Of a DNA stretch of 48,358 bases, positions 1-48,358 are shown in pieces. Source of the DNA: Candidatus Daviesbacteria bacterium. Its GTDB lineage: Bacteria > Patescibacteriota > Microgenomatia > Daviesbacterales > UBA10151. A program made the position numbers and the translations under genes. The notes under the pieces are model-generated. The model was not told the origin of the DNA. It saw nothing but the letters and a program-made list of their open reading frames with translations, and made no database searches. How positions within the stretch are numbered: the stretch's first letter is position 1; the number at the start of each line of letters is the position of its first letter. The stretch covers positions 1 through 48,358 of the forward strand of contig JACOXH010000005.1 in the NCBI GenBank assembly GCA_016176415.1. Direction: 5' to 3'.

Positions 1-2
1 CT

Positions 3-473
3 GTCTGGGAAACAGGCACAGTAGGAGGAGAATATATCAAAACTTATGGTCATTACCATGTAGGTCAGCTTGATGAGACTTACAATATTCTTCAGGGTGA
101 GGGTATTGTATTGCTTCAAACCAGAAAAATGGATTTTGAAGGTAATCCCATTGATGATGAAATAGAAAATTTTTATGCCATTCCTGTCAAAAGCGGTGAT
201 AGTGTTTTTATACCTGCCGGTACAGGACACTTGGTTGTAAATACTGGTAATACATGGCTGGTTACAAGTGATGACAGTCCTGTTAATTTTGCAGAAGCAG
301 ATCCTGTTTCTTTACCGGGTCATGCAGATTACAAGCCTGTTCAGAAACTGCAGGGATTTGCTTACTATTGTGTAGAGGAAAATGGCAAACCTGCACTTGT
401 TAAAAATGAAAAGTACAAAGTAGTCCCCGAAGCCCAGTGGCTAACCCCTGAAGAATATGCTCAAACCCTTTGA
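3..473 (+). CDS. Cupin-type (archaeal-type) glucose-6-phosphate isomerase, 5' truncated by window edge
   Basis: Frame open from base 3: VWETGTVGGEYIKTYGHYHVGQLDETYNILQGEG...; cupin metal-binding TYGHYH and FIPAGTGHLVVN. Confidence 0.75.
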   Translation, partial: VWETGTVGGEYIKTYGHYHVGQLDETYNILQGEGIVLLQTRKMDFEGNPIDDEIENFYAIPVKSGDSVFIPAGTGHLVVNTGNTWLVTSDDSPVNFAEADPVSLPGHADYKPVQKLQGFAYYCVEENGKPALVKNEKYKVVPEAQWLTPEEYAQTL

Positions 474-515
474 ACTAATTGTCCCCGGATCCAAATAAAG
501 GAATTTTTACACTGA

Positions 516-577
516 AGACCCTACGTGTCATCATAGTCCTACCTCCGAGGTAGACATCTATTGACACCTGGGGTTTA
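516..577. repeat. REP-like palindromic element, family A (upstream of RAYT1)
   Basis: ACCCTACGTGTCATCATAGTCCTACCTCCGAGGTAGACATCTATTGACACCTGGGGTTT; inner stem CTACCTC/GAGGTAG, outer GTGTCA/TGACAC. Confidence 0.85.
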
Positions 578-596
578 AAGTAGTTTAGTAAAGCTA

Positions 597-1247
597 ATGC
601 CTTACAGAACAACCCCACTTGTTAATGATCAGGTTTATCACATATTTAACCGCGGTGTGGCAAAGATGCCTATATTCACCGATAAGAGAGACTACACCCG
701 TTTTTTAGAATCTATTTACTATTATCAATTTCAAGGGCCAAAACCACAATTTTCCCAATTAAATAGGTTTAAGGATTTTAAATTCGAAAACAACAAGAAG
801 ATTGTGGAAGTCCTGTGTTATTGTTTAATGCCTAATCATTACCATTTTTTAGTTAAGCAGCTACAGGATAATGGCATATCAGAATTCATTAATAAAATCT
901 CTAATAGTTATACTAAGTTTTTTAATACTAAACACAGCAGAGTTGGTCCACTTTTACAAGGACAATTTAAAGCTGTAAGGATTGAGTCGGATGAGCAACT
1001 TGTTCATGTTTCCAGATATATCCATTTAAACCCTGTTGCAGGCTTTATTGCAAAAGATTTAAAGGAATATATTTGGTCATCCTACTTATCTTATATTGGA
1101 CTATACGCAAATAAAATTGTTTCTCAAGAGTTAGTGTTATCTTTGTTTAAAGAGAAACAAAAATATGAACAATTTGTTTTTGATCAGGTAGATTATTCTC
1201 AAAGTTTATCATTAATAAAACACGTGTTAATTGATGAAGAAGATTAA
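597..1247 (+). CDS. REP-associated tyrosine transposase-like protein (Y1_Tnp / IS200-like HUH), RAYT1
   Basis: YHIFNRGVAK, CLMPNHYHFLVKQ (HUH motif HYH), YTKFFNTKHSRVGPLLQGQFKAV, VSRYIHLNPV; flanked on both sides by family A repeats. Confidence 0.9.
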   Translation: MPYRTTPLVNDQVYHIFNRGVAKMPIFTDKRDYTRFLESIYYYQFQGPKPQFSQLNRFKDFKFENNKKIVEVLCYCLMPNHYHFLVKQLQDNGISEFINKISNSYTKFFNTKHSRVGPLLQGQFKAVRIESDEQLVHVSRYIHLNPVAGFIAKDLKEYIWSSYLSYIGLYANKIVSQELVLSLFKEKQKYEQFVFDQVDYSQSLSLIKHVLIDEED

Positions 1248-1250
1248 CCT

Positions 1251-1314
1251 AAAACCCTAGGTGTAGCTTCATTCCTACCTCCGAGGTAGGAGTGATCGGA
1301 CACCTGGGGTTTTA
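1251..1314. repeat. REP-like element, family A (downstream of RAYT1)
   Basis: AAAACCCTAGGTGTAGCTTCATTCCTACCTCCGAGGTAGGAGTGATCGGACACCTGGGGTTTT, long imperfect palindrome. Confidence 0.88.
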
Positions 1315-1316
1315 TC

Positions 1317-2297
1317 TTAGCGGTTTACAAAAAGGATGGCATTGGGGATTCTTCTGCCAGGTCCTGCTATGTAACCACCTGACCAGAGGGCTGTTGAACC
1401 TCCCTGATCCAGATTTAAAGCCCCATCCATGCCCATTGTATGAAGAACTTTGGCAGACTCTCCCATTGAGGCATTGTAAACAACTCCTATATAAACCATG
1501 TTTCTTTTGGAGGCTATAAAAGTCCTGGCAGCTTTACCCCCAAATTTTGGCTCATTAGGGGCTTCTGTAAAGTTAATATTGCTTCCCGCAATCAGCAGAG
1601 GATAGTTTGCTATTACTGAATCCACTCCTGTATCCCTACCCCATTCCAAAGATCTGCTCACAAATCTGGCAGATCCTGCAGAGAAAATAGCAGCAGGCAC
1701 AGTAGAGTAAACATTGTTATCTGAATTAAAGTAGCGTTTGTTTTTATTCATAAGGAGCGTATCATAAGAATTCGCTTTACCTGCACAGTTTGCATAATCA
1801 GCAGGGCAAAAATATGAGCCGTTTATGCCCGCCCAAGCCCCGTTTCTGCCTGCATAATCAGCAAGTGATAATACCGGACAGTCATTGGTGCAATCTGAAT
1901 CTGAAGCAGTATCAACTATCACTTTGGTAGAGTTTAAATCAGCAGCAATTATGGATACAGTATAGTTTTGTCCCTCCACACTCACTGTTTGCCTGGAATA
2001 TCCGGAGCCCGGAGGAGTATTGTTGATAACAATCGGGGCCGGAGCCATAGTAGGTTTAACTGTGGAAACAATGGTAGGTTCTGGTGTGGCAGTTGGAGTA
2101 GATATCGGTGTAGGGGTGGGTGTCAAACTGGGAGCAGGTGACGGCATTGGAGTGCTTCTTTGTGTCTCAACTCCCTGTAAAGCCACAAAATTTGCTTTTG
2201 ACTGAAAAACTTTGATCCCGATGGCAGAAGTAAGTACGGCTAATATAATAACAGCAGCTATTGGAGCTAAACCTCTTTGATTCATGGGCAGTGACAT
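1317..2297 (-). CDS. Phosphodiester glycosidase (NAGPA-domain) family secreted protein
   Basis: N-terminal TM, Pro/Thr-rich linker, GINGSYFC and NLDQGGSTALW-type motifs. Confidence 0.75.
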   Translation of the reverse strand: MSLPMNQRGLAPIAAVIILAVLTSAIGIKVFQSKANFVALQGVETQRSTPMPSPAPSLTPTPTPISTPTATPEPTIVSTVKPTMAPAPIVINNTPPGSGYSRQTVSVEGQNYTVSIIAADLNSTKVIVDTASDSDCTNDCPVLSLADYAGRNGAWAGINGSYFCPADYANCAGKANSYDTLLMNKNKRYFNSDNNVYSTVPAAIFSAGSARFVSRSLEWGRDTGVDSVIANYPLLIAGSNINFTEAPNEPKFGGKAARTFIASKRNMVYIGVVYNASMGESAKVLHTMGMDGALNLDQGGSTALWSGGYIAGPGRRIPNAILFVNR

Positions 2298-2852
2298 TCA
2301 GGAGCGCTGATTTTCTATTATTTCAATTATTTTGTCAATGGTTTGATTTAGTTGTCCGAGGGTATTTTCCACCACCACATCATATTTATCTTTGTAGGTT
2401 TCCCAAAAGGTTTTATCATCGTTCATTCTGGCCTCAATTTCTTTTGTACCTAGCCCGCGTCCTGTAAGACGCTGCAAAACTGTTTCATCATCAACAGTTA
2501 AATAAATAACCAAAACTTCCCTGTCTTTAATCAATTCTCTTACTTTACCTGCGCGGGAAGGATCTATTCTCCAAATTAATGGCTGATTCTGCTCGAGCTG
2601 ACTCTTTTCAGTTCCGTACAAATTACCGGCATAATCAACATATTCAATAAAATCCCCATTATTTATTTTTTTCTCAAATTCTTCTTTGGAAATAAAGTTA
2701 TAGTCAAAGCCGTCTGTTTCTCCTGCTCTGGGAGCTCTGGAAGTGGTGGTAATAACCTTTTTAAATTCAGGGAATCTTTTAAGCAACGCGCTTATAACAG
2801 TATCTTTGCCTGAAGCTGTTTTACCTGTTACAACAAGCAGGAAATTAGTCAT
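2298..2852 (-). CDS. Guanylate kinase-like protein
   Basis: LLVVTGKTASGKDTVISALLKRFPEF P-loop; TTTSRAPRAGETDGFDYNF guanylate kinase signature. Confidence 0.8.
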   Translation of the reverse strand: MTNFLLVVTGKTASGKDTVISALLKRFPEFKKVITTTSRAPRAGETDGFDYNFISKEEFEKKINNGDFIEYVDYAGNLYGTEKSQLEQNQPLIWRIDPSRAGKVRELIKDREVLVIYLTVDDETVLQRLTGRGLGTKEIEARMNDDKTFWETYKDKYDVVVENTLGQLNQTIDKIIEIIENQRS

Positions 2853-3219
2853 TCCGGACCACGCTTTTATCCAGCAGGATTATTTTCTCAATAGAGTGAT
2901 TTTTATAAATAATTTTGCGGTGTTTTTTGGGGAGGGTTAACCCGTGCACAATTGCTCCAAACAAAACTCCTTTGGTCACAATAAAATCAATCACTCCGAC
3001 TGAGGCAAAAAAGGAAACTATTAAAATTACAGAAAAATAGATCCAGTGATGCAGGTGAATTACTCTTGAGCCAATTTTAAAACGCAGCACAGGAAAAACC
3101 TGAATTCTTTTGGTTTTAATATTGGGCATTTTTGTTCTGATTTTGGAAGTTGGGTGAGTAAACATTCTTGAACCCAGGTATCCCAATGCAGTGGCAGGTA
3201 TGATAGATAAGTATTCCAT
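2845..3219 (-). CDS. Hypothetical membrane protein
   Basis: ORF with hydrophobic segments; 8-bp overlap with downstream kinase gene. Confidence 0.6.
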   Translation of the reverse strand: MEYLSIIPATALGYLGSRMFTHPTSKIRTKMPNIKTKRIQVFPVLRFKIGSRVIHLHHWIYFSVILIVSFFASVGVIDFIVTKGVLFGAIVHGLTLPKKHRKIIYKNHSIEKIILLDKSVVRND

Positions 3220-3317
3220 TTAGCTTCCCTTATTTGATTCTATAAGAAAGATATATACAAATGCAAATGAAAATACATTTTAACTTATTTGTGCCTAAAA
3301 TGCAAGCTATAGGATGC

Positions 3318-5555
3318 TTAGTCTGAAGATTTCCACAGGGCAGCATAAGAATTGCCCAAAATTTTTTGGAAATTACCCTCCAGGACAGCATTTGGATTAA
3401 ATTCAGGATTAATTAAAGCAAAATCTATCTTTATAGGTAAATCTGATGATATTGGTAAACTAGCCTCAATATTCATAAAAAAATCCCCACCGTGAGCGGG
3501 AATTTGTCCATATAAATTATTAGTACCGGCAAGTTCCAGAATCAGCCCCTTTCTGATTGCCGGATATTTAAAACTGCCAAGATAGACATTTTTGCCCTGT
3601 CCGGTCATCTCAACCAGACTTTTTATAGTTACCTCCGGATCTTTTAAATCTTTAAAGTCATTTTTAACCTTGTAAAGCGTTCCGTCCCCGCTGAATTCTT
3701 TCACCTTCTCAAAGTAAGAAGGGTTTCTTAACTGGCTGTGCCTGACTGAAGACAGCCTGACTCTGGCAGCATCCTGTACATAAACATACTCTACTCCCAG
3801 ATTTTTTAAAGCATAAGGGGCAAGGGTATTTACCCCATCAAACCACTCAACCCCCGGATCAGGATTTAATATTTTAGCCTTTGATGGAGCAAGGGGCACA
3901 AAAGTGCCAAAATGGGTGAGTGATACATAATTATAAACAGAATGAGGAGCTTCATTGGGAAATCTGTCCAAAAATAAAGTTACCTTGTTAGCAGGAATAG
4001 ATTTGTTTATTTCTTCAAGTAATTGATAGTTGTCTGTTTTTGTAAAGTTGTTATGATTTTTAATCCGGATTTTACTTAAGATATCTTTGTGAGCGGCAAC
4101 TAAAGACGGCACAAGAATCAAAATAATCACAACCGAGGTTAATTTGAAAAGCTTGTTTTTTGAAAACAACAAATTAAGAAGTATTAGACCGAAAGCTAAA
4201 AAACCTAAGTTGTATGCCTGATTGGCAAGCCTTAAAGCATTTGGAGGCCAGAAAGTATTTATTAAAACCAAAGATAATAAAAAGCTGAAGAAAGAACCTA
4301 AAATCAAAACTAATATCAGCTTATCCCTTTTTGTAAGCAGCCAGCCAACAAACAATAAAACTAACAATAATTTAACGTCCAGAAGGTAATACAGATTCTG
4401 CCCGTTTTTAATAATTTTCCCTCCTGAATATTTAAGTCTTGCTTCCATTATCTGATCAGCTGTTGAACCTTTCCCTAACCCATTCCACAAAATTTGCTCA
4501 TTTTTAGGATATAAGGGCAACAAATTGAATCTGGGCCCTGCTTTTTGTGGAGTCAGAACAGAATCTCTGATTGGGTTTGGTAAAACCACCATAAACGCAA
4601 CCAGTAATATAATTATTAAACCAGCCTTCCGCGTTTTCTCCTTAAAAAGTAAAAACCCTAAAAAGGGGAGTTGTATTAAGAAGAAAGTTTCATCAACTGC
4701 CAAAGTCAAAGCTGCCAAAACAGTTAAAAGAATTATTCTTTTTGTTTGAAAAAGTACAGCAAACAGCAAAAATGCCCCCAGTCCCAAAGCGTAAAAATTG
4801 TTATAGATTAAATCACCCAAACCTACTACTCCGCCACCATTTGAACCCTGAAATGAAGCAAACAGTTCAGAAGATATCACAGGACCTCCGATTAAAATTA
4901 CCCCTAAAATTGCAGGCAATACTGATAAAACAGAACGGGTTTTCTCACGTACTATTCCTGTAATAAAAAACATCAGAGCTGATATGCTGAATACTGAAAA
5001 TAAGTAGTGTATAAGCTCTATGGATTTACCGGAAAGTGAAGCTATTGCTCCCTGCAGCATTAAAGCTCCCATATGATAAACAGGCAAAAATTGAGGCTGC
5101 CACGAAGACACTGTAGGGTAATTACCTTTGGCAAAAGAAGTGCTGATGGCAAAATACAAAGTAGTATCCCCCCCTAGTAATGCCCTGTGAGCAGAAAGAA
5201 AAATCAATGCTGTGTATAGGAATAAGACTATGAGGGTAATTAAACTGGTTGCAGACCACCTGAACTTAATCAACTCTTTCAACTTATTTAGTTTATGAAA
5301 TTTTAAATATAAAAATAAACAGATCAAAAGATAAACTAAAAACCAAAACCATAACCCCCAATATCCCTTAAAAATATATGATCCTAAACTCAAAACCAGC
5401 AAAAACCCTAAAAGTCCTGCTATCATACCTGACCCCAAAAGAAGCAGCTTGTTATAAGTTTTCAGTACCAAAGAAGTCACGATAAAACCACAAAAAGTCA
5501 GAGCTAAAAATATTAAAACCGGAAAAGCTAAATTATTTAAAAGAATTGCAAACAT
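3318..5555 (-). CDS. Large polytopic membrane protein, glycosyltransferase-like hypothetical
   Basis: 745 aa, many TM helices followed by a soluble C-terminal domain. Confidence 0.7.
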   Translation of the reverse strand: MFAILLNNLAFPVLIFLALTFCGFIVTSLVLKTYNKLLLLGSGMIAGLLGFLLVLSLGSYIFKGYWGLWFWFLVYLLICLFLYLKFHKLNKLKELIKFRWSATSLITLIVLFLYTALIFLSAHRALLGGDTTLYFAISTSFAKGNYPTVSSWQPQFLPVYHMGALMLQGAIASLSGKSIELIHYLFSVFSISALMFFITGIVREKTRSVLSVLPAILGVILIGGPVISSELFASFQGSNGGGVVGLGDLIYNNFYALGLGAFLLFAVLFQTKRIILLTVLAALTLAVDETFFLIQLPFLGFLLFKEKTRKAGLIIILLVAFMVVLPNPIRDSVLTPQKAGPRFNLLPLYPKNEQILWNGLGKGSTADQIMEARLKYSGGKIIKNGQNLYYLLDVKLLLVLLFVGWLLTKRDKLILVLILGSFFSFLLSLVLINTFWPPNALRLANQAYNLGFLAFGLILLNLLFSKNKLFKLTSVVIILILVPSLVAAHKDILSKIRIKNHNNFTKTDNYQLLEEINKSIPANKVTLFLDRFPNEAPHSVYNYVSLTHFGTFVPLAPSKAKILNPDPGVEWFDGVNTLAPYALKNLGVEYVYVQDAARVRLSSVRHSQLRNPSYFEKVKEFSGDGTLYKVKNDFKDLKDPEVTIKSLVEMTGQGKNVYLGSFKYPAIRKGLILELAGTNNLYGQIPAHGGDFFMNIEASLPISSDLPIKIDFALINPEFNPNAVLEGNFQKILGNSYAALWKSSD

Positions 5556-5590
5556 TGCTTCTTGATGATATCACAGGGATTTGATATTCT

Positions 5591-5839
5591 TTGCCTGTTT
5601 GTATGAATACACAGGATCTTCTGAATATTCTTCTGGCAGCAGGATTACTGACATTTATTGCATGTTTACTCGTGGTTACTTATTTTCTGGTTAAGACCTT
5701 AAAAGCTGTAACAGAATTGTCCCGCTCCCTTTCCAATACTGCTGAAGGCTTAAGGGATAATATTAAAATGAGAGTTTTAACAGCCTTGCCTGCTTTAGTT
5801 GTATCTTTAATAAGTAAATTAATAAGAAGAGGGAGGTGA
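5591..5839 (+). CDS. Small membrane protein
   Basis: 82 aa with N-terminal TM; 4-bp overlap with next ORF in the track. Confidence 0.5.
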   Translation: MPVCMNTQDLLNILLAAGLLTFIACLLVVTYFLVKTLKAVTELSRSLSNTAEGLRDNIKMRVLTALPALVVSLISKLIRRGR

Positions 5840-5844
5840 GAAAA

Positions 5845-6099
5845 ATGGCAGAAGAAAGCAAAAAAGGTAGTGTTTTAACAGCGGGCGTGGCAGGAGCCAT
5901 CATTGGGGCAGCAGCAGCTGCAGCAGCAATTGCTTTAGCTGATGAGAAAAACCGCAAAAAGGCTGAAAAAGTTTTAGATTCTTTGCAAAAAGAGGGAAAC
6001 AAGATTTTTAAAGAAATCTCCAGAAGGGCTATGGAAATAAAAGACATAGTCAATAAAAAAGAAGAACCTAAGAAGCTGAACGGGAAAAAGAAGAAATAA
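5845..6099 (+). CDS. YtxH-like small protein (Ala-rich TM plus charged coiled coil)
   Basis: MAEESKKGSVLTAGVAGAIIGAAAAAAAIALADEKNRKKAEKVLDSL; GGGAGG SD upstream of ATG 5845. Confidence 0.6.
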   Translation: MAEESKKGSVLTAGVAGAIIGAAAAAAAIALADEKNRKKAEKVLDSLQKEGNKIFKEISRRAMEIKDIVNKKEEPKKLNGKKKK

Positions 6100-6100
6100 T

Positions 6101-6982
6101 CTATTTTAATTTTTTCCTGGCAGTACCTAATAGTATTACTCCCAAAAACATTGGGATAAAAGCCAATATCTGCCACATAGTTGGTTTGTTGTTAAGTAGT
6201 ATCCAGGCAAAGAAAAGAGTAAATAAAGGAGCAGTGCTTTCCAAAGCGCTGGCTTTGGTAATAGTAATTCTGTGTATGCCTTCAATCCATAAAATTCTTG
6301 ACAATCCTAATAAAAGAAACCCATTAATCGCAAAAAACCACAAGGACCCCTTTATGTCATCGTAATGAAAATTATCATGCAATATCAAAGCAAGTGCTAA
6401 AATAACCACAGCAGTTCCTATGCTTCTTACAAACATAATACTCTCACTGCTTATTTTTGTCCTGGCTCTTTTCTGGAAAAAATTGCCAATTGGCACTATA
6501 GAGGCTGCAAGTAAAATTAGTAACTCTCCTCCTCTGAATTCACCCATTTTGGGATAAAGCACTATTAAAGTACCAACAATCATTAAAACTGCGCCAAGTA
6601 AATGTTTAAGGGGAAAAAGTTCCCTGCGCCAAATTTGAAAAAACAAATAATTAAAAAATATTCCTGTCAGAGCTATTATGCTGGCATTTCCTGCAGAGGT
6701 ATAAACTAAACCAAAAAAATAAAGAACATAATAAGCAATCCCTGAAATCAGCATTGTTAAAAATGCATCTTTCAATCCTTCAGGATGCTTTAATTCCTTC
6801 CACTTTCTTTTTACAGTTAATAAAATGGCAAAAAAGACAGAGGCAAATACAGCGCTGCCTCCTAAAGAGACCATAGGGGCAACTTTGCTGTAGGAAAGAA
6901 TAGTTAAAACAGGAAATAAGGACCAAAGCACAGCTTCCCCAAAAATAAACAACTCTCCCTGCTTTTCTTTGGAAACAAGCAT
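6101..6982 (-). CDS. EamA/DMT family transporter
   Basis: Ten-TM pattern, ESTAPLFTLFFAWILLNNKP; start reassigned to MLVSKEKQ because TACACT lies exactly 6 nt upstream. Confidence 0.8.
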   Translation of the reverse strand: MLVSKEKQGELFIFGEAVLWSLFPVLTILSYSKVAPMVSLGGSAVFASVFFAILLTVKRKWKELKHPEGLKDAFLTMLISGIAYYVLYFFGLVYTSAGNASIIALTGIFFNYLFFQIWRRELFPLKHLLGAVLMIVGTLIVLYPKMGEFRGGELLILLAASIVPIGNFFQKRARTKISSESIMFVRSIGTAVVILALALILHDNFHYDDIKGSLWFFAINGFLLLGLSRILWIEGIHRITITKASALESTAPLFTLFFAWILLNNKPTMWQILAFIPMFLGVILLGTARKKLK

Positions 6983-7131
6983 TCTATCAGTGTAGCAAAT
7001 CTGCCGATGATATATTATTTGAATGATTCCCTTCAAATATTTAGACGTAATAACTGCCTGTTTTGTTACAATTTTGCTTTTTTCCAACGTGGCTTCAAGC
7101 AAAAGGGTTTTCTTGTGATTATAAAAATGTT

Positions 7132-8091
7132 TTATATTCTCCCGTTTAATTCACCTGCTGTTTCAATTAATCGATCAAGAGTTTTTGTCTGCATCAGTTG
7201 GATTCGTTTTTCAGATGCACCATCAAAACCGCTGACATAACATTTGACAAATTTTTTCATTAATTCAAAATGCCTGCTACCTCCATAAGTTTTTTTAAAT
7301 AATTGCAGGTGCTTTTGGAGCAATTTTATTTTGTGTTTTGGGGTTATTTTACTTACATCAATACTTTCATTAAACAGCCACACATTTTCAAAAATACCCC
7401 TGCCAATCATGGCTCCGTCAATCTTATATTCCTTACATTTATCTTTGGCTTCCTGAATTGTTTTTATATCCCCGTTACCTATAATCAAAGCTTTACTTTT
7501 AAGATTCTCACGGATTTTAAGAACGGATTTTAGCTCATCCCAGTGAGCAGGCACTTTGGACATTTCAAAAACTGTTCTAAGGTGTAAAGTCAGCGCGGAA
7601 ACAGGGGTTTGCAGAAGAGCAGTAACCCAATTCTCTGTATTAATTTCTTTATAACCTATTCTTGTTTTAACGCTGACAGGCAGGCCTTTTGATCCTTTAA
7701 TTGTTGCAGTAATTATTTCCTGGGCAAGTTTAAAGTTTTTTAGTAAAGCTGCACAGGCGCCACTTTTCACAGCATTTTTGTCAGGACAACCCATATTGAT
7801 ATCAATACCGTCAAATTTCAATTTGGAAAGCATTTGGGCTGCCAGACAGAACTTTTCAGGGTCAGTTCCCCAAATTTGGGCCACAACAGGCCGTTCTTTT
7901 TTTGTAAATTTCAAAGAGGCTAAAATTTTCTCCTGCCCTTTGGAAAACAAAGCATCTACAGGTACAAATTCAGTAAAAAAGACATCAGGTTTACCAACAG
8001 ATACTACAATCTGCCGAAAAACTGTATCAGTAACTCCTTCCATAGGGGCCAATATTAAAATAGGTTTTTTAAGCTTCTTCCAAAAATTCAT
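7132..8091 (-). CDS. dus: tRNA-dihydrouridine synthase
   Basis: ILAPMEGVTDTVFRQ, AQIWGTDPEKF, DINMGCPDKNAVKSGACAALL, VKTRIGY, IGNGDI, GAMIGRGIF. Confidence 0.92.
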   Translation of the reverse strand: MNFWKKLKKPILILAPMEGVTDTVFRQIVVSVGKPDVFFTEFVPVDALFSKGQEKILASLKFTKKERPVVAQIWGTDPEKFCLAAQMLSKLKFDGIDINMGCPDKNAVKSGACAALLKNFKLAQEIITATIKGSKGLPVSVKTRIGYKEINTENWVTALLQTPVSALTLHLRTVFEMSKVPAHWDELKSVLKIRENLKSKALIIGNGDIKTIQEAKDKCKEYKIDGAMIGRGIFENVWLFNESIDVSKITPKHKIKLLQKHLQLFKKTYGGSRHFELMKKFVKCYVSGFDGASEKRIQLMQTKTLDRLIETAGELNGRI

Positions 8092-8181
8092 AATGGTAAA
8101 TTATATCCCAAGAGTCTGTCAGTAGAACAGGCAAAAAATTTTACTCCTGTATTTGTCGCCGGGTAGTGTTATACTGCAGCA

Positions 8182-8622
8182 GTGCAAGACTCCTTCTACG
8201 CCAGCGGATTCCTTTACAGCCTGAAAAAAAACAAAATTCTCTTAATTCATACAAATGAGCAGTGTTCTTTACTTGAAGGAGACAGTTGTGAGGGGGAAGA
8301 AGCCTGTGCTGCTTTTCAGAGAATCGTAAATAAGACGCTTAACTTAAATCTTAAAGAGAAAAATATCTATCCCGTTTATGATTATTTCGATGACGTAAAG
8401 AAAAAAACCAATTATGTTTTCTACGCAGAAGTAAAAAATCCTGTAGAATTTAACCCGTTTGAAGGAGGGGTTTATTCCTGGGTATCTCTTGCTGAAACAT
8501 CCAAACTCCTGTTTTCCGGTAATGCAAAGCAGGACGTAATAGTCGGGGAACGCGTTATCAAAGCCAAACAGCGCGAAGAAGAAGCTAAATTGCTACCATC
8601 ACTTTCAACTACTGCATTTTAA
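8182..8622 (+). CDS. NUDIX-like hydrolase
   Basis: GTG start, NUDIX-like fold pattern (FLYSLKKNKILLIHTN...); no clear canonical Nudix box. Confidence 0.5.
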   Translation: MQDSFYASGFLYSLKKNKILLIHTNEQCSLLEGDSCEGEEACAAFQRIVNKTLNLNLKEKNIYPVYDYFDDVKKKTNYVFYAEVKNPVEFNPFEGGVYSWVSLAETSKLLFSGNAKQDVIVGERVIKAKQREEEAKLLPSLSTTAF

Positions 8623-8783
8623 GAAGTCTGCCCAGCAAATTCAAGATAAAATTTACCATAACACAGATAGAAATAAAAAATCAGCTCGATTATGCCTATT
8701 TAAAAAAATGGGCAAAGAAACAGGCAACTCTAAATCTTTTGGAAGAAATGATTAGCTTAGCTGAATAACTTTTATATAAAATG

Positions 8784-8856
8784 GGTGGATGACGGGTAAC
8801 GCTCCCGCTACTTTCTGTTCCACAAACAGACGCTCTACTTTTGAGCTACATCCACC
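8784..8856 (-). tRNA. tRNA-His (GTG) with non-canonical D- and T-loops
   Basis: G-1 GTGGATG TA GCTC AAAAGTA GAGC G TCTGT TTGTGGA ACAGA AAGTA GCGGG AGCGTTA CCCGT CATCCAC C: full cloverleaf, G-1:C73, anticodon GTG. Confidence 0.75.
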
Positions 8857-8858
8857 AT

Positions 8859-9020
8859 TTATAGGTGCTCTGCCATTGACCCTTCGATTAACTCAGGGCC
8901 ATGGGCTACGACCACCGTGATACCAATTTTACCTGAATTCAGAAAATTATTCCACATGTGGCGGGCTTCGCCCACAGGGGGCGCTAATCGCACTGAACAA
9001 AGTTCGCGCCCTTTGGGCAC
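8859..9020 (-). CDS. Possible 53-aa small ORF (or part of a structured RNA)
   Basis: GTG start: MPKGRELCSVRLAPPVGEARHMWNNFLNSGKIGITVVVAHGPELIEGSMAEHL; region is unusually GC-rich with many hairpins. Confidence 0.25.
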   Translation of the reverse strand: MPKGRELCSVRLAPPVGEARHMWNNFLNSGKIGITVVVAHGPELIEGSMAEHL

Positions 9021-9021
9021 T

Positions 9022-9045
9022 AAAAAACCGACCTTGCGGCCGGTT
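9022..9045 (-). terminator. Rho-independent terminator
   Basis: Minus strand AACCGGCC-GCAA-GGTCGGTTTTTT. Confidence 0.75.
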
Positions 9046-9054
9046 CCTTAGAAA

Positions 9055-9116
9055 ACCTGTTTATACTAGTTCTAAAGCTAATGTAAATCTTGTCTTGCGA
9101 CTCGATTTAAACAGGT
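9055..9116 (-). ncRNA. Candidate small RNA with three-way junction
   Basis: ACCTGTTTA/TAAACAGGT 9-bp closing stem; inner AAATCgaGTC-GCAA-GACaaGATTT hairpin; sigma70-like promoter upstream, terminator downstream. Confidence 0.5.
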
Positions 9117-9122
9117 CTATTT

Positions 9123-9151
9123 ACTATATATTAACTATAACCACCCGTCAA
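9123..9151 (-). promoter_or_regulatory. Sigma70-type promoter for candidate sRNA
   Basis: TTGACG - 17 bp - TATAGT on minus strand; predicted TSS falls at the start of the closing stem. Confidence 0.65.
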
Positions 9152-9183
9152 CTGGGACAAAGTAGGTCAGACTGTAGCAAAAT

Positions 9184-9222
9184 TAGATTCTTCACCCCGA
9201 TGAAACGGGGTTCAGAATGACA
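9184..9222. repeat. GTCATTCTGA-family palindromic repeat (partial)
   Basis: AGATTCTTCACCCCGATGAAACGGGGTTCAGAATGACAG. Confidence 0.75.
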
Positions 9223-9231
9223 GAAGGGGAG

Positions 9232-11010
9232 TTATTTGGAAAAGGGGGAGATTTTCCAAAGTTCTTTGGGATTTAGTATTGCTGAAAAGAAGTTTGGCTT
9301 TAGATCCCCAAAATCAAGTATATTTTCTCCGGCATATACTGTTTGTCTGATTTGGGTAGGGTAGTAGTATGGTTTTTCCAGAGTAAAATCAAAAGCATAA
9401 TCAGGCAGCAAATATCTGGCTTCTGTTTCACCGGACATCCCTTCTTTATTTAAAACTATATTTTGTATTGTTTCTCCTGTTGCCCCTTTAATGCTTAATA
9501 TATAGTTACCACTGAAATCTTCCTTCCATTGTAATCCTCCTTTAATTTTTAATACCACAGGAGATTTAACTACTGTAGTAAATTCTAAACTTTGAGAATC
9601 AAACTGTTTACCCCCGTTTAACAGGTTCAAAACTACTTTAAAAGTCCCGCTTTGGGGAGCTTTTAAGTCTAAATTAAAAGTGTATTGCTGGTTAGGTTCT
9701 ACCTTTGTATCTTTTGGTAAAGTAGCAGGAATAATTCCCAATTCTTGTGCTCCCTGAGTTGCAACTAATCTGACCTGATCAGAGCTTAAAGGATCATTCC
9801 AAATTGACTGTCCTGTATTTTCAAGAGTAAAAGAAAGGGGATAATTTTGCCCTGACACAATTGAGGAATAAATTTCTCCTTTTATCAACTTTGCTTTATT
9901 GTCCTGTATAGGTTTACCGGATGTTTTTGGCAAATCCCTTAAAACCTGATACATAGAATAATATTCAGGATATTCCAATCCTAAAATCTTTTGATTTTGC
10001 TTTTGGCCTGTAGGCTTTTTAAAAGAAAAGTGATCGAAAGGAATTTCCTGATAGCTTAATAAAAAAGGTGTTACAGCCACAATCCTGCCTGAATTCCAGG
10101 CATTTTCAAAAGCAGTTTTATAATACTGGGCAACAGTATCTTCATCAGGCAAAGAAGGGTCGTAGTTTAATCCTTCTGCATGTTTCCAGCCTGTTTCAGT
10201 AATAAAAACAGGTAAATTTTTGCTTACCCCTAAATTTCTTAGCTGTTGCAGCTCCCAATACCAACTCCTTACAGTTCCTTTTCCAGAGGCATAGGGAGAA
10301 CCGGCAAAGGCAGGATTAGGATAAGAGTGGGAAACCCAACCATCTAATTTTTGAAGAATTCCCGGTACTGCCTGCTCCATCTGCTGCATAAAGGATAACA
10401 CATCCAGATATCTGGGTAATTGGTTTGGAGCAGAAGCATCAAGACCTGCATTGAGTACAAAAAAGTCCTGATTTTTATTTTTTAGCATTGTAATAAGCTG
10501 ATCTAATGTTTTTGCATAATCTGAGGCGTCAACTTTATTTCCCCATTCTGTAGCGTGATTAGGTTCGTTATAAACAATGATGTAACGGTTTTTAGTGGGC
10601 CAATTTAAACGGTCCAAAAAATCAGCCCAGGCTTGTGCTTCTCCTTCATAAGGTCTTTTCCAAAAACCTCCGCTTTCAGGTTGAGTAGCCAATCTGACTA
10701 AAGGAATTAAATGTCTTCTTCTTAAATCATTAAAAAACTCCTGCCACTTTTCATGATTCCTGTCTTTACTTTCTACTAAAACAGTAATATATCCCCAGTC
10801 ACCGTTATTGTTTACCAACTGTGCAGCAGGGGAAGATTCATCAGGGGTGGCCTGAATAATATGAATCCCAAATTTATTATTGGGAACAGACAACGGATCG
10901 TAAGCAGCAAATACCTCTTGACTTCGGGTTATATTTGGAGATATAAAAAATAAGATGATCAATATCAACGAACCTATTAATGTCTGGGTCTTTTTTAAAA
11001 ATAATTCCAT
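9232..11010 (-). CDS. Secreted glycoside-hydrolase-like (TIM-barrel) protein
   Basis: Signal peptide; YIIVYNEPNHATEWG and VFITETGWKH catalytic-Glu-like motifs. Confidence 0.7.
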   Translation of the reverse strand: MELFLKKTQTLIGSLILIILFFISPNITRSQEVFAAYDPLSVPNNKFGIHIIQATPDESSPAAQLVNNNGDWGYITVLVESKDRNHEKWQEFFNDLRRRHLIPLVRLATQPESGGFWKRPYEGEAQAWADFLDRLNWPTKNRYIIVYNEPNHATEWGNKVDASDYAKTLDQLITMLKNKNQDFFVLNAGLDASAPNQLPRYLDVLSFMQQMEQAVPGILQKLDGWVSHSYPNPAFAGSPYASGKGTVRSWYWELQQLRNLGVSKNLPVFITETGWKHAEGLNYDPSLPDEDTVAQYYKTAFENAWNSGRIVAVTPFLLSYQEIPFDHFSFKKPTGQKQNQKILGLEYPEYYSMYQVLRDLPKTSGKPIQDNKAKLIKGEIYSSIVSGQNYPLSFTLENTGQSIWNDPLSSDQVRLVATQGAQELGIIPATLPKDTKVEPNQQYTFNLDLKAPQSGTFKVVLNLLNGGKQFDSQSLEFTTVVKSPVVLKIKGGLQWKEDFSGNYILSIKGATGETIQNIVLNKEGMSGETEARYLLPDYAFDFTLEKPYYYPTQIRQTVYAGENILDFGDLKPNFFSAILNPKELWKISPFSK

Positions 11011-11200
11011 GAAACCTTACTCTTTTATATGGCGCGGCAGGGAAATTAAAATAGAAAAAATCAATTTAATTCACACTTCTAAAAACGGCGCCTGTGTATT
11101 TTACCATTTTTCTGTCAGTTCCAAAGGAAATTTTTACAGATTAAGATTTGATACAGGCAAAATGAGCTGGATTTTGGAGGCTGCAGAATGCGACGGGTAA
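10955..11200 (+). CDS. DUF6504-like small protein next to dinB
   Basis: ININEPINVWVFF...KPYSFIWRGREIKIEKINLIHTSKNGACVFYHFSVSSKGNFYRLRFDTGKMSWIL; resembles small proteins next to dinB. Confidence 0.6.
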   Translation: MININEPINVWVFFKNNSMKPYSFIWRGREIKIEKINLIHTSKNGACVFYHFSVSSKGNFYRLRFDTGKMSWILEAAECDG

Positions 11201-11224
11201 TGCATATTGATTTTAATTCTTTAG
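11200..11224 (+). pseudogene. Remnant of a former dinB 5' end
   Basis: ATGCATATTGATTTTAATTCTTTAG (MHIDFNSL) in a TAATG overlap with the upstream stop; repeated at 11262-11285 in the intact dinB (LHIDFNSY). Confidence 0.6.
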
Positions 11225-11249
11225 ATTGCCAATCGCAAGAATTGTACCT

Positions 11250-12575
11250 ATGAATAAAGTTATTTTACATATTGACTTCAATTCTTACTTTGCTTCTGTT
11301 GAACAACAGGCTAATCCAAGATTAAGAGGTAAACCCATTGGAGTCACAGGAGGGGACAGATTAAAAAGAACAGTACTGGGTGCAGCTTCCATAGAAGCAA
11401 AAAAGTTTGGGGTAAAAACAGGCATGCAGATCTGGGAAGCAAAAAAATTATGTCCTCAAATTATTCTGGTTGCAGGGGATTCTGATAAGTATATGGAAAC
11501 AACCAAGCGCTTCTTAAATATCCTCAAAGACTACAGCCCATATTTAGAAGTGTTTTCTATTGATGAAGCATTTATGGAAATAGAAACTACTCGTAAGAGT
11601 CTAGACTCTAGTTACTTGACTCTACTTCCGAAGGAAGGGTGTATTGTCACTATTGCTCAAGAGATTAAGCAGAGAATTAAAGGTGAGATTGGGGAATATA
11701 TTACATGCTCAATCGGAATTTCCTACAACAAACTAATGGCTAAGCTGGCTGGATCTTTAAAAAAACCAGACGGGTTAGTAGTGATTCCTGATCAACAAAC
11801 TGCTATTAAGATACTGGATACCATAGAACTTGATGAAATTTGCGGGATCGGACCAAGAATCAAAAATAGATTAAACAATTTAGGTATATTTAATTTTACT
11901 CAACTAAGACAAGTTCCTCTGGAAAGCTTACTTGCTTCTTTTAAAAGCTATGGTCAAACACTTTATAACATGGCCAGAGGCATTGATCATTCACCTGTAA
12001 TCCCTTTCTATGAAAAAGGGCAGGTTAAATCCATAGGTCACAGGCACACTATTGATCATGATACTTGTGACCAGGAAGAAATTAAACAGCTGCTTTTAAA
12101 GCTTTCTGAAATGGTGGGAAGAAGATTAAGAGCTAAAAAATTACTGGGCAAAACTGTCCACTGCTGGTACAGACAGGCCTTACACCCTAGGTGTAGCTTC
12201 ACTCCTACCTCCGAGGTAGGAGTGATCGGACACGTAGGGTTTTCTGGTGATGGGATGCAGACAACAATCCTACCCACCAATGATGGTTTGGATATTTTTA
12301 AAGCTGCATGGAAAGTGTTTTTGCAGATTTGGAACAAAGAAAAAATCAGAATGATTGGTCTTTCTGTTTCCAATCTTCAGGGAGAAACTCCTCAAAATTT
12401 AAGTTTGCTGCCTGAAACGAGTAAACGAGACACGATGTTACGAGTACTCGATGAAATTAATGATAAATATGGTGAGTTCACTTTACAAAGGGGAGTATTG
12501 CTTACCTCTGCCAAAATCAAAAGAAAACCCAACCCTTTTTTAAGATCCGAAGGATCGCAAGCTTTGCTTATCTGA
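11250..12575 (+). CDS. dinB: DNA polymerase IV (Y family) with in-frame repeat insertions
   Basis: ILHIDFNSYFASVEQQANP, FSIDEAFMEIE, SIGISYNKLMAKLAGSLKKPDG, ICGIGPRIKNRLNNLGI. Confidence 0.93.
   Translation: MNKVILHIDFNSYFASVEQQANPRLRGKPIGVTGGDRLKRTVLGAASIEAKKFGVKTGMQIWEAKKLCPQIILVAGDSDKYMETTKRFLNILKDYSPYLEVFSIDEAFMEIETTRKSLDSSYLTLLPKEGCIVTIAQEIKQRIKGEIGEYITCSIGISYNKLMAKLAGSLKKPDGLVVIPDQQTAIKILDTIELDEICGIGPRIKNRLNNLGIFNFTQLRQVPLESLLASFKSYGQTLYNMARGIDHSPVIPFYEKGQVKSIGHRHTIDHDTCDQEEIKQLLLKLSEMVGRRLRAKKLLGKTVHCWYRQALHPRCSFTPTSEVGVIGHVGFSGDGMQTTILPTNDGLDIFKAAWKVFLQIWNKEKIRMIGLSVSNLQGETPQNLSLLPETSKRDTMLRVLDEINDKYGEFTLQRGVLLTSAKIKRKPNPFLRSEGSQALLI
12183..12243. repeat. REP-like element, family A, in frame inside dinB
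   Basis: ACCCTAGGTGTAGCTTCACTCCTACCTCCGAGGTAGGAGTGATCGGACACGTAGGGTTTT; translated as HPRCSFTPTSEVGVIGHVGF. Confidence 0.88.
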
Positions 12576-12583
12576 CAGAAGGT

Positions 12584-13993
12584 TCAAATTGTAACTATTT
12601 TTATAGTATCTGTTGTACCGCTTACTCCTATTAAAGACCCGCTCACAATTACCACCTTATCATCTTTTTCTGCCACTTTATTTTTTTTAATGGCAGAAAT
12701 TACCTCTTTCCAGAAAATATTGTAATTTTTAGCTCCTTTGATCTTAAAAGACTCAACTCCCCAAACCATCTGAAGCTGATTTCTTACCTGATCATTGTGA
12801 ACTATGGCAATAATTTTAGCTTCAGGTCTAAATGAAGCTAAAATTTTAGCACTATGGCCTGCAGTGGTGGCTATCACCACAGTTTTAGCCCCAATTCTGT
12901 AGGCAATATTGGCAGCAGAAGAAACTATAGCGCTTATTGGTTTTTGCTTTGGAGGAATATTGCGCCAGTCAATTTGAATAAAGTGCTTAAATTGCTGATG
13001 CTCTTCGACTGATAAAATAATTTCATTCATCATTTTTACTGCCTCAACAGGATATGCCCCTGCTGCTGTTTCAGCAGAAAGTATTACAGCATCCACCTCG
13101 TTTAAAACTGCATGAGCTACATCAGAAGCTTCAGCTCTGGTTGGCCTTGGGTTGTGAATCATTGATTCAAGCATTTGGGTAGCAACTATCACAGGCTTTT
13201 GAAACTGCCTTGCTAAATTTACTATTTTTTGCTGAACCAAAGGAACCTGTGACCCTCTTATCTCAATCCCTAAATCTCCTCTGGCTACCATCACTGCATC
13301 TGTTTCTTTGATAATTTCTTCCAAATTTAATACTGCTTCTTTTTTCTCAATTTTAGCTATAATTTGAACAGATTTTTTACTTTTTTCAATGATTATTTTT
13401 GCAGCTTTTAAATCATCAGCAGTTCTTACAAATGATAAAGCTACAAAATCCACCCCTTCTTTTAAAACAAATTCCAGATCTTTTTTATCTTTTTGGGTGA
13501 ATGAATGATTTTCAATTTTAGTATCAGGAATATTTACTCCTTTATTGGAAGAAATAATACCCTCATTTTGGGCATGAGTAAGAATTGTATTTTTATTTAC
13601 TCCTTTAACTTTAAGTTCAACCAAACCATCATTTAAAAAAATTCTTTCTCCTTTTTTCACATATGGAGAAAGATCAAACTGCATGGGAATTTCATCAGGT
13701 AAAGGATTAATACTTAAGGAAATAGATTCTCCTTTTTTAATTTTTCTGTCTCCCTTTAAAAAACCCAGGCGGAGTTTTGGTCCCTGTAAATCAGCCATAA
13801 TGGCAACAGATTTGTTAAGCTTACGGGCAATAACTCTGATGGTTTTAATTTGTTCCTTTCTTTCTGCATAAGTACCATGAGAGAAATTAAGTCTTGCAAC
13901 GTTTAAGCCTGCTCTGATTAAGGCTTCAATAACCTTAGGGGAAGAAGAAGCAGGACCGATTGTTGCCACAATTTTTGTTCTTTTAGTAATCAT
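12584..13993 (-). CDS. pyk: Pyruvate kinase
   Basis: RTKIVATIGPASSSPKVIEALIRAGLNVARLNFSHG, IAKIEKKEAVLNLEEI, MVARGDLGIEI, ATQMLESMIHNPRPTRAEASDVAHAV. Confidence 0.95.
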   Translation of the reverse strand: MITKRTKIVATIGPASSSPKVIEALIRAGLNVARLNFSHGTYAERKEQIKTIRVIARKLNKSVAIMADLQGPKLRLGFLKGDRKIKKGESISLSINPLPDEIPMQFDLSPYVKKGERIFLNDGLVELKVKGVNKNTILTHAQNEGIISSNKGVNIPDTKIENHSFTQKDKKDLEFVLKEGVDFVALSFVRTADDLKAAKIIIEKSKKSVQIIAKIEKKEAVLNLEEIIKETDAVMVARGDLGIEIRGSQVPLVQQKIVNLARQFQKPVIVATQMLESMIHNPRPTRAEASDVAHAVLNEVDAVILSAETAAGAYPVEAVKMMNEIILSVEEHQQFKHFIQIDWRNIPPKQKPISAIVSSAANIAYRIGAKTVVIATTAGHSAKILASFRPEAKIIAIVHNDQVRNQLQMVWGVESFKIKGAKNYNIFWKEVISAIKKNKVAEKDDKVVIVSGSLIGVSGTTDTIKIVTI

Positions 13994-14069
13994 CGGGATA
14001 TTCTAGCACAAATCTAAAACCACTATAAGTCTGTAGTGAATTAAATAAAAAAGTAGTATATTAAACTTA

Positions 14070-15029
14070 ATGAAAATTATAGTTACCGGTGGTGCAGGAT
14101 TTTTAGGCTCACACCTTTGTGATAAGTTAATTGAACAAGGCCATCAGGTCCTTTGTATTGATAATTTAATTACAGGCAATCCTCAAAATATTGCCCACTT
14201 ACAAAATTCTCCTGACTTCCAGTTTGTAGAAGCTGATGCTGCTGATCCTTTCCCACAGGATTTAGACTTTGATGCTTTATACCATATGGCTTCTCCTGCT
14301 TCTCCCAATAAAAACAATCCCCAAAGCTATATGGCTTTGCCATTTGAAACCATGCAGGTTAACTCATTAGGAACATGGAACTTGTGTGAGGAAGCTTTAA
14401 CAAGGGGAGCAAAGTTTTTATTTGCTTCCACCTCTGAAGCTTATGGCGATCCTTTAGAGCACCCTCAAAAAGAAACATACAAAGGTAATGTGTCTACCAC
14501 AGGCCCCAGAGCAGTCTATGATGAGTCAAAAAGGTTTGGGGAAACCATAACTTCTGCTTATGTTAAACATAAAAAGCTGGATGGCAGAATTATCAGGATT
14601 TTTAACACCTATGGCCCCAGGATGGCTGCTGATGGCAGGGTAGTAATAGAGTTTGTGAATGCTGCTTTGCAAAATAAACCCTTTCCAGTTTTTGGAGACG
14701 GTAAACAAACAAGGTCTTTTTGTTATGTATCAGATTTAATAGAAGGAATTATAGCTGCTATGGAAAAGGGGCACCCTGGAGAAGTTTATAATTTAGGCAA
14801 TCCCAATGAGTTTACTATTTTAGAGCTTGCTGAAAAGGTAAAACAGCTCACAGGAGCTTCTTCAGAAACCTCTTTTACAGAATCTTTACCAACGGATGAT
14901 CCTTTAAAAAGATGTCCTGATATTACCAAAGCAAGAGATATTTTAGGCTGGGAACCAAAAGTTGAGCTTGAAGAAGGCCTCAAAAAACTAATCGTTCATT
15001 TGCAAACTATCCAAAAACCCCAGGTGTAG
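14070..15029 (+). CDS. NAD-dependent epimerase/dehydratase (UDP-glucuronate decarboxylase-like)
   Basis: IIVTGGAGFLGSHLCDKLIEQGH, STSEAYGDPLEHPQ, GPRAVYDESKRFGE, IFNTYGPRM; stop codon lies within a REP-like repeat. Confidence 0.88.
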   Translation: MKIIVTGGAGFLGSHLCDKLIEQGHQVLCIDNLITGNPQNIAHLQNSPDFQFVEADAADPFPQDLDFDALYHMASPASPNKNNPQSYMALPFETMQVNSLGTWNLCEEALTRGAKFLFASTSEAYGDPLEHPQKETYKGNVSTTGPRAVYDESKRFGETITSAYVKHKKLDGRIIRIFNTYGPRMAADGRVVIEFVNAALQNKPFPVFGDGKQTRSFCYVSDLIEGIIAAMEKGHPGEVYNLGNPNEFTILELAEKVKQLTGASSETSFTESLPTDDPLKRCPDITKARDILGWEPKVELEEGLKKLIVHLQTIQKPQV

Positions 15030-15075
15030 CTTCACTCCTACCTAACACGTGGGCTCATCGCCCAACGAGGTAGGA
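15013..15075. repeat. REP-like element, family A, long-loop variant, right arm degenerate
   Basis: AAAAACCCCAGGTGTAGCTTCACTCCTACCTAACACGTGGGCTCATCGCCCAACGAGGTAGGA. Confidence 0.8.
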
Positions 15076-15144
15076 TATAACAAGTTTTGCTAAATTAATC
15101 CCAAATTGGTAAAATGTTAGCTGTCTAAGTGAGATGTCATTTAA

Positions 15145-15217
15145 GCGCCCGTAGCTCAGCGGATAGAGCAAGTGAATTCTAATCACTTGGTCGGGGGTTC
15201 GATTCCCTCCGGGCGTA
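15145..15217 (+). tRNA. tRNA-Arg (TCT)
   Basis: GCGCCCGTAGCTCAGCGGATAGAGCAAGTGAATTCTAATCACTTGGTCGGGGGTTCGATTCCCTCCGGGCGTA cloverleaf. Confidence 0.95.
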
Positions 15218-15223
15218 CAAAAT

Positions 15224-15535
15224 ATGAAACCTGAAAGAATCAAACGCTGGTTTGGAATAGATCAATTAAAAGATGGTTCAGCAAAGCTGCCGGAAGAAGA
15301 ACGTTCTGTAGTAGGAGTTGTGTTTGAAGACACTACAAACCCTTATGAACAAATTGGAGAATTAAAAGGCACTCCTGCAATTGATCAGCTAAAAGGAAAA
15401 TTACACTGGATTCCTGTTCCCCAGAAGAAAAAAACATGGATTGCTTTAATTATTGGCACAACAGCAGCAGTAGGTACAGCTTACATAGGCTACCGTCATT
15501 TCCAGGAACGTTCCAAAAGAAAAAATCCAAACTAA
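15224..15535 (+). CDS. Hypothetical membrane-anchored protein
   Basis: MKPERIKRWFGIDQLKDGS...; C-terminal TM. Confidence 0.5.
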   Translation: MKPERIKRWFGIDQLKDGSAKLPEEERSVVGVVFEDTTNPYEQIGELKGTPAIDQLKGKLHWIPVPQKKKTWIALIIGTTAAVGTAYIGYRHFQERSKRKNPN

Positions 15536-15540
15536 AACCT

Positions 15541-15813
15541 ATGTATAGAGTAGAAGCATCTGAAAATTTAGCAAAAGAAACAGAAAATATGTCTCTGGTA
15601 AACAAATTCAGAGAAAGGCTGGTACGGTCAGAGGTGACAATGAGGGGGAGACTGCGTACTGCAGGCGGAACAGTGCTTGAACAAAGATATTCTGCATTAA
15701 AAGCAGTTCAGGCGCATATTAAATCCCTGGATGATTGGATTAAACCCGATAAATCCGGACACGGAGTTATCGGTGAAGCAACATTCAGAGCATCAAACGG
15801 AGGCCTCTTTTGA
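15541..15813 (+). CDS. Hypothetical protein
   Basis: MYRVEASENLAKETENMSLVNKFRERLVRSEVTMRGRLRTAGG; ATG 15541 preferred over the track start. Confidence 0.45.
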   Translation: MYRVEASENLAKETENMSLVNKFRERLVRSEVTMRGRLRTAGGTVLEQRYSALKAVQAHIKSLDDWIKPDKSGHGVIGEATFRASNGGLF

Positions 15814-15825
15814 ACCTTCTTACAG

Positions 15826-17514
15826 CTAAAACAGACCGACTATCTTGCCATTTTCATCTATATCCACCTTTTCTCCTGCCGGCACTGAAGGAAGCCCCGG
15901 CATTGTCCTCATCTCACCCAGCAAGGGATATAAAAACCCTGCTCCTGCTGAAAGCCTTACATCCCTGATAGGGACTGTAAACCCAGTTGGCCTGCCTTTT
16001 AGGGTTTTGTCATGAGACAAAGATTCATGAGTCTTGGCCATGCAAATTGGTAAATTTCCATACCCTAACTGTTCATACATCTTGATAGCTTTCTCTGCAG
16101 CAGGAAGATAAGTCACCCCTTTAGCCCCGTAAATTTTAGTAGCTATAGTTTCTATCTTTTGTTTAATAGGAGCATCAAGAGGGTAGAGAAATTTAAAATC
16201 ACTTTTCTTCTCACAGGCCCTGACTACTGCCTCTGCCATCTCTTTACCACCCTTTCCTCCCAAAGCATGAATCTCACTGGTGCAAACCTCATCTGCTCCT
16301 GACTTTAAAGCCAGATTTTGCACCAAATCTATCTCTGCTTCTGTATCTGTGGCAAACTTGTTTAGGGCTACCACTACCGGAATCCCAAAATATTTCATAT
16401 TTTCTATCTGTTTTTGTAAATTCTCACAACCATTTCTGACTGCATCCAAATCCTCCTGGATGAGTCCCGGGTCCAAAGGCTTACCAGCTACCACTGTAAA
16501 CTTCCCGCTGTGCATTTTTAACGCCCTGATGGTGGCTACAATCACAGCAGCATCAGGTTTTAACCCGCTGACCCTGCATTTAATATTCATAAACTTTTCT
16601 GCCCCCAAATCTGCTCCAAAACCACTTTCTGTCACCACATAATCAGCTAACTTTAAAGCAATTTGATCTGCCAAAACAGAACTGTTACCGTGTGCAATAT
16701 TGGCAAAAGGCCCGCAATGCACAAAGGCAGGAGTATTTTCCAAAGTCTGCATCAAGTTTGGTTTAATAGCGTCCTTCAAAAGTACAGTCATTGCCCCTGC
16801 TACTTTTAAATCTTCAGCAGTCACTGGTTTACCGTCATATGTAGTTGCCACCACAATTTTCCCCAAACGCTCCCTTAAATCCTTTAAACTGGTAGTTAAA
16901 GCTAGTATTGCCATAACTTCAGAAGCTACAGTAATATCATAACCAGTCTCCCTTGGCGCCCCTTCTTTATTTAAACCAATCACAATGCTTCTCAAAGCTC
17001 TGTCAGACACGTCAACCACCCTCCTGAAAGTTACAGCCTGAGGATTAATGTTTAACTTGTTACCATGGAAAATATGATTGTCCACAAAAGCTGCCAGTAA
17101 ATTGTGAGCTAACCCTATGGCATGAATATCACCTGTTAAGTGCAGGTTAAAATCCTCCATAGGCACAATTTGAGAATAACCCCCTCCCGCAGCTCCTCCT
17201 TTAATGCCAAACACAGGTCCTAAAGATGGTTGTCTTATGCAAATAATGGCTTTTTTACCAATTTTTGCCAAAGCCTGACCCAGCCCCACAGTAGTAGTTG
17301 TTTTGCCTTCTCCTAATGGAGTAGGGGTGATTGCCGTGACATCTATATATTTACCGTTTGGTTTTTTTTGAAGTCTTTTCAGTAAATCAAGGGAGATTTT
17401 TGCTTTATAATTACCATACAACTCGAGTTCGTTTTCTTTAATACCCAACTCTGCTGCTATTTTTACAATTGATTTTAATTTAGCGGCCTGCGCAATTTCT
17501 AAATCACTTTTCAT
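15826..17514 (-). CDS. fhs: Formate--tetrahydrofolate ligase
   Basis: TPTPLGEGKTTTTVGLGQAL, RQPSLGPVFGIKGGAAGGGYSQIVPMEDFNLHLTGDIHAI. Confidence 0.96.
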   Translation of the reverse strand: MKSDLEIAQAAKLKSIVKIAAELGIKENELELYGNYKAKISLDLLKRLQKKPNGKYIDVTAITPTPLGEGKTTTTVGLGQALAKIGKKAIICIRQPSLGPVFGIKGGAAGGGYSQIVPMEDFNLHLTGDIHAIGLAHNLLAAFVDNHIFHGNKLNINPQAVTFRRVVDVSDRALRSIVIGLNKEGAPRETGYDITVASEVMAILALTTSLKDLRERLGKIVVATTYDGKPVTAEDLKVAGAMTVLLKDAIKPNLMQTLENTPAFVHCGPFANIAHGNSSVLADQIALKLADYVVTESGFGADLGAEKFMNIKCRVSGLKPDAAVIVATIRALKMHSGKFTVVAGKPLDPGLIQEDLDAVRNGCENLQKQIENMKYFGIPVVVALNKFATDTEAEIDLVQNLALKSGADEVCTSEIHALGGKGGKEMAEAVVRACEKKSDFKFLYPLDAPIKQKIETIATKIYGAKGVTYLPAAEKAIKMYEQLGYGNLPICMAKTHESLSHDKTLKGRPTGFTVPIRDVRLSAGAGFLYPLLGEMRTMPGLPSVPAGEKVDIDENGKIVGLF

Positions 17515-17543
17515 TTTTCCTGTTGGGAAAAATTATATCATGA

Positions 17544-17879
17544 TTATCTGACCTGTGCCCGTCTCGAATACAACTTTGTCCAGGCAGTCAGTATTGTCAC
17601 AACTCCTATGATGACCAGCGTCCAAAGAGCAGAGGTCAGTGTACTAAATCCCAGTACAAACGGAGCAAAGACTGCCGAAAGACCAGTGAGTCCCATAACC
17701 CAGTATTCCCACCTTTCTCTGTCTGCTGCCAAACCTTCAAAAATAGAGGAGACTATCAATACTCCTCCCACAATCAGGCTTGTCCACAGTGCTACAGCAT
17801 CAAAACTGTAATTAAAAAGATAGGGGGCCACTATTGCTACCAGGCCTAAGAAACCTGTTAACAAATACATATTTTTCAC
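17544..17879 (-). CDS. SPW-repeat-type small membrane protein
   Basis: Two related halves (LFNYSFDAVALWTSLIVGG / FVLGFSTLTSALWTLVIIG); strong AGGAGGTGA SD. Confidence 0.65.
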   Translation of the reverse strand: MKNMYLLTGFLGLVAIVAPYLFNYSFDAVALWTSLIVGGVLIVSSIFEGLAADRERWEYWVMGLTGLSAVFAPFVLGFSTLTSALWTLVIIGVVTILTAWTKLYSRRAQVR

Positions 17880-17957
17880 CTCCTCACCAAACTTTAAACC
17901 GGCTAAACTATAACTTTTTTGATTGAGGCTTGCAGTAATAAAATCTGAATTTAGCCA

Positions 17958-17994
17958 GTAATAATTATTACAAAAGAGAGGTAATAATCATTAC
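17958..17994. promoter_or_regulatory. Tandem palindromic operator-like sites
   Basis: GTAATAATTATTAC (17958-17971) and GTAATAATCATTAC (17981-17994), 23 bp apart, within inverted CAGTAATRATTATTAC. Confidence 0.5.
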
Positions 17995-18155
17995 TGCAAA
18001 TGAAAGAGCCTGAGGTGTATAAAGGTATCACTCGGGATTGGGGGCAGGAAAAAGTCAAATTTCTTTTGACCAATTCGAGAAATAAACGGAGCGACAATAT
18101 TTAAAAAATAGCTTCCAAAAGCATTTCTTGATCCTGCCCTACACCGGGCTCCAAA

Positions 18156-18326
18156 ATGAGCAGCAACTTAAGGCGGATATTTAAAGACTCAATCTTCGGA
18201 GCATTGTTTACTCTTTGGACAGCACCGGTAGACCAACCAAAGTTAGATATTTCCAAAATAAAAAACCGTGCCAAAACCACCAATACCTGGTTCTTTGGCA
18301 ACTTGATTGTAGGCCACAAACCATAA
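18156..18326 (+). CDS. Possible 56-aa small ORF (below ORF-track cutoff)
   Basis: MSSNLRRIFKDSIFGALFTLWTAPVDQPKLDISKIKNRAKTTNTWFFGNLIVGHKP. Confidence 0.3.
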   Translation: MSSNLRRIFKDSIFGALFTLWTAPVDQPKLDISKIKNRAKTTNTWFFGNLIVGHKP

Positions 18327-18374
18327 TTTCCAAAATTTGACAAGAGTTATAGATTTTTGATAGAGTGGATTTTA

Positions 18375-19052
18375 ATGTCCAATACTTCAAAAATTACTGC
18401 TGCACTGACCGGCCTATCTATTTTGGCAACTTTGGCAGCTCCTGCCTTAGCTGTCGACGCCACCACATCTTCAGCAGTTAAAAGAAACGCTTTACAAAAA
18501 GCAATTAGTATCAGAGAAAAAACAGATGAGAAAATTGCCACAATACAAGATAAAATAGCCTCCCGCGCTGCTTCTTTAAAAGCAAGACTTGAACAATTTA
18601 AGGATCAAAAAAAAGCAGCAATTGCTGAAAGAGTAAATATCAATTTAAACAAAATTAACCAAAATCAAACTGCTCAAATGCAAAAACATTTGGGAGTAAT
18701 ATCCAATGTTTTGGATAAACTGGAAGCAAGAGTTAATCAAGGTACGCCTGATGTCAAAGATCCTGCAACAGCAAGAGCAGCTATTGCTGATGCCAGAAGC
18801 GCCATAGCCTCAGCTTCTGCTGCAGTAACAGAGCAGACTCAAAAAGACTACACAATCACCGTCACTTCAGAAGCCAAAGTCAGGACTGATGCGCAAGTTC
18901 AAAGGCAACAACTACACGGGGATCTGAAAGCGGTAAGGCAGCAAGTCATAACAGCAAAACAGTCAGTGGGTAATGCCATCAGAACGGCAAAAGCAGGAAA
19001 ACCTGAAATTTCAATTCCTGCAAAGGAGGGCACAGTAAGTGGACAACAATAA
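18375..19052 (+). CDS. Secreted coiled-coil hypothetical protein
   Basis: MSNTSKITAALTGLSILATLAAPALAVDA signal peptide; Ala/Lys/Gln-rich helices. Confidence 0.65.
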   Translation: MSNTSKITAALTGLSILATLAAPALAVDATTSSAVKRNALQKAISIREKTDEKIATIQDKIASRAASLKARLEQFKDQKKAAIAERVNINLNKINQNQTAQMQKHLGVISNVLDKLEARVNQGTPDVKDPATARAAIADARSAIASASAAVTEQTQKDYTITVTSEAKVRTDAQVQRQQLHGDLKAVRQQVITAKQSVGNAIRTAKAGKPEISIPAKEGTVSGQQ

Positions 19053-19443
19053 CAATCCGGTTCAACCAACACCTGTACAACCGGCTGCTGCACCTGACTC
19101 TGCACCAGTAAACCCTGTTCAGCCAAATCCGGCACCGACAGCTCCGGCTCAGCCCCCAATTTCACCTGCTAATCCACAGACTCCAAATACAACTCCTGAA
19201 AAAGGATCCAACAAAATGATAATGTGGTTTATTATCGGCATTGTGATAATTGTAGTAGCAGTAGGAGGATTTTACCTTTATTCAAGCAGGCAGCAGGCTG
19301 TTGATTCAGGCAAACAGGCTGTTTCCACCCAAACTCCTGCTCCTGTAACTCAGGAAAATCTGGAGGATGAATTAAATAGTGTGAGTATTGATACAGCTGA
19401 CAGTGATTTTGCCTCACTGGATGCTGACCTTCAGCAGCTTTAA
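19039..19443 (+). CDS. Pro-rich single-pass membrane protein
   Basis: GTG start; Pro/Gln-rich N-terminus then TM MIMWFIIGIVIIVVAVGGFYLY. Confidence 0.6.
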   Translation: MDNNNNPVQPTPVQPAAAPDSAPVNPVQPNPAPTAPAQPPISPANPQTPNTTPEKGSNKMIMWFIIGIVIIVVAVGGFYLYSSRQQAVDSGKQAVSTQTPAPVTQENLEDELNSVSIDTADSDFASLDADLQQL

Positions 19444-20252
19444 TGCGCAGAATTGCCAAACTTCTTTTGTGGATATTTTTAGTAATGATTTTTGTGGGGT
19501 TGGTTTTTCACAAGGATAAACTGCTGCCCAAACCTCCAAAGCCTACTTTAAAATCAGTTGCTGAACAATCAATGTCAGATTCTCAAGGCAGGTACGGAAT
19601 TTATATCAAAAATTTTAAAACAGGGGAAAAATATACTTTAAGAGAAGGGGAGACTTTTGATTCAGGAAGTTTATACAAGCTTTGGGTGATGAAAAAGGTA
19701 TTTGAGCAAATTAAGACAGGCAAACTAAAAGAGGATGATATTTTATCTTCAAGTATTGCAGCTTTAAATCAAAGGTATAACATTGCTTCAGGTGAAGCAG
19801 AATTAACAAGCGGCAGTTTAAATATTTCTGTCAAAAATGCCTTAACTCAAATGATTACCATCTCACACAATTATGCTGCCATGCTGCTTCTTAGTACTGT
19901 AGGCAACAGTGATGTACCCACCCAAACTACTCCACAAGATGTAGTTGATTTGCTGGAAAAAATTTACAAAGGGGAACTTGTTGATCCTGAATCTTCATCT
20001 AAAATGATTGATCTTTTATCAAAACAACAAATCAATGACAGAATTCCAAAGTTATTGCCTGAAGGAACTAAGGTTGCTCACAAAACTGCTGATTTAGGGT
20101 TTTTTGAACATGACGCGGGGATAGTGTTTTCTGAAACAGGGGATTACTTAATTGTGGTACTTTCTGAATCAGAATTCCCGGCTGCAGCAGACGAAAGAAT
20201 AGCCTCATTATCAGAGGCTGTTTATAAATACTTTAATATTGTTGAAAAATAA
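19443..20252 (+). CDS. Class A beta-lactamase-like serine hydrolase
   Basis: SLYK (SxxK), ISHNYAA (SxN), AHKTAD (KTG-like). Confidence 0.75.
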   Translation: MRRIAKLLLWIFLVMIFVGLVFHKDKLLPKPPKPTLKSVAEQSMSDSQGRYGIYIKNFKTGEKYTLREGETFDSGSLYKLWVMKKVFEQIKTGKLKEDDILSSSIAALNQRYNIASGEAELTSGSLNISVKNALTQMITISHNYAAMLLLSTVGNSDVPTQTTPQDVVDLLEKIYKGELVDPESSSKMIDLLSKQQINDRIPKLLPEGTKVAHKTADLGFFEHDAGIVFSETGDYLIVVLSESEFPAAADERIASLSEAVYKYFNIVEK

Positions 20253-20271
20253 CCTGTGGTATAGTACATAG

Positions 20272-21093
20272 ATATCTCACCTTTTCCGTTTTAAATTTCT
20301 GTTAATTCTTTTTATTGCCTTTTTAGGTCCTGGCTTTTATTTTTTTCTGAACTTTCAAAACCACAAAACTAAACCCAATCTTGGCCCTCCTAAATCAGTC
20401 AATGTTTTAGGGAAAGAAAAAGTGAAATACCCTCAGGACTACACCATTGTCATGATAGGTGATTCCATGACTGAAAGCTTGGGTAACAGTGATGAAATTA
20501 AAAAATATCTCTCTGATTATTATCCAAATAAATCTTTTGAGGTTTTGAATTATGGCTTTGGAGCTACCAATATTTTATCAGTGATGGACAGAATCACTAA
20601 AGAAACAGAACACGGCAGAAAGTTCAGAGCTACTCAAGAAATTGATTATGATTTAATACTGCTTGAATCCTTTGGTGAAAATCCTCTTTCAGAGTTTAAA
20701 TTAGAAGAAGGACTAAAACGTCAGACAGAAGAGCTTGATAAAATTGTAAGTAAACTTAAGGAAACAAATCCTAAAGGTGAAATTGTTTTTGTAGCTACAA
20801 TTTCCCCCAATAAAGTTATTTTTGCCCGAAATCAGGTAGATCTGTCAGCAGAAAAACGGGCCCAGTGGGTAAGCGAAAGGGTTGCTTATATTAAAAATCA
20901 CATTGATTATGCCCAAAAACACAATATCCCTCTTATTAATATCTTTGAAAAGTCTTTAACTGAAAATGGTGACGGAAATCCTGACTACATTAACACAACT
21001 GACTATATTCACCCTTCACCCACAGGAATTGTGTTTATCTCCCATCAAATTGCAGATTTTATTTACAAAAACGATATCTTCCCGTACAAGTAG
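20272..21093 (+). CDS. SGNH/GDSL-type esterase with N-terminal TM; probable non-canonical ATA start
   Basis: IVMIGDSMTESLG, DYIHPSPTG. Frame open upstream of GTG 20422 encodes ISHLFRFKFLLILFIAFLGPGFYFFLNF; TATAGT is 6 nt before ATA 20272. Confidence 0.65.
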   Translation: MSHLFRFKFLLILFIAFLGPGFYFFLNFQNHKTKPNLGPPKSVNVLGKEKVKYPQDYTIVMIGDSMTESLGNSDEIKKYLSDYYPNKSFEVLNYGFGATNILSVMDRITKETEHGRKFRATQEIDYDLILLESFGENPLSEFKLEEGLKRQTEELDKIVSKLKETNPKGEIVFVATISPNKVIFARNQVDLSAEKRAQWVSERVAYIKNHIDYAQKHNIPLINIFEKSLTENGDGNPDYINTTDYIHPSPTGIVFISHQIADFIYKNDIFPYK

Positions 21094-21098
21094 AAAAA

Positions 21099-21428
21099 TT
21101 ACTTAATATCAACCAGCTCTACTTCAAAAATTAATGTGGAATTTGGGGAGATTGAACCAATTTCTCTGTCTCCATAAGCCAGTTGTGGGGGAATAATGAG
21201 TTTTCTTTTACCTCCAACTTTCATGCCAACTACTCCCATATCCCATCCTTCTATTACCTCACCCACTCCAATTCTGGTTTGAAAAGGCTCACCCCTGTCA
21301 TAGGAGGAGTCAAATTTCTGACCATTCTCCAAAGTTCCCAGGTAGTGTATCACCACATAATCACCGCTTGTGACCTCTTGACCTGAACCTGTTTTTATAT
21401 CCTTAATTTGAAATTTAGTTTCCGGCAT
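21099..21428 (-). CDS. FKBP-type peptidyl-prolyl isomerase
   Basis: GDYVVIHYLGTLENGQKFDSSYDRGEPFQTRIGVGEVIEGWDMGVVGMKVGGKRKLIIPPQLAYG. Confidence 0.93.
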   Translation of the reverse strand: MPETKFQIKDIKTGSGQEVTSGDYVVIHYLGTLENGQKFDSSYDRGEPFQTRIGVGEVIEGWDMGVVGMKVGGKRKLIIPPQLAYGDREIGSISPNSTLIFEVELVDIK

Positions 21429-21889
21429 TAAGCTGAAGGCTTTTTTCTGCTTACTTTTATTTTCTCCTGAGGCACTTCTTCTATTGGAGTCTCTTCTACA
21501 ACTGCAGTTTCAGGTACAAAGTCATTTTTAGGGGATAGCATCATTATTATTTTATCCAGCTTCATATTCAGCTCCTCCACCTGAGCTTTTAGAGGATTGG
21601 GCTGATTTTGTTCTCTGTTTCCCTGAAAAGAGGGTTTTTCAAAATTAGAAGGTCTGTCAGAATTTCTGTTTCTGTCAAAACAATTGCTGCAAAAAACAGG
21701 CTTACCTTGAGTAGGTCTGAAAGGCACTTCACAACTTTGTTGGCATTTGTCACAAGTGGCTGGATGCATTTGAGCCGGGCCTCTTGAGCCTCTGTCGTTA
21801 AAGCTTCTTCTTTCCCATCCAGAGGATGATCCTCCTTTGGAGGAAAAACCTCTGCCTCCGCCTGATCTGCCTCTGTTATAATCTCCCAT
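21428..21889 (-). CDS. CxxC zinc-ribbon (CxxCx...CxxC) protein with Gly/Arg-rich N-terminus
   Basis: ATCDKCQQSCEVPFRPTQGKPVFCSNCF. Confidence 0.75.
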   Translation of the reverse strand: MGDYNRGRSGGGRGFSSKGGSSSGWERRSFNDRGSRGPAQMHPATCDKCQQSCEVPFRPTQGKPVFCSNCFDRNRNSDRPSNFEKPSFQGNREQNQPNPLKAQVEELNMKLDKIIMMLSPKNDFVPETAVVEETPIEEVPQEKIKVSRKKPSA

Positions 21890-21943
21890 CTGTTAATTGT
21901 ACCATCTAATTTGGGGAAGTATATAGCCAAAAAGTAGAAGTTT

Positions 21944-22818
21944 TTAAAATTCCTCAATTACCGGTGTAGCTGGAGTTTGTTCTTGTGATTCATTTTGAAA
22001 TTCTGACATTGTTTGTAATTTTTTTCCAAAACTAAGTAAATCCCTTTTACCATCCATTGGAGTTTCAGCAAGATACGATTGCCAGTTAGGCAACAGCTTA
22101 TTCATTAGTGGAAATAAATCTTTATGTCCCACAAAAGGGGGATAAGTATCCCCTTTATTAAGTCTAACTCGTAATTCATTATCCGTAACAAACTGTATGA
22201 GTGCATGACTCAAATCTGTATAATCCAGATATGAATGGAGAGCTTCATGCCACAAATAGACAGTAGCGTAATTATTCCACTCTGGAGCGTGTCCCCAAGC
22301 TATATCATTATCCCCAGATACTGCCCATTTTTTAAATTGGGGTGGGTTATCCAAACTGTTATTTGTTTATTCAAATCTACTCCTGTCATCTCCTGTACTG
22401 CTCGAGATGTTTGTGGGTAATTTCTTTCCCATTCTGTTTTAATACTCGCAAGATATATTTCCGTTTGCTGCCTGATTTTTTCAAACTCACTTCCTTGTTC
22501 AATCCTTGTCAAAAATCCTGTTACTTCTTCTAAAGTTCCTCCAGATGCAGCAAATTGTTCGGGAGATACCCTCCCAGCGATATAGTCATAACACCTTTCT
22601 GATTCCTTCCGCGCAGAATCTTGAAATGCCACAAGATCCTCTCTATGCTCTTCTGAAGAAAATCGACTATTGTCCATACATGCGATTGTATGCTTGATAA
22701 GATGTCTGTTATCAATTCTAAAATCCATTCTCAAGCCTTCATGTTCTTTTAGCTCTGGATTGTCAAGTTGCGATGGTGGCAGTTGGGGAACACCTGATGC
22801 GTCTACGGCTTCTGACAT
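21944..22818 (-). pseudogene. HExxH metallopeptidase-like protein split by a -1 frameshift
   Basis: 22300..22818 (...ITVWITHPNLKNGQYLG) continues in another frame as 21944..22354 (DNDIAWGHAPEWNNYATVYLWHEALHSYLD). Confidence 0.6.
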
Positions 22819-22880
22819 GTTTTTATATCTTTAAGATAATTTAATTGTTTAGCTTGTCCAAACAGCCTAAATACCTTGTG

Positions 22881-22952
22881 AGCGGGATAGGGGAATTGAA
22901 CCCCTTACATACTGCTTGGAAAGCAGTCGTTCTACCGGTGAACTAATCCCGC
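22881..22952 (-). tRNA. tRNA-Gly (TCC)
   Basis: GCGGGATTAGTTCACCGGTAGAACGACTGCTTTCCAAGCAGTATGTAAGGGGTTCAATTCCCCTATCCCGCT cloverleaf. Confidence 0.94.
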
Positions 22953-23060
22953 TTCTCGCTAATCGCTCGAAGTAAACTTATCAACAAATCTACATCAAAG
23001 TAATCATATTCTAGCTGAAATTGCCCCTTTAATTCAAGAAGTGTAGAATAATCATATAGA

Positions 23061-23182
23061 TTGTCATCCTGAACCCCGATCATATCGGGGTGAAGGATCT
23101 CTCAACTAGTTTGAGAAACATCTGAAATAAATTCAGAGATTCTTCGGGACGTACCATTTGATACATCCCTCAGAATGACAAT
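23061..23182. repeat. Composite GTCATCCTGA...TCAGAATGAC repeat (two inverted units)
   Basis: TTGTCATCCTGAACCCCGATCATATCGGGGTGAAGGATCTC ... GAGATTCTTCGGGACGTACC...CCCTCAGAATGACAA. Confidence 0.85.
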
Positions 23183-23194
23183 TATTAATTGTTT

Positions 23195-24301
23195 ATGATA
23201 ACTAAATTCCTATATAAAAACTTTCTCAGGCCAATATTTTTTCTGGGTGATCCTGAACATGTGCATGATTTAATGACTTTTTCCGGCCGTCTTTTGGGCA
23301 GCAATTTCTTAACAAGAGGTTTAACCTCTTTTATGTTTTCCTATTCTCACCCTGCTTTAGAACAGGAAATTTTGGGGATTGAATTTAAAAACCCCATTGG
23401 CCTTTCTGCAGGTTTTGATAAAGATGCTCTTTTAACAGACATTATGCCCTCTGTAGGTTTTGGATTTGAAGAAATAGGTTCAATTACAGGAGAACCCTGT
23501 GAGGGCAATCCCAAACCCAGGCTTTGGAGGCTGAAAAATTCCAAAAGTTTAGTAGTTTATTATGGCTTAAAAAATGAAGGTCCTGAAATTATCTCTCAAA
23601 GACTTAAAGGAAAAAGGTTTTCCATCCCCATAGGGACAAGTATTGCCAAGACCAACTGCGCTGATACTGTAGATACAGACAAAGGAATTGCTGATTATAT
23701 AAAAGCTTTTAAGAAATTTACCAATATCGGGGATTATTTTACTATTAACATCAGCTGCCCAAATGCTTTCGGAGGCCTGCCTTTTACAGATGCAGGAAAG
23801 CTGGATTTACTTCTTTCGCAAATTGATCAAATCCCCACTAAAAAACCCATATTTTTAAAGATGGCTCCTGATTTGTCTGAAAAGGAGCTGGATCAGATTA
23901 TAAATGTAGTAAAAAAGCACAAAGTACGCGGATTTATTTGTACAAACTTAACCAAAGACAGAAAAAGAGCTTCAAAACTTACTCACAAAAAAGATAGCAT
24001 TCCTGAAAATGGGGGATTGAGCGGCAAAATTGTGGAAGATTTATCAAACCAAATGATTAAAGCAATTTATCAAAAAACCAAAGGTAAATATGTAATCATT
24101 GGGGTTGGGGGAGTATTTTCTGCTGAAGATGCCTATAAAAAAATCAAACTGGGTGCCTCACTTGTACAACTTATTACAGGAATGATCTTTGAAGGACCAC
24201 AACTGATTGGTGAAATAAACAGGGGACTGGTAAAGCTTCTTCAAAAAGACGGATATAAAAATATTTCACAAGCTATAGGTAAAGCAGGGTTTACACACTA
24301 A
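23195..24301 (+). CDS. pyrD: Dihydroorotate dehydrogenase
   Basis: NPIGLSAGFDKDA, FEEIGSITGEPCEGNPKPRLWRLKNSKSLVVYYGLKNEG, NISCPNAFGG, GLSGKI. Confidence 0.93.
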   Translation: MITKFLYKNFLRPIFFLGDPEHVHDLMTFSGRLLGSNFLTRGLTSFMFSYSHPALEQEILGIEFKNPIGLSAGFDKDALLTDIMPSVGFGFEEIGSITGEPCEGNPKPRLWRLKNSKSLVVYYGLKNEGPEIISQRLKGKRFSIPIGTSIAKTNCADTVDTDKGIADYIKAFKKFTNIGDYFTINISCPNAFGGLPFTDAGKLDLLLSQIDQIPTKKPIFLKMAPDLSEKELDQIINVVKKHKVRGFICTNLTKDRKRASKLTHKKDSIPENGGLSGKIVEDLSNQMIKAIYQKTKGKYVIIGVGGVFSAEDAYKKIKLGASLVQLITGMIFEGPQLIGEINRGLVKLLQKDGYKNISQAIGKAGFTH

Positions 24302-24327
24302 AACTTTTGCGTTATTATAATGTCTTC

Positions 24328-24537
24328 ATGGTCAAGATTCTTCTTCCTCTTATTACATTAGCGCTAATCACACCAACAGAAGCTCATGCTTATTTAGATC
24401 CCGGCAGCGGCAGTCAATTTTTACAGATTATTTTAGGTTTTGTTTTGGGAGGTTTATTTACTCTTAAAGTATTTTGGAAAAGAATTTTGTTTTACTTAAA
24501 ACGGATCTTTAAAGATTCCTCAAAAAATAAGTCATGA
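24328..24537 (+). CDS. Small secreted/membrane protein
   Basis: MVKILLPLITLALITPTEAHAYLDPGSGSQFLQIILGFVLGGLFTLKVFWKRI; TATAAT 6 nt upstream of ATG 24328. Confidence 0.65.
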   Translation: MVKILLPLITLALITPTEAHAYLDPGSGSQFLQIILGFVLGGLFTLKVFWKRILFYLKRIFKDSSKNKS

Positions 24538-25895
24538 GCAGACAAAAAATCGGCGGATCTTTCCGTGATCCCAGCGGGACTGTTTATCACGACCGCGATG
24601 GAATATACCGAAGGATTCATGAAGTTTACAAATCAGAATATCAACACCTGATGAAATCAGGGCTTTACAAGAATCTGGTGGAAAAGCAGTTACTTATTCC
24701 GCACAAAGAAGTATCAACCACCGGAGACGCTTTTAAAACTATAAAACCTGTTCAGATTCCATTTGTTTCTTATCCTTACGAGTGGTGCTTCAGCCAGTTA
24801 AAAGACGCTGCCCAGACCACACTCAAAATTCAGGAAACTGCTTTGCAGTTTGGGATGACCTTAAAAGATGCCAATGCTTTCAATATTCAATTTTATAAAG
24901 GAAAGCCAACTTTAATTGATACTTTATCTTTTCGGATATATGAAGAAGGACAATCGTGGGAGGCCTACCGTCAGTTCTGCATGCAGTTTTTAGCACCTCT
25001 TTTGCTGATGGCTAAAGTTAACCCCCAACTGAATAAAATGCTCCGCGTTTATATAGACGGAATACCGCTGCCAGTGGCCAGCTCTCTTTTACCCGCTCTC
25101 TCATGGCTAAACCCGTCAGTCTTAACTCACATCCATATCCACTCCAAAATGCAGGAAAGTTTAGGCTATAAAAAAATTACTGTTAAAAAACATCCTATGG
25201 GAAAAGTTGCTCTTTTGGGACTGATTGACAACCTTAAAGGTCTAATCCAGGGTCTTAATCTCAAAAACATTAAAACCGAGTGGTCTGATTACTATCAGGA
25301 TAACAGCTATTCAGAAAAAAGTTTAAATCACAAAAAGCAAATTGTTGAAAAAATGATTAAAAAAATCTCCCCTGTCTCTGTCTGGGACATAGGAGCCAAT
25401 ACAGGGGAATTTAGCCATATAGCATCTGACTTAGGGTCTTACACCATCTCTTTTGACAGTGATTTTCTGGCTGTAGAAAAAAATTATCTTTTTTGTAAAG
25501 CAAAATCTATTACAAACTGTCTGCCTCTGGTTTTGGATATCACCAATCCTTCTCCTTCTTTGGGCTGGGAGCATGAAGAAAGAATGTCTTTAATTCAAAG
25601 ATCACCTGCTGATTTAATATTGTTTTTAGCTCTGCTGCATCATCTGGTTATTACTCACAATGTACCAATGGAAAAAATTGCCAGTTTCCTAAGTAAAGTA
25701 TGCAGGACATTAATTATAGAATTTATTCCAAAGGAGGATGTACAGGTGCAAAGACTGCTGACCAACAGAAGGGATATCTTTACTGATTATAATCAGGAAA
25801 ATTTTGAAAAAGAGTTTGGCAAATACTTTACTTTAACTGATAAAATTAAGCTTAAAGATACAGACAGACGGATATATCTGATGAAAAAGAAATGA
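24534..25895 (+). CDS. SAM-dependent methyltransferase
   Basis: VWDIGANTGEFSHIASDLGSYTISFDSDFLAVEKNY, LILFLALLHHLVI; ATGA overlap with upstream gene. Confidence 0.75.
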   Translation: MSRQKIGGSFRDPSGTVYHDRDGIYRRIHEVYKSEYQHLMKSGLYKNLVEKQLLIPHKEVSTTGDAFKTIKPVQIPFVSYPYEWCFSQLKDAAQTTLKIQETALQFGMTLKDANAFNIQFYKGKPTLIDTLSFRIYEEGQSWEAYRQFCMQFLAPLLLMAKVNPQLNKMLRVYIDGIPLPVASSLLPALSWLNPSVLTHIHIHSKMQESLGYKKITVKKHPMGKVALLGLIDNLKGLIQGLNLKNIKTEWSDYYQDNSYSEKSLNHKKQIVEKMIKKISPVSVWDIGANTGEFSHIASDLGSYTISFDSDFLAVEKNYLFCKAKSITNCLPLVLDITNPSPSLGWEHEERMSLIQRSPADLILFLALLHHLVITHNVPMEKIASFLSKVCRTLIIEFIPKEDVQVQRLLTNRRDIFTDYNQENFEKEFGKYFTLTDKIKLKDTDRRIYLMKKK

Positions 25896-27511
25896 AAAAA
25901 GTATTCAAAATTTTAGAAACGCCTTTTCATCCGGTTCTATTTACTCTTTTTCCGGTTTTATCGTTATTTGCCGTCAATATCAAAGAACTGCCAATTTCAG
26001 AAATTAAATTCCCGCTGACTATTATTTTATTAGTTATCATAATTTTCTGGTCACTGTTAAACTTTGTTTTTCCCGATAAAAAACTTACAGCTATAATTAC
26101 CAGTCTTACAGCCTTATTTTTGTTTTCCTACCAGCCGTTGGTTGGTTCTTTTTTATCTTCAGAAATATTTTTTCAGTTAATCAGAATTTTCAGACGCCTC
26201 GGTAACATCAACGGGGCATATTGGTTTACCTCCGGCATTGCGGTTTTAGGCTTAATTTATTTTCTTCAAAAAAGCAAAAAGCATTTAACTGAATTTACCA
26301 TAATGTTTAACATAGCTGCCTTATTCATTACAATCTGGCCGCTTTTTACTGTTACTACAACTGAAATTATCCGGAAAACAAGAATTGTTAAACAACCGGT
26401 ACAAATTTCAGCTATTTCAAATAAACCAACAGAAGAATTACCTGATATTTATTACATCATTGTTGATGCTTATGCCAACCAGCACACCCTGCAGGATTAC
26501 TATAATTTTGACAACTCGGATTTTGTAAATTTTTTAAAACAAACAGGATTTTACGTTGCCCAATACAGCAAATCAAACTATCCTTTGACTTATGATTCCG
26601 TACCTTCCTCACTCAATATGGATTACCTTGATGAGTTGATTAAACAAGTTGGTAAGGATTCAACAGATGTTTTGCCTCTACAGGAGTTTGCCCAGGATAA
26701 CAGGTTAATATTATACCTGAAGGCAAAGGGATATAAATATTACAACTTCGGTCCCAAAAACCATTTTTTCCAAATAAAGAAAAATGTGGATTTTAATTTT
26801 ACCTACTTTAGCGGCGAACAAAAATCTTTGGTTAAACTGTCTGCTTTTACGGAACTTTTCATTTCCCAAACCCTACTTAAACCGTTGATTGACAGCAATA
26901 TCATTTCTCTAAAAACAACAGGCATTCAGGAAGCAGGATTAAACGATAACCGCAGTTACTATAATGAGATACTAAATCAAATAGATTCTGTACCTAAAAT
27001 AGCGCCTCAATCAGGGCCCAAATTTGTCTTTGTTCACTCTTTGCTTACTCACCCTCCTTTTGTTTTTAACCAGGAAGGCAACTTTGTTTCTAATTCAAAC
27101 TGGACTACTGATTACAGAAAGGGCTATATTGATCAACTGATCTTTGCCAATCAGGCACTTCAAAAACTTATTGGACTTATTTTGCAGGGATCTCCCAAAC
27201 CTCCGGTTATAGTTTTGCAGTCTGACCATGGTTCTTATCCTCCGGGATTACAAAAAGAAGGATATAACTTTTATTGGCCGGCAGCCTCAAAAGACGAGCT
27301 GAAAGAAAGATTTGGTATTTTGAACGCTTATTATTTTCCTGATAAAGACACTAATTCTTTGTATGAAACTATTACTCCTGTAAATTCCTTCCGGATAATC
27401 TTAAATAAATACTTTGGAGAAAAGTTAAAGCTTTTGCCGGACCGCAGCTTTGTTCCTTCCAACTTTCACCACCCCTATGATGTAACTGATGTAACTGATT
27501 TGATCAAGTAA
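25892..27511 (+). CDS. Membrane sulfatase/alkaline phosphatase-like protein
   Basis: N-terminal TM helices; DIYYIIVDAYANQHTLQDYYNFDNSDFVNFLKQTGFYV, VIVLQSDHGS; ATGA overlap. Confidence 0.7.
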   Translation: MKKVFKILETPFHPVLFTLFPVLSLFAVNIKELPISEIKFPLTIILLVIIIFWSLLNFVFPDKKLTAIITSLTALFLFSYQPLVGSFLSSEIFFQLIRIFRRLGNINGAYWFTSGIAVLGLIYFLQKSKKHLTEFTIMFNIAALFITIWPLFTVTTTEIIRKTRIVKQPVQISAISNKPTEELPDIYYIIVDAYANQHTLQDYYNFDNSDFVNFLKQTGFYVAQYSKSNYPLTYDSVPSSLNMDYLDELIKQVGKDSTDVLPLQEFAQDNRLILYLKAKGYKYYNFGPKNHFFQIKKNVDFNFTYFSGEQKSLVKLSAFTELFISQTLLKPLIDSNIISLKTTGIQEAGLNDNRSYYNEILNQIDSVPKIAPQSGPKFVFVHSLLTHPPFVFNQEGNFVSNSNWTTDYRKGYIDQLIFANQALQKLIGLILQGSPKPPVIVLQSDHGSYPPGLQKEGYNFYWPAASKDELKERFGILNAYYFPDKDTNSLYETITPVNSFRIILNKYFGEKLKLLPDRSFVPSNFHHPYDVTDVTDLIK

Positions 27512-27537
27512 TAGCTGGCGTGTATAATGGCTCTTCT

Positions 27538-27768
27538 ATGGCACCGGAGCATATTAAAGGCACAAATTTTGTTAAATTATTAAAAGGTGAAAGAATCCAG
27601 GGGCAGGGCGGAGAAATAGTTGGTCGCCCTACCATGACCCGTGCTGAATTTTTTCAGGACATGATAGATATCCAGGGAGAAGGAAAACATATTTATATAG
27701 AGGGAACAACTTATGAAGATGTTCTGCAAAAAATAACTGAAGATTCAGGTCGGGGACCAGGGAATTGA
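27538..27768 (+). CDS. Hypothetical protein whose 3' end is antisense to tRNA-Pro
   Basis: MAPEHIKGTNFVKLLKGERIQGQGGEIVGRPTMTRAEFFQDMIDIQGEGKHIYIEGTTYEDVLQKITEDSGRGPGN; TATAAT about 9 nt before ATG. Confidence 0.5.
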   Translation: MAPEHIKGTNFVKLLKGERIQGQGGEIVGRPTMTRAEFFQDMIDIQGEGKHIYIEGTTYEDVLQKITEDSGRGPGN

Positions 27769-27821
27769 ACCCTGTGCTTCCCGCTCCCAAAGCGGGCGTT
27801 CTACCGATGAACTAGTCCCCG
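27750..27821 (-). tRNA. tRNA-Pro (TGG)
   Basis: CGGGGACTAGTTCATCGGTAGAACGCCCGCTTTGGGAGCGGGAAGCACAGGGTTCAATTCCCTGGTCCCCGA cloverleaf. Confidence 0.94.
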
Positions 27822-27907
27822 TGGTGCCGCGAGTGGGAGTCGAACCCACACGACCGTAAGGCCATTGGATTTTAAGTCCAACGTGTATACCATTCCACCA
27901 CCGCGGC
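27822..27907 (-). tRNA. tRNA-Leu (TAA), CCA encoded
   Basis: GCCGCGGTGGTGGAATGGTATACACGTTGGACTTAAAATCCAATGGCCTTACGGTCGTGTGGGTTCGACTCCCACTCGCGGCACCA. Confidence 0.94.
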
Positions 27908-27935
27908 AATTCCTGCCAGTAATGCCATTCCCCCT

Positions 27936-28019
27936 GGGATAACCATCTATTATTTAAAGTATCCTCTGAACGAGGATTTGTTTGTAGTTATCCCGTTGAA
28001 GTTGATTTACAACTTCAAC
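27936..28019. other. Structured intergenic element (nested stems)
   Basis: GGGATAAC...GTTATCCC enclosing ATCCTC-TGAAC-GAGGAT, followed by GTTGAAGTTG-ATTTA-CAACTTCAAC. Confidence 0.5.
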
Positions 28020-28052
28020 CCACACCAGCTTACAGTGTATTGTAGCAAACTA

Positions 28053-28081
28053 TTGACAATTTAAGAAGCGTACATTATTCT
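28053..28081 (+). promoter_or_regulatory. Sigma70-type promoter
   Basis: TTGACA - 17 bp - TATTCT, 12 nt upstream of ATG 28094. Confidence 0.7.
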
Positions 28082-28093
28082 AATCTCCTAACC

Positions 28094-28759
28094 ATGAACA
28101 GCCTGCAGAAAAAATTATTCTTTTTAGCCCTTTTCTCAATTGTTGGCTTTGCAGCCCTGCAAATCCCTTTTAACAAAGTTATGGGGTCTAATGTCTCTTT
28201 TACCCTGTTTGATTTCTTTGCTCCTATTGCAGGAGCATTTTTAGGCCCTGTTTTTGGAATAATTTCTGTGTTTGGAGTTTTGGTCACCAACATGCTGATT
28301 AAAGATACCCCTTGGACAACAGGAGCAATTATCAGACTTTTCCCGACTCTTTTTGCAGTCATGTACTTTGCCCTAGCTTCCAGGAAAAAATTCACAGGTA
28401 AGTGGCTTTTGGCAGCCCCTGTGCTGGCAATAGCAGCCTTTATCGCTCATCCGATCGGCAGACAGGTACCTTATTATGCTTTAATGTTTTGGCTGATCCC
28501 TGTTGCAGCCTATTTTAAAAGAGACAATCTATTTGCCAGAAGCTTGGGCGCAACATTTACAGCCCATGCAGTCGGGGGAGCGGCATGGATTTGGGCATTT
28601 AACCTGCCTGCGGCAGTCTGGAAAGGCCTTATTCCGATAGTTATCACAGAAAGATTGCTCTTTGCTTCAGGTATTGCCATATCATATGTCATCGTAAATT
28701 ATACCCTGCGCCTCCTCATAAAAAAGAGGCTACTCCCAAAACTGGAAATAGCCTCCTGA
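28094..28759 (+). CDS. ECF-transporter S-component-like membrane protein
   Basis: TLFDFFAPIAGAFLGPVFGIISVFGVLVTNM and multiple TM helices. Confidence 0.5.
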   Translation: MNSLQKKLFFLALFSIVGFAALQIPFNKVMGSNVSFTLFDFFAPIAGAFLGPVFGIISVFGVLVTNMLIKDTPWTTGAIIRLFPTLFAVMYFALASRKKFTGKWLLAAPVLAIAAFIAHPIGRQVPYYALMFWLIPVAAYFKRDNLFARSLGATFTAHAVGGAAWIWAFNLPAAVWKGLIPIVITERLLFASGIAISYVIVNYTLRLLIKKRLLPKLEIAS

Positions 28760-28794
28760 AAATTCTTTAAAGAATTTTAAGACTTTACGAAAGA

Positions 28795-29055
28795 TTATCT
28801 ATCTTCGCGTGGTCTTGCAATGTTGACAACGATCTTGCGACCTTCAACATCTGTTCCATTAAGATTTTTGACTGCGTTTTGTGCCTCTTCTTCAGTAGAC
28901 ATTTCAACGAAACCAAATCCTCTGGATCTGCCTGTTTCACGGTCTTTTACAACCTGAGCTGAAACAACATTACCAGCCTGAGCAAAAAGCTGTGCCAAAC
29001 CGGCATCATCGATAGCCCATGGTAGGGAACCTACAAATAATTTCTTATTGTTCAA
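28795..29055 (-). CDS. RRM-domain RNA-binding protein
   Basis: KLFVGSLPWAIDDAGLAQLF (RNP2), RSRGFGFVEM (RNP1); TTG start after GAGGTGAA SD. Confidence 0.93.
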   Translation of the reverse strand: MNNKKLFVGSLPWAIDDAGLAQLFAQAGNVVSAQVVKDRETGRSRGFGFVEMSTEEEAQNAVKNLNGTDVEGRKIVVNIARPREDR

Positions 29056-29058
29056 AAA

Positions 29059-29100
29059 AATTCACCTCTCTTTCTTTTAAAATTTCTGTGGAGGTGAATT
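29059..29100 (-). promoter_or_regulatory. SD-sequestering 5'UTR hairpin of the RRM gene
   Basis: Perfect 10-bp AATTCACCTC/GAGGTGAATT stem, 22-nt loop; right arm contains the SD. Confidence 0.65.
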
Positions 29101-29180
29101 ACTGTAAAAACACTAAATACACTCTACTCACAAGCATATTGTCCCATATAGACTAAAAAATAGCAAATGAGCTTAGTCTG

Positions 29181-29211
29181 CCACGCAATAATCGCGCAAC
29201 ATATCACGCAA
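29181..29211 (-). repeat. TTGCGTGAT-type iteron block, copy 1 (downstream of fic)
   Basis: Minus strand TTGCGTGATATGTTGCGCGATTATTGCGTGG. Confidence 0.8.
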
Positions 29212-29292
29212 ACCCCAGGTATCCGATCACTCCTACCTCGTTGGGCGATGAGCCCACGTGTGAGGTAGGAATACGATGACACGTAGGGTTTT
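29210..29292. repeat. REP-like element, family A, long-loop variant
   Basis: AAACCCCAGGTATCCGATCACTCCTACCTCGTTGGGCGATGAGCCCACGTGTGAGGTAGGAATACGATGACACGTAGGGTTTTT. Confidence 0.88.
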
Positions 29293-29306
29293 TATGTATT
29301 TTGAGC

Positions 29307-30365
29307 TTATTTGGAGAGAGTATAAAAAGAGCTGGGGCCTTTGCCTTCCAGTTTAAGAAGACCTTTGTCTGATAAAGTTTTCAATTTTAATTGGGATGTT
29401 CTTTTGGCTACTCCCAATACATCCACAACATCTTCAGAAGTAATTCTGCCTGTTGTTGAGAGAAAATCCATGATCTGAATCTCATCCCTGTCTAAAAAGA
29501 TCTGCTCATTTTTCTTACTGACTTTGCCAAAGCCGATTGACTGAACCTGCTCTAAAGCTTTTCTGGCTTCTACTAAAAAACCTGTGGTAAAAAACTCTAA
29601 CCAGTAAGTAAAATCCATATCTTTCTGATAGTTTTTACCCTGTGCTCTGTTTTCAGCATTATAATAAGACATCCTGTCTCTGTTGTAGTAATCTTCCAAA
29701 ACTAGAATTTTCCTGAAATCCCAATTATCCCTGTAAAGCTGCAGCTGAGTTAAAAGTCTGGCCACCCTGCCGTTTCCGTCTGTAAAAGGGTGGATTGTTA
29801 CAAACTGCAAATGTAATATCCCTGCTCTTAATATTGGATGAATACTTTCTTCTTTGGATTTCTCCAGCCACTCCAGTAACTCTCCAACCAGCTTCTTAAC
29901 CTGTGGGGCAGGGGGTGCTTTAAACCTCAGCATCTCCCGTCCGTCTCCCAAATCGTCCAGCACATACACATCAGATGGCCTGAAATTTCCCACCTTTTCT
30001 TTTTCCACCAATCCTGATACCACAACTTTATGTAAGGATAAAATCTCTTCCTTTGTAATATCACCTTTTTTTCTGGCTAACTCATCTAACAGTTTTAAAG
30101 CATTGTAGTAATTTTCCACCTCTAAAATATCTTTCTGGGGAGCCCTGACTGCTTTCCCTTCCAAAACTTTACCTACTTCAAATTGGGCTAACTTATTCCC
30201 TTCAATAGAGGTAGAGGTGTGAGCCATACGGAGAATTGCCTGACGCCTAAGTTGCGCTTCATTTAAAGGCAAAACTCTTGATCTTTCAACTGCAGCTTTT
30301 ATTTCAGCGATCTCGGCAATTCTGGAAAGAATGGTAGAAGAAATGCTGTATTGAGGTTCCCACAT
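29307..30365 (-). CDS. Fic-domain AMPylase-like protein with C-terminal winged HTH
   Basis: HPFTDGNGRVARLL Fic motif; TSTSIEGNK inhibitory-helix-like motif; DEIQIMDFLSTTGRITSEDVVDVLGVAKRTSQLKLKTLSDKGLL. Confidence 0.92.
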   Translation of the reverse strand: MWEPQYSISSTILSRIAEIAEIKAAVERSRVLPLNEAQLRRQAILRMAHTSTSIEGNKLAQFEVGKVLEGKAVRAPQKDILEVENYYNALKLLDELARKKGDITKEEILSLHKVVVSGLVEKEKVGNFRPSDVYVLDDLGDGREMLRFKAPPAPQVKKLVGELLEWLEKSKEESIHPILRAGILHLQFVTIHPFTDGNGRVARLLTQLQLYRDNWDFRKILVLEDYYNRDRMSYYNAENRAQGKNYQKDMDFTYWLEFFTTGFLVEARKALEQVQSIGFGKVSKKNEQIFLDRDEIQIMDFLSTTGRITSEDVVDVLGVAKRTSQLKLKTLSDKGLLKLEGKGPSSFYTLSK

Positions 30366-30386
30366 AAGCTATATTATAGCATAGAA

Positions 30387-30417
30387 TTGCGTGATAGGTT
30401 GCGTGATTATTGCGCGA
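30387..30417 (+). repeat. TTGCGTGAT-type iteron block, copy 2 (upstream of fic)
   Basis: TTGCGTGATAGGTTGCGTGATTATTGCGCGA; inverted relative to copy 1, 3 mismatches in 31. Confidence 0.8.
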
Positions 30418-30432
30418 TGGTAAAATTATAAT

Positions 30433-32142
30433 ATGTGGGCAAAACTACTACTTGTTTTTTTTGTTTTTTCTTTTCTTTTCAGAACCGACAGTTCTTTTGA
30501 TCAGGATTTAGGAAGACACATAAAAATAGGGGAGATCATCTGGCAGACCAAAACCATTCCTTTAACCAACCTTTTTTCCTATACCTATCCTGATTTTCCT
30601 TTTATTAATTCCCACTGGTTGTTTGAGGTGTTTTTGTATTGGGGACAACAAACTGTGGGGCTACACGTCCTACTGCTTTTAAAAATTATTATACTGCTTA
30701 CTGCTGTTTTGCTGGTTTTAAAAGTTATTCCCAAAAACCAATTACTGCTTTTGCCTGTAGGCTTTATTTTTTTTCATGTTTTGAGAGAAAGGCCTGATTT
30801 AAGACCTGAAATCTTCAGCTTTTTGTTTACTGCTTTAACTATTTATATAATGGAAAAAGCTGAAAAAAGTAAAACTAGTCTGGTGTATCTTTTGCCTCTG
30901 ATCCAATTTATCTGGGTCAACACCCACATCTACTTTATTGTTGGCTTAATTTTACAGGCTATTTATCTAATCAATCCGGGATTTCAATATCTACGTTCCC
31001 ACTCGTCAAGTGGGAAAGTGAAATTGTTAGCCATAATACTTGGACTATCGGTTATTACAAGTTTTATTAATCCCAGCGGACTTAAGGGGTTTTTAAATCC
31101 TTTAATGTATGGCACAAATTATGGCTATACCATCGTTGAAAATCAAACCATGTTTTTGCTGGAAAGCATAAATTTTCGCAATCCAAATTTTCTTTTTGTT
31201 AAAATTGCCTTTGGAATTATTTTGTTATCAATCTTAATTGTCATTCTGAACGTAGTGAAGAATCTCAAGACTAAACCTAGAGATCCTTCGCTAATCACTC
31301 AGGATGACAGGGGGAGAGAAGTAAAAAATATTTTGCTGGCTTCTTTTGGTTTAGTACTGGCTTTAATGAATGTCCGCTCTTTTCCGTATTTGGTATTTAT
31401 TTCCTTGCCTGCAGTTTTGGCAAATTTTGGCACTGTCAAATCAAACTGGGTTACTAAAGCGCTTATTTTTATCACTATACCTTTATTATTTTATGAAAGC
31501 TTTAACTATTTGAATGGGGAATATTACAAATATAGTGGTTCTGATGTTAAACCTAAATTGGAGTTTAAAGAAAGCGGCAGGAAAGCATTAGACTTTGTAA
31601 CTACAAACAACCTTCCTCAACCAATCTTTAACAACTTTGATATTGGCAGCTATATAACCTACAGAGGCTGGCCAAAATATAAAATCTTTGTTGACGGCAG
31701 GCCAGGGGAGTATCCTAAGGAATTTTTCCAGACCGTTTATATACCTATGCAGTCAGACCCGCAAAAATTTGCAGAAGTTGACAGACAATACAATTTTCAA
31801 ACCATTATCTTCTCACATACAGACCAAACTCCATGGGCAAAAACATTTTTGGTAAATATTGTTAAAAACCCTGACTGGAAAACAGTTTATATTGATGACT
31901 TCATGATCATTTTGATCAAAGATTTACGCGGATTAAAACCAATAGATTTAGCAGATCTGAACCCTGACTCTAACAACTTTTACTCACCCAATTCGTATTT
32001 GCGGTTGTCATTATTCCTCGCTCAGACAGGAAATATTGCTTCTGCTGAAAAGTTTGCTAAAAAAGCTTTAACAATTTTCCCTCAAAGCCCTTTGGGAAAT
32101 GCTTTATTTGGAGCAGAATCGCCCAATAAATTCTGGTGGTAA
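30433..32142 (+). CDS. Polytopic membrane protein (hypothetical glycosyltransferase-like)
   Basis: Multiple TM helices plus C-terminal soluble region; contains in-frame repeat at 31239-31310. Confidence 0.7.
   Translation: MWAKLLLVFFVFSFLFRTDSSFDQDLGRHIKIGEIIWQTKTIPLTNLFSYTYPDFPFINSHWLFEVFLYWGQQTVGLHVLLLLKIIILLTAVLLVLKVIPKNQLLLLPVGFIFFHVLRERPDLRPEIFSFLFTALTIYIMEKAEKSKTSLVYLLPLIQFIWVNTHIYFIVGLILQAIYLINPGFQYLRSHSSSGKVKLLAIILGLSVITSFINPSGLKGFLNPLMYGTNYGYTIVENQTMFLLESINFRNPNFLFVKIAFGIILLSILIVILNVVKNLKTKPRDPSLITQDDRGREVKNILLASFGLVLALMNVRSFPYLVFISLPAVLANFGTVKSNWVTKALIFITIPLLFYESFNYLNGEYYKYSGSDVKPKLEFKESGRKALDFVTTNNLPQPIFNNFDIGSYITYRGWPKYKIFVDGRPGEYPKEFFQTVYIPMQSDPQKFAEVDRQYNFQTIIFSHTDQTPWAKTFLVNIVKNPDWKTVYIDDFMIILIKDLRGLKPIDLADLNPDSNNFYSPNSYLRLSLFLAQTGNIASAEKFAKKALTIFPQSPLGNALFGAESPNKFWW
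31239..31310. repeat. GTCATTCTGA-family repeat in frame inside CDS
   Basis: TGTCATTCTGAACGTAGTGAAGAATCTCAAGACTAAACCTAGAGATCCTTCGCTAATCACTCAGGATGACAG. Confidence 0.85.
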
Positions 32143-32143
32143 A

Positions 32144-33061
32144 CTAACGCAGGGCTTTTTTGGATTTGAGGAAAAAGTAGCCTATTACTGTAGCTGTAAT
32201 AACAGGGGAAACCCATGCAGGAATGTGTCCACCAAAACCATCATAAAGCATGACAAACCCTAAGAAAAATATAGAATACATTGCCCCGTTTTTTAGAAAT
32301 AGATATTTTTTAATTCTGTCTATATTGGAAATAGTTACCTGCCTTACTACTAAAGCTCCTATACCATTACCCAATAAAATTAAGGGTACTGAAAGAGTAA
32401 AGGCAAAAGCTCCCACCACTCCGTCAATTGAAAATGTTGCATCAATTACTTCAAGGTATAAAATTTTACTGGTATCTGACAAAGAAGTATTTTTTTTCTT
32501 AAGCAATCTCTCTTCTGCTCTAGCTGCATTTTCTTTAAACCCGTGAGTGATAAAAAAAGCAGTTGACCCCACTACTGCCCCAAAAGCCATCAAAGGATCT
32601 TTTTGAATAGCCAAATACACTACAACTGATAAAATTACTGAAACTACTGCATAAAACCAGACTCCCTGTGAGTGGAAAAACCTTTCACCTTTCAGTCCGT
32701 AATTTTTCTGCTCTAAAAATAACCAATGAAAGAATAGAAATACTAGAAATATGCCTCCGCCTCCCAGTAAGATATGTTTTGAACTTTCTATTGCTTCTGC
32801 CACAGCAGGATCACTGCTTAAAGCTGCAGTAAAAGCACCTGTTATCCCCAGGGAAGGATTTACTGCCCAGACTATACCAAGCGGGAGTAATCCTCTTAAC
32901 AAAAACACAGCAATAAAAAGACCCCATGTCAAAAACCACTTTCTGGCCTTTTGTGACATGGTAGAAAGCACTTCAGCATTGATAACAGCATTATCAATAG
33001 AAGAGACTGTTTCAAATAAAATTAGGCCTGAAACTATTAAAATGATGGTTACAATATCCAT
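32144..33061 (-). CDS. TerC/DUF475-family membrane protein
   Basis: LFETVSSIDNAVINAEVLSTMSQKARKWFLTWG, LYLEVIDATFSIDGVVGAFAF. Confidence 0.85.
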   Translation of the reverse strand: MDIVTIILIVSGLILFETVSSIDNAVINAEVLSTMSQKARKWFLTWGLFIAVFLLRGLLPLGIVWAVNPSLGITGAFTAALSSDPAVAEAIESSKHILLGGGGIFLVFLFFHWLFLEQKNYGLKGERFFHSQGVWFYAVVSVILSVVVYLAIQKDPLMAFGAVVGSTAFFITHGFKENAARAEERLLKKKNTSLSDTSKILYLEVIDATFSIDGVVGAFAFTLSVPLILLGNGIGALVVRQVTISNIDRIKKYLFLKNGAMYSIFFLGFVMLYDGFGGHIPAWVSPVITATVIGYFFLKSKKALR

Positions 33062-33097
33062 GATTAGGCTATATACTAATACATTACAGCTTTCTCT

Positions 33098-33173
33098 GTC
33101 ATCCTGAGCGAACGAAGTGAGCCGAAGGATCTAATTTTAAAATCGATTCTTCGCTAGTCGCTCAGAATGACAG
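33098..33173. repeat. GTCATCCTGA-family repeat, intergenic
   Basis: GTCATCCTGAGCGAACGAAGTGAGCCGAAGGATCT...GATTCTTCGCTAGTCGCTCAGAATGACAG. Confidence 0.85.
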
Positions 33174-33183
33174 TTTTATTGAT

Positions 33184-34491
33184 ATGTTGAAAATACCGCG
33201 CAGCAAATCTTTTGGTAAATTCCTTATTTTGATTTTGGTCTTTACAGTGGGATTGGGGATAGGAGCCAGGTTTTTAAATGAACAAGTTCTTCCCTTCGGG
33301 AATAAACAATCGTTGGTTGCTGAAAAAAATACTCCCAAATCTTTCGTCTCTGAAATTTATGACAAGATTAAAGAAAATTACTGGAACAATATCTCTGACG
33401 CTGAACTTTTGGATTTATTTAAATTATCCATGGACAGAAACGGAGCAGGACTAACGGTAGTAAAATTTGAGGATAAAAATAAGCTTCTTGATGCTGTCAG
33501 TAAATCTGTAGCAGGGATGAATGATGAACAAAAAAACCAATTTTTGGCAACAGTTGTTTCTCAAGTGTTATCCTCCCTTGCTCCTGCAGGAAGGTCTGGC
33601 CTTTATACACAAAAACAGGAAGAGCAATTAAAAAATACTGTCTCAAACATAAATCCTGAAAAAGATTTATATAAAGATTTGGGGCTAAAAAAGGGAGCAT
33701 CTGAATCAGCAGTTTTAGACTCCTTTAAAAAGCTCTCTGCCAGCGCTTCAGGGGAACAACTGAAAACCTTAACTTATGCCAAAGATACTTTAACTCAAAA
33801 AGACCAAAAAGAAAGATATGATAAAGCAGGTATTGAACCTACAATTTTTACAAAAATTTTAAGCCCGGGAATTTTATATGTCCAGTTTAAAAAATTCTCT
33901 CCCACCTCTTTGGAGGAATTTCAAAAAGCTTTTGAAAATTATGAACAAGTTCCTTCCTCCGGAAGTAAAAGCGATACTTCTCTAAATGCTTTAATTTTTG
34001 ATCTGAGAGGAAACGTGGGCGGGGCAATTGACGCTACTGCGTATTTTCTTGGCTTTTTCCTTGGTAAAGGACAATATGCTTTTGATTTTTACCACAAAGG
34101 AGAATATCTGCCTTTTAAAACTCAAACAGATAAAATGCAAAGCATTACCAGATTTAAACAGGTAGTAGTTTTAATTGATCAAAATTCCCAATCTTCAGCC
34201 GAAATGATGGCAGCATCTTTAAAAAAGTATCATACAGGGGTATTGGTAGGGGTGCCCACCAAAGGGTGGGGAACAGTGGAAAGAGTATTTCCTCTGGACA
34301 ATCAAATCAGCAGTAAAGAAAAATATTCTATATTCTTAGTGCATTCCTTAACTCTTCGTGATGACAACCAACCTATTGAGGGAAGGGGAGTTGAACCTGA
34401 TATTTCCATAAAGGATGCGGCATGGCCCCAAAAACTTCTGCAGTATTTTAACAATCAGCCATTAGTTGATTCAGTTAAAAGCATTCTCTAG
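33184..34491 (+). CDS. S41-family carboxy-terminal-processing-like protease with J-domain-like insert
   Basis: NALIFDLRGNVGGAIDATAYFLG, QSSAEMMAASLK, VGVPTKGWGTVE; DLYKDLGLKKGASESAVLDSFKKL...YAKDTLTQKDQKERYDKAG where PDZ is expected. Confidence 0.85.
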   Translation: MLKIPRSKSFGKFLILILVFTVGLGIGARFLNEQVLPFGNKQSLVAEKNTPKSFVSEIYDKIKENYWNNISDAELLDLFKLSMDRNGAGLTVVKFEDKNKLLDAVSKSVAGMNDEQKNQFLATVVSQVLSSLAPAGRSGLYTQKQEEQLKNTVSNINPEKDLYKDLGLKKGASESAVLDSFKKLSASASGEQLKTLTYAKDTLTQKDQKERYDKAGIEPTIFTKILSPGILYVQFKKFSPTSLEEFQKAFENYEQVPSSGSKSDTSLNALIFDLRGNVGGAIDATAYFLGFFLGKGQYAFDFYHKGEYLPFKTQTDKMQSITRFKQVVVLIDQNSQSSAEMMAASLKKYHTGVLVGVPTKGWGTVERVFPLDNQISSKEKYSIFLVHSLTLRDDNQPIEGRGVEPDISIKDAAWPQKLLQYFNNQPLVDSVKSIL

Positions 34492-34496
34492 TAACA

Positions 34497-34560
34497 AAAC
34501 CCCGGGTGTCCGATCACTCCTACCTCCGAGGTAGGAATACGATGACACGTATGGTTTTTA
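34497..34560. repeat. REP-like element, family A
   Basis: AAAACCCCGGGTGTCCGATCACTCCTACCTCCGAGGTAGGAATACGATGACACGTATGGTTTTTA. Confidence 0.88.
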
Positions 34561-34580
34561 CCAAGTGTTATAATTTTTAT

Positions 34581-35210
34581 ATGGAATATTTGCCCATTAT
34601 TGCAACAGTTACCTTAATTCACATGCTGGCTGTAATAAGTCCCGGTCCTGACTTTATTATGATCACCAGAAACAGTTTGATTTATTCCAGAAAAACAGGG
34701 GTTTATTCAGCCCTGGGACTTGGATTCGGTATATTAATCCATGTCACATATTCGCTGATCGGTATCGGCCTTTTGATATCAAAATCAATTCTGCTGTTTA
34801 ATTTTATTAAATATCTAGGCGCAGCATACCTAATTTACATCGGATATAAATCACTCACCTCAAAAGGTTCTCATCTTCAGACAGCGGGTCAAAATAGAAA
34901 AAAAGATATTTCAAAATTGTCAGCCTTTAAAATAGGCATCATCACAAATGCTACTAATCCAAAAGCAACTTTATTTTTCCTAAGCCTGTTCACTGTAGTG
35001 ATTAGTCCCTCAACCCCATTGGGGGTAAAACTTTTTATGGGAATAGAAATGGCAGTTTTAACATCCGCTTGGTTTATATTGGTAGCATTTCTGGTTTCCC
35101 ATCATATAGTTAAAAGCAGACTTGAGAAGGTTCATGGATTTGCAGAGAAGTTCATCGGAGTAGTTTTAGTTACATTAGGAATAAAAGTTGCCTTATCAGG
35201 CTCAAAATAA
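34581..35210 (+). CDS. LysE-family amino acid exporter
   Basis: SPGPDFIMITRNSLIYSRKTGVYSALGLGFGI, FKIGIITNATNPKATLFFLSLF; ATG 34581 with TATAAT 6 nt upstream; track start at 34506 lies in the REP. Confidence 0.85.
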   Translation: MEYLPIIATVTLIHMLAVISPGPDFIMITRNSLIYSRKTGVYSALGLGFGILIHVTYSLIGIGLLISKSILLFNFIKYLGAAYLIYIGYKSLTSKGSHLQTAGQNRKKDISKLSAFKIGIITNATNPKATLFFLSLFTVVISPSTPLGVKLFMGIEMAVLTSAWFILVAFLVSHHIVKSRLEKVHGFAEKFIGVVLVTLGIKVALSGSK

Positions 35211-35230
35211 TTGCCGTATGTTGCCGAATA

Positions 35231-35659
35231 TTACCGATTCCAACCTCTGTTTGGACTTTTGCGCATTTGCTCTGTTTCAGTGGGACGGGAGTAGTCATCC
35301 TCCAATCGTATAGTGTTGCCGATTTCCGGAGTTGAGACTTCTATAATATCGCAGTCTGTGATACCGGCCAGCCTGTGTTTCTGACCTAAATTGCAGGTAT
35401 AGCCCTGTCCGCTTTCAAATTCAGTTTCAATAAGTTCACCGTTTTTATTTTCCCAGATAACTTTACCCCTGCCACTCATTAAAAACCAACTTTCCTGTTT
35501 GGCATCATGGATCTGCAAACTTAATCTTTTTCCTGCGTTGATATGCAGAATCTTACCCATATATGGCAGGCCTTCAGGCACCCAGTGGATTTCATACCCC
35601 CACGGCTTTTCCACTCTTTTGATATAAGGCTGTGACTTACCTAACTGATCTTTATCCAT
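35231..35659 (-). CDS. Mannose-6-phosphate isomerase type II-like cupin
   Basis: VEKPWGYEIHW, GKILHINAGKRLSLQIHDAKQESWFLMSG. Confidence 0.8.
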   Translation of the reverse strand: MDKDQLGKSQPYIKRVEKPWGYEIHWVPEGLPYMGKILHINAGKRLSLQIHDAKQESWFLMSGRGKVIWENKNGELIETEFESGQGYTCNLGQKHRLAGITDCDIIEVSTPEIGNTIRLEDDYSRPTETEQMRKSPNRGWNR

Positions 35660-35681
35660 ATTACCTATATCATATTAACAC

Positions 35682-36758
35682 TTGAGAAACTTCTTGATAA
35701 TATTCGTTTTTATTTTGCTTGTAGTTGTGGCAGGCTATTATCTGTTCAAAAACCAGGTGGGTGATGTCAGGCCTGCATTTTTACCTCCTGCAAAAACTCA
35801 AACAATAGGAGATCTGAAACCTTTTGCCAAAAATTTGGGGGGAGTAAGGGATTTGGAATTTTCTCCCAATGGAACTTTACTTGCTTCTGTTCCCTCACAG
35901 GGAAAAGTAATAGCTTTAATTAAACAGGATAATACTGCTCAAGTTAAGGATATTTTGGTAAATCTTAACTCACCTCACGGAATAACCTTTTTTAACAACC
36001 AGCTTTTTGTAGCAGAGGAGAGAAGGGTTGTAAGATACAACTGGAATGAATCAAATTTAACAGCAACAGAAGACAAAATACTGTTTGATTTACCCCCAAG
36101 AGGAAATCACTTCACCAGATCTTTAGTGTTTGACAAATCCGGCAGACTATATGTTTCTGTCGGTTCAACATGCAATGTTTGTAATGAATCTGATCCACGC
36201 TACGGCGCAGTTTTAATTTCTGATGCTGATGGAAACAATCCAAGAGTTTTTGCCAAAGGTTTAAGAAACAGTGTTTTTATGACCCTAAATCCAAAAACAG
36301 GGGATATTTGGGCCACAGACATGGGCAGGGATTTTTTAGGGGATAATCTGCCTCCTGATGAGATTAATATTTTAAAAGAAGATGATTATGGCTGGCCTGA
36401 TTGTTATGGTAATAAAGTACCTGACACTAATTTCAATCCATCTGCCTCTTGTGAAAATACTGAACCTCCCATATTTGAAATCCCTGCTCACAGCGCACCT
36501 TTGGGCTTAACTTTTGATATAGAAGGAAATTTGCTGGTAGCATACCATGGTTCATGGAACAGATCAGTGCCTGATGGATATAAAGTAGTAAAACTTACAG
36601 TAAGCGGTAACACCATTACAAAAGCTGAAGATTTTATCACCGGATTTATCAGCGGTTCAGAAGCTACAGGCAGACCTGTGGATTTAATTTTTGATAAAGA
36701 TGGAAACTTATATTTATCAGACGATAAATCAGGATCGATTTATGTCATTACAAAATAA
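35682..36758 (+). CDS. Glucose/sorbosone dehydrogenase-like (PQQ-type beta-propeller) protein
   Basis: GGVRDLEFSPNGTLLAS, YVSVGSTCNVC, FAKGLRNSVF, DDYGWPDCYGNK, AYHGSWNRS. Confidence 0.85.
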   Translation: MRNFLIIFVFILLVVVAGYYLFKNQVGDVRPAFLPPAKTQTIGDLKPFAKNLGGVRDLEFSPNGTLLASVPSQGKVIALIKQDNTAQVKDILVNLNSPHGITFFNNQLFVAEERRVVRYNWNESNLTATEDKILFDLPPRGNHFTRSLVFDKSGRLYVSVGSTCNVCNESDPRYGAVLISDADGNNPRVFAKGLRNSVFMTLNPKTGDIWATDMGRDFLGDNLPPDEINILKEDDYGWPDCYGNKVPDTNFNPSASCENTEPPIFEIPAHSAPLGLTFDIEGNLLVAYHGSWNRSVPDGYKVVKLTVSGNTITKAEDFITGFISGSEATGRPVDLIFDKDGNLYLSDDKSGSIYVITK

Positions 36759-36766
36759 TCCGTCAC

Positions 36767-36812
36767 TCCCACACCCGATGTGTCAATACATGTCCACACC
36801 CGATGTGGGATA
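36767..36812. repeat. REP-like element, family B variant (CCACA-CCCGA-TGTGG hairpin, duplicated)
   Basis: CCCACACCCGATGTGTCAATACATGTCCACACCCGATGTGGGA; GTGTCAATACATG foot as in the RAYT-flanking repeats. Confidence 0.6.
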
Positions 36813-37199
36813 TTAATTATGGACAAAATTAAGAGCGAGGGAATTGACGCAAAACCTTTTGCCTGTTGAGGTTGGGCCGTCGTCAAAAACATGGCCTAAG
36901 TGAGAACCGCAAACTTTACACTGCACTTCTATCCTTCTGAAGCCCATTGAGTAGTCATCTTCATATTTTATATTTTTGTTTTGTACAGGTTTGTCAAAAG
37001 AAGGCCAGCCTGTTTCAGAATCAAATTTTGAATCAGAAGAAAAAAGGGGAGTACCGCAAACTACACAGTTATACATCCCGGGCTCATGATTACTAGTGTA
37101 TTTGCCTGAAAAAGGGGGCTCAGTACCTTTTAGAAAACATATATTATATTGCTCGGGCGTTAATTTTTTCTTCAAATTCTTGAAAACCCTACGTGTCAT
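36813..37199 (-). CDS. msrB: Peptide-methionine (R)-S-oxide reductase
   Basis: KKLTPEQYNICFLKGTEPPFSGKY, CGTPLFSSDSKFDSETGWPSF, FGDDGPTSTGKRFCVNS-type C-terminus. Confidence 0.95.
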   Translation of the reverse strand: MTRRVFKNLKKKLTPEQYNICFLKGTEPPFSGKYTSNHEPGMYNCVVCGTPLFSSDSKFDSETGWPSFDKPVQNKNIKYEDDYSMGFRRIEVQCKVCGSHLGHVFDDGPTSTGKRFCVNSLALNFVHN

Positions 37200-37228
37200 C
37201 GTATGTCTACCTCCGAGGTAGGATTCAT
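37183..37228. repeat. REP-like element, family A, one outer arm lost; forms msrA/msrB junction
   Basis: AAAACCCTACGTGTCATCGTATGTCTACCTCCGAGGTAGGATTCAT. Confidence 0.85.
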
Positions 37229-37747
37229 TAAATACTCCTTTTTGATATCTTTATTAAATTTTTCCAGTAACTTCTCAATCTTTGGGTCTATAATTAAAGT
37301 ACAGTATGGATTAGAAAACCTGTTTTTCTCATAATAATTTTGATGATACTGCTCTGCTGTAAAAAACTTATCAAAAGGCACAATTTCTGTTACTGCATCT
37401 TTGGGTTTTGATTTTTCAGCTGCCTTTCTTTGTTCTTCATCATGATAGAAAATTACTGACCTGTATTGAGTACCTGTATCTGGCCCCTGTCTGTTTAAAG
37501 TAGTTGGATCATGTATAACCCAGAAAATATCCAGTAAGTGTTGATAGGGAAGCACTTTAGGATCAAACTCAACCTGAACAGCTTCTGCAAAACCTGTTTT
37601 ACCGGAAGATACCTCCTCATAATTTGGGTTATCTCCTTTACCACCGGCATAACCAGACTCCACCGAAACTATCCCTTTGAGCCTTTTGAAAATGGCTTCC
37701 GTACACCAAAAACACCCGCCCGCAAGTGTTGCTGTTTCAGGCTTCAT
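37196..37747 (-). CDS. msrA: Peptide-methionine (S)-S-oxide reductase
   Basis: ATLAGGCFWCTEAIFKRLKGI, SGYAGG, RQGPDTGTQYRSVIFYHDEEQ. Confidence 0.96.
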   Translation of the reverse strand: MKPETATLAGGCFWCTEAIFKRLKGIVSVESGYAGGKGDNPNYEEVSSGKTGFAEAVQVEFDPKVLPYQHLLDIFWVIHDPTTLNRQGPDTGTQYRSVIFYHDEEQRKAAEKSKPKDAVTEIVPFDKFFTAEQYHQNYYEKNRFSNPYCTLIIDPKIEKLLEKFNKDIKKEYLMNPTSEVDIR

Positions 37748-37786
37748 AATCTGGATAATTATACTCTTTAGTAGTATATTGAATCA

Positions 37787-39493
37787 GTGAAAAAGACCAC
37801 AATTTTACTTTTAGGCTTGCTCCTGATAGCTTTTGTGTTGAGATTCTACAAAATAGACCAAATCCCTAAATCCATGTATGGAGACGGCATGACAGCAGTT
37901 TATGATGCCTGGTCAATCTTTAAAACTGCTCACGACCAAAAAGGTAATTTTCTACCTTTGGTTTTTGAACTGGGAGGAGGCAGGCCTGCAGGTTATATTT
38001 ATGCTACTGTGCCATTTGCTGCCCTTTTTGGCCCTACAGCTTTAGCTTCACAAATGGTTTCAGTACTTTCAGGTATTGGGATAGTGCTTTTACTTTTTTT
38101 AATAGGCAGGCAACTTTTTTCTGAAAAAATTGGTTTATCTATAGCTGCTGTTTCAGCCTTAAATCCCTGGGAATTAAGTATGAGCAGAGGCCCGTACGAG
38201 AGCCACTTTGCCCTCTTCCTAACCCTGCTGGGAGTTTATGCATTCATTAAAGGGTTTAGGCACAAATACTGGTTCCTGCTTTGGGGGCTTACCTTTGGGC
38301 TGGCATCCCAAACCTATGGCTCATACAGATTAACTATTCCGCTGTTCACTATTTTGCTTCTCATTTGGATACTCTGTCATTCTGAGCGACTAGCGAAGAA
38401 TCTAACTATCAGATCCTTCACTGCGTTCAGGATGACAACAAAAGATATAATTCTATTTCTTTCACTAGGTGTCGTTATACTTTCTACTATATTAAGTGCT
38501 TACCTTACCATAAGTAAGGGACAGGGAGACCGTTTTGATATTTTAAATATTTTCAAAAATCCTGCAGTCCGTTCTCAAATCTCCCAAAAAGTAAAAGCAG
38601 ACAGGTTAGTTGATACTTCAAGCCCTGCTTTCTCATATACTTTCCACAATCCTCCACTAGAACTTGCAGGTCTGTTGGCTGAAAATTATTTTAGTAATTT
38701 TTTCCCTGAATTTTTATTTATAAAAGGGGACGGGGAACCAAGACACAACCCTGCTGAAATAGGAGGTATGTTTTGGATAGATTTTGTACTGATAATTTTA
38801 GGAATTGTTTTTCTGTATAAAAAGGACAAAAGACTTTTACTGCTTTTGGCTGGATGGGCTTTAATTGCTCCTATTCCCACCTCTTTAGTAGGCAGTGCCC
38901 ATGCTTTAAGAAGCTCTCTGCTATTACCGCCCCTGATAATTTTGGCAGGACTAGGTTTATATAAACTGCTTACTACCAGAAAATCAAATAAAATCAGTGC
39001 AGCTGCTTTGACAATTCTGGCTTTATTATTTATTTTCCAGTTTGGCATATTTTTGGACAAATTTTATTTTGTAGCACCCAGGAAAAATACTAAATCATGG
39101 TCATATCCTGCTAAAAAAGCCTCTGCTTTTGCCCTGCAAAATAAAGATAAGTTTGACTATGTGTTTTTGTCCAATGATATAGATAATATGGAGTTTGCTT
39201 ATCCTGTCTATGCTAAGTTAGACCCCGGACAGGTGATTAACCAAAACAGGACCCCTGCAAAACTTGATGAATACAAATTTTTCAAATATGACAATGTCTA
39301 CATTGGTTCAATTCCTCACACCAGATTAATTAAATTTATTAAAGATTTAGAAGGATCTGTTTTATATGTAGGATCAGCCAAAGAACAACCCTATCTGGAA
39401 AATTATCAACTGGTCAGGGGGTTTGATGAATCTTTAGAACTGGTAGCAATGCCTAAGGACCAAATCCCTAACTTAGATTATAAAGACTTCTGA
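37787..39493 (+). CDS. Glycosyltransferase family 39/ArnT-like membrane protein
   Basis: LLIAFVLRFYKIDQIPKSMYGDGM, ALNPWELSMSRGPYES; contains in-frame repeat at 38376-38436. Confidence 0.75.
   Translation: MKKTTILLLGLLLIAFVLRFYKIDQIPKSMYGDGMTAVYDAWSIFKTAHDQKGNFLPLVFELGGGRPAGYIYATVPFAALFGPTALASQMVSVLSGIGIVLLLFLIGRQLFSEKIGLSIAAVSALNPWELSMSRGPYESHFALFLTLLGVYAFIKGFRHKYWFLLWGLTFGLASQTYGSYRLTIPLFTILLLIWILCHSERLAKNLTIRSFTAFRMTTKDIILFLSLGVVILSTILSAYLTISKGQGDRFDILNIFKNPAVRSQISQKVKADRLVDTSSPAFSYTFHNPPLELAGLLAENYFSNFFPEFLFIKGDGEPRHNPAEIGGMFWIDFVLIILGIVFLYKKDKRLLLLLAGWALIAPIPTSLVGSAHALRSSLLLPPLIILAGLGLYKLLTTRKSNKISAAALTILALLFIFQFGIFLDKFYFVAPRKNTKSWSYPAKKASAFALQNKDKFDYVFLSNDIDNMEFAYPVYAKLDPGQVINQNRTPAKLDEYKFFKYDNVYIGSIPHTRLIKFIKDLEGSVLYVGSAKEQPYLENYQLVRGFDESLELVAMPKDQIPNLDYKDF
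38376..38436. repeat. GTCATTCTGA-family repeat in frame inside CDS
   Basis: GTCATTCTGAGCGACTAGCGAAGAATCTAACTATCAGATCCTTCACTGCGTTCAGGATGAC; translated CHSERLAKNLTIRSFTAFRMT. Confidence 0.88.
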
Positions 39494-39529
39494 TCTAATT
39501 CTTACAATTAAGTATTAATATGGTCAGGC

Positions 39530-39910
39530 ATGAACGGCTATATTACTGACATAGAAGACACTGCCAAACAAAACGAGAACTTCAGACAGGTTTTATTTAC
39601 TGCTCCCAAAAGCCAGTTGGTGGTGATGAGTTTGAAGCCGGGAGAAGATATTGGTGAGGAGGTACACGAGGTTGATCAATTTATCAGAATAGAAGAAGGG
39701 GAAGGAAAAGTTATCTTAAACGGGGAAGAATCTCCCATTCCAGAAGATACAGCCATTGTTATACCCTCAGGTACCCGGCACAATATTATCAACACATCTG
39801 CAAAGGAAAAGCTAAAACTCTATACCATTTATTCTCCTGCAGAACACAAAGATAGCACTATTCATTCCACTAAAGCAGATGCTTTAGCTGATACCGAAGA
39901 TCATCTCTAG
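39530..39910 (+). CDS. Cupin-domain protein
   Basis: VVMSLKPGEDIGEEVHEVDQFIRIEEGEGKVILNGEE, IPSGTRHNIINTS. Confidence 0.85.
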   Translation: MNGYITDIEDTAKQNENFRQVLFTAPKSQLVVMSLKPGEDIGEEVHEVDQFIRIEEGEGKVILNGEESPIPEDTAIVIPSGTRHNIINTSAKEKLKLYTIYSPAEHKDSTIHSTKADALADTEDHL

Positions 39911-39965
39911 GTTCCTACTACCCTATAGTTGAAATAATTATTGTTTTTTAATATAATTCCTCTTT

Positions 39966-40652
39966 ATGAGAAGTGTTGAAACAACCATACACGGCATGAG
40001 TGTAATGCGTTATGAATTATGTTTACCGGATGATTTTGAAGAAGAACGCGCATCCTCAGAGCCTTTTTTTGTACCTGACAAAACCCAATTTACCACTCCT
40101 GAAGCAATTACCAAAAATTTACAAATTATCCGTGCTGCCCAAAAAGCAAACGATCAAATAGAATACGGGTTAGTCAGAGTTAAATCAGAAGGCAAAACTT
40201 TTATCTTAGCCAAAGAGCTTACACCGCTCAAAGGAACAAGCAATGGCTTCTGTTATGATGTTTACCCTAAACAGCGGTACGACAATTATGTTTTTTCTGG
40301 TCAGGTTGTACCAATCGAAATTATGGATTTTATCCATTCGCATACATTAAACACTAATTACGATCCCGCAATCTCTAACCTTTTTTCTCCTTCAGATATA
40401 AAAGAAATGGGTGGAAAATATGGGCAAAGATATTGGGTAATCGGACCAGATGGATCAGCAATTTGTTTAATAAACGAAAATCCTCAGGTGTTTGGAGATG
40501 AATTCCTTACACCGGCAAATAAGTATCAGAAAATATTTGATGTAGCAGGACTAACATATCCGGAAGCTCTCAGAGCGTTTGAGGAATGTATACACAACTG
40601 TCAATTACGGCCTTATTACTCGCAGGACTTGAGAATATTTCATCAGCGGTAA
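39966..40652 (+). CDS. Hypothetical protein
   Basis: Long ORF with TATAAT 8 nt upstream; MDFIHSHTLNTNYDPAISNLFSPSDIKEM resembles a JAB/MPN-type H-x-H segment (weak). Confidence 0.5.
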   Translation: MRSVETTIHGMSVMRYELCLPDDFEEERASSEPFFVPDKTQFTTPEAITKNLQIIRAAQKANDQIEYGLVRVKSEGKTFILAKELTPLKGTSNGFCYDVYPKQRYDNYVFSGQVVPIEIMDFIHSHTLNTNYDPAISNLFSPSDIKEMGGKYGQRYWVIGPDGSAICLINENPQVFGDEFLTPANKYQKIFDVAGLTYPEALRAFEECIHNCQLRPYYSQDLRIFHQR

Positions 40653-40659
40653 AAGTTTT

Positions 40660-41393
40660 TTACTGAATCTCGTAGCTTAAAGTAACATTTACTGTTACTT
40701 CTGTAGAACCAGGTTCAACTTGAGTCGGAGCACCTGCTGCTTTTGATAATTCCATTACGGGCATGGGTCTTATGCCACCACCAAAGTTTTCAGAATAATT
40801 AATAATCCTGCCTAATTTAAACCCTGCAATTTTGGCAGCCTGATCTGCTTTTTTCTTTGCCTCCTCAACTGCTTTTTGACGGGCATCATTTTCAGCCTTT
40901 GTCTTGTCTTCAACCTCAAAATTTACCCCATTAATTTGATTGGCTCCATTAGCAGTTGCCTCATCTATAACCTTATTTACATTATCAAGAGTACGGACTT
41001 TAATGGATAAATTAGTAGAAGCGCTGTAACCGTTTACCCTTTGTGAAGTGCCTGTATAATCATAATTTGGATTTATATTATAGTTTGTGGTTTGAATATC
41101 TTTTGAATCTACCCCTGTTTTTTTAACAACTTCTGAAACTTTATTAATTACACTGTTCATTTGGTCTTGCGCAGCTTTTACAGTAGAGGCCTGAACGCTT
41201 ACTCCTGCGGTAACCGTTGCCAGATCAGGTTTTATAGATGATTTTCCCTCTCCTGTCACGTCAAAAGTAGTGGACTTTTGAGTAGTTACAGAAGTAACAG
41301 AAAACGGTAACGGTCCTGCCAGTTTTGTATAGATAAAAAGAATTACAAAAAACCAAGCAACCAAATCAGAGGAGAAAGAAATCTTAAGTACAT
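40660..41393 (-). CDS. SIMPL (DUF541) domain protein, apparent frameshift at A6/T6 near the 5' end
   Basis: VTGEGKSSIKPDLATVTAGVSVQASTVKAAQDQMNSVINKV; leaderless ATG 41393 reads MYLRFLSPLIWLLGF then needs a 1-nt shift at 41347-41352. Confidence 0.75.
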
Positions 41394-41462
41394 TAATTTG
41401 ATATTACCACACTCTTACATAATTCTCATTTCTGCATCACCTCTCTGTTATATGCTGAAAAA

Positions 41463-42137
41463 ATGCTCCCGATACAGGATACCCACCCATCGAGCAGATT
41501 CCCCGTATGGACTGTTGTAATAATTTTGGTAAATATTTATGTTTTTTATCTGGAACTTACCTCACCAATTCCTGATGATTTTATATTACAGTACTCTTTA
41601 ATACCCAACCAGGTTACTCCTCAAAATCTTAACTCTTTGCTTCCTTTTATCACCAGTCAATTCCTGCACGGGGGGTTTTTGCACATTATCTCCAACATGC
41701 TTTTTTTGTGGGTATTTGGAAACAATATTGAGAGGACTTTTGGGGCATTCTTTTTCCCTCTTTTTTATCTGGCTTCCGGAGTTGCAGCAGGCTTTACCCA
41801 ATATTTTATTACCCCAACCAGCTCTATTCCCATGCTGGGAGCTTCAGGAGCAGTAGCAGGAGTATTGGGAGCATATTTTGCCCTTTTTCCCAATAATAAA
41901 ATTAAAACTTTAGTATTTATTTTTATTTTTGTTACTGTTTTAAATGTACCTGCATATTTACTTTTGTTTTTTTGGTTTATCACTCAATTTTTCAACGGTG
42001 TAGCCTCAATTTCCTTAAATCCCAATGTGGGAGGGATTGCCTTCCTGCCTCATATAGGAGGCTTTTTGTTTGGCTGGTTTATAGCTTTGGTTTTATTTTC
42101 AAAAAGGATAGTGGCGCGACTGAAGTTTTTGGGCTAA
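41463..42137 (+). CDS. Rhomboid-family intramembrane serine protease
   Basis: HGGFLHIISNMLFLWVFGNNIE, LGASGAVAGVLGAYF, HIGGFLFGW. Confidence 0.92.
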   Translation: MLPIQDTHPSSRFPVWTVVIILVNIYVFYLELTSPIPDDFILQYSLIPNQVTPQNLNSLLPFITSQFLHGGFLHIISNMLFLWVFGNNIERTFGAFFFPLFYLASGVAAGFTQYFITPTSSIPMLGASGAVAGVLGAYFALFPNNKIKTLVFIFIFVTVLNVPAYLLLFFWFITQFFNGVASISLNPNVGGIAFLPHIGGFLFGWFIALVLFSKRIVARLKFLG

Positions 42138-42860
42138 ATCACTTTTAAACTGAGGTCCTTTTAACTCTGTAATAAACTCTCCTTTGATCATTTTATTTAA
42201 AGGATATTTAAAGTGGGACTTTATCTTTGGCAGCAGTTCTTTATGGCTGCCTAAAAGAATATACTGAATTTTTCTTCCTTCCACAAAAATTCTTGCCAAC
42301 TCGCTGATAATTTTCAAATGCCTATGCAGGTGATCTTCTATGTGACGGGGGATCTTGTCATACCTGCCCCAATCAACCTTTTTGGCCTTCACTCTTTGAG
42401 GCACATCGGTGCTTACATAATCATAAACCTCTTCGACTTTTCCCAATGTAACAGTAAAAAATTTGGCCTTCTCTCTGTCTACTAATAAAACCAAATACTT
42501 TGGATGGACCTTTAAAGCTTGTTCTATAGTAACAAGATATGGCGCGCGCGACGCAATACAGACAGGTGACATAGAAAATTCAAAATCCAAAACTTCCCAT
42601 AAATTTTGGGGTGAAGCAAAAAAAACTACAGTCCTTTTTTCCCTTTCAAAAGACTCATTTAAATATGCTTCCATGCGTTCCAAATCCTGCCTGAAATAGA
42701 CTTTTTGGTTAGCATTGAGATTTTTGTGTATTAAATCATGCAGTTGTGTCAGGAAAAATGAAGGATAAGGCACTCGTTTCTCATTGGTGCTTAAAATTAT
42801 TGTAAGTGTAGGAAATTTAGATTTTTTAAACCTTTTTAATTTTTGTAATATCTCATCCAT
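42099..42860 (-). CDS. baeRF-like (bacterial eRF1-like) protein
   Basis: HPKYLVLLVDREKAKFFTVTLGKVEEVYDY and VDWGRYDKIPRHIEDHLHRHLKIISELARIF pattern. Confidence 0.6.
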   Translation of the reverse strand: MDEILQKLKRFKKSKFPTLTIILSTNEKRVPYPSFFLTQLHDLIHKNLNANQKVYFRQDLERMEAYLNESFEREKRTVVFFASPQNLWEVLDFEFSMSPVCIASRAPYLVTIEQALKVHPKYLVLLVDREKAKFFTVTLGKVEEVYDYVSTDVPQRVKAKKVDWGRYDKIPRHIEDHLHRHLKIISELARIFVEGRKIQYILLGSHKELLPKIKSHFKYPLNKMIKGEFITELKGPQFKSDLAQKLQSRHYPF

Positions 42861-43358
42861 TTAAATCCCCCGGATCGTTGCCCTGTCAGGGTATCTTGAG
42901 TCTGAAGAAAAATGTGTTTCCTTGTGTTTATCTATCTGCTCAATAATTCTCCCGAAACCAGTATCTGCGCATTCTTCAATGGTTTGTCCCTTAAAAGAGG
43001 CATATAGCCTGTTACGGTTAAGCCTTAAGGTGATTGAACCCTCAAAATTAGCCAGAGCAGGCTTGGTATCGCTATAGTCTTTAAAAGGCCTGTCTTTTAA
43101 TCGGGGAGGGTGATATTTATCAACATTCTTTCTTAAAACCATGCGTATTACCACCAAATCAGGCGCAAAATCCTCCACCATGCGGCCGATCTTATCGAGA
43201 TGTCTGTCTATATACTTTCCGGTTGAATCAGACACAGTGCAATTTTTACAAGTCAGCTTAAATATCATTAAATCAATATTAATTTTGCCATATAAAGATG
43301 GCGGCGGAATTGGGTAAGAATCAGGCAAGATACAGGCTTTGACATAACTCTTACTCAC
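42861..43358 (-). CDS. HPF/RaiA-like ribosome-associated protein
   Basis: CTVSDSTGKYIDRHLDKIGRMVEDFAPDLVVIRMVLRKN...GSITLRLNRNRLYASFKGQTIEECADTGFGRIIEQIDKHKE. Confidence 0.75.
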   Translation of the reverse strand: MSKSYVKACILPDSYPIPPPSLYGKINIDLMIFKLTCKNCTVSDSTGKYIDRHLDKIGRMVEDFAPDLVVIRMVLRKNVDKYHPPRLKDRPFKDYSDTKPALANFEGSITLRLNRNRLYASFKGQTIEECADTGFGRIIEQIDKHKETHFSSDSRYPDRATIRGI

Positions 43359-43398
43359 TTTTCACTCATTAATTAGGCAGTAAGGGTATATTCCTTGT

Positions 43399-43779
43399 AT
43401 GATGAAAAAAGCTATTTTTACAAATGAGGAGACTTTTAAAAATGGTGCAATGGACGAATTATCGATACTGCAGACAGCAGGTTTTTCATTGGTTATAGTT
43501 TCAAATCAGTCAGGTTTAGACGAAGGATTATTTAATGAGATGGATCCGGATCTGGATTTATCGGAGTCCTGGATGATAGGGGATACTTTAGATGATATTG
43601 AAGCAGGCTCCAGAGCAGGGTGCCATACTATCCTCATCAACAGCGGGCAGGAAACAAATTGGAGAATAACAGCAAACTGTATTCCTGACTTTGTAGTTAC
43701 AAATTTGCAGGATGCAGCAAGATTAATACTGGCTTCAGAACAACAGGCTGTTATAACCGAAAGGAAATACGTTACGTAA
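43399..43779 (+). CDS. Degenerate HAD-superfamily protein
   Basis: FSLVIVSNQSGLDEG and SWMIGDTLDDIEAGSRAGCHTILI motifs; motif I DxDGT replaced by FTNEETF. Confidence 0.7.
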   Translation: MMKKAIFTNEETFKNGAMDELSILQTAGFSLVIVSNQSGLDEGLFNEMDPDLDLSESWMIGDTLDDIEAGSRAGCHTILINSGQETNWRITANCIPDFVVTNLQDAARLILASEQQAVITERKYVT

Positions 43780-43784
43780 ATGAT

Positions 43785-44204
43785 ATGGAAGAAGAGGACA
43801 AGATTGACAGAGTTACACACGGAGCCAAACACTTACTGCTAAAGATAAAATCAGTTAAATTCCTTGATCTTTTCCCCGATACTATTATCATTGATGAAAA
43901 TAAAGTAGATTTAGCTCATAATTATTTTTTAAAATCAAGGGAGGTTATTTCTGTGGCTATTCAAAACATCACCCTTGTGACCATATCTGTGGTGGGTGCT
44001 ACTGCTTCTCTTTATTTTGATATAAAAGATTTTGAAAAAAATCCTGTGGTGATGAAAAATTTTAGAGCTACCGATGCCATCAAAGCAAAAAAAATTATTA
44101 CAGGCTTGAAAGTCTGCTTTAATGAATCAGTGGATATCAGGAAACTGGAAACGGGCGGGAATATTGTAAAGAAGCTTGAGGAAATAGGATCGGCGCACGA
44201 ATAA
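43785..44204 (+). CDS. Hypothetical PH-like protein
   Basis: MEEEDKIDRVTHGAKHLLLKIKSVKFLDLFPDTIIIDENKVDL... Confidence 0.5.
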   Translation: MEEEDKIDRVTHGAKHLLLKIKSVKFLDLFPDTIIIDENKVDLAHNYFLKSREVISVAIQNITLVTISVVGATASLYFDIKDFEKNPVVMKNFRATDAIKAKKIITGLKVCFNESVDIRKLETGGNIVKKLEEIGSAHE

Positions 44205-45827
44205 TTTTTCCAGCCATATAACTAAAATCAATATTACCAGCGAAGCTAAACTGATAATATTTGCCCACATACGCAGTTTAGTATCGGCAAATTTAACTTC
44301 TACCAAAGACCCGCCTGCCGGAACGGATATCCCGATAAAATTAGCATCTGTAGGGTTAACCTGTACTGTCTTACCGTTAATATAAGCTGTCCAGCCTGGA
44401 AAATAATGGGTGTTAACCACCAGAGAAGCTGGTTTAGGTGAAGAGACTTCCAGTATCAGGTGACCTGAAGAAATTTTCTTTTCGTTGACCTCTACTCCGG
44501 TTTGAGGATTTAAAAGCGGCATGTCCTCATTGGGAATTGTTTTTACTTCTTTGGGATAATAGGCAGGCTCCAAAAAGGCGCGCTGTTGCGTTTTTGGAAA
44601 AGCTGCCCACTGGGCAAAGGGTAAATTAAAATATGCCACATCAGTAAATTTCACCGGCTTCAGATAAAACATGACAGAAAAAACTCCCAAAAGAATAGCA
44701 GCAGGCAGGGTGATTAACCTGAAATTAGAACTTTTTATTCTTTGGCAAAAGTATGCTGCCAATACGGCAAGGGCCAAAGGCGTAACCATCAAAAAACGCC
44801 AGGGGAATTGGATAAAACCCAAAAATTTTACCTTCTCCCAAACAACCAAAGAATCATAACCTGAAAAAAACCAGGCATAAATTAACATTCCCATCCAAAA
44901 CAGTAAAAACTGATTCATCTTTTTCCTGATTACAAAAAAACTGCCTGCAACAAGAACCAACACGCTGATTGCCTGAATGGACTGTAATTGGAAGTGAAAA
45001 TTTGTGTAATGTTTTGTATCACCAAGACTGCTTAAAAATGATTGTCCGGCATTTACAAAATGTCTGTGAAAATCAAAATTATCAACCTTGATTTTATTTA
45101 TCTGCACTAAATTCAGCTCAATGACCGCAGGCATCAAATAAAAAGCAGCCAGACCGAAAGCTAAAACTGAAGCTAACCCCAAAAAAACCAATTTTCTTTT
45201 TAAACGGTTCTGGCCCTGCATTAGCATCAGGCTGTAAAGAACAAGGACCGGCAGAAAAATTAAAGTGGCAGGCAGGTGAGAAAAAGCGCTTGTTCCCAAA
45301 AACAAAGCAAAGGGGATAATAAAAATTGCTCTGGCAGTAGATATCAGCCTGTCAGCAGCCCAAAACACTGCAGGCATTAGTGATATGGCCATAAATTCAG
45401 GAAAAGCATTCCTGACAAATATGTCTAAAATTAAATACGGAGAAAAAGCATAAATTATACATGCTATAGTTGCAGGGATCACGCCAAACCTTCTTGCAAA
45501 CAAAAAAGTAAAAAATGTTCCCAGCCACCACAGAAAAAGTATGGCCAGTTTGGCAGACATCAAAAACGAAACAGGTAACCAACTCACCAGTGAGACCAAA
45601 TAATAAAAACCAACCTGATAAAAATTAAAAAGGGGTTGCGAAAACCCCGGCTTGATCCACTCCATCCAGCGGACAGGAAACTGCCCTTCGCCCAAAGCTT
45701 TCTCAAATAATTTGGCATAAGTTAGGTGCGCATACAAATCATGCCCTGAAGGCATGGTGGCTACTAAAAGCAGAGGCAACCACACAAGTATCGGTAAAAA
45801 CGGTATTAAATATATAATTTTTCTCAT
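44127..45827 (-). CDS. Polytopic membrane protein (6-PTPS-related/YfhO-like)
   Basis: MPSGHDLYAHLTYAKLFEKALGEGQFPVRWMEW, NTHYFPGWTAYINGKTVQVNPTDANFIGISVPAG. Confidence 0.75.
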   Translation of the reverse strand: MRKIIYLIPFLPILVWLPLLLVATMPSGHDLYAHLTYAKLFEKALGEGQFPVRWMEWIKPGFSQPLFNFYQVGFYYLVSLVSWLPVSFLMSAKLAILFLWWLGTFFTFLFARRFGVIPATIACIIYAFSPYLILDIFVRNAFPEFMAISLMPAVFWAADRLISTARAIFIIPFALFLGTSAFSHLPATLIFLPVLVLYSLMLMQGQNRLKRKLVFLGLASVLAFGLAAFYLMPAVIELNLVQINKIKVDNFDFHRHFVNAGQSFLSSLGDTKHYTNFHFQLQSIQAISVLVLVAGSFFVIRKKMNQFLLFWMGMLIYAWFFSGYDSLVVWEKVKFLGFIQFPWRFLMVTPLALAVLAAYFCQRIKSSNFRLITLPAAILLGVFSVMFYLKPVKFTDVAYFNLPFAQWAAFPKTQQRAFLEPAYYPKEVKTIPNEDMPLLNPQTGVEVNEKKISSGHLILEVSSPKPASLVVNTHYFPGWTAYINGKTVQVNPTDANFIGISVPAGGSLVEVKFADTKLRMWANIISLASLVILILVIWLEKLFVRRSYFLKLLYNIPARFQFPDIH

Positions 45828-46234
45828 TATCTTCCGGGCGGGTGAATTTTTAAGTGCGCTCTTTGAACTGTCTGAACCATATTGTCCAGATCACAGGGTA
45901 TAACAATAAAGTCGCAATCAGTTTGACCGCTGACCTTTTTAAATAAGGCGGCATTATCAGTTACATAAACTACCTGTCTGCCTTTGGCAGCCTCAGTTCT
46001 TAAAATGCTGTCAACAAAAGGCCAGTTGGTATTATAAGGCATAGGAGTCTGAATAATCAAAATTTCGGGGTCAAATGTGAGCAGAAATTTATTAAAGCTG
46101 GCGGGATCGCGGCTGACAGCTGAAAAGAGCAATGTGGCAGTACGGAAGCCTGCATCACCAATAACAAGTTCTATAAGCGAACCCAAATCCTCATTCTCCA
46201 CAAGAGCTCCAACTCCGGGCAGTGTTTCGGTCAT
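45827..46234 (-). CDS. Response-regulator/CpaE receiver-like domain protein
   Basis: FDPEILIIQTPMPYNTNWPFVDSILR..., QVVYVTDNAALFKKV. Confidence 0.45.
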   Translation of the reverse strand: MTETLPGVGALVENEDLGSLIELVIGDAGFRTATLLFSAVSRDPASFNKFLLTFDPEILIIQTPMPYNTNWPFVDSILRTEAAKGRQVVYVTDNAALFKKVSGQTDCDFIVIPCDLDNMVQTVQRAHLKIHPPGR

Positions 46235-46317
46235 AGTCGGATATACTACAACTTTAAGGAAAGAAGATAGTAAGGAATAAGTAATAACTGGGTGGTAACC
46301 AATTTATTCTTAATCTA

Positions 46318-46355
46318 GCCTCCACCCTTCGGGTGGTTTAGCTTGACACCTGTTC
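46318..46355. repeat. REP-like element, family B (downstream of RAYT2)
   Basis: CCACCC-TTCG-GGGTGG hairpin followed by TTTAGCTTGACACCTGTTCTT. Confidence 0.75.
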
Positions 46356-46356
46356 T

Positions 46357-47028
46357 TTATTCTATAATCAAGTGCTTAATAATATCTAATTGTTTTGCAT
46401 AATCAATTTGATTATTTACAAATTCCTGGTAAGCCTGAATAGATTTAAACATATCAAGAACTAAATCCTTCTGGGCGATCTCCTCTTCTGTCAATGACAA
46501 ATATTCTGGATAAGATGACCACTCATAATCTTCCAATTCCCCGGTGGGTATGATACTCGAAGACACAGGATTTAAATGAATATAGCGGGACACATGTACT
46601 AATTGTTCATCAGTTTCTATATGAACAGCCTTAAAAACACCTTCAAATAGCGGTCCGGTTCTTTCGTGCTTAGTATTAAAGTATTTAGTATAAGCATTAA
46701 CAATATTAGATATAAAAACAGACACTCCTTTATCAGATGTTTGCTTTAGAAGGAAGTGAAAGTGATTCGGCATAATACAGTAACTCAAAATATCAAGAGC
46801 TCTTTCACTGCTATATAATTTTTCCAGTATTTTTTCCCTAAACTCTACAGGCTGCTGATTAATTTTAGAAAATCTGATTGGAATATCTTTATGTCTGTAA
46901 AACTTGATTAACTTCTGAAATCTTTCATACTCTTTTTTATCAGTAAATATTGTTCTTCTGTCTATACCTCTGTTAAAAACATGATAAATTTCTCCATCCC
47001 GAAAAACAAGTTTTCTAAATGTGGCCAT
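46357..47028 (-). CDS. REP-associated tyrosine transposase-like protein (Y1_Tnp), RAYT2
   Basis: YHVFNRGIDRRTIFTDKKEYERF, YCIMPNHFHFLLKQ (HUH motif HFH), YTKYFNTKHERTGPLFEGVFKAV, VSRYIHLNPV. Confidence 0.92.
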   Translation of the reverse strand: MATFRKLVFRDGEIYHVFNRGIDRRTIFTDKKEYERFQKLIKFYRHKDIPIRFSKINQQPVEFREKILEKLYSSERALDILSYCIMPNHFHFLLKQTSDKGVSVFISNIVNAYTKYFNTKHERTGPLFEGVFKAVHIETDEQLVHVSRYIHLNPVSSSIIPTGELEDYEWSSYPEYLSLTEEEIAQKDLVLDMFKSIQAYQEFVNNQIDYAKQLDIIKHLIIE

Positions 47029-47050
47029 AAATAAATTTTACATTTAGAGG

Positions 47051-47106
47051 AGAAAGGGTGTCAACGTATGCCACCTGGAGGGTGGACCAGATTGACACCT
47101 ACTCTT
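47051..47106. repeat. REP-like element, family B (upstream of RAYT2)
   Basis: GAAAGGGTGTCAACGTATGCCACCTGGAGGGTGGACCAGATTGACACCTACTCTT. Confidence 0.8.
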
Positions 47107-47305
47107 ATATCAAATCCCATATTTGAATAGTTTGCAGCTTTTTAAAAACTGCGTTACAAGTGACCAGGCTCACTGAATCTGCTGTATAAGGATCAAGTTT
47201 AACTTGTAATGATAGCTCCTGAACTTTTTTAATAAACTGGGCAGAAGGATTTGAGAACCTGGCTAAAGTGATATTAATGAAGTGGAAAAGCTGGTGCTGG
47301 CGTTA
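47105..47305 (-). pseudogene. C-terminal remnant resembling 2'-5' RNA ligase family
   Basis: No start codon; FHFINITLARFSNPSAQFIKKVQELSLQVKLDPYTADSVSLVTCNAVFKKLQTIQIWDLI*. Confidence 0.45.
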
Positions 47306-47364
47306 AGATTATTAGCTTGTATTTGAGCATCTATTTGCCCAATTACTTCAAGTTGTTTTTGCTG

Positions 47365-47709
47365 ATGAGTGACACCACAAACAATACCACAAAAATGCTT
47401 CAGGCTATTTTAAATGGGCAAAGTGCTACAAACCAGAGAATTGATAAACTGGACAAAAAAGTAGATGCTCTCAGAATAGAACTAAAAACAGACATAAAAG
47501 AAGTTGAAAAAGAATTAACTAGTGCTGAAAAGAGACTAACTAAAAGAATAGATAAACTTGGTAAATCTCTTGCCTATTTGGAAGATGATGTTCCTACCAA
47601 AGAAGAGCATGATGAACTGGAAAAAGGAGTAGAAAAACTGGAACAAAAAGCTACCTTTGCCCTGATTAATAAAAGTAGTATTAAAAAGAATGAACTTACC
47701 CCTATCTGA
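47365..47709 (+). CDS. Coiled-coil hypothetical protein
   Basis: MSDTTNNTTKMLQAILNGQSATNQRIDKLDKKVDALRIELKTDIKEVEKELTSAEKRL. Confidence 0.65.
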   Translation: MSDTTNNTTKMLQAILNGQSATNQRIDKLDKKVDALRIELKTDIKEVEKELTSAEKRLTKRIDKLGKSLAYLEDDVPTKEEHDELEKGVEKLEQKATFALINKSSIKKNELTPI

Positions 47710-48015
47710 TTGCTGTATATAAAGCTGATCAGGGAAAGATAACTTTAAATCAGGAAGCAATAAGTCTTTTTGATCTGACACAGGTTTAACTGATATCTTA
47801 CTGACCCCAAAGGCAACAACTACCAACATGCTTAAAATAACAGTCAAAAACAAGAGCCTAAATCCCACTAAAGCAACTTTACATCTTTATTCTAAAAAGA
47901 CCTTTCAGAGATTGTAATAAATGTTTAAGAAAGCAGGGTTTTCTTGTGATTATAATCGTCTGCCTTTTGGTAATTTTTGCCTGTTTGATGTAAAATATGC
48001 TTTTGGGCTTCCAAT

Positions 48016-48358
48016 ATGAAACAGATAATAATTTCAGTCCTCATAATAGTCCTTACAATCAGCCTCATTGTTACAGCCTTCACGGTTAATCAGGTTGAAA
48101 ACGAAAACCAAAGGCTAAAGACAGACCTTACATACCGTACAACTCTGCTTGCCGAAAGCTTAAGGGAAAGCATAGAGCCTAATTTTATCAATAAGTCAGA
48201 CACCTATCTTGAAGGCGTGCTTGAACGGTTTACCACCAAGGAAAGATTGGCAGGGTTGGGAGTATATGACAACAAAGGCAATATGATCGTGGCCTCATCC
48301 ACAGCTTCAGAAGCAACGCTTTCTGCGCAACAAGTTATCTCAAACACCATGGATGCTG
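48016..48358 (+). CDS. Membrane-anchored sensor-like protein, 3' truncated by window edge
   Basis: Open to the window end: MKQIIISVLIIVLTISLIVTAFTVNQVENENQRLKTDLTYRTTLLAESLRESIEPNFINKSDTYLEGVLERFTTKERLAGLGVYDNKGNMIVASS. Confidence 0.6.
   Translation, partial: MKQIIISVLIIVLTISLIVTAFTVNQVENENQRLKTDLTYRTTLLAESLRESIEPNFINKSDTYLEGVLERFTTKERLAGLGVYDNKGNMIVASSTASEATLSAQQVISNTMDA

Follow-up and report, generated by a model that had tools for sequence, protein, structure and literature searches.

A histidine tRNA of a small-genome bacterium with A18 and G55 in place of G18 and U55: a candidate alternative pair set for the tRNA elbow

The G18-Psi55 and T54-A58 pairs are taught as near-universal in tRNAs, and unusual contacts between the D-loop and the T-loop have reportedly been obtained by laboratory selection in suppressor tRNAs. 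tRNA-Pyl is a natural tRNA that has neither G18-Psi55 nor G19-C56, together with a small D-loop and other changes of the scaffold (PMC6337575). In the nonproteinogenic tRNA-Gly of Staphylococcus aureus, which is encoded in extra copies, the GG at positions 18 and 19 is replaced by UU or CU with loss of translation, and the strong EF-Tu pairs are weakened or lost (PMC4052509). T-loops of the UGNRA and GNR types, with G as the second base, are known in several riboswitches, including the TPP and AdoCbl riboswitches (PMC2258182). A literature search confined to open-licence papers found no description of an A18-G55 swap in tRNA.

We analyzed a tRNA-His gene in a 48-kb contig (the window, meaning the whole stretch of DNA) of the source genome G000, a 676-kb draft that is 84% complete and comes from a small-genome bacterium. 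The gene, its two elbow loops, and a neighboring gene are as follows.

8784-8856, minus strand: tRNA-His(GTG), supported by ARAGORN, by a match to Rfam RF00005 (53.3 bits), and by compensatory changes in homologues.
8836-8842, minus strand: D-loop, A14 A15 A16 A18 G19 U20 A21, numbered in the covariance-model register with our own parser.
8797-8803, minus strand: T-loop, A54 G55 C56 G57 U58 U59 A60, numbered in the same way.
7132-8091, minus strand: neighboring gene encoding Dus (tRNA-dihydrouridine synthase), Pfam PF01207, E = 2.7e-54.

An earlier note on this DNA had proposed a tRNA-His at this position with an intact cloverleaf and a disrupted elbow. The first part was confirmed. ARAGORN and our own parser returned stems of 7/4/5/5 pairs with G-1:C73 and the GTG anticodon intact; G-1 is at 8856 and the discriminator C73 is at 8784, and CCA is not encoded by the gene. 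The covariance-model score lies above a cut-off of 29 bits, and the folding energy, −29.3 kcal/mol, is far below that of shuffled sequences (z = −4.2). The loop letters were also read correctly (AAAAGTA in the D-loop, AGCGTTA in the T-loop), as was the presence of T54 T55 C56 in all four other tRNAs of the window.

The elbow itself had been described as lacking G18G19 and as having lost both sides of the D-T interaction, and this description did not hold. The covariance-model register places A18 at 8839, G19 at 8838, G55 at 8802, and C56 at 8801, such that only position 18 of the GG differs. G19 and C56 are both present, and therefore the exposed G19-C56 pair is intact. G18-Psi55 is replaced by A18 and G55, and T54-A58 is replaced by A54 and U58. 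Position 60 is A, another departure from the standard, and the Levitt pair 15:48 is A:A rather than R:Y, a change absent from the list in the earlier note. We reject the term "disrupted", since the elbow retains G19-C56 and has exchanged, not lost, its 18:55 contact; from its letters, it appears to be rebuilt.

Compared with canonical bacterial tRNA-His and the standard elbow, this tRNA-His has the same cloverleaf, G-1:C73, GTG anticodon, U8, A14, A21, G19-C56, and R57, and it differs in having A18/G55 for G18/U55, A54:U58 for U54:A58, A60, and A15:A48. It resembles tRNA-Pyl in lacking G18-Psi55 but keeps G19-C56. It resembles the staphylococcal tRNA-Gly in that positions 18 and 19 differ from GG, whereas it keeps G19, is a single gene, and retains the strong pairs for EF-Tu, with G49-U65 and G51-C63 invariant in the homologue alignment; in place of extra isoacceptor copies, we found one tRNA-His in the source genome and one in the genome of a relative, G014. 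With the UGNRA and GNR T-loops it has in common a second-position G before N-R (G55 C56 G57) and a closure of the 54:58 type, and by this analogy a U-turn is proposed. The U-A pair that closes UGNRA between the first and fifth bases is replaced here by A54:U58. Unlike the riboswitch T-loops, the motif sits inside a tRNA, where its partner would be A18 of the D-loop, in a geometry proposed from the analogy.

Rfam matched 36 tRNAs in the source genome, 35 of which were readable by our ARAGORN-based parser. A18 is found in six, namely, His, Tyr(GTA), Leu(GAG), Gly(GCC), Met(CAT), and Arg(CCT), the five besides tRNA-His all lying outside the window. All six have G55, compared with 0 of the 29 others, and none of the parsed tRNAs carries one half of the A18+G55 combination. 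We then counted across 113 genomes of the class, considering only tRNAs with a TAGYTCA...GARC D-arm (one D-stem type), and obtained 31 A18/G55, 1 A18/U55, 0 G18/G55, and 846 G18/U55 tRNAs. Fisher tests gave p = 9e-7 for the source genome (run on 6 and 27 tRNAs) and p = 2.5e-56 for the class (tRNAs treated as independent), both values being nominal because related genomes are not independent. Positions 18 and 55 thus switch jointly almost without exception, which supports the "coordinated change" that the earlier note had suspected.

In the class and the phylum together, A18/G55 tRNAs number 40 and represent 12 anticodons. Positions 54:58 are U:A in 19, G:G in 11, A:U in 8, and C:C in 2; all 40 therefore fall within this set, compared with 13.75 predicted under independence of 54 and 58. 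tRNA-His with A18/G55 accounts for 34 genes among the matches listed and is spread over six families, and within one genus G18/U55 and A18/G55 forms of tRNA-His occur side by side. The A18/G55 and 54:58 combination is inherited as a unit and is found in more than one isoacceptor and family. The 18:55 and 54:58 contacts can nevertheless switch one without the other, since A54:U58 accompanies a normal G18/U55 in two genomes (G091 and G137). The source genome also encodes a tRNA-Pro(GGG) (L061; G000:C15:4922-4992) with A19 and U56, making 19:56 A-U rather than G-C, which shows the same logic as the 18:55 swap one position over. On the evidence of this tRNA-Pro and of the two genomes with A54:U58, tertiary pairs of the elbow change separately.

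Viral contigs, at loci chosen by these same patterns, gave 155 A18/G55, 43 A18/U55, 5 G18/G55, and 1468 G18/U55 tRNAs. The coupling between 18 and 55 is looser there than in the class. A18/G55 tRNAs were also observed in contigs labeled Saprospiraceae (His) and Pelagibacteraceae (Phe), and a contig labeled Planctomycetota carries A18/G55 His, Phe, and Ile in a tRNA array that is possibly of phage origin (L093, L095, and L096). The named phages Phosso, Atuin, and vB_EliS-L02, with tRNAs resembling two of the A18 tRNAs, lack the A18/G55 pair, and the accompanying search of E. coli found no match.

Several lines of evidence bear on function. In the homologue comparison called for by the earlier note, 10 distinct A18 tRNA-His homologues kept all 22 stem pairs (100% paired), and 8 of these pairs had compensated changes on both sides. 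A second, canonical tRNA-His, which the earlier note had named as evidence for a pseudogene, was looked for among the tRNAs of the source genome and not found, although one could be missing from an 84%-complete assembly; only a fragment of a canonical-type 5' half was seen upstream. G014, which is 99% complete in one contig, has 44 tRNAs with a single tRNA-His, of the A18 type. tRNA-Asn and tRNA-Lys(TTT) are not among these 44, and an intron-split gene is possible. The synthetase gene of the source genome was located as follows.

G000:C12:28207-29109 (L483:1498-2421), minus strand: HisRS gene, hisS profile match.

The match scored 293 bits against a cut-off of 286.75. The HisRS is only 307 amino acids long, aligns to positions 2-317 of the 406-position profile, and stops short of the C-terminal anticodon-binding domain; the next gene begins ∼18 bases downstream. 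Given the joint change at 18 and 55, the compensated stems, and its being the only tRNA-His found, the tRNA appears to be working and not broken, which favors the "unconventional functional tRNA" among the options of the earlier note. We consider it likely that this tRNA-His is functional and probably the sole one, and that its contact between the D-loop and the T-loop is an alternative natural pair set.

Traces of an earlier gene lie immediately upstream.

8864-8916, minus strand: interrupted remnant of the 5' half of a canonical G18-type tRNA-His, recognized by identity to the tRNA-His start at L029 and L031.
8926-8931, minus strand: −10-like TAAAAT upstream of the remnant, from sequence comparison only.

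The remnant is 53 bases long, sits 8 to 60 bases upstream of tRNA-His, and consists of GGTGGTCGTAGC (8916-8905), a 25-nt insert (8904-8880), and TCAATGGCAGAGCACC (8879-8864). Stretches of 12 and 14 nt, each occurring once in the window, are identical to the tRNA-His start at L029 and L031, and GGTGGTCGTAGC joined to TCAATGGCAGAGCA gives the start of that canonical tRNA. In relatives, a similar promoter-like element, again as judged by comparing sequences, lies directly upstream of an intact tRNA-His, and G001 (L013) carries, at the position of the remnant, a comparable fragment of 21 nt that is of the A18 type. The simplest reading is that an ancestral canonical tRNA-His was broken and that an A18-type copy does the work now, having probably taken over its function.

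The remnant could also be enlisted for the opposite reading, that tRNA-His itself is a decaying pseudogene whose loop changes are random damage: two "invariant" loops are off consensus, and a broken gene directly upstream indicates that the locus does rearrange. Random damage is difficult to reconcile with 10 homologues that keep every stem pair, with identical loops in four families, with coinciding changes at 18 and 55, and with the lack of any other tRNA-His in the source genome and G014; we regard decay, one of the options in the earlier note, as contradicted and very improbable. An error of sequencing or assembly might be suspected in a draft genome, but the same D-loop and T-loop letters are present in ten other genomes from four families, and these independent assemblies leave that explanation a negligible probability. 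A dedicated nontranslational tRNA, either a regulator or an amino acid donor, has a precedent in the S. aureus tRNA-Gly, where elbow changes are coupled with loss of translation (PMC4052509). Such a role would leave G014 without a tRNA-His for translation, and this tRNA-His keeps both G19-C56 and the G49-U65 and G51-C63 pairs of the T-stem, which are strong pairs for EF-Tu and have been lost from the staphylococcal tRNAs. We found no support for the "tRNA-derived regulator" of the earlier note and consider a nontranslational role highly unlikely.

A different explanation is that the elbow is relaxed, i.e., that TruB was lost and positions 18 and 55 drift freely with no A-G contact. TruB was not detected in the source genome, and it is present in 20 of 113 genomes of the class compared with 14 of 14 controls. 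Drift, however, predicts many A18/U55 and G18/G55 tRNAs, whereas the counts were 1 and 0, compared with 31 A18/G55 and 846 G18/U55. Moreover, 2 of the 23 A18/G55 carriers examined (G094 and G146) have TruB, and TruB-less genomes mostly retain G18/U55. TruB loss as the sole cause of the swap was rejected, carriers and noncarriers alike being mostly without TruB, and it is no predictor of which genomes carry A18/G55. We judge a relaxed elbow unlikely.

Under the preferred reading of a rebuilt elbow, the 18:55 contact of tRNA-His is most likely A-G, by analogy with the UGNRA T-loops of riboswitches. The U-turn of the T-loop would be kept and formed by G55-C56-R57, corresponding to the GNR turn of those loops. 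A18 would still be inserted between 57 and 58 and contact G55, possibly in a sheared A-G geometry, and a trans pair at 54:58 would still close the triloop. In this arrangement, the tRNA would keep its L-shape, and RNase P and the ribosome would still meet a flat G19-C56 surface, all without a pseudouridine at position 55. That modification is impossible on G55, which fits the scarcity of TruB in the class.

More broadly, we give an even chance to the proposal that A18-G55 for G18-Psi55, with 54:58 moving among U:A, A:U, G:G, and C:C, constitutes a second elbow code used in nature by translating tRNAs, one that would have arisen repeatedly in a small-genome class largely without TruB and spread by gene replacement, here displacing a canonical tRNA-His. 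A recurrent coordinated swap would reveal what the elbow needs, namely, the G19-C56 pair, a purine in position 18 that matches base 55, and a closing pair at 54:58. For annotation, filters based on the elbow would label A18/G55 tRNA genes as pseudogenes, and substrates of TruB, TrmA, and TrmFO should not be assumed in A18/G55 genomes.

Other observations concern the surroundings of tRNA-His genes. At about 9020-9110 of the window (minus strand), upstream of tRNA-His, lies a conserved terminator-like element, CTCTAAGAA-GC-rich hairpin-TTTTTTAGTG, that matches no Rfam family; it is shared with L013, L016, L017, and L028-L030, and a possible longer hairpin precedes it. At L065 and L066 (also at L063, L069, and L073), a T-box-like antiterminator motif (GGGACCGCGG...), scoring below the Rfam cut-off for a T-box, is found upstream of tRNA-His and is followed by a terminator. 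A hisG-like open reading frame lies downstream of tRNA-His at L065 and L066, and a hisC-like one lies downstream at L066, such that the tRNA-His gene at these two loci is apparently inside a his operon leader. Downstream of tRNA-His at L077:1540-1650 are 2.8 tandem 40-bp copies of the tRNA 3' end, the repeat unit running from the T-loop to the discriminator plus a spacer.
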